This document shows, in pieces, positions 1 to 24,834 of a stretch of DNA of 24,834 nt. Origin of the DNA: a virus. Below the pieces are notes generated by a model. That model had not been told where the DNA came from. It was given only the letters and a program-made list of their open reading frames with translations, and ran no database searches. Positions within the stretch are counted from its first letter, which is position 1. Each line of letters begins with the position of its first letter. The translations under genes and the position numbers were made by a program. The stretch covers positions 1 to 24,834 of IMG/VR virus record IMGVR_UViG_3300005288_000532. One strand, given 5' to 3'.

Positions 1-15
1 CTGGTCGCCGCGGTC

Positions 16-1227
16 ATGGCATCCAACCCTGCGCCGGCCGCCGCAGCAGCCGCAGCCGTAACCAACGCGATCGCAGGCGCAGACCTCGTCACCGGGACCG
101 ACCCGCGGCTGGCCCGCACGGTCAAGGCCGACGACTACGCCATCCCGTTCGCCGACGCCGGCGGTCGTGTGTCCGGTGGCGTCCGGGCTGACGGGGCGTT
201 CGGGTTTGAGCGTGAGCCCGTCGTCAAGGGAGTCCAGGATGTGACGCTGAAGCAGATCACGGCACCTGGCTGGACGCACGTCATGGCCGACGCCGGCGGC
301 CGCGTCGGGCTCGGCGTCGGCACCGATGGGGTGACACGCATCAGCAAGCTGGAGGTCCTCAACGAAACCTCCAGCCGCACCCGGGTGACGGCCATCGGGG
401 ATTCCCTCACGGCAACGCCCGTCGGAGACTCCTACCCGGACCGCCTCGCAGCGCTCCTGCCGGGCGTGACAGTGACCAACCGCGGCGCCAGCGGCAACAC
501 CGTGGACGAGCTGCGCCTCCGGCTGAACGCCCTCGACCTGTACGTCACGGTCGCCGGCGGGACCATCCCGGCCACGGTCACCCCGGTGTCGCTCACGACC
601 GGGCAGGTCGTGGGCTGGTACACGAACAGCGCCCGGCAGCACAACGGCTACATCGCAGGAGTGCAAGGCGTCATCGATGTCAGCACCACCGGGGCCCTCA
701 CCTTCACCCGAAGCGAGGCGGGGGCGGTGACCGCGGCACCGGGAGTGCAGAAGTTCACCTCATGGTGGCCCGACCACTCCAGTGACACCCTCATCGTCTA
801 CCTCGGCGCGAACGACATCACCGCCAACGTCAAGGGCATGGAAGCGACCGTCGCAGACCACGTTGTGGCGTCTACCGTCGCCATCGTGGAGTGGGCGCGG
901 CCCCGCCGGAAGCAGGTGCTGCTGATGGGGACGATCACCCGCACGGACGAGCCCCGCGGCTCGGCCGGCTACAACACCACTGTCGAGATCAACACCCGGC
1001 TCGCTGCCCTCTACCCAGGCCGGTTCCTCGACATCCGCCGCTACCTGATCGACCAGGCGATCTACGACGCCGGGATAACTCCCACGGCTGATGACCTGGC
1101 GCACATGGCCGACGACACGCTGCCGCCGTCCATCATGCTCGACGCCAGGCACTACACAGGCCCGATCGCCCGCCTGATCGCGGAAAAGAAAGTCGCCCCG
1201 TTCCTCACACAGAAAGGCTGGGTCTAG
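16..1227 (+). CDS. Tail-associated SGNH/GDSL hydrolase
   Basis: The protein (403 aa from this ATG) carries the blocks of an SGNH hydrolase: AIGDSLTA with nucleophile Ser130, NRGASGN around Gly157, YLGAND with Asn266, and DARH with Asp376 and His379. Such domains in phage tail proteins usually deacylate or deacetylate surface glycans; that substrate is inferred. Residues about 171-250 form an insertion between blocks II and III, rich in beta-type sequence. The N-terminal region contains two copies of a short motif, ADAGGRV-x(3)GV-x(2)DG (residues 46-60 and 91-105), typical of phage tail linkers. The frame is open to the left window edge, so the true start may lie upstream and this ATG may be internal. 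It directly precedes another tail-like gene and the lysis genes. Confidence 0.85.
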   Translation: MASNPAPAAAAAAAVTNAIAGADLVTGTDPRLARTVKADDYAIPFADAGGRVSGGVRADGAFGFEREPVVKGVQDVTLKQITAPGWTHVMADAGGRVGLGVGTDGVTRISKLEVLNETSSRTRVTAIGDSLTATPVGDSYPDRLAALLPGVTVTNRGASGNTVDELRLRLNALDLYVTVAGGTIPATVTPVSLTTGQVVGWYTNSARQHNGYIAGVQGVIDVSTTGALTFTRSEAGAVTAAPGVQKFTSWWPDHSSDTLIVYLGANDITANVKGMEATVADHVVASTVAIVEWARPRRKQVLLMGTITRTDEPRGSAGYNTTVEINTRLAALYPGRFLDIRRYLIDQAIYDAGITPTADDLAHMADDTLPPSIMLDARHYTGPIARLIAEKKVAPFLTQKGWV

Positions 1228-1229
1228 AC

Positions 1230-1934
1230 ATGCCAGCACGCGCCATCGTCGCACCGATCAACTTCACCGACGTCTCCGGTCTGCCCGTGATCAACGTCAA
1301 CCCCAACCCGCTCATCCCGGGTGCCTCCTACGAGTGGCGGGCGGAAGAGCTGCCGCTGGGGCTGATCTACAAATGGCAGGACCGGATCACCGGGGCAGCA
1401 ATGCAAGCCGCGGGAGCAGACACCGGCTCGCAGCGCCCGGAAGTTGTCGACCTCGCCAACGCCGTCCGCGTCGTCCGCTTCGACGGCTCCAACGACCGGA
1501 TGTTCGCCACCCTGAACATGGCCACGCCCAAGACGGTAATCGTCGTCGGCAGGCTCCGCACCAACGCAGCCATCGGCAAGTGGCTGGTCAACTCCGGCCA
1601 GTCCGGCACCCAATACCTCCACATCGGCACGGACAGCATCGGCGGGGCATGGTCCTCGAACGCCGGATCGAGCCTCACCCAGCCAGGCGCCGTCGACACG
1701 AACATGCACGCCTTCATCACCGTGTTCAACGGCGCCTCGTCCGTGGTGAGCATGGGCGGCGTCGAAGCCACCGGAACCACCGGCACCAACGTCCCCACCC
1801 AGCTCCAGCTCGGCGCCTCCTCCAGCGCCTACGCGGACACGGACATCGCGTTCCTCGCAGTCCTGCCATTCGCCGCCACCGCCGCCCAGCGCGCCAGCAT
1901 CGCCGCGGCCCTCACCGCGCAGTACAAACTCTGA
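1230..1934 (+). CDS. Putative minor tail / surface protein, LamG-like fold
   Basis: A 234-aa protein starting two bases after the stop of the SGNH hydrolase gene. It has no signal peptide or membrane segment. The alternating hydrophobic pattern and the segment VVRFDGSNDRMF followed by KTVIVVGRL resemble concanavalin/LamG-type jelly-roll domains often found in phage tail or receptor-binding proteins. That assignment is from pattern only. A helical tail (about 213-234, AATAAQRASIAAALTAQY) matches the usual C-terminal helix of such phage laminin-like domains. Its place between the tail hydrolase and the membrane/lysis genes supports a virion surface role. No catalytic motif is visible. Confidence 0.7.
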   Translation: MPARAIVAPINFTDVSGLPVINVNPNPLIPGASYEWRAEELPLGLIYKWQDRITGAAMQAAGADTGSQRPEVVDLANAVRVVRFDGSNDRMFATLNMATPKTVIVVGRLRTNAAIGKWLVNSGQSGTQYLHIGTDSIGGAWSSNAGSSLTQPGAVDTNMHAFITVFNGASSVVSMGGVEATGTTGTNVPTQLQLGASSSAYADTDIAFLAVLPFAATAAQRASIAAALTAQYKL

Positions 1935-2365
1935 TGCGGGGGGCTAACGCGCTAAGCGCGGTTCATCAGCTTTGGCTCCGCATCCAGGAGCCCCGCAAGC
2001 AGTCGGTCGCGTACTTCTTCATTTACGCGCTGACCACCACTCTCGGCGCCGCGATCCTCGCGGACCCGCCGCGGAGCCTGCAGGGAACGATCGGGCAGGT
2101 CCTTGTGATGGTCTGGGCGGCGATGCTCGTGGTCGGCGGCGGCACCGGCCTCCTGACCGTCCTGCAAGGCTGGTGGTGGCTGGAGAGGGCAGGGACAGCA
2201 CTGTGCGGCTTCGCGATGCTGGTGTGCGGCGTAGCGATCTGGGCACTTCCCGTAACCCAGCTCAGCATGCGCCTCGTCACCCTCTGCCTCATGATGCTCG
2301 GCTTCATGCTCTTCCTCGTCCGCATCCTCAAGACCCGCCACTATTCCTACGACCCCGAAAAGTAG
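1934..2365 (+). CDS. Four-helix phage membrane protein
   Basis: The ATG overlaps the preceding stop by one base (TGATG), so translation is probably coupled. The 143-aa product has four hydrophobic segments at about residues 25-43, 52-76, 85-104 and 111-131, with a basic N-terminus and a charged C-terminal tail (RILKTRH then DPEK). It could be a holin-like or accessory membrane protein of the lysis region. Four membrane spans fit some holin families, but I do not recognise a specific one. A longer in-frame reading from 1334 overlaps the upstream gene and is rejected. Confidence 0.75.
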   Translation: MRGANALSAVHQLWLRIQEPRKQSVAYFFIYALTTTLGAAILADPPRSLQGTIGQVLVMVWAAMLVVGGGTGLLTVLQGWWWLERAGTALCGFAMLVCGVAIWALPVTQLSMRLVTLCLMMLGFMLFLVRILKTRHYSYDPEK

Positions 2366-2371
2366 GCCGGC

Positions 2372-2707
2372 ATGGACTCCACCCAGCAGCTATGGGCCGC
2401 GGTCCTGAGTTCAGCAGGATTCTTCACGTTCCTCGGCATCGTGGCAACCGGCATCGGCAAGCACATCACCGGCACCGCCGGCCGGGAACGCATCCGCAAC
2501 ATGGGCATGAAGGAACAGCGGAACGAGGCCTGGGCAGAGGCCGCCAAATCTGACATCCGCGCCGACCGCGAGGCGCACAACCGGCGACTCACGGAGGAGT
2601 ACGCCTCAGGCCTCCGACGTGACTTGCTCGAGCTCGGCGTTCCCGAGGACAAGCTTCGCGAGTGGCCCACCCTCAAGAAACCCCCACCCGAGAAGGACAC
2701 TCCATGA
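2372..2707 (+). CDS. Small membrane-anchored coiled-coil protein
   Basis: A 111-aa protein with one hydrophobic segment near the N-terminus (about residues 8-27, SSAGFFTFLGIVATGIG) followed by a highly charged helical region (about 30-100) rich in Arg, Glu and Ala. This single-span, charged-tail arrangement is common for small proteins in actinophage lysis cassettes (DUF2746-like in style), but the family is not certain. The stop overlaps the endolysin ATG by four bases (ATGA), placing it in the same translational unit. It may assist lysis. Confidence 0.7.
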   Translation: MDSTQQLWAAVLSSAGFFTFLGIVATGIGKHITGTAGRERIRNMGMKEQRNEAWAEAAKSDIRADREAHNRRLTEEYASGLRRDLLELGVPEDKLREWPTLKKPPPEKDTP

Positions 2708-3558
2708 TCGACATCGGAACCGCCCTAAGCAACTGGATGCCGCAGGTCCAGGGCCGCTACATCAATGAGGACTGGAACCCGGATAACCAAGGCTTCGGCG
2801 CCCAGTGCTGGGACATCCCGGCGAACTGGTCCCGCTACCTCGGCCTGCCCAAGATCAGCACGGGCGGCGAGGGCCGCTGGCCGGGCTGGGCCGGGAACAT
2901 GGCAGACGCCTTCCCGCAGTCGCCGGAGATCGCCGCGGCGTACGAGCTTCTACCGCCGTCCGCGACAGCGCAGGGCGGGGACATCCTCGTGTGGGACGAC
3001 AGCTACAGCGTGTGGTTCCCGAAGACCCACACCGCCGTCGCCGTCCGGGACCTCGGACCGCAGCTGCTGTGCATCAGCCAGAACAGCACGCCGTCCCGGC
3101 CGGACAACCCATACCCGCAGTGGACCACCGGCCCCACCACCATCCAGCACCTGCCCCGCCGCGGCCTGCTGGGCATCATCCGGCCCCGCACCGGCACCAT
3201 CACCGTGCAGAGCACCACCGAACAAGGAGACATCTTCATGGCACTCTCAGACAAAGAACAGAAGCGGATCCTCGACGCCGCGGACCGGATCAACGGGCGC
3301 GTGCATGACGTCGACGTGCTCAACGCCGCCGACGGCGCCTACATGAACAACACCCGCGACGCCCAGTTCGCCGCGATCATGGACGCCCTTGGGAAGACCC
3401 TGAACAAAGACGACGGCGGCTACATCGTGAAGCTCGTCCAAGCCATCAAGCCTGGCGCCACGGACGCCGCGGCTGTGGCGGACGCGCTGGCCGGCATCAT
3501 CCCCGCCAGCATCGCAAACGAAGTCGCCGACGAACTCGCGAAAAGGCTGGTGAAGTGA
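2704..3558 (+). CDS. Endolysin with N-terminal CHAP domain
   Basis: A 284-aa peptidoglycan hydrolase. Residues about 15-125 form a CHAP (cysteine/histidine-dependent amidohydrolase/peptidase) domain. FGAQCWD supplies the likely nucleophile Cys35, KTHTAVAV supplies His109, and SQN (about 125-127) the polar third residue. GDILVWDD is the conserved strand before the His. CHAP enzymes cut amide bonds in peptidoglycan; whether this one is an amidase or an endopeptidase cannot be told. The C-terminal part (about 180-284) is helical, alanine-rich and probably a wall-binding or oligomerising domain. The ATG at 2704 is chosen because of the ATGA overlap with the previous gene; a longer reading from 2662 is less likely. 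It has no signal peptide, so it relies on a holin. Confidence 0.88.
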   Translation: MIDIGTALSNWMPQVQGRYINEDWNPDNQGFGAQCWDIPANWSRYLGLPKISTGGEGRWPGWAGNMADAFPQSPEIAAAYELLPPSATAQGGDILVWDDSYSVWFPKTHTAVAVRDLGPQLLCISQNSTPSRPDNPYPQWTTGPTTIQHLPRRGLLGIIRPRTGTITVQSTTEQGDIFMALSDKEQKRILDAADRINGRVHDVDVLNAADGAYMNNTRDAQFAAIMDALGKTLNKDDGGYIVKLVQAIKPGATDAAAVADALAGIIPASIANEVADELAKRLVK

Positions 3559-3896
3559 TGCTCCTGACCTCAATCCTCCGGACCCTGGTCCCGTCGCTGT
3601 GGGGCAGCTTCATCACCTGGCTGATCCTGCTCCTGCCCGCACTGGCACCGCTTCAAGAGCAGCTCCTGGGACTGGCCAACGTTCTGCTACCCATCATCAC
3701 CGCGGTCATCGTCGCCGCCTGGTACGCGTTCTGGCGATGGCTGGAACCAAGGCTCCCTGACTGGGTGACGCGTGCTGTCCTCGGATCCTCTAAGACGCCC
3801 GTATACCCCGGTCGGCACGCAGGAGGCAGCCAGGTCCCGAACATCAATCCTGAGCTGCACCCGGCAGCCGACACTGGCGAACAATCACGCGAGTAA
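3558..3896 (+). CDS. Holin-like membrane protein
   Basis: A 112-aa product with two hydrophobic segments (about residues 13-32 and 36-58) and a hydrophilic, proline-containing C-terminal tail. It immediately follows the endolysin (TGATG overlap; an in-frame GTG three bases upstream is an alternative start) and AAAAGG at 3541 could serve as ribosome binding site. Size, two spans, polar tail and position directly after a CHAP endolysin are what is expected of a holin that releases or activates the endolysin at the membrane. It is the last gene of the late operon; a strong terminator follows. Confidence 0.75.
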   Translation: MLLTSILRTLVPSLWGSFITWLILLLPALAPLQEQLLGLANVLLPIITAVIVAAWYAFWRWLEPRLPDWVTRAVLGSSKTPVYPGRHAGGSQVPNINPELHPAADTGEQSRE

Positions 3897-3902
3897 GCAA
3901 AT

Positions 3903-3942
3903 GCGCCCGTCCACTTCGGTGGGCGGGCGCTTTTCTATTTTT
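3903..3942 (+). terminator. Intrinsic terminator of the late (tail-lysis) operon
   Basis: A 12-bp stem (3903-3914 with 3919-3930, one G-U pair) closes a TTCG tetraloop and is followed by TTTTCTATTTTT. It lies seven bases after the holin-like stop. It overlaps the 3' end of the minus-strand gene ending at 3935. Confidence 0.9.
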
Positions 3943-4468
3943 GAACGCTGGTAGCCATCTTGGACAACACGTGGACCACCTTGGCTATCCCCAAGGGATT
4001 TGTGGGGTGTTCGATGTGAAATCTGTCTCCGACTTGGCTGGCCCCTATCTTGATCAGACGGTCGTACACGGACAAGCTTCGAGCGTGAAAGCGCGCCATG
4101 TATGTGGCCATGGTGGTTCGGGCGTGGCCAATCGACCGACGCGACTCGTCCTCGAAGTCACGCGTGAAGTCATGATCTGGCTCATCGTGTTTCCGCTCGC
4201 CCAGCCACGTCAGGATTTCCGCACTCAGCGTTTGAGCTTCAGAAACAAGCTTGGCGCGCCCCGGCACTCTCCCAGGCAGGGGCAAAGCAAAGGCGGCGGC
4301 CAGCACCAAATACGCTCCAAGGGCGAAGACTAAGGCGATCACCCACAGGGGTGGCGGCGGAGTTAACATGAGGGAAACAACGGCCCCGATCAATATGCCG
4401 CCCAGGCCCGAGTACAACTGCCCCAATCGTTCATCCATCGGGCCAGCATAGTAGGTTAGCCAAGACAT
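3935..4468 (-). CDS. Hypothetical membrane protein, possible lysogeny-expressed gene
   Basis: A protein of about 177 aa, not recognised. Two hydrophobic segments lie in the N-terminal half (GGILIGAVVSLMLT and LWVIALVFALGAYLVLAAAFAL), followed by a soluble, charged C-terminal domain. The start is uncertain: ATG at 4468 is chosen, but in-frame ATGs at 4507, 4504 and 4438 exist and none has a clear ribosome binding site. Third-position GC is lower than in neighbouring genes. It is transcribed against the lysis operon and next to attP, a position where temperate phages often carry genes expressed in the lysogen, such as superinfection-exclusion proteins. That role is only inferred from position and the membrane segments. 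Confidence 0.6.
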   Translation of the reverse strand: MSWLTYYAGPMDERLGQLYSGLGGILIGAVVSLMLTPPPPLWVIALVFALGAYLVLAAAFALPLPGRVPGRAKLVSEAQTLSAEILTWLGERKHDEPDHDFTRDFEDESRRSIGHARTTMATYMARFHARSLSVYDRLIKIGASQVGDRFHIEHPTNPLGIAKVVHVLSKMATSVQK

Positions 4469-4494
4469 ATCGGTCCAGAGCAAAGGATGGTGGT

Positions 4495-4854
4495 GTGGTG
4501 GCATCATTCACGCTCGACGGGGAAACGTACGAGTATCTCCGGCCGGACCCCGGGCACCTTCCGGAGGAAACGCGCTCGTGGGAGTACGGGGCATACCCGA
4601 AGGTCATGGCGAGTGTCCCGCTGGCCGGCGGCCGCACGGTGGACGTGTATGCGGTGGCCGAACGCTGGAACCCCTCTCACGTCCTCGTCGCCTGGGCCGA
4701 CGACGCCGGCCACAAGCACTGGGCATGGGTGCCCGCCGGAAACCTCCGGCGCGTTACTGACTCCGAATGGGACATCGAGGAATACAGGCGCTCTCCCGAA
4801 AAACTACGCCCGATACGCTGGGGCAACCGGCTCCCTGGATTCCTGCCGGCCTGA
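4495..4854 (+). CDS. Hypothetical small phage protein
   Basis: A 119-aa protein of unknown function, acidic and rich in Trp and Tyr, without membrane segments. The GTG start at 4495 is preceded by AAAGGA (4481-4486) at eight bases. Its 5' end lies only 26 bases from the divergent minus-strand ATG at 4468, so its promoter must lie within the other gene's start region or upstream transcription must read in. Codon use matches the phage. The first copy of the 25-bp repeat begins right after its stop. Confidence 0.6.
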   Translation: MVASFTLDGETYEYLRPDPGHLPEETRSWEYGAYPKVMASVPLAGGRTVDVYAVAERWNPSHVLVAWADDAGHKHWAWVPAGNLRRVTDSEWDIEEYRRSPEKLRPIRWGNRLPGFLPA

Positions 4855-4857
4855 ACG

Positions 4858-4882
4858 CCAGGGAGGTTTCAGGGAGAGTCAG
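4858..4882. repeat. 25-bp direct repeat, copy 1 (candidate integrase arm site)
   Basis: Identical at all 25 positions to 5113-5137 (core GGGAGGTTTCAGGGAG). It lies on the lysis side of the tRNA-derived core, about 145 bp away. Perfect direct repeats flanking a core are typical of arm-type binding sites of tyrosine integrases; the role is inferred. Confidence 0.75.
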
Positions 4883-4977
4883 CTCCCGCAGGCGATTTGA
4901 GCGGACTGTAACATTACACGTCTCTACGGAATACTGCCCAAGAACTCTGCGGAACTCGACACGCCCGGAAGGTACGC

Positions 4978-5017
4978 AAAAACCCCGCCAATCCGGGAAT
5001 TATCCGGACTCGCGGGG
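4978..5017 (-). terminator. Minus-strand terminator after the integrase gene
   Basis: Read on the minus strand, CCCCGC (5017-5012) pairs with GCGGGG (4988-4983), enclosing a second hairpin TCCGG/CCGGA (5008-5004 with 4996-4992), followed by TTTTTGCG. It would end the integrase transcript just past the attachment core. Confidence 0.7.
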
Positions 5018-5027
5018 CTGCGTAACT

Positions 5028-5090
5028 TGGTGGGTCCTACCGGGATCGAACCGATGACATCCACGGTGTAAACGTGGGAGTATCCCGCTA
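5028..5090 (-). other. attP core: 3' part of tRNA-Val(TAC)
   Basis: On the minus strand, positions 5077-5028 read as the 3' portion of a tRNA. There is an anticodon stem CCACG/CGTGG around loop TTTACAC (anticodon TAC, Val, at 5070-5068), a T-arm with loop TTCGATC, acceptor strand AGGACCC, discriminator A and encoded CCA (5030-5028). The 5' half does not form a matching acceptor (GGGTCCT would be needed) or a D-stem, although a D-loop-like AGCGGGA is present near 5082-5089. It is therefore a tRNA 3' fragment, as carried by phages that integrate into a tRNA gene and restore its 3' end. It abuts the integrase stop codon. The exact left limit of identity with the host gene cannot be seen here. 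Confidence 0.85.
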
Positions 5091-5092
5091 GA

Positions 5093-6232
5093 TCACGCGG
5101 ACTTTCTGGGGTCCAGGGAGGTTTCAGGGAGAGTCAGGGTGGTGTGGGCGAGGATCAGGGAGTCCATGCGTGCGGCCACGTCCGACAGTTCCTGATCGAA
5201 AAGGCCCGCGTACACGTCGAGGGTGATCTTCGCGGAGGCGTGCCCGAGCATCCGCTGGACCGACTTCACCGAGGCGCCGGAGTGGATCGCCAGGGACGCG
5301 GCGGTGTGCCGGAGGTCGTGGACCCACAGCTCGGCCGGGAGCCCCGCAACGGTCACTGCGGGATCGTAGTCGCGGCGCTTGAAGTTGTTCGACCGCATCA
5401 CCTTCCCCCGCGGCGTCGGGAACACCAGATCATCCCGGGCCTTCCCCTGCAGCCGGGCGCCGAGGCGTTCGGCGATAAAGGCGGTCAGTGGCACGTCGCG
5501 TTCCTTCCCGCCCTTCGGCGGGCCGATGAGCATCCGGCCTTCGACGTCGGTGATGGACCGTGCGACGTGGAGGCGCTGCCGGCGGAGGTGGATGTCCTTT
5601 GTGCGGAGCTCGGCAGCCTCCCCGAAGCGGAGGCCGGTGGTCGCGAGGAACCAGATGAGGTCGCGGTAGTGGGGTTTGATGGCGCCGGCCAGTGCCTCCA
5701 CTTCGGCGATGGTGAGGTAGATGTGCTCCCGTTTGATCCCGGTGGGCAGGTTGACGCCCTTGGCCGGGGTCGCGGTGAGGCGTCCTTCTTCTACGCACCA
5801 GTTAAGGAAGGACCGGAACCGGCCGTAGATGGTGTCGACGGTCCGGGCGGCTTTCGCCATCCCGGACACCCAGGCTTGGACGTCGGCGCGGCGGATGTCG
5901 GCAAGGATCCAGTGGCCCCAGTAGGGGCGGATGGTGGCGCGGACGTCGGACTTGGTTGCGGCGAGCGTGGAGGGCTGGAGTTGGACTTGGGTGGTGACCC
6001 ACTCCTCGAGGAGATCCCGCACGAACACTCGGCCCCGGTCCTGGCTGACGTAGGTCCCGGCCCGCTGGTTGTGCTCCACGTACGCGAGGTGTGCCTTCGC
6101 GGCGTCCTTCACTTCGAAGGACCGCTTCCGCTCTCCCCCGCCCTCGGTCCAGACAGCGCGCCACCGCTTGCCTTTCCCATACTCGGGGGTGCGGGTCCGG
6201 TCCTTCCTCAGCCACCGGTCTTCGACGCGCAT
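5093..6232 (-). CDS. int: Tyrosine-family site-specific integrase
   Basis: A 379-aa integrase for recombination between attP and a host tRNA-Val gene. Residues about 1-65 form an arm-binding-type N-terminal domain (KGKRWRAVW ... FEVKDAAKAHL). Residues 70-160 form the SAM-like core-binding domain, and 172-365 the catalytic domain. Catalytic residues visible: Arg202 (TTGLRFGEA), Lys240 or Lys243 (PPKGGKERDVPL), His305 and Arg308 (HDLRHTAAS), His331 (MLGHASAKIT) and the nucleophile Tyr341 (LDVYAGL). The ATG at 6232 overlaps the stop of the ImmA-like gene (TAATG), so int is probably translated from the immunity transcript. A longer in-frame reading to 6589 overlaps that gene and is rejected. Its 3' end contains repeat copy 2 and abuts the attP core. 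Confidence 0.96.
   Translation of the reverse strand: MRVEDRWLRKDRTRTPEYGKGKRWRAVWTEGGGERKRSFEVKDAAKAHLAYVEHNQRAGTYVSQDRGRVFVRDLLEEWVTTQVQLQPSTLAATKSDVRATIRPYWGHWILADIRRADVQAWVSGMAKAARTVDTIYGRFRSFLNWCVEEGRLTATPAKGVNLPTGIKREHIYLTIAEVEALAGAIKPHYRDLIWFLATTGLRFGEAAELRTKDIHLRRQRLHVARSITDVEGRMLIGPPKGGKERDVPLTAFIAERLGARLQGKARDDLVFPTPRGKVMRSNNFKRRDYDPAVTVAGLPAELWVHDLRHTAASLAIHSGASVKSVQRMLGHASAKITLDVYAGLFDQELSDVAARMDSLILAHTTLTLPETSLDPRKSA
5113..5137. repeat. 25-bp direct repeat, copy 2 (candidate integrase arm site)
   Basis: Perfect copy of 4858-4882, start-to-start distance 255 bp, lying on the integrase side of the attP core and inside the last codons of int. The two copies bracket the tRNA-derived core. 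Confidence 0.75.
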
Positions 6233-6540
6233 TAGCGCAGCTCGTGTCCGATGAGGCGCTGCATGATGAGCCATTCCTCGACGTTGAGGTCGGCGAGGTA
6301 GTGCAGGACGTCGCTGCGGGTGACGTTGAGCGCCATGGCGATCTTGTGGGTGCAGGACTCTTCGCGTGCGGCGTTGAGAAGGGCCCGCGGGGTGATGAGG
6401 CGCCGTGCTGCCCACCGTCCCGCCTGGTCGCACCGGTCCGGGCAGGCCGTGCCGTAGTAGGCGTGACCGCGGGCGTGCATTGCGGCGGAACGGTCGGGTG
6501 ACGTGACGGTCAGGATGGCCGTGGACTTCTCTTTCAACAT
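6232..6540 (-). CDS. ImmA/IrrE-like short protein with atypical HxxxH motif
   Basis: A 102-aa protein. The segment from about residue 20 follows the layout of ImmA/IrrE metallopeptidases: a histidine motif (HARGH, His22 and His26), then an Ala-rich helix ending in RRLITPRALL, then a small helix-turn-helix-like block (HKIAMALNVTRSDVLHYL) and a short C-terminal helix. ImmA-type proteins cleave phage or element repressors. Here the glutamate of HExxH is Ala23, so peptidase activity is doubtful unless another residue substitutes. It lies between repressor and integrase on the same strand, the usual place for repressor-interacting ImmA-like proteins. A 15-bp GGAAC-N5-GGAAC element (6599-6613) lies upstream. 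The family call is by pattern, moderately sure. Confidence 0.6.
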   Translation of the reverse strand: MLKEKSTAILTVTSPDRSAAMHARGHAYYGTACPDRCDQAGRWAARRLITPRALLNAAREESCTHKIAMALNVTRSDVLHYLADLNVEEWLIMQRLIGHELR

Positions 6541-6598
6541 CTGTTAGTGCCCCAAGTCTAAAGTGCCACCACTGTGGCGACGGGATCAAGCTAACACA

Positions 6599-6613
6599 GT
6601 TCCGCAGTGTTCC
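6599..6613 (-). promoter_or_regulatory. GGAAC-N5-GGAAC element upstream of the ImmA-like gene
   Basis: On the minus strand: GGAAC-ACTGC-GGAAC, followed by TAGCTT (6593-6588), a possible -10 box. Same architecture and orientation relative to its gene as the elements at 10106, 14518, 19925 and 23874. Confidence 0.6.
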
Positions 6614-6660
6614 TAGATTGTCAGAGGTATGTGCTCCATGTGTGAAGGGTGCTGCCGCCC

Positions 6661-7095
6661 TTATGATTCCCCGAGAAACCTGTTTTTATAGTTACGGAAT
6701 CGATATGAAATTTCCGCTAGGAGTTCTTCGTCGGTGAGTTGACTTGCCCTTGTTACGGGCTGTTCCGCTGACCCGCTTTCTTCCTTGTCTAGATCCTGCC
6801 AGGACGCCTCTGTCCCGCCCTCCTCCATGGAAGCTAGAGTGACTGATTCCTTAGGGGTGTCAGCTGCGTTGTCGAGCACTTCCTGAATGGACCCGGCCCG
6901 CCATCCAAGGGCCTTTTCTACCTTGCGCTGGTTGGTTTCCCAAGCCACGCGGGTACCCGATTCCATCGTCGCGAGCGTCTTCGTATCCACCCCTGCAAGC
7001 TTGGCGAAGGGTAGCTGTCGGAGGTCGCGTGCAAGGCGGCCTTCTTTGATGAGCCGGCCGATGGTTTCGAGTGCTTCTTGTTCATTCACAAGCAC
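6661..7095 (-). CDS. HTH (XRE-type) immunity repressor candidate
   Basis: A 144-aa protein with an N-terminal Cro/C1-type helix-turn-helix (about residues 12-66; FAKLAGVDTKTLATMESG is the recognition region) and an acidic linker. The C-terminal segment (DEELLAEISYRFRNY, about 117-140) may serve dimerisation. It is on the minus strand, divergent from a Cro-like gene across a 184-bp operator-like region, and upstream of the ImmA-like gene and integrase. This makes it the best candidate for the lysogeny repressor. The start is a GTG at 7095, with a second GTG at 7089; neither has a convincing ribosome binding site. Third-position GC is lower than in the early genes, common for phage repressors. 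Confidence 0.8.
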   Translation of the reverse strand: MLVNEQEALETIGRLIKEGRLARDLRQLPFAKLAGVDTKTLATMESGTRVAWETNQRKVEKALGWRAGSIQEVLDNAADTPKESVTLASMEEGGTEASWQDLDKEESGSAEQPVTRASQLTDEELLAEISYRFRNYKNRFLGES

Positions 7096-7138
7096 ATCGT
7101 GTCTTACGGAAGTTCGCCAAACAAGTGGCGCTTTTCGC

Positions 7139-7191
7139 GGAACAGTACCCGCATGTGGGGAACTAACGATCTATTCGAACACATATTCGAA
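7139..7191. promoter_or_regulatory. Immunity-region operator-like repeats
   Basis: GGAAC occurs at 7139-7143 and 7159-7163 (20 bp apart, two helical turns). Further on, ATTCGAA occurs twice, 12 bp apart (palindromic TTCGAA at 7174-7179 and 7186-7191). This relatively AT-rich stretch separates the divergent repressor and Cro-like genes. Binding partners are not known. Confidence 0.45.
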
Positions 7192-7228
7192 AATTACAGA
7201 CTTGTAGTTCGGATGCGGTTTTCGTAGT

Positions 7229-7243
7229 GTTCCGGCGTGTTCC
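7229..7243 (-). promoter_or_regulatory. GGAAC-N5-GGAAC element, immunity region site 1
   Basis: Plus strand reads GTTCC-GGCGT-GTTCC. It ends exactly where the -35 hexamer TTGCTG of the Cro-like promoter begins, so a bound protein would block RNA polymerase. Confidence 0.6.
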
Positions 7244-7272
7244 TTGCTGAGTTCCCTATTGTTCCGTATAGT
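7244..7272 (+). promoter_or_regulatory. Promoter of the Cro-like gene (leaderless)
   Basis: -35 TTGCTG (7244-7249), 17-bp spacer, -10 TATAGT (7267-7272). The predicted start of transcription, about 7 bases on, falls at or next to the ATG at 7280. No ribosome binding site is present, which fits a leaderless mRNA. Confidence 0.7.
7251..7265 (-). promoter_or_regulatory. GGAAC-N5-GGAAC element, immunity region site 2
   Basis: Plus strand reads GTTCC-CTATT-GTTCC. It occupies the spacer between the -35 and -10 boxes of the Cro-like promoter, a classical repressor position. Confidence 0.6.
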
Positions 7273-7279
7273 TCTCGGC

Positions 7280-7555
7280 ATGACCACTCCAAAGAAGCCG
7301 CGGCGGTACATCCCGCGCACACACAGTGACACCAATCCCGCGAAGACCGGCCGGATCATCCGGCAGCTGCGGATCAACAAGGCCATGACGCAGGAAGAGA
7401 TCGCGACGGCCGCCGGCTATAAGCACGCGCACAGCATCTCCCGGATCGAGTCGGGCTCCATGCCAATCCCGGACGCGAAGCTGCTCAAGGTGGCCCGGTA
7501 CCTGGCGATTGATCCGGACAAGATCCGCAAGCCCGCCGTGAAGGTCGCCCGATGA
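7280..7555 (+). CDS. Cro-like HTH (XRE) regulator
   Basis: A 91-aa protein with a basic N-terminal arm (PKKPRRYIPR) and an XRE helix-turn-helix at about residues 24-80 (MTQEEIATAAGYKHAHSISRIESG). It is divergent from the repressor and is the first gene of the rightward early operon, which is the position of Cro. The ATG at 7280 lies seven bases after the -10 box, so translation is probably leaderless. A longer reading from 7244 would include the promoter and is rejected. Its stop overlaps the next ATG (ATGA). Confidence 0.82.
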   Translation: MTTPKKPRRYIPRTHSDTNPAKTGRIIRQLRINKAMTQEEIATAAGYKHAHSISRIESGSMPIPDAKLLKVARYLAIDPDKIRKPAVKVAR

Positions 7556-8088
7556 GCGCCGCCGTGATCGCTTTCAAGGCTGCGGATGCGACCACCGTAA
7601 GCAAGTACATGGCAGACCGTACAGCCGCACATGATGCGTGGTGGTCCACTGTCCAGGCCTTCGGAAAGAAGATCGGTCACCCGCGCCTGTCGATCCGGAA
7701 CGGCATGTTCGGAGCGCATGTCCTGGGCTATGCCATGGAGGACGGCGAAACCCCGGACGCCGGGTGGAGGGTCCACAAGGACTACGGCATCTGCGTGCCG
7801 AACAAGCGGTCCAAGCTGGGCAAGGAGCTCGAGGCGGAACTGGATGGCTTGACGTGGCGACCGCCGTCCACCTTCGGCGTCAAGGATCATCTGCACGCCC
7901 CCTCCGAGCAGGGCGGATTCTCCACCTACCTGCTTTCACCGTCGATCCAGCAAGGCAACACCGGCGACTGGTTCCTCTCGTTCTCGCGGGTTCCCTTCGA
8001 GGATGAGCTGCACAAGATCGATGCGGCCATTTGGCAGCCGGCCAAGCTGTCCGAGTACTACGCCGCCACTGAGGTCTCCGGTGAGTGA
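7552..8088 (+). CDS. Hypothetical early protein
   Basis: A 178-aa protein with no recognised domain, mixed alpha/beta in character and rich in Trp and aromatic residues, with no membrane segment. It is coupled to the Cro-like gene by an ATGA overlap. Codon use is like its neighbours. Possible roles include takeover or regulatory functions of the immediate early region, but nothing in the sequence shows one. Confidence 0.7.
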   Translation: MSAAVIAFKAADATTVSKYMADRTAAHDAWWSTVQAFGKKIGHPRLSIRNGMFGAHVLGYAMEDGETPDAGWRVHKDYGICVPNKRSKLGKELEAELDGLTWRPPSTFGVKDHLHAPSEQGGFSTYLLSPSIQQGNTGDWFLSFSRVPFEDELHKIDAAIWQPAKLSEYYAATEVSGE

Positions 8089-8272
8089 GCCGCAGCGGCG
8101 CGCTACCCGCCGGAACATGTCCACCCAGCCCATCCAAGGCCGCCCCACCCGAGGGCAAAACATCAACCACTCCCCCATCACCGACGAAGAGCTCGCCGAC
8201 ATCATCGCCCAGGCACGCGCACAGCGCGCCGAAGAAGACATCCGCGAATACGCAGAACGGAAAGCATCATGA
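8081..8272 (+). CDS. Small helical hypothetical protein
   Basis: A 63-aa product from GTG at 8081, preceded by GAGG (8071-8074) six bases upstream. An ATG at 8117 lacks a ribosome binding site. The N-terminus is basic; the C-terminal half is an acidic amphipathic helix (ITDEELADIIAQARAQRAEE). It overlaps the previous gene by eight bases and the next by four (ATGA). Not recognised. Confidence 0.6.
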   Translation: MSEPQRRATRRNMSTQPIQGRPTRGQNINHSPITDEELADIIAQARAQRAEEDIREYAERKAS

Positions 8273-8655
8273 CCGACGCGAACACGATCACGACGATCGA
8301 CCAGATGGCAGATCTCCCGGCAGGGCAGTGGGCATTGACTGACGATGGCAAGGCGCTCTGCCTTTACGACACGCATATGGGATTCCCCCAGCGGATGTGG
8401 GGCAGCAAGCTTGACTACGGAACCAAGGGAGCCGTCTACAGCTTCACGTCACTGGAGGGCGCGCCACTGCCCCTACACCTCGCCGACGTCCAGGCTGACG
8501 GATGCCTTCACCGCCGCACCAACGAGTGCGGGCAGTGCCTGTTCTGCGGGAAGCCCGAGATCGTCCCGGGTCAGCCCCTATATCTGGCCGACGACGGCGA
8601 TCTGTTCCGCGCCGTCGCTGAGCACAACTCTAAGATCAAGGCGGCGACGGCATGA
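8269..8655 (+). CDS. Hypothetical protein with a Cys-rich zinc-knuckle-like segment
   Basis: A 128-aa protein. The C-terminal third contains CLHRRTNECGQCLFCGKPE (about residues 83-101), whose Cys and His residues could bind one zinc. The N-terminal part has several Trp/Gly-rich beta-like segments. It starts with ATGA on the previous stop and ends with ATGA into the next gene. Function unknown. Confidence 0.65.
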   Translation: MTDANTITTIDQMADLPAGQWALTDDGKALCLYDTHMGFPQRMWGSKLDYGTKGAVYSFTSLEGAPLPLHLADVQADGCLHRRTNECGQCLFCGKPEIVPGQPLYLADDGDLFRAVAEHNSKIKAATA

Positions 8656-8915
8656 GGGCCGCGGTGCTGGATGACCTGGACTGGATGGCTGACGCCCACG
8701 AGGTGCTGGTCAAGGTGGCCGCCGAGGGGAAGCCGTTCGATGCGTATGCGCTCACGGAGAAGGCCGAGCTGCGCGACCCGCCGTCGCCGGCCATGTGGGG
8801 AAAGCTGTTCCGTCAGGCCAACGATGCGGGCGTGATCAAGGTCGTCGGGTTCCACAGGTCCCGCCGCCCGGGCCGCAGTGGCGGCGCGTGCCGTGTCTGG
8901 CAGGTGGCGGCATGA
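8652..8915 (+). CDS. Small hypothetical protein, winged-helix-like
   Basis: An 87-aa protein with a helical N-terminal part and a short C-terminal hairpin containing basic residues (VVGFHRSRRPGRSGG then CRVWQV). The spacing of helices followed by a basic wing resembles small winged-helix proteins, which is tentative. Coupled on both sides by ATGA overlaps. Confidence 0.6.
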   Translation: MRAAVLDDLDWMADAHEVLVKVAAEGKPFDAYALTEKAELRDPPSPAMWGKLFRQANDAGVIKVVGFHRSRRPGRSGGACRVWQVAA

Positions 8916-9094
8916 GGCGCCGGCCGGTCCGGGTCTTCCAGTGCAAGGACGACTGCTGCCTCGTTCGCGTCCCGTCGAAGCGGTTCTGGTACGTCCGCAC
9001 CCCTTCCACCACGGCGACGTGGACGACGTTCGAGGACGCCATCCGTGACGCCGCCGAGTTCGCCCTATCAATCCCCCAGGAGGTAACAGCGTGA
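8912..9094 (+). CDS. Small hypothetical protein
   Basis: A 60-aa basic protein with an adjacent Cys pair (KDDCC, residues 14-15) and aromatic strands. ATG at 8912 is chosen for its ATGA overlap; a longer in-frame reading from 8795 is a shadow. It ends in GTGA with the excisionase-like gene, and its last codons contain that gene's strong ribosome binding site. Confidence 0.55.
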   Translation: MRRRPVRVFQCKDDCCLVRVPSKRFWYVRTPSTTATWTTFEDAIRDAAEFALSIPQEVTA

Positions 9095-9285
9095 GCGCTG
9101 ACGCGAAGGTCTCCGAGGTCGCCGAGCACCTCGGCCTGCACCCGGAAACGGTCCGGACCATGACTCGCGGCGGGGACTTCCCTAACGCGTACAAGACCGG
9201 GCGCGGGAACCAGTCGAACCACATCCGGATCCCCTGGGCCGATGTTGAGGACTACCGGAAGAAGCAGCCGAGGGCCTCACGATGA
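9091..9285 (+). CDS. Excisionase-like HTH DNA-binding protein
   Basis: A 64-aa protein made almost entirely of a MerR/excisionase-type helix-turn-helix: VSEVAEHLGLHPETVRTM, then a wing-like stretch, then IPWADVEDYRKKQ. Proteins of this size and form act as phage excisionases, binding attP and steering integrase to excision, or as small regulators. Its expression in the lytic direction while integrase is on the opposite strand suits an excisionase, though the gene is 2.9 kb from int. The GTG start has the best ribosome binding site of the region, AGGAGG at 9078-9083, seven bases upstream. Confidence 0.75.
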   Translation: MSADAKVSEVAEHLGLHPETVRTMTRGGDFPNAYKTGRGNQSNHIRIPWADVEDYRKKQPRASR

Positions 9286-9752
9286 GCCCCGTACGTGTCC
9301 AGCGGAAGCGGACCAAGGGTTGGAGGATGCCGGAAGGTGTCGTCTACGTCGGCCGCGGCTCGAAGTGGGGCAATGCGTTCATCGTGGGCCAGGCGCAGCT
9401 GCGCTTTCCCCGCGTGGACGGCACGGAGGCCTGGCAGTTCGAAGGCCGCTTACACAAGACATCCGGCCAGAAGCACACGTTCAGCCACTCCGATTACACG
9501 GTGAACGACCACGGGGACAAGCTCTACCGGATCACATGGCATGACGTGAGGGACGCGACCCGCGAAGAGTGTGTAGCGCTTTTCCGTGAGGAAATGACCG
9601 GCGAACTGGACATGCTCGAGTACCGCTACAGGTCGCGTGTCGAGCAGATCCGTGCAGAGCTTGCCGGCAAGGACCTCGCCTGCTGGTGCCCACTCGACAA
9701 GCCCTGCCACGCCGACGTCCTTCTCGAACTCGCCAACCGGGACCAGCCATGA
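9282..9752 (+). CDS. DUF4326 domain protein
   Basis: A 156-aa protein with the signatures of DUF4326: VYVGRGSKWGNAF near residues 21-33 and the C-terminal GKDLACWCPLDKPCHADVLL near 129-148. The family is widespread in phages; its biochemical role is not established to my knowledge. The conserved Cys and His at the C-terminus (CWC, CH) suggest a metal site or a catalytic cysteine. Coupled to both neighbours by ATGA. Confidence 0.8.
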   Translation: MSPVRVQRKRTKGWRMPEGVVYVGRGSKWGNAFIVGQAQLRFPRVDGTEAWQFEGRLHKTSGQKHTFSHSDYTVNDHGDKLYRITWHDVRDATREECVALFREEMTGELDMLEYRYRSRVEQIRAELAGKDLACWCPLDKPCHADVLLELANRDQP

Positions 9753-10042
9753 CCCCCGAGGATGAGCTGCACGCGGCGGTCCGCCAGTCGATCAACGACT
9801 CCGAGGTCGCGGCCTCGAACCCGGACGACCTCCTCACCCTGCAGGCCAGGGCAGCGGTCGGCGCAGTGCTCCGGCTGGGCTGGGTCAAGGCTGCCGGGTG
9901 GGAGTACGCGGTGATGGATGGGGACGTGACGGCGGAGATCGGTTTCAATACGGAGGGCCAGGCGCTGGCGTGGGTCGAGGCGAACCCGGGCCAGTACATC
10001 GTGGAGCGCCGGCCGGTGGGTGTGTGGGAGCGCCTACAGTGA
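9749..10042 (+). CDS. Hypothetical early protein
   Basis: A 97-aa acidic protein starting at the ATGA overlap. It is not recognised. A beta-type segment (WEYAVMDGDVTAEIGFNTEGQ) lies near residues 51-71, followed by a helix and a final strand (YIVERRPVG). It is the last clear gene before the 10043-10209 control region. Confidence 0.65.
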   Translation: MTPEDELHAAVRQSINDSEVAASNPDDLLTLQARAAVGAVLRLGWVKAAGWEYAVMDGDVTAEIGFNTEGQALAWVEANPGQYIVERRPVGVWERLQ

Positions 10043-10105
10043 GGAACTTCCGCACCATTCGACGACTCGCCTATATTTTTTTGCCCTTTTCCTCCGCAAA
10101 TGTAT

Positions 10106-10120
10106 GGAACACTACGGAAC
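10106..10120 (+). promoter_or_regulatory. GGAAC-N5-GGAAC element with -10 box
   Basis: GGAAC-ACTAC-GGAAC, with TAAGTT (10127-10132) as possible -10, 21 bases from the first G. The first half-site lies at the -35 position. It would drive or control the recombination operon starting at 10210. Confidence 0.6.
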
Positions 10121-10150
10121 ATGGTGTAAGTTTGAAGAACAGAAACAAAG

Positions 10151-10178
10151 AGGCCCAGGAGCGGTAACTCCCGGACCT
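10151..10178 (+). promoter_or_regulatory. 5'-leader stem-loop A
   Basis: An 11-position stem (9 paired; 10151-10161 with 10168-10178) with loop CGGTAA, preceded by an A-rich run and not followed by T residues on the plus strand. Predicted mRNA start is near 10139, so the hairpin is near the transcript's 5' end. AAGGAA (10198) serves the next start. Confidence 0.55.
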
Positions 10179-10209
10179 CAACCACCACAACCGATCTAAG
10201 GAAATTGTG

Positions 10210-10587
10210 ATGACACTCCTGAATCCTACCCGGACGCCCTACCTGTTCGACAAGGACCTTGCGGTCCACATCGTCTTCGCCGAGGTCAAGCACTTCGCCG
10301 CCGAAGCCAGCATCCACGGCCCCTCCGAAGAAGAACTGCAGACCCTCACCCGGCGCCTCGCCTTCCTCATCGACACGGACCTCAACTGGTGCGAGGTCGA
10401 CGGGCTCGTCTCCTACGCTAAGGAACTCCGCCAGGTCGAGAACGGCACCCACGACGCCCTCCACATCAACGCCGCCGGCACCGTCGATGACTCCGACCAC
10501 GTCCGCGGCTCGATCCTGATCACCATGTTCTGGGAGATCGGTCTGATCCTCGGCACGGTCAAGGCCCGTTGGGAGCTGGCGGCGTGA
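10210..10587 (+). CDS. Hypothetical protein, first gene of recombination operon
   Basis: A 125-aa acidic, mostly helical protein. ATG at 10210 has AAGGAA at six bases; an in-frame GTG at 10207 is an alternative. It lacks membrane segments and metal motifs. It follows a GGAAC-repeat promoter and stem-loop leader, so it heads a transcription unit. It is coupled by GTGA to a tiny membrane protein. Not recognised. Confidence 0.7.
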   Translation: MTLLNPTRTPYLFDKDLAVHIVFAEVKHFAAEASIHGPSEEELQTLTRRLAFLIDTDLNWCEVDGLVSYAKELRQVENGTHDALHINAAGTVDDSDHVRGSILITMFWEIGLILGTVKARWELAA

Positions 10588-10709
10588 CCGGCGCCCAGTA
10601 TGCGCTCCGGTCCTGCGCCCGGTTCGCCGCTCTCACCGTGGCGATGGCCGCTGTTTACGTCCTGGCCCACGTCGTGGCCACCGTCCCGTTGCTGGTGATG
10701 GGGCTGTGA
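10584..10709 (+). CDS. Tiny single-span membrane protein
   Basis: A 41-aa open frame from GTG at 10584, linked to its neighbours by GTGA overlaps at both ends. After a short basic N-terminus, residues about 14-40 are hydrophobic (FAALTVAMAAVYVLAHVV) and could cross the membrane once. The double overlap in a tightly packed operon supports it being real. Function unknown. Confidence 0.5.
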   Translation: MTGAQYALRSCARFAALTVAMAAVYVLAHVVATVPLLVMGL

Positions 10710-10885
10710 CGGCCTGCTACTGCGGCGGCCACTACCGCTGCGAGATCTGCCGCCGAGACGTGTGCTTCTGCCCCGGCCATGAAGACCCCACCCCGGACAC
10801 CCAGGAGGCCGTGACCTCCGGATACGTAAATCCATCCCAAGCCCGCATCGAAGCGTGGCAGACCAAGCAGGAGCTGACCCGATGA
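10706..10885 (+). CDS. Tiny double zinc-knuckle-like protein
   Basis: A 59-aa product from GTG at 10706 (GTGA overlap upstream, ATGA overlap into the ATPase gene). The first 25 residues contain eight potential zinc ligands: Cys4, Cys6, His9, Cys12, Cys15, Cys20, Cys22 and His25. This is enough for one or two zinc ions. The rest is polar and helical. Family not recognised; it may bind nucleic acid or a partner in recombination. Confidence 0.6.
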   Translation: MTACYCGGHYRCEICRRDVCFCPGHEDPTPDTQEAVTSGYVNPSQARIEAWQTKQELTR

Positions 10886-11985
10886 GCACCACATTCCGCG
10901 AACCGACCGGCAAGCCCACATGGCCGATCCTCCTCATCGCTGGCGGCGAGAAGGCAGGCAAGTCCTACGCATCCGCCAAGGCCTCCGCCTCCGACCTCAT
11001 CGGCCAGACCTACTGGATCGGTGTCGGCGAGGACGACCCGGACGAGTACGGCGCGATCCCCGGCGCCCGTTTCCGGATCGCCAAGCACAGTGGCACCCAC
11101 CAGTCCATCCTCGAAGCGCTGCGGGACGCATCCAAGCAGCCCCGCATCGATGGCAAGCCGAACCTCCTGGTCGTCGACTCCGGAACCCGCGTCTGGGAAA
11201 TGCTCTCTGATGAGGCCCAGGAGCGGGCGAACATGCGGGCCAAGAAGGCGGCCGAGAAGTTCAAGCGCGACTTCGATCCCGAGGCTGAGGCGACCATCGG
11301 GCCGGACCTTTGGAACCGGGCCACCGGCCGCTGGCAGGACGTCATGGAGATCCTCCGGAACCACGACGGCCCGTCCATCATCACGGCCCGCCTGGACATC
11401 GTGACAATCATGGACGCCAAGGGTCAGCCGACCAAGGACAAGACGTCGAAGGTCAAAGCCCAGAAGTCTCTCCCGTTCGATGTAGGGGGCATCGTCGAAA
11501 TGCCGGAGCGCGGCAAGGCGTACATCAGCGGCATCCGATCCTTGAAGCTCGACCTCCCCGTTGGTGAGAAGCAGCAGGTCCGGGACTTCTCGGTGGACTG
11601 GCTGTGGCGCCAGCTCGGTCTGGACGTCGAGGGCGCAACGTCTCCGCGTCAGCACTCCGGAGCCGACGGCCAGGCATCGGCCGCCGTCCCGGACGAAGCA
11701 CCCGCCCAGCGCCCGCAGGCGAACCCGAACGAGGACGCCGGAGCATCGGCACTGCATGCCCGGCAGGCAGCTGCCCGCGCCGCCGCCCCCGTCTGGGGTC
11801 CGGAGCAGGCCGAACAGCTGGAGATCCGGATCTACGAAGCCAAAGGCAACGTCGACATCCTCCGTTCCCTGTGGAAGTCCGCGCAGGGCATGGGTGCCCC
11901 GAAGGAAGTCCTCGACCGCATCGCCAACATCAACAAACCCCAGACCGCAGAGCAGACCACGGAAACGAAGGAGCAGGCAGCATGA
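10882..11985 (+). CDS. Sak4-like RecA-fold ATPase (phage nucleotide-binding protein)
   Basis: A 367-aa protein with Walker A GGEKAGKS (residues 21-28) and Walker B LLVVDS (about 95-100), at the positions expected in the AAA_24/Sak4 group of phage RecA-like annealing proteins. A helical, charged segment follows (about 105-140), then a strand block (SIITARLDIVTIMD). The C-terminal tail from about 265 is Ala/Pro/Gln-rich and low complexity, ending in a helical piece; it may bind SSB or DNA. Sak4 proteins promote single-strand annealing with a cognate SSB, and an SSB gene lies 1.4 kb downstream in the same operon. ATG at 10882 is set by the ATGA overlap. Confidence 0.82.
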   Translation: MSTTFREPTGKPTWPILLIAGGEKAGKSYASAKASASDLIGQTYWIGVGEDDPDEYGAIPGARFRIAKHSGTHQSILEALRDASKQPRIDGKPNLLVVDSGTRVWEMLSDEAQERANMRAKKAAEKFKRDFDPEAEATIGPDLWNRATGRWQDVMEILRNHDGPSIITARLDIVTIMDAKGQPTKDKTSKVKAQKSLPFDVGGIVEMPERGKAYISGIRSLKLDLPVGEKQQVRDFSVDWLWRQLGLDVEGATSPRQHSGADGQASAAVPDEAPAQRPQANPNEDAGASALHARQAAARAAAPVWGPEQAEQLEIRIYEAKGNVDILRSLWKSAQGMGAPKEVLDRIANINKPQTAEQTTETKEQAA

Positions 11986-12599
11986 GCGCCCAGACCGAAG
12001 AACAGACCGACGAGATCGTCCAGGTCGACATTAAGGCCGAGAACCTCCGGTTCGTCTTCAAGAAGACCATCGTCGACGCCCTCTCTGCGGAGATCAAGAA
12101 GGACCGCGAGGATCACATCAAACCGCTGCTCGAGGAGTGGCGCCGTTCCGGGAACAAGTCGTTCTCCGTGACCCTCCCGGACGGGACGAAGATCGGCCAG
12201 GTCACCCTGACCGAGGGCAAGGATGCGACGGTCATCGCGGACGACACGGCGTTCTTCCTGTGGATGAAGGCGAACCACCCGGAGGAGATCGAAACGGTCA
12301 TCGTCCCGGAGAAGGTCATCCCGGCCACCTCGTACGAGCAGGTCAAGCCGGCGGCCCTGAACAGGCTGCTCGAGGAGGAGTTCGCGATGGAGGACGGGAT
12401 GGTGATCACGAAGGAAGGCGAGCCTGTCCCCGGTGTGGAGTACCTGAAGGCCCCGGAGCCGTCCCAGTTCTCCGTTACGTACGCGGGGACGAAGGCCGTC
12501 GACAAGGACCGCACGAAGCAGAAGCTGTTCGAGGCGTACCGCCGCGGCGAGCTGGCACACCTGAACCTCGGCTCCGCACTCCCCCAGATCGAGGCCTGA
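11982..12599 (+). CDS. Conserved-type hypothetical, recombination operon
   Basis: A 205-aa acidic protein between the Sak4-like ATPase (ATGA overlap) and a coiled-coil gene (TGATG overlap). The N-terminal third is helical and charged. A beta-hairpin-rich middle (SFSVTLPDGTKIGQVTL) and an extended C-terminal part follow. No catalytic motif is recognised. Its position suggests a partner of the recombinase, such as a DNA-end or host-nuclease-binding protein, but this rests on context alone. Confidence 0.7.
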   Translation: MSAQTEEQTDEIVQVDIKAENLRFVFKKTIVDALSAEIKKDREDHIKPLLEEWRRSGNKSFSVTLPDGTKIGQVTLTEGKDATVIADDTAFFLWMKANHPEEIETVIVPEKVIPATSYEQVKPAALNRLLEEEFAMEDGMVITKEGEPVPGVEYLKAPEPSQFSVTYAGTKAVDKDRTKQKLFEAYRRGELAHLNLGSALPQIEA

Positions 12600-12961
12600 T
12601 GAGCACGCCCACGACAAACGACGTCATCCTGACCCTCGCCCAGCTGGGCCGGGATCTGGACAACAAGCAGGACGAGATCGCCCGCCTGGACGAAGAAGCC
12701 GTCCGGGCCCGGTCCCGGTTTGAGGTGTCATTTGCGCGGGCATTCATCCAGGCTGCCGGCGCCGAGGGTCTGCGGAAGCAGACCGCGGTGCTGGAGACCG
12801 AGGCCGCGAAGCTGGACGCGGAGATCGCGGATCAGAAGTTGAGGGCGGCGCGGGAAGCGATCCGGGTCCTTCGGGACCGGCTGGATATTGGGCGCTCCCT
12901 CAACTCCGCGATCCGCTCCGAGTGGTCGGCTCAACCGGCCGGGCAGGCGATGGCGGCGTGA
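12599..12961 (+). CDS. Coiled-coil hypothetical protein
   Basis: A 120-aa protein that is helical nearly throughout, with heptad-like hydrophobic spacing at about residues 14-95 and many Arg, Glu and Ala. It probably forms a coiled coil. It overlaps the previous stop by one base (TGATG) and the next start by four (GTGA). Function unknown; a structural or DNA-binding partner of the recombination proteins is possible. Confidence 0.65.
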   Translation: MSTPTTNDVILTLAQLGRDLDNKQDEIARLDEEAVRARSRFEVSFARAFIQAAGAEGLRKQTAVLETEAAKLDAEIADQKLRAAREAIRVLRDRLDIGRSLNSAIRSEWSAQPAGQAMAA

Positions 12962-13332
12962 ACGGGTTCAGCAAGGCCCAGAAGATCGCCATCTCCGCCC
13001 GCGACCTCGGCTGCGTCATCCACGGCGCGGGCGGGGACTGCGTCGGGGATCTACTCCACCACCACCGGAAGGGCCGCGGCGCCGGCGGGGTGAAGTCCCG
13101 CAACCGTGTCGCGAACGGCCTGCTTGTCTGTGCCCGGTGGAACACTCTCGTTGAGGCCATGCCGGATCTCGCCGCCCATGCGCGGAAGAACGGCTGGAAG
13201 CTTCGCACCGACCACGAGATCGACACCCTCCCCGTCTGGATCCCCAAACTCGGCCGGTTCGTCTATTTGAACGACGACGGCCACTACCTAGACATGTCCC
13301 ACACCATCATCACTAGTCAGGAAGCAGCGTAA
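12958..13332 (+). CDS. HNH-like nuclease-fold protein
   Basis: A 124-aa protein from GTG at 12958. Residues 19-64 follow a small HNH layout: Cys19, Cys28, the His cluster LLHHHRKGRGAGG (33-43), then NGLLVCARWN (53-62). Proteins of this form lie beside ssb or recombination genes in many actinophages. The second Cys pair of the zinc ribbon is incomplete, so activity is uncertain. It is translationally coupled to the coiled-coil gene and lies three bases from ssb. Confidence 0.65.
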   Translation: MNGFSKAQKIAISARDLGCVIHGAGGDCVGDLLHHHRKGRGAGGVKSRNRVANGLLVCARWNTLVEAMPDLAAHARKNGWKLRTDHEIDTLPVWIPKLGRFVYLNDDGHYLDMSHTIITSQEAA

Positions 13333-13334
13333 AC

Positions 13335-13763
13335 ATGAGCGACACCACCGTAGTAGGGAACATCGGCGAACCGACCCTCAAGTTCACCCCCAACGGCAAG
13401 GCGGTACTGGAGTTCTCCCTCGCCGAGAACCACTCCAAGAAGAACCAGCAGGGCGGCTGGGAAGACGACGGCACCACGTGGCGCCGCGTTTCGATCTGGG
13501 ACAAGAAGGCCGAAGCGCTGGCCGAGGTGTTGAAGAAGGGCGACCGCGTCCTGGTTACGGGGCAGGAGCGCCTCCGCGAATGGGAGGGCAAGGACGGCGC
13601 GGCCGGCAAGACGCTGGAGCTGAACGCTCGCGACGTCGGGGTAATCCCTCGCGCACAGCCGAATAATGGCGGCGGCCAGTCGCAGGGTGGCTGGGGCAAC
13701 CAGCAGACGGCTCAGTCTGACCCGTGGGGGAACGGCGGCGCGGACAGCTCTCCCCCGTTCTAA
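13335..13763 (+). CDS. ssb: Single-stranded DNA-binding protein
   Basis: A 142-aa SSB. Residues about 1-100 form the OB fold, with the typical patterns VVGNIGEPTLKFTPNGKAV, EFSLAENH, WRRVSIWDKKAEALAEVLKKGDRVLVTG and LELNARDVGVI. Residues 105-135 are a Gly/Gln/Asn-rich disordered linker. The end DSSPPF is the acidic-hydrophobic tip through which SSBs bind partner proteins. It coats single-stranded DNA in replication and probably works with the Sak4-like ATPase. ATG at 13335 has AGGAAG ten bases upstream. It is the last gene of this operon. Confidence 0.96.
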   Translation: MSDTTVVGNIGEPTLKFTPNGKAVLEFSLAENHSKKNQQGGWEDDGTTWRRVSIWDKKAEALAEVLKKGDRVLVTGQERLREWEGKDGAAGKTLELNARDVGVIPRAQPNNGGGQSQGGWGNQQTAQSDPWGNGGADSSPPF

Positions 13764-13782
13764 ACACGCCACCCAACTGTAG

Positions 13783-13797
13783 GGAAGAGTGCGGAAC
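13783..13797 (+). promoter_or_regulatory. GGAAC-N5-GGAAC element (one mismatch) with -10 box
   Basis: GGAAG-AGTGC-GGAAC followed by TAAAAT (13804-13809), 21 bases from the first G. Predicted transcript start is at about 13816, the first base of stem-loop B. Controls the HNH endonuclease gene. Confidence 0.6.
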
Positions 13798-13815
13798 TTA
13801 GGGTAAAATTAGAAC

Positions 13816-13850
13816 GTGGCTCACCGGTGTTTGCACCACCGGTGAGCCAC
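13816..13850 (+). promoter_or_regulatory. 5'-leader stem-loop B (14-bp perfect stem)
   Basis: GTGGCTCACCGGTG (13816-13829) pairs perfectly with 13837-13850 around loop TTTGCAC. No T run follows on the plus strand, so it is not a forward terminator. It would form the extreme 5' end of the mRNA. Confidence 0.75.
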
Positions 13851-13885
13851 TAACCCTGAATCGCTCTAACCGATAGGAGGGCTCC

Positions 13886-14383
13886 ATGAATGGTACCCGC
13901 AACCGCACCGCACGACGCCCCAGTAAGCCGTTCGACATCCCTGCACGAGTAGCAGCCAGGGCCGCCGAACGGTTTTTTCTTGCAACTGACACGGGCTGCC
14001 ACATCAGCACCTACTCAGTGGGTAGCCACGGATACGCGCAGATCGGCTGGAACGATCCTGGCATTCGGCAGGTGGTCGGCGCTCACCGCGCCGCATGGGT
14101 CGACACCCATGGCCAGATTCCAGCCGGGATGACCATCGATCACACCTGCAAGGAGAAGCGCTGCGTCCGGGTCGATCACCTTCGGATGCTGGACAACTAC
14201 GAGAACGGCCGGCGAACCGACGGGCGGGACTGGCCGCTGGGGCAGTGCGCCAACGGCCACCCGAACTCCGAACTTGTCCTCGTCGGGAATGGGGCGAAGA
14301 CGCCGCGGCTCCGGTGCTCGAAGTGCCGGGCCGTCCACAGCGCCCGCTATGAGGCGAAGCGCAAGGCCCGCGCCGCCGCCTGA
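13886..14383 (+). CDS. HNH homing-type endonuclease
   Basis: A 165-aa protein. Residues about 48-108 form an HNH_3-type domain: GAHRAAWVDTHG (His67), IDHTCKEKRCVRVDHL (Asp85, His86, Cys88, Cys93, His98) and Asn104. The C-terminal part holds a second Cys/His set (CANGH ... CSKC, about 121-147) that probably binds zinc or DNA. Such enzymes are often mobile, cutting alleles that lack them. ATG at 13886 has AGGAGG five bases upstream. It stands alone with its own promoter element, leader hairpin and terminator, between ssb and the methyltransferase operon. Confidence 0.85.
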   Translation: MNGTRNRTARRPSKPFDIPARVAARAAERFFLATDTGCHISTYSVGSHGYAQIGWNDPGIRQVVGAHRAAWVDTHGQIPAGMTIDHTCKEKRCVRVDHLRMLDNYENGRRTDGRDWPLGQCANGHPNSELVLVGNGAKTPRLRCSKCRAVHSARYEAKRKARAAA

Positions 14384-14399
14384 CCCTCGCGTCACCCTG

Positions 14400-14433
14400 G
14401 GACCCGTTCGGCTTCGGCCGGGCGGGTCCTTTC
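14400..14433 (+). terminator. Intrinsic terminator after the HNH gene
   Basis: A 13-bp stem (14400-14412 with 14417-14429, two G-U pairs) with TTCG tetraloop, followed by TTTC. It is 17 bases past the stop. Confidence 0.8.
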
Positions 14434-14517
14434 GCGTATTGGGGATGACTAGGTAACTTGATCCAAGAAACGAGTACCGACACGCCAAATAAACACGTAG
14501 TCAGTGCGTAACTCTAG

Positions 14518-14532
14518 GGAACACTCGGGTAC
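14518..14532 (+). promoter_or_regulatory. GGAAC-N5-GGAAC element (one mismatch)
   Basis: GGAAC-ACTCG-GGTAC. A weak -10 (TGTACT, 14536-14541, or TACTCG, 14538-14543) follows. Upstream of stem-loop C and the methyltransferase-replication operon. Confidence 0.5.
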
Positions 14533-14558
14533 ACTTGTACTCGTAAGCAAACAAAAAG

Positions 14559-14588
14559 ACCCGCCGGTGCTGTAACACCTGACGGGCC
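14559..14588 (+). promoter_or_regulatory. 5'-leader stem-loop C
   Basis: CCCG...GGTG pairs with CACC...CGGG around loop CTGTAA (imperfect: one mismatch and one bulge). It is preceded by an A-rich run and followed by an unstructured stretch with AGGGG (14601) before the ATG at 14617. Same layout as stem-loops A and D. Confidence 0.55.
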
Positions 14589-14616
14589 CAACCATTACTA
14601 AGGGGAATGGTTCTGA

Positions 14617-14838
14617 ATGAACACTAACCGTAATTCCGTCGCGCCCGCAATAGCGGGGCCCGAAGATTCTCTCACCATCCTGCGTGACGTCTCTCACGTC
14701 TACGAGACGCTCAAGACGCTCCGCAAGCGGGCAGCCCGCGTCGCCCACGACGGCGGCGCCACGTACCAGGCACTCTCCGACGCCCTCGGCGTCAACCGCT
14801 CCAGCGCCTACAAGCTCGTCAACAAGGACGCAGCATGA
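14617..14838 (+). CDS. Small HTH DNA-binding protein
   Basis: A 73-aa protein whose C-terminal half is a helix-turn-helix (ATYQALSDALGVNRSSAYKLVN, about residues 48-69) after a basic helix (LKTLRKRAARVAHDGG). It is the first gene of the methylation-replication operon and overlaps the methyltransferase ATG by four bases. It could regulate this operon or act in DNA replication; the target is unknown. Confidence 0.75.
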   Translation: MNTNRNSVAPAIAGPEDSLTILRDVSHVYETLKTLRKRAARVAHDGGATYQALSDALGVNRSSAYKLVNKDAA

Positions 14839-16088
14839 GCGGCCTGACAGTCTCGGACTTCTTCTGCGGCGCCGGCGGATCCAGCTCCGGCATCATGCAA
14901 GTCCCCGGCCTCCACGTGAAGCTTGCACTGAACCACTGGGAACGCGCCATTGAGACGCACGGATACAACCACCCGGACACTGACCACGCCTGCGCCGACA
15001 TCGCGCACATCCGGCCGGAGTACACCCCCCGGACAAACCTGCTGTGGGCGTCCCCCGAGTGCACGAACTTCACGGTGGCCAAGGGCGTGAAGCGTGAGCA
15101 GTGGGACGGGCAAGACTCCCTCTTCACCGATGGGCTCCCTGACGAAGCCGCCCAGCGTTCCCGCGCCACTATGTACGACGTGCCCCGCTTCGCCGAAGTG
15201 CACCAGTACGAGGCCATCATGACCGAGAACGTCGTCGAGGTCACGGCCTGGAAGCCGTTCCGCGGCTGGCTGCAGTCCATGGGCGACCTCGGCTACGAGC
15301 ACAAGATCATCAGCCTCAACTCCATGCACGCCCAGGCGTTCGGGCCCGGCGCCCCACAGTCCCGTGACCGCGTCTACATCGTGTTCTGGCGCAAAGGCAA
15401 CAAGGCGCCGGACTTCGAGCGCCTCCGCCCGATGGCCGAGTGCGGGAAGCACGGCATGGTCCGCTGCATCCAGGCGTTCAAGGACCCCTCCAAGATCGTC
15501 GGGAAGTACCGGCAGCAGTACGTCTACCGGTGCCCGAACAGCAGCTGCCGCAACGCGGTCCTCGAGCCCGCAGTGAAGCCCGCGTCGGACGCGATCGACT
15601 GGAGCATCAAGGGCGCCCGTATCGGCGACCGGAAGAAGCCCTTGGCCGCGGCGACCATGCGGCAGATCGTGGAGGGCTTGAACCGCTACCCGCACGCGGC
15701 GAGCATCCTCACCCAGTTCTACGGCTCCCCGTCACCGAAGCCGACCACGGACCCGTACAGCACCTTCACCACCCGGGACCGGCACGGGCTCGTCGTCACC
15801 CTCCGATCGAATGCGGTGGCCACCCCGGCCAGCGAGAAGCCGTTCACGACGATCACGGCCGGCGGCAACCACCACGGGCTCATGACCTACACCGAGCAGG
15901 ACGTCGCCGATGTCGCGTTCCGGATGATCCAGCCGCACGAGCAGATGTGGGGCATGGACTTCCCGAAGGACTACACCATCCTGGGCACGATGAAGGAACG
16001 CACCATGCAGGCCGGGAACGCCGTCACTCCCCCGGCGGCACGCGACCTCGCGAGCATCGTATCGGAGTCACTGGCGGTGGCAGCATGA
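14835..16088 (+). CDS. DNA (cytosine-5) methyltransferase
   Basis: A 417-aa C5 methyltransferase. Motif I is DFFCGAGGSSSG (8-19, cofactor binding); motif IV is WASPECTNF with catalytic Cys76; motif VI is ENVVEV (131-136); motif VIII is QSRDRVYIVFW (175-185). The C-terminal motif X is QAGNAVTPPAARDLA (from 392). Motif IV has PEC instead of the usual PPC or PSC. The target-recognition region contains a small Cys motif (YRCPNSSCRN, 231-240) and two similar segments (PTTDPYSTFTTRDRHGLV and ASEKPFTTITAGGNHHGL). It methylates phage or host cytosines, probably for protection from restriction or for regulation. No cognate restriction gene is seen. ATGA overlaps on both sides. Confidence 0.92.
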   Translation: MSGLTVSDFFCGAGGSSSGIMQVPGLHVKLALNHWERAIETHGYNHPDTDHACADIAHIRPEYTPRTNLLWASPECTNFTVAKGVKREQWDGQDSLFTDGLPDEAAQRSRATMYDVPRFAEVHQYEAIMTENVVEVTAWKPFRGWLQSMGDLGYEHKIISLNSMHAQAFGPGAPQSRDRVYIVFWRKGNKAPDFERLRPMAECGKHGMVRCIQAFKDPSKIVGKYRQQYVYRCPNSSCRNAVLEPAVKPASDAIDWSIKGARIGDRKKPLAAATMRQIVEGLNRYPHAASILTQFYGSPSPKPTTDPYSTFTTRDRHGLVVTLRSNAVATPASEKPFTTITAGGNHHGLMTYTEQDVADVAFRMIQPHEQMWGMDFPKDYTILGTMKERTMQAGNAVTPPAARDLASIVSESLAVAA

Positions 16089-16585
16089 GCGGCGCTATGG
16101 GATCACATCAGTCCGCACGCATGGAGACAGACGTGTGGCTGACTCCTCCGCACATCGTGGACGCGCTTGGTCCGTTCGACTTGGACCCTTGTTCCCCCAT
16201 CGGGCGGCCATGGGACACGGCGGCGAAGCACTACACCGCAGAGGATGACGGGCTCAGTTTCGAGTGGGAGGGCCGCGTCTGGATGAACCCGCCGTACGGG
16301 GCGCAGGCCGCGACCTGGCTGGAACGCCTCGCAAAGCACAACGACGGTATCGCGCTCGTGTTCGCCCGGACCGAGACGCGCATGTTCTTCGACTGGGTGT
16401 GGCCGCACGCATCGGCCATGTTGTTCATCGAGGGCCGGCTGCACTTCCATCGCCCCGACGGCACTCGCGCCAAAGCCAACAGCGGCGCTCCGTCTGTGCT
16501 CATCGCGTACGGTGACACCGCCGCCCGCCGCCTCATCAACTCCGGGATTGCCGGCGCCCGCGTCGACCTTCGGAGGGCAGCGTAA
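16085..16585 (+). CDS. Phage DNA N6-adenine methyltransferase (Dam-type)
   Basis: A 166-aa protein of the phage N6-adenine methyltransferase family: TPPHIVDALGPFDLDPCS near residues 20-37 and the catalytic WMNPPYG (NPPY, 68-71), followed by IALVFARTET and MLFIEGRLHFHRPDG. Its length fits the family. It transfers methyl groups to adenine N6; with the C5 enzyme next to it, two kinds of base can be modified. ATG at 16085 by ATGA overlap. Its stop overlaps the next start (TAATG). Confidence 0.92.
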   Translation: MSGAMGSHQSARMETDVWLTPPHIVDALGPFDLDPCSPIGRPWDTAAKHYTAEDDGLSFEWEGRVWMNPPYGAQAATWLERLAKHNDGIALVFARTETRMFFDWVWPHASAMLFIEGRLHFHRPDGTRAKANSGAPSVLIAYGDTAARRLINSGIAGARVDLRRAA

Positions 16586-17001
16586 TGGCCTACGTCTACA
16601 GGGGCACCCAGCGGGACGTCACTCCGTCCATCGCGTTGGCTCCGGCGCCGGCGGTCATCGAAAAGCCCGTCCGAGGTAAGCCGGGTCCGAGGCCGAAGCC
16701 GCTCGTGTTCGACCCGTCTAAATGCGGGAGCCAGAAGGGCTACAAGCAGCACAGGCGCCATGGACAGGAGGCCTGCGTCGCGTGCAAGGCAGGAAACGCC
16801 GCCTACCACCGGGAGTGGACCAGGGCCCGGCAGGTCCCCAAGGCCGAGCGCCCCGTCGGTGTCTATGACCCGGAGTTCTGCGGCTCGCACAAGGGCTACA
16901 ACCGGCACCAGCGCCGCAACACCACGCCCTGCACCCCGTGCCGGGCCGGCCACAACGAACACATGCGCGAATACAAAGCTTCACGAAAGGCGGCCGCCTG
17001 A
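16585..17001 (+). CDS. Protein with two identical-spacing zinc modules
   Basis: A 138-aa basic protein built of two copies of a Cys/His module with exactly the same spacing, C-x8-H-x7-C-x2-C: Cys47, His56, Cys64, Cys67 and Cys99, His108, Cys116, Cys119. Each is preceded by DP-x2-CGS (K/E variants) and followed by a helix with HREW or MREY. It probably binds one zinc per module and may bind nucleic acid. The first 45 residues are Pro/Ala/Lys-rich and likely disordered. It sits directly before the replication initiator (TGATG overlap). Confidence 0.75.
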   Translation: MAYVYRGTQRDVTPSIALAPAPAVIEKPVRGKPGPRPKPLVFDPSKCGSQKGYKQHRRHGQEACVACKAGNAAYHREWTRARQVPKAERPVGVYDPEFCGSHKGYNRHQRRNTTPCTPCRAGHNEHMREYKASRKAAA

Positions 17002-17738
17002 TGCCGTGGTTCAAAGTAGATGACGGGTTCCATGGGCACCCGAAGGTTGTTGAGCTCTCCCTCGAATCCGTCGGGGTGTGGACGCTGGCGGGGTCGTGGT
17101 GCGCCGCGTACCTCACGGACGGGGAGATCGGCCTCAAGTCCATTCAGCGGCTCGGAGGCAGTCAGGAGCAGGCCATGGAGCTCGTCTACGCGGGCCTGTG
17201 GCTGGAGCCGGAGCCCGGGCTGTACCAGTTCAAGGACTGGGCGGATTACCAGCCGCTCAAGTCCGCTGTGGAGGCGGAAAGGGACGCGGCGCGGGATCGG
17301 ATGCAGAAGGTCCGGGCGCAGAAGAAGGGACGCAGCGGTTCGGAGAATGTTCGCCCGAACAACTCCGGAACGTTCGGAGGAACTTCGGAAGAAGTTCGCC
17401 TTACCCCGACCCATCCCATCCCGTCCCTTCCCATAACTACTACTCCCCCGCCTGACGGCGCGGCCGAGTTCGACCAGTGGTACTCGGCCTATCCGAGGAA
17501 GGTCGACAAGGGCCATGCCCGGACGGCGTTCAAGGCAGCCAGGAAAAAGGCAAGCCAAGACGTCCTCATGGCCGCCGTTCACCGCTTCGCCACCGAGTCC
17601 CGCGGGACTGATGCGAAGTACCTCGCCTACCCGGCCACCTGGCTGAACGGCGAGCGCTGGGAAGACACCGCACCGGCACAGACAGTCATCGCGGGCCCGT
17701 GGTCCAAGGACTTCCACAAGAACGGAACACACTCATGA
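17001..17738 (+). CDS. Replication initiator / replisome-organiser protein
   Basis: A 245-aa protein in three parts. Residues 1-100 form an N-terminal winged-helix-type domain (MPWFKVDDGFHGHPKV ... GLWLEPEPGLYQFKDW). Residues 105-153 are a low-complexity linker rich in Arg, Ser, Thr and Pro. Residues 156-222 form a C-terminal helical domain (FDQWYSAYPRKVDKGHARTA ... YPATWLNGERW) as in phage helicase-loading initiators. It would bind the origin and bring in the DnaB-type helicase encoded next (ATGA overlap). GAAAGG precedes the ATG by ten bases. As in lambda O, the DNA coding the linker carries repeats that may be the origin itself. Confidence 0.82.
   Translation: MPWFKVDDGFHGHPKVVELSLESVGVWTLAGSWCAAYLTDGEIGLKSIQRLGGSQEQAMELVYAGLWLEPEPGLYQFKDWADYQPLKSAVEAERDAARDRMQKVRAQKKGRSGSENVRPNNSGTFGGTSEEVRLTPTHPIPSLPITTTPPPDGAAEFDQWYSAYPRKVDKGHARTAFKAARKKASQDVLMAAVHRFATESRGTDAKYLAYPATWLNGERWEDTAPAQTVIAGPWSKDFHKNGTHS
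17337..17434. other. Candidate replication origin inside the initiator gene
   Basis: From 17337 to 17400 the motif TTCGGA recurs at 17339, 17373 and 17384. CCGAAC (17355-17360) and GTTCGG (17372-17377) form an inverted repeat around TCCGGA, and a 15-mer at 17341-17355 recurs with 12 matches at 17386-17400. From 17404 to 17434 follow six C-tracts separated by two bases each, including five tandem CCCNT pentamers. The minus strand therefore has six G-tracts with 2-nt loops, a strong G-quadruplex motif. It lies in the linker-coding region of the initiator. Confidence 0.5.
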
Positions 17739-19039
17739 ATGACACGATGGCACCCCCGCAGGACGTCGAGGCGGAACGCTCCACCCTCGGCGCGATGATG
17801 CTCTCCCGCGAGGTCATCCAGGACGTCACGGACCTCGTCACGGGCCCGGACTTCTACCGGCCGGCGCACGAGACAATCTTCCGGACCATCCTCGAGCTGC
17901 ACGGCCGGCACGAACCGGTGGATGTGGTGACCGTGTCCAATGCCCTCTCCCGCGACGGGGACGTGGAGAGGGTGGGCGGCATCGCGTACCTGCACGATCT
18001 CGCCCAGGGCTGCCCCACGCCGTCCGCGGGAGGGTATTACGCGGGCATCGTGGCGCGGCAGGCGGTCCGCCGGCGGCTGCTGTCCGCGGCGCACAAGATC
18101 GGGCAGCTCGCGCACCAGCCCGGGGACGAGTCGGAGCTCGTGGAGTTCGCCCGGAAGGAGGTCGATTCGACCTCCAAGGCGACGACGTCGACGGTGCAGT
18201 CCTTCGGCGAAACGATCGACACCATGCTCGGGCTGCTGGATGAGAAGCCGGACTACATCCCCACCCCGTGGAACGCCGTGAACGAGATCATCGGCGGCCT
18301 CCGCCCCGGTGGCCTGTACGTCGTCGGCGCCCGCCCCTCAGTCGGCAAGTCGGTGGTTGCCCTGCAGCTGGCCAAGGCCATGACGGCGCGGGGCGCGGTC
18401 GCGTTCTCCTCGCTGGAAATGTCCGAGGCCGACGTGCAGATGCGCGCCGTGTCCGCGGACCTCCGGATCAACCTGAAGAACCTGATCGAGAGGGACCTGA
18501 CGGCCGGGGACTGGGAGAAGATCCGCGGCCGCCGCGCCGCCTGGGAGCACGTGCCGCTGTTCGTGGATGACAACTCCGGGGTGACCATCACGGACATCAA
18601 ACGCTTCGCCCGATCCGTGAACCGCCGCAAGCCCCTCGCCGGGCTCGTCGTCGACTACCTGCAGCTCATGTCTCAGCCGCCCGGGGATAACCGTCCCCGG
18701 CACGAGTTCGTCTCGGACATGTCCCGGCAACTGAAGATCCTGGCCATGGAGATGCGGATCCCCGTCGTGGCCCTGTCCCAGCTCAACCGTGGCTCGACTC
18801 AGCGGGAGGACAAGATGCCCACGATCTCGGACCTTCGGGAGTCGGGGTCGATCGAGCAGGACGCCGACGTCGTGATCCTGTTGCACCGGGAGATCATGGG
18901 CGAGAAGCGCGGGGACCTGGCGATGCTGGTCGCGAAGAACCGCAACGGCGCGACCGACGTCGCGAATCTCGTATTTTGGGGACACTACTCGTCCGCCTAC
19001 GACATCGGGACCATGCCCCGGACGATGGCGGCAGCATGA
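17735..19039 (+). CDS. dnaB: DnaB-type replicative helicase
   Basis: A 434-aa helicase. Residues 8-110 form the DnaB N-terminal domain (PPQDVEAERSTLGAMMLS ... PVDVVTVSNALSRDG). A linker follows, then the RecA-like core with Walker A GARPSVGKS (198-206), Walker B GLVVDYLQLM (303-312), VVALSQLNRG and ESGSIEQDADVVILLHRE. Length is close to bacterial DnaB. It unwinds DNA at the fork as a hexamer, probably loaded by the initiator encoded upstream. ATG at 17735 by ATGA overlap. No intein is present. Confidence 0.96.
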   Translation: MNDTMAPPQDVEAERSTLGAMMLSREVIQDVTDLVTGPDFYRPAHETIFRTILELHGRHEPVDVVTVSNALSRDGDVERVGGIAYLHDLAQGCPTPSAGGYYAGIVARQAVRRRLLSAAHKIGQLAHQPGDESELVEFARKEVDSTSKATTSTVQSFGETIDTMLGLLDEKPDYIPTPWNAVNEIIGGLRPGGLYVVGARPSVGKSVVALQLAKAMTARGAVAFSSLEMSEADVQMRAVSADLRINLKNLIERDLTAGDWEKIRGRRAAWEHVPLFVDDNSGVTITDIKRFARSVNRRKPLAGLVVDYLQLMSQPPGDNRPRHEFVSDMSRQLKILAMEMRIPVVALSQLNRGSTQREDKMPTISDLRESGSIEQDADVVILLHREIMGEKRGDLAMLVAKNRNGATDVANLVFWGHYSSAYDIGTMPRTMAAA

Positions 19040-19518
19040 GCAACGTCCGAGACATGACGCCGGCGCAAGTCGCCCGGTTCTGGGGCAAGGGAACGCCTGA
19101 TGGGGATTGTCTGGTCTGGTCCGGCTACCGGACCGCAAAGGGCTACGGCAAGGTCAACATCCGCGGCGTGGCTATGCGCGCTCACCGGGTCGCCTACGAA
19201 CTCGCCTACGGGGAGATCCAAGGCGGCGGGCAAGTAGACCATAGGTGCCATAACCCGTCTTGCATTTCGGCGGCACACCTCCGCCTGACGACCCAGAAGC
19301 AGAACCAGGAGAACCGCCGCGGACCCGTTCGGAGCAACCGCTCGGGAGCCCGCGGCGTCGTCCAGCACTCCGGCCGGTGGGTCGCACGGGTCGGCCACAA
19401 CGGGAAGCAGATCCACTTGGGAATGTTCGGCACGGTCGAGGAAGCCGAGGCTGCCGCCCTGGCCAAGCGCCTCGAACTGTTCACTCACAACGATGCGGAT
19501 CGGGAGGCCGCCGCGTGA
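19036..19518 (+). CDS. HNH endonuclease with AP2-like domain
   Basis: A 160-aa protein. Residues 20-93 form an HNH_3-type domain: AHRVAYELAYG (His50), VDHRCHNPSCISAAHL (Asp68, His69, Cys71, Cys76, His81) and Asn90. Residues 103-150 match an AP2-like DNA-binding fold (GARGVVQHSGRWVARV ... HLGMFGTVEEAEAAA). This combination is typical of phage homing endonucleases. It overlaps the helicase stop (ATGA) and the RusA-like start (GTGA), so it is inserted without its own expression signals. Confidence 0.88.
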   Translation: MSNVRDMTPAQVARFWGKGTPDGDCLVWSGYRTAKGYGKVNIRGVAMRAHRVAYELAYGEIQGGGQVDHRCHNPSCISAAHLRLTTQKQNQENRRGPVRSNRSGARGVVQHSGRWVARVGHNGKQIHLGMFGTVEEAEAAALAKRLELFTHNDADREAAA

Positions 19519-19934
19519 GGGAGTGGGTGATTGACCTGCCGTGGGCGACTCCACCGGTGAAGCCGAACGGCGGGTATTCGAACCGGTACGCGCACTCGGC
19601 GAAGGTCGCGCAGGCCCGGCAGGTCATGGGCCTGCTGGGCCGGGCGGCCGGCATCCCTCCCCTGGCCCGGTGCGAGGTGTTGCTGACCTGGCATGTCGGG
19701 GACCGGATCGCCCGGGACGCGGACAACCTTGTGTGGACGTTGAAGCCGCTGTGTGACGCTCTATCGTCCGGGAAGAAGCACACGGACCACCCGATCGTCC
19801 GGGACGATACGCCGGAGTTCATGGTGAAGCCGATGCCGGTGGTGGAGTTCGTGAAGGGCCAGAGGAAGCGCCTGAGTGTGCGGGTGCGGGAACTGGACAC
19901 GCCGGAGATAGTGCCCGACTTTATGGAACACTAG
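19515..19934 (+). CDS. RusA-like Holliday junction resolvase
   Basis: A 139-aa protein from GTG at 19515. It starts with LPWATPPVKPN (the N-terminal strand of RusA) and contains RDADNLVWTLKPLCDAL (Asp68, Asp70, Lys77, Asp81) and VRDDTPEF (Asp97, Asp98), the acidic and Lys residues of the RusA metal site. RusA enzymes cut four-way junctions from recombination, helping resolve replicated phage DNA before packaging. It ends the replication operon; the last codons contain the beginning of the next control element. Confidence 0.88.
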   Translation: MREWVIDLPWATPPVKPNGGYSNRYAHSAKVAQARQVMGLLGRAAGIPPLARCEVLLTWHVGDRIARDADNLVWTLKPLCDALSSGKKHTDHPIVRDDTPEFMVKPMPVVEFVKGQRKRLSVRVRELDTPEIVPDFMEH

Positions 19935-19939
19935 GGAAC
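19925..19939 (+). promoter_or_regulatory. GGAAC-N5-GGAAC element with -10 box
   Basis: GGAAC-ACTAG-GGAAC, identical over 15 bases to 23874-23888, with TAGGAT (19948-19953) as possible -10. The first half-site overlaps the end of the RusA-like gene. Confidence 0.65.
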
Positions 19940-19970
19940 TTTTGATGTAGGATTGAGGAACAAAGAAGAA

Positions 19971-20000
19971 GCCCCGGCGATGCGATCAACATCCCGGGGC
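19971..20000 (+). promoter_or_regulatory. 5'-leader stem-loop D
   Basis: GCCCCGG-C-GATG (19971-19982) pairs with 19990-20000 (11 pairs, one bulged C) around loop CGATCAA. An A/G-rich run precedes it; no T run follows. GGAAGG (20006-20011) is a likely ribosome binding site for the ATG at 20023. Confidence 0.65.
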
Positions 20001-20022
20001 CTGACGGAAGGTAAGTTCCGCA

Positions 20023-20211
20023 ATGCCAAGTGTAGCAATCCCTGAGCTGGAGGCGCCGAAGCTGTACCGCTCACTCATCAAGGCCCGCCGTGACGCTGAG
20101 TCCGCCGACGCCAAGCTGGCCCAGTCCGCATCAGAAGCGGCCGAGGCCCGCGCCCATGTTGAAACCCTCGAAGCCGAGTACCGCGCCGTGAAGCGGGAGT
20201 GTGTCCAGTGA
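20023..20211 (+). CDS. Small coiled-coil protein
   Basis: A 62-aa protein, nearly all helical, with heptad-like spacing and Ala/Glu/Arg-rich sequence from about residue 12 to 58. It is the first gene of the 20023-22750 cluster, behind a GGAAC-element promoter and leader stem-loop. Its stop is coupled (GTGA) to the next gene. Function unknown. Confidence 0.65.
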   Translation: MPSVAIPELEAPKLYRSLIKARRDAESADAKLAQSASEAAEARAHVETLEAEYRAVKRECVQ

Positions 20212-20366
20212 GCGGCCGCCAGCAGGCCCGGAACGCCTTGTTCGCCGCCGCCCTCCAAGCCCCTCAGCACCGGGACTACCCGAACCACGCCGCCTACGCG
20301 CAGGCGTTCGAGGCGTACCAGGCCGGGACCATGCAGCCCCTCCGCGAAAAGCTGGCCGCAGCATGA
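20208..20366 (+). CDS. Small hypothetical protein
   Basis: A 52-aa product from GTG at 20208, joined by GTGA to the gene before and ATGA to the gene after. It is Ala/Gln/Tyr-rich and helical (NHAAYAQAFEAYQAGT). Length and coupling support it as a real gene. Not recognised. Confidence 0.55.
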   Translation: MSGRQQARNALFAAALQAPQHRDYPNHAAYAQAFEAYQAGTMQPLREKLAAA

Positions 20367-20797
20367 GCGCCTTCACGCTGGGCCAGCGCGTCCGCTATTC
20401 CGACCGGCTGGTTCGGGTGAGCATCCACCTCAACGGACCGCGCTCGGAGGACCTGCTGCAATCCGCGCTGGATCTCATGAGCATCCCGCGCAGCCGAGGC
20501 AGAACCACGCATCGGGGGCTCGACTGGAAGCTGTGGGTGCCGGAGTCATTCGCCCGGGAACACCTCCATCAGGGCCTGTCGATGATCCAGTTCTCCCGGT
20601 CCCCCGCATCGGGGGAAGGGTTCATCACCCAGCGTGCCACTCTCCAGCAGGGCGGCACGTCGATCGAAGGCTATGACGAGCCCGCCGTATGGCTGGATCA
20701 CGGCACCACCCGCGCCTACAAGGTCGCCTTCGACATCAACCGCAAGCCCGTCCACGTACTGCCCGAGCACATCACCGCAATCGAGGCCACGGCGTGA
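20363..20797 (+). CDS. Hypothetical protein
   Basis: A 144-aa protein from ATG at 20363 (ATGA overlap). It appears mostly beta in character: an SH3-like opening (FTLGQRVRYSDRLVRV) and a C-terminal part with YKVAFDINRKPVHVLPEHI that also resembles small barrel domains. No catalytic motif is recognised. It is coupled to the next tiny frame by GTGA. Confidence 0.65.
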   Translation: MSAFTLGQRVRYSDRLVRVSIHLNGPRSEDLLQSALDLMSIPRSRGRTTHRGLDWKLWVPESFAREHLHQGLSMIQFSRSPASGEGFITQRATLQQGGTSIEGYDEPAVWLDHGTTRAYKVAFDINRKPVHVLPEHITAIEATA

Positions 20798-20892
20798 GGG
20801 CGGCACGGTGGACGTTCCGCCGCCGCCTCGCCTGCATCTTCGGTGAGCAACTGACCCCCGGCCGGCACCTGCAATGGCGGGTGAGGGCATGA
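20794..20892 (+). CDS. Tiny basic open frame
   Basis: A 32-aa frame from GTG at 20794 with a GTGA overlap before and an ATGA overlap after. It is Arg-rich (WTFRRRLACIFGEQ). It may be a real micro-gene or only a coupling frame that carries ribosomes to the next start. Confidence is low. Confidence 0.35.
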   Translation: MRAARWTFRRRLACIFGEQLTPGRHLQWRVRA

Positions 20893-21254
20893 GCGGGCGA
20901 TCGAAGACAGCCGTGCATTGGATGTCCGAAGGCGAGGCCCTGGTCCGCGGGACCACCGACCCAGTCAGGGCCCTTGGCCTCGCGATGAGCGAGACGAGTA
21001 ACGGCGGTTGGTCATGGGAAGACGCCTTCGATCGCCACCCCGACCAGGACCCGGACTACTGCCCCGGCGCCGAGCACGCGCACGCATCTGACGCCGCTGC
21101 CTTCTGCTTCGCCCGCCTCGACCCCAAGAACCACCGAGTCGGGTGGTTCCGGATCAACCCCGTCGGCCCGGACCACCCAGAAGGTTGGAGCTGGCAGCTC
21201 GGCCACGAGACCGGGCCAGGCCGGGGCAACTTCCAAGCGGTGATCTTCGAATGA
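20889..21254 (+). CDS. Hypothetical protein
   Basis: A 121-aa Trp-, Gly- and His-rich protein. The segment CPGAEHAHASDAAAFCF (about residues 58-74) carries Cys and His residues that could bind metal but in no known pattern. Starts at an ATGA overlap and ends at another. Not recognised. Confidence 0.6.
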   Translation: MSGRSKTAVHWMSEGEALVRGTTDPVRALGLAMSETSNGGWSWEDAFDRHPDQDPDYCPGAEHAHASDAAAFCFARLDPKNHRVGWFRINPVGPDHPEGWSWQLGHETGPGRGNFQAVIFE

Positions 21255-21382
21255 GCGACACCCATTGCCGGTGTTGGACGGAACCGGCCCGGGCACATGC
21301 CGGGCACTGCTGCATGGCCACCGCAGGGCAGACCTGCCACGAAACGACCGGGCTGACCGCCCACCAGGAAGGAACACGATGA
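21251..21382 (+). CDS. Tiny Cys/His-rich protein
   Basis: A 43-aa protein with Cys6, Cys8, Cys20, Cys21 and Cys29 and several His residues, possibly one zinc site. ATGA overlaps on both ends support it. AGGAAGGAA in its last codons is the ribosome binding site of the next gene. Confidence 0.5.
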   Translation: MSDTHCRCWTEPARAHAGHCCMATAGQTCHETTGLTAHQEGTR

Positions 21383-21492
21383 GCGACTACCGACAGCGCA
21401 TCGCTGACAAACTCGAAGAGGCATGGCAGAACGGCGAGATCTCCCACCGGGACGCCTGCGAAGAGCTGGCTGAACTGGACGGCGAACGATGA
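21379..21492 (+). CDS. Tiny helical protein
   Basis: A 37-aa acidic, amphipathic helical product (YRQRIADKLEEAWQNGEISH). Strong ribosome binding site AGGAAGGAA just upstream, and ATGA overlaps on both sides. The helix-turn-helix-like pattern EISHRDACEELAEL could interact with a partner protein. Unknown function. Confidence 0.5.
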   Translation: MSDYRQRIADKLEEAWQNGEISHRDACEELAELDGER

Positions 21493-22007
21493 CCACCACT
21501 GACCAGACCCCTGAGCCTGGGGAAGAGGCAACCAAGCGCTGGTCCATCGAGGATGACCCGGGCGACGTCACCCGGTTTACGCTCACGGATCCCGAGGCCG
21601 CTAAGTACCGGCTCGAATTCTCCAGCCCGGGCGAGCCGCTGCTCAAACTGACCCGGACGCCAGACGGCAAGGTCCACGCCGAGTACGACCCGGGCAACGT
21701 CACTGCCGCCGCGCAGGCGCTCATCAACGAGCTCGCCCGGATCCAGCAACCGATACCGCTGCCGGTGCCCACCACTGACGGGCTCGCCGCCATCGAAGCA
21801 CGCCTCCGGGCTGACAAGGTCCACGACTTGGGCACCGACCAGTGTGTCCGGGACCGTGACGCCCTCCTCGCCATGGTGCGGGAACAACGGGCCCGGCTCG
21901 ACGCGGTGAAGGACCTGGCTGAGTACTGGGAACGCACGCCGGCCCTACGCCGAGTGTCAGCAGCATCCAAAATCCGTGCCGCGCTCACCGCAACGGAGGG
22001 GCTGTAG
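21489..22007 (+). CDS. Hypothetical protein
   Basis: A 172-aa protein. The first half is beta-rich (WSIEDDPGDVTRFTL ... YRLEFSSPGEPLLKL); the second half (from about 80) is helical with AAQALINELARIQQ and repeated Arg/Leu helices (IEARLRADKVHDLG, AMVREQRARLDAVKDLAEYW). No known domain. Coupled by ATGA to the previous gene; TAGTG overlap with the next. Confidence 0.65.
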   Translation: MTTTDQTPEPGEEATKRWSIEDDPGDVTRFTLTDPEAAKYRLEFSSPGEPLLKLTRTPDGKVHAEYDPGNVTAAAQALINELARIQQPIPLPVPTTDGLAAIEARLRADKVHDLGTDQCVRDRDALLAMVREQRARLDAVKDLAEYWERTPALRRVSAASKIRAALTATEGL

Positions 22008-22183
22008 TGGCGGGCATCATCAAGCAGAAGTGTCCATTCTGCGACGAAATGCTCGACTACGAGGTCACCAGCACGGAGGGCTCCAAGAACGAGCGTGGCG
22101 GTGTCAGCTACAACGTCAACGCCCAGGCCACCCCCGACTCCACAGCGCACGTGTGGACCCACGCACCCCAGGAGCTCTCATGA
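22007..22183 (+). CDS. Tiny zinc-knuckle-like protein
   Basis: A 58-aa product from GTG at 22007 that overlaps the previous stop by one base. GGAGGGG (21994-22000) is its ribosome binding site. It begins KQKCPFCDEML, a single Cys-x2-Cys knuckle, with two His residues near the C-terminus (HVWTHA) as possible further ligands. Ends in ATGA with the next gene. Confidence 0.55.
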   Translation: MAGIIKQKCPFCDEMLDYEVTSTEGSKNERGGVSYNVNAQATPDSTAHVWTHAPQELS

Positions 22184-22581
22184 GCGACGTCATCGACGTG
22201 ATGTACAGGCTCCGCAACATGGCCGGCGCCGCAGCGGACGACCTCCGAACCGCCATCGCGGAAGCGCAGGCAGTCCTCGACAAGCTCGACCGGTTCGCCG
22301 ACGACGCAGAGGACGGCGCCCAACTCATGGCCGCATCCGACCTCGCCCCGAACAGTCACGCACTCATCCCGGAACGCTCCGGCCTGGCACGGAAGGAGCC
22401 GTTCGCACCATTTCCCGAGCACCTCCTCGCTGAGGACCACAACGCAGACCCGATCTGTCTCTGCGGATGGAACCCAGCGCACCATCGGAAGAATATCGGC
22501 GACCGAGAACACGGCCGCCAGTTGGTTAGGGAGCACATTCGGCAGAACACGCCCGCGCCACCCCGGACCACCGATGCCTGA
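22180..22581 (+). CDS. Hypothetical helical protein with Cys/His tail
   Basis: A 133-aa protein. Residues 1-50 form a helical hairpin (MYRLRNMAGAAADDLRTAIAEAQAVLDKL). The C-terminal third has CLCGWNPAHHRKN (about 93-105), a possible metal site. ATG at 22180 is set by the ATGA overlap. Unknown function. Confidence 0.62.
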   Translation: MSDVIDVMYRLRNMAGAAADDLRTAIAEAQAVLDKLDRFADDAEDGAQLMAASDLAPNSHALIPERSGLARKEPFAPFPEHLLAEDHNADPICLCGWNPAHHRKNIGDREHGRQLVREHIRQNTPAPPRTTDA

Positions 22582-22750
22582 GTGTGAGGCGGAGCGCCGG
22601 AACCTGCAGGCCCTGTTCGAGATGGAACTCGACTGGGGCTCCGGGAAGTTCGACTACGCCAAGATCCGGGGCATCCTCACCGGGAAAGCGACCGAGACAT
22701 GCGAAAGCGCCCACCCTGTGACGGATGGGCGCCCCAGCAATGCGGCCTAG
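22574..22750 (+). CDS. Small hypothetical protein at operon end
   Basis: A 58-aa frame from ATG at 22574, overlapping the previous gene by eight bases. The first 45 residues (ERRNLQALFEMELDWGSGKFDYAKI) look like a real helical protein. The last part is coded by the terminator hairpin of the facing minus-strand gene. It ends four bases into that gene, tail to tail. Confidence 0.5.
   Translation: MPECEAERRNLQALFEMELDWGSGKFDYAKIRGILTGKATETCESAHPVTDGRPSNAA
22701..22732 (-). terminator. Minus-strand terminator after the 22747-23013 gene
   Basis: On the minus strand a 10-bp stem (22732-22723 with 22716-22707, one G-U pair) with a 6-base loop is followed by TTTCGC. It lies inside the end of the plus-strand gene and may act on both. 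Confidence 0.65.
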
Positions 22751-23013
22751 TCCCCGGTGTAGTAGTCCGGGTGCAGCTGGTGCAGCCGAGTGCCGGCCAT
22801 CGGGATCTTCTTCACGAACACGTGAGTTCCGACGGGCTCCGCACCGGTGCCCTCGCCAAGCTCCCACACTTCCTCAACCTCGAACACGCCCTTCACGTGC
22901 TCGTAGGGGTAAAGCCGGTCGCCGACGCGGGGAATGTACAGGGTTTCCTCGTCCTGCCAGCCTTCGCCCTGGTCGGGGTGGAAATTTACGATGTACCTCG
23001 GTGATTCAGTCAT
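22747..23013 (-). CDS. Hypothetical accessory protein
   Basis: An 88-aa acidic protein on the minus strand, rich in Tyr, Glu and Val, with beta-type segments (YIVNFHPDQGEGWQ, FEVEEVWELGEG). No membrane segment or known motif. ATG at 23013 has AGGA about eight bases upstream. Opposite to the early operons, so probably expressed separately, perhaps in the lysogen. Its upstream region holds an array of GGTGA repeats. Confidence 0.62.
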   Translation of the reverse strand: MTESPRYIVNFHPDQGEGWQDEETLYIPRVGDRLYPYEHVKGVFEVEEVWELGEGTGAEPVGTHVFVKKIPMAGTRLHQLHPDYYTGD

Positions 23014-23063
23014 GGGTCAATCCTAATGAGAAGCCGCTGCCGCTCCCCCCGGAGCAGAACAAA

Positions 23064-23096
23064 GGTGAAGGCGGGTGAGAGTGGTGAAACTGGTGA
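23064..23096. repeat. Four GGTGA repeats, 9-10 bp apart
   Basis: GGTGA starts at 23064, 23074, 23083 and 23092, a near-helical period, in the 184-bp gap upstream of the minus-strand gene ending at 22747. The array looks like a multi-site binding region; its partner is unknown. Confidence 0.55.
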
Positions 23097-23100
23097 ATCT

Positions 23101-23149
23101 CTATTCAGGTTTCCGGCCCTAACCCTAAACGAACCGCCCACTATTCAGG
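23101..23149. repeat. CTATTCAGG pair, 40 bp apart
   Basis: CTATTCAGG at 23101-23109 and 23141-23149, exactly 40 bp apart, with CCCTAACCCTAA between them (23117-23128). Together with the GGTGA array and AACCG-GGAA-CGGTT (23186-23199), the gap is repeat-dense. No gene is visible in it. Confidence 0.5.
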
Positions 23150-23197
23150 GTTACCCGAACCGGAAACGACTGATTACTCCCAATCAACCGGGAACGG

Positions 23198-23770
23198 TTA
23201 GCTCCTGCCACTCAGTTCCTCCAGGACTTCACTGATGGGGCGCTGGGAGACCACGCCGGTCCTAGGGTGAGTCACCGAAACCCCGGGCGTGTCTATAAAG
23301 TCCCTTGGTGCGATGGAGTAGCGACGCTGCTTACCCAGGCGCGTCGGCGGCTCCGTCCAAACAAGCTCAATCTTGGCCGTGTCCCAGGCGTCCAGGTCCA
23401 TCTCTATCCAGACTCCAATGACCGCCCCCGGCGGCATGAACGAGTGAGTTGACATGCCTTGCGTCTCTTTGGAGGAAAATCCAGCCTTGCAGTTATCTGT
23501 TTGCAGGTGAACCCGAAAGGCGCCCCCGTCGCCCACGTTCGAAAGTTTCCCTTGGACGCGAAACCCGTCCTCGGCGCCGTAGGGGTCGCGCAGCGAGGCG
23601 CTGCCCATCATGTCCACAGCCCAATCCGCCTCTGGCCGGCTACGGTGCTTGGCAATGGCGTTGACGCCCAGAGTGATTAGCGATCCGACAGCGACCGATA
23701 AAGGCACCATCGCTGCCATCGCCACCCAAAACAATTCGCTGCCAAGCAGGTCGTTGATGTTCACATCCAT
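23198..23770 (-). CDS. Membrane-anchored hypothetical protein
   Basis: A 190-aa protein with one N-terminal hydrophobic segment (about 12-40, FWVAMAAMVPLSVAVGSLITLGV) and a soluble domain with beta-type sequence (FRVQGKLSNVGDGGAFRVHL, AVIGVWIEMDLDAWDTAKIELVW), suggesting an immunoglobulin- or jelly-roll-like fold. The soluble part resembles small anchored proteins of unknown role. ATG at 23770 has AGGGGGGA about eight bases upstream, a strong site. The minus orientation amid early genes suggests an accessory (moron) gene, possibly acting on the lysogen's surface. That role is inferred. Confidence 0.65.
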   Translation of the reverse strand: MDVNINDLLGSELFWVAMAAMVPLSVAVGSLITLGVNAIAKHRSRPEADWAVDMMGSASLRDPYGAEDGFRVQGKLSNVGDGGAFRVHLQTDNCKAGFSSKETQGMSTHSFMPPGAVIGVWIEMDLDAWDTAKIELVWTEPPTRLGKQRRYSIAPRDFIDTPGVSVTHPRTGVVSQRPISEVLEELSGRS

Positions 23771-23873
23771 CGGCCATGTCCCCCCTGTTTAAGTATTCGT
23801 TGTTATGACAACGATAGCGAGCAGTGACGACGCAAATATCCCCGGCCGGACGGGACGACACACACGAATATGA

Positions 23874-23888
23874 GGAACACTAGGGAAC
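23874..23888 (+). promoter_or_regulatory. GGAAC-N5-GGAAC element with -10 box, leaderless
   Basis: GGAAC-ACTAG-GGAAC, followed by TAAACT (23896-23901). The predicted start of transcription falls at the ATG at 23908, so the mRNA is leaderless. Confidence 0.65.
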
Positions 23889-23907
23889 TTCCTGTTAAAC
23901 TTGCGCT

Positions 23908-24720
23908 ATGGACGAATGCGGCGCGTGCACTGGGGAAACGAACGTCAAGCTCTGCCACGACCACACCACGAGGATTGAGCAGGACCTCGCCGAAACGGAC
24001 AACGTCATCGGCGAACTGCGGGTCACCATGGCGAGGATGGACAAAGGCGCGGCCAGCATCGGGGGCGGGGGCCCGGCCGGCTCCCGCCCACCGATCAATC
24101 TGGACGCCCTCGACCGGTACGAGCAGCTCCGCGAAGTCCTCACCGGCTGGGCGTCTCAGCTCGAGGGCCGGGCGTACCTCGTCCTCGTCCGCACCGAAGA
24201 CGTCGCCTCCTACCTGCTGGCAAACATCGAGAAGGTCCGCCTCGCCGAATGGGCGTACGAGCTCCTCGACGAACTTTCCCAGGCGATGACCGCAGCGCGC
24301 CGGGCCACAGACCGGGCCGCCGACAAGATCAGCCTCGGCATCTGCGGTGCCGTGTTCGAAGAGATCCGCTGCACCGACACCGTCACCGCCATCACCGGTG
24401 CGACCATGGCCCGCTGCCGGACCTGCGGGACCACCCGCAACGTCAAAGACCACCAGGACGACCTCCTCGGCAAGGCCTGGCACGTCCGCGCATCACTCCC
24501 CCGCCTTTACCGTGCACTCCGGGAAGGCGGACACCTCCCCGGCGTCTCCCAGAAGCGGGTAGAGAAATGGGTGGAGCGCCGCAAACTATCCCCCGTCATC
24601 CCCTTCAAGGCCCAGTACACCGCGGCCGCCATCATGGATGCGTACTGGGCGGCGGAGAAGTACAACGCTGAGATGGCCGCCCATATTGAGCAGAAGACGC
24701 GACTCGCAGAAGTTGCGTAG
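23908..24720 (+). CDS. Hypothetical protein with zinc ribbon and HTH-like C-terminus
   Basis: A 270-aa protein. It starts with a Cys/His segment (CGACTGETNVKLCHDH, about 4-19), then a long helical region (20-150). A zinc-ribbon-like stretch CRTCG (about 169-173; an earlier Cys at CTD may contribute) follows. The C-terminal helices (VRASLPRLYRALREGG and GVSQKRVEKWVERRKLSPV) look like a helix-turn-helix. Probable DNA-binding protein, not further recognised. It is alone in its transcript, has no ribosome binding site and appears leaderless. Confidence 0.7.
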   Translation: MDECGACTGETNVKLCHDHTTRIEQDLAETDNVIGELRVTMARMDKGAASIGGGGPAGSRPPINLDALDRYEQLREVLTGWASQLEGRAYLVLVRTEDVASYLLANIEKVRLAEWAYELLDELSQAMTAARRATDRAADKISLGICGAVFEEIRCTDTVTAITGATMARCRTCGTTRNVKDHQDDLLGKAWHVRASLPRLYRALREGGHLPGVSQKRVEKWVERRKLSPVIPFKAQYTAAAIMDAYWAAEKYNAEMAAHIEQKTRLAEVA

Positions 24721-24721
24721 A

Positions 24722-24736
24722 GTTCCTTGCTTTTCC
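24722..24736 (-). promoter_or_regulatory. GGAAC-N5-GGAAC element (one mismatch) over a promoter
   Basis: Plus strand GTTCC-TTGCT-TTTCC. It overlaps the -35 of the promoter at 24727 and shares the 10-mer GTTCCTTGCT with the Cro-like promoter region. Confidence 0.45.
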
Positions 24737-24755
24737 GTAGGGGTGGGGGTAAGGT
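24727..24755 (+). promoter_or_regulatory. Promoter reading out of the window
   Basis: -35 TTGCTT (24727-24732), 17-bp spacer, -10 TAAGGT (24750-24755). No gene begins before the window ends at 24834, so the driven gene or RNA lies further right. Confidence 0.6.
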
Positions 24756-24834
24756 TTTCTTAGAGTGCGATTAGTGGCTGAGAAACCGGCCCCGCACGCA
24801 ACTTGAAGCCCCGCCAGTGTCCCCCAGACCGGCG

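Follow-up and report, generated by a model that had tools for sequence, protein, structure and literature searches.

The tRNA-Val(TAC) fragment on the minus strand of the IMG/VR virus record analysed here (24,834 bases, hereafter the window) is, with a probability that we put at about 0.96, the core of a classical anticodon-loop tRNA attP belonging to a temperate tailed phage that infects Micrococcaceae, the family of Arthrobacter relatives. Attachment sites made of half a tRNA gene, which allow insertion without breaking the host tRNA gene, are a well-known textbook mechanism; what is added here to this familiar type is the host family, the site, the prophages and an apparent scar. Nothing found in the analysis ran counter to the attP reading itself. 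Read from 5077 to 5028 on the minus strand, the sequence CCACGTTTACACCGTGGATGTCATCGGTTCGATCCCGGTAGGACCCACCA is the 3' part of a tRNA-Val from the anticodon stem to CCA, with anticodon TAC, and passes in order through the anticodon stem-loop CCACG TTTACAC CGTGG, the variable loop, the T arm, the acceptor 3' strand AGGACCC, a single A and CCA. As in class I tRNA attP sites, the core corresponds to the 3' part of the host tRNA starting at the anticodon arm, and the cognate tyrosine integrase adjoins it. A preliminary description of this DNA had recognised these tRNA elements and the want of a fitting 5' half, and in agreement with it ARAGORN at default settings called no tRNA anywhere in the window. 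It had also named a complete tRNA found by covariance model as the result that would speak against its reading; Rfam gave 0 matches at E<=1 over 4500-5600, and so no complete cloverleaf at the window core, whereas the positive controls, two intact host loci (L024, L038), scored 65.2 bits each. The extent of 5028-5103 given there was too wide, since the tRNA half is present but ends at 5077, and 5078-5103 is phage sequence with the integrase stop codon at 5093-5095.

The search of host genomes that had been proposed as a check was carried out with the 48-mer of positions 5030-5077 against 295 genomes of the family of Paenarthrobacter nitroguajacolicus (Micrococcaceae; genome G004, which holds locus L015). 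With up to three mismatches it matched in 216 of the 295, and the backwards control gave 0 in every row. ARAGORN found an intact tRNA-Val(tac) at all 20 fetched host loci with an exact core (L021-L040) and likewise at L083; a chance match is excluded because host tRNA-Val(TAC) genes contain the 48-mer without mismatch and the fetched loci are confirmed as such. The 20 fetched loci have the 5' half GGGTCTTTAGCTCAGCTGGTAGAGCG in common, and window and host are identical from the 5' strand of the anticodon stem (CCACG) onward. The predicted target, the 3' half of a tRNA-Val(TAC) gene, was therefore found in Micrococcaceae, but the predicted host acceptor strand GGGTCCT was one base off, the 5' acceptor strand being GGGTCTT in the 20 fetched loci. 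Three further genomes (G101, G080 and G118) have GGGCCTT on the 5' and GGGCCC on the 3' acceptor strand. An uncultivated virus record is in this way tied to the host family Micrococcaceae and to one chromosomal site.

The genes of the window run in the order tail and lysis genes, tRNA half, integrase, early genes (Table 1). The integrase combines an AP2-like N-terminal arm domain (a weak match, AP2 0.0037, below cut-off) with SAM-like core-binding and catalytic domains, and its catalytic residues R, HxxR, H and Y are all in place by motif check and by XerA/XerD alignments. On the lysis side, the profile of a tail protein (phrog_52, 4.2e-5) ranks slightly above that of an endolysin for the endolysin-like gene, and the small gene after it could, from its position, encode a holin. 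To the right of attP lie genes for an HTH regulator, a single-strand binding protein, a methyltransferase, WhiB, a replication protein, a DnaB-like helicase and RusA. As no terminase or capsid match was obtained among the 30 window ORFs scanned, the full genome is probably larger than this record; the contigs of relatives reach 45 kb, and no end repeat was found in the window.

Table 1. Features of the window at and around the attachment site
Feature	Position	Strand	Basis or remark
Tail fibre protein end, GDSL lipase domain, lysis side of attP	16..1227	+	phrog_11419 1.5e-88; PF13472
Endolysin-like gene, weak profiles, lysis side of attP	2662..3558	+	phrog_8781 endolysin 1.2e-4; CHAP 0.0037, below cut-off; 31% homologue just inside attL of G266
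Small gene after endolysin-like gene	3555..3896	+	44% identical homologue beside endolysin-like homologue at G266 attL
Probable arm-type integrase sites, lysis side	4858..4882		same 25-bp sequence as 5113-5137
Probable intrinsic terminator, hairpin and T tract (4978-4982), just after tRNA half	4983..5017	-	sequence; inner part caught by terminator scan
attP common core, tRNA-Val(TAC) 3' part	5028..5077	-	exact 48-mer (5030-5077) in host tRNA-Val(TAC) genes and beside related integrases
Presumed 7-bp overlap, anticodon loop TTTACAC	5066-5072	-	part of core
Tyrosine integrase, 379 aa from ATG	5093..6232	-	PF00589 1.1e-23; PF14659 8.1e-6; phrog_1 integrase 1e-67
Probable arm-type integrase sites, int side	5113..5137		two CTCCCTG repeats 11 bp apart (minus), inside int 3' end; similar layout in relatives
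Putative HTH regulator adjoining int	6661..7095	-	phrog_37057 transcriptional regulator 3.7e-6; HTH_3 0.0022, below cut-off
HTH protein, early region start	7244..7555	+	HTH_3 2.4e-9; phrog_8

The core is flanked by two exact copies of a 25-bp direct repeat, each made of two CAGGGAG units 11 bp apart on the plus strand. The plus strand has five copies of this motif, all within 4859-5162, against 2.6 expected over the whole window; the minus strand has three, including one at 4831, against 2.4 expected. Across 13 attP sites, either whole or rebuilt from prophage ends, a shared arm stretch is located 36-51 nt before ACGTTTACAC and 123-167 nt after GGTAGG. The two arms of the same site scored 17.1 on average against 9.7 for mismatched arms, and none of 20,000 permutations, which ignore relatedness, reached the observed sum; the own pair was best in both row and column at 6 of the 13 sites, and the median own score was reached by 10 of 156 mismatched pairs. 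Related phages have similar arm repeats, and in some relatives the two arms are only moderately alike. Omitted from this count were L005 and L006, in which the contig end cuts the lysis-side arm, the remnant G118 and L012, which has another core; the own-pair score was 8.5 for both G118 and L012, and the int-side arm of G118 fitted G101 better. From their sequence and placement, the flanking repeats are probably arm-type sites of the integrase. That they instead bind a recombination directionality factor or a repressor is unlikely. In favour of this alternative, the int-side copy lies inside the int gene; against it, the pairs flank the core at similar distances in the 13 attP sites and in Glutamicibacter phage BIM BV-113, and the geometry fits the arm-type sites of Cluster J mycobacteriophages as given in the available part of their description (PMC3706429).

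Prophages with homologous integrases, which the preliminary description had suggested looking for at tRNA-Val(TAC), were found at that locus. A relative of the integrase was present at E<=1e-40 in 48 of the 295 genomes, and 30 loci were fetched. Six of the fetched integrases are 58-61% identical to that of the window (G003, G101, G080, G266 and the partial G118 and G033), and five of these six, all except that of G003, adjoin the core; by tblastn, the full-length integrases at the core are 55-57% identical to the window integrase. No Val core occurs in the 1.5-kb flanks of the other fetched integrase loci, including that of G003 (60%; L041), which implies that similar integrases need not use the tRNA-Val site. 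Two copies of the core on one contig delimit each of three prophages, with starts at 293199 and 328502 in G266 (35.3 kb apart), 172718 and 209859 in G101 (37.1 kb) and 121690 and 174740 in G080 (53 kb), and in all three ARAGORN reports a complete tRNA-Val at the copy far from int. The tRNA is thus restored at one end and the core displaced at the other, the class I pattern, of which G118 holds a remnant: a 2.9-kb stretch (G118:C1:471577-474477) between two tRNA-Val cores starting at 471577 and 474431, with a truncated integrase. Contig C123 of G033 also has an attP arrangement, with int end, core, arm repeat and then genes that are phage-like by eye.

Gene order in one of these prophages decides how the window is to be read. 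G266 has its homologues of the endolysin-like gene and of that gene's small neighbour 0.4-1.7 kb in from the tRNA end, with int at the opposite end (G101 and G080 have int, with no lysis-gene homology to the window). The order in the window is a circular permutation of the G266 prophage, and the window is consequently attP and not attL or attR, as had been proposed from the position of lysis genes on one side and integrase on the other. It is very improbable that the window is instead an end of an integrated prophage, or the meeting point of two neighbouring prophages at one tRNA. A metagenome record could be chromosomal, and tandem prophages would give the same junction, but phage genes lie on both sides of the core, the host tRNA 5' half is absent, both arms have the same 25-bp repeat as expected of one attP, and the same junction recurs in other records. 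The attL or attR of a single prophage is ruled out by the gene order. The suggestion that the genome is non-integrated holds for the assembled sequence, which may come from virions, excised circles or tandem lysogens.

A further host locus looks like an attL scar, the end of a lost prophage that was close to the phage of the window. In G263 (L038, G263:C1:2420848-2420895, minus strand) the sequence after the tRNA-Val can be aligned with the phage arm, 161 of 229 columns beyond the core being identical (score 155.5), whereas the same comparison in five other hosts gave 120-128 identical of 250-257 columns and scores of 55.0-65.5. The clear likeness covers about 180 bp and takes in the terminator and the repeat CTCCCTGAAACCTCCCTGG. 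We read this stretch as a scar because a search of about 59 kb downstream of the tRNA yielded no integrase and only a weak match to the single-strand-binding protein; G263 is also not among the genomes with an integrase match at E<=1e-40.

The same core also recurs in IMG/VR records. Among 11 IMG/VR relatives of the window integrase, with identities of 35-84%, the core is present in seven (L003-L009). The exact Val-core 21-mer is absent from the fetched stretches of L010 to L015. Eleven IMG/VR stretches contain the 41-mer core exactly, each with an integrase homologue nearby, at a distance of 70 bases or less in nine and of 612 (L106) and 652 (L099) bases in the others. The attR sequence of the G266 prophage recurs in one of them, L100; the remaining stretches combine an unvarying core with flanks that differ on both sides. 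L003 and L099 resemble the window in that the core separates int from an endolysin homologue. An additional 600-650 bp or so stands between int and core in L007 (5722-6332) and L099 (2114-2764), and the extra stretch of L099 appears by eye to be HNH endonuclease-like.

With its threshold lowered (-ps70), ARAGORN does draw a 77-nt tRNA-Val(tac) at the window core, with a mispaired acceptor and a D stem of two pairs, in an output that also contains an unrelated spurious tRNA, and at default settings it calls a tRNA-Val over the attP site of L006 (7130-7200; L103 is the same contig). Rfam at E<=0.1 found no tRNA at the attP loci L103 and L075, so that the call over L006/L103 is likely a false tRNA annotation of the kind that may enter phage records. 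These drawings are what can be said for a complete, functional phage tRNA-Val(TAC) serving translation or tRNA-dependent lysogeny, the least credible of the readings considered, because neither default ARAGORN in the window nor Rfam supports it, the 5' flank is variable among relatives and holds the int stop in the window while the 3' part is constant, and a 48-bp core that rebuilds the host tRNA leaves no need for a complementing one. The window does resemble Fionnbharth, a phage with tRNA-dependent lysogeny, in having a tyrosine integrase, an attB in a host tRNA and putative arm-type sites, but in that type, according to the accessible portion of the report, a core of about 10 bp breaks the tRNA and a replacement is carried (PMC10865867), whereas the 48-50 bp core of the window rebuilds it. 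tRNA-dependent lysogeny is ruled out by this long core. According to the same portion of that report, the sequence common to attP and attB is typically 30-45 bp long for mycobacteriophage tyrosine integrases and includes the tRNA 3' half, a pattern which the window core fits (PMC10865867).

Taking the window as attP, we propose that the N-terminal domain of a lambda-type tyrosine integrase binds the paired arm repeats, and that its core-binding and catalytic domains bind the anticodon-stem inverted repeat CCACG/CGTGG. Strands would then be exchanged between the 7-bp anticodon loops of attP and of the host tRNA-Val(TAC) gene, joining the host 5' half to the phage 3' half, so that the tRNA would be restored at attL and followed by the phage's own terminator, and the displaced host 3' half would come to adjoin int at attR. 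A directionality factor would presumably be needed. In the G080 prophage the bases before TTTACAC are GACG in attR and CACG in attL, which indicates that exchange there took place 3' of the differing base. The terminator scan caught only the inner part of the hairpin after the tRNA half (4998-4983, minus strand), and by eye both relatives and host tRNA genes have a similar hairpin after the core. The two ends of the G266 prophage remain identical across the terminator, apart from a single mismatch beyond the tRNA. The hairpin would likely terminate both the int transcript and the restored tRNA, which would in this way keep a terminator.

The nearest named phage by integrase is Glutamicibacter phage BIM BV-113 (MZ955870.1; host Glutamicibacter halophytocola), at 46% identity. 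Like the window it has a tRNA-Val(TAC) 3' core, at which its record opens (95.9% identical over 49 of 50 query bases), and repeats flank this core, 36/47 nt away toward the anticodon and 138-171 nt away in the opposite direction. Unlike that of the window, its int is found on the CCA side and is oriented toward the core (L115:1-260), and the repeat motif is ACGTAAG/GCGTAAG. The two viewed stretches of the record have no annotated attP feature. The flank GATCTAGCGGGA, which precedes the core in the window (5078-5102, minus strand), is also found at the end of the BIM BV-113 record, where it adjoins the core if the record is circular, and may belong to a core-type site. A search with 11-base words matched the core in 4 of 50,697 phage records, BIM BV-113 and three that are weaker, partial or unrelated (a Bacteriophage sp., Synechococcus phage S-B68 and the tRNA-Ala of Xanthomonas phage X1). 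When the 50-bp core was run by megablast, which needs an exact 28-base word, no phage record matched. In a literature search that covered titles, the beginnings of abstracts and few subscription papers, we found no description of a tRNA-Val attP in Micrococcaceae phages or of the BIM BV-113 genome.

Better characterised systems share the same architecture. In the Cluster J mycobacteriophages (Omega and others), whose integration was tested with a plasmid, the available part of the report describes a 44-bp core downstream of a tyrosine integrase, with its left end in the tRNA anticodon loop and with paired 10-bp imperfect direct repeats on both sides as putative arm sites (PMC3706429). These features are like those of the window, but the attP is at tRNA-Leu and the host and repeat sequence are different. 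Mycobacteriophage L5, of class I, exchanges strands in the 7-bp tRNA anticodon loop, as proposed here; its tRNA is tRNA-Gly, and the crossover is reported for L5 in the part of the source that we could consult (PMC1762012), whereas for the window we infer it.

One relative points to how such sites may change. The integrase of L012 (640-2100) is 77% identical to that of the window in the N-terminal stretch, 18% in the core-binding domain and 41% in the catalytic domain, and the adjoining core is the 3' part of tRNA-Met(CAT), of which 37 bases match exactly in 7 of 8 host genomes, with tRNA-Met called by ARAGORN at all seven host loci. By eye the layout of terminator and CTCCCT-type repeats looks kept in L012, whereas the automatic arm score gave no such signal. 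Putative attB sites in tRNA-Met genes are mentioned for Arthrobacter phage Galaxy in the accessible text of its description (PMC5513430). L012 is possibly a natural target swap. We offer tentatively, at somewhat less than even odds, the idea that the attachment module evolves in parts, with arm repeats and integrase N-terminus as one unit, and tRNA core and core-binding and catalytic domains as another. If true, phages of this group change site by natural swap of the integrase core half together with a piece of tRNA. A group of attP sites with one tRNA core and diverging arm repeats would be useful for studying the evolution of arm and core specificity, and a single-copy integration vector for Arthrobacter-type bacteria might be built from the integrase-attP pair.

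Two minor observations concern L014. About 1.5 kb past its integrase, L014 contains a piece resembling a tRNA 3' half with CCA (L014:8550-8640), which is possibly the att core of that integrase. The record that contains L014 and L041 (NZ_JADHDY010000002.1) is labelled Sporosarcina beigongshangi. Sporosarcina is a genus of Bacillota, whereas the assembly to which the record belongs, G003, falls in the same family group as Paenarthrobacter and is probably mislabelled.
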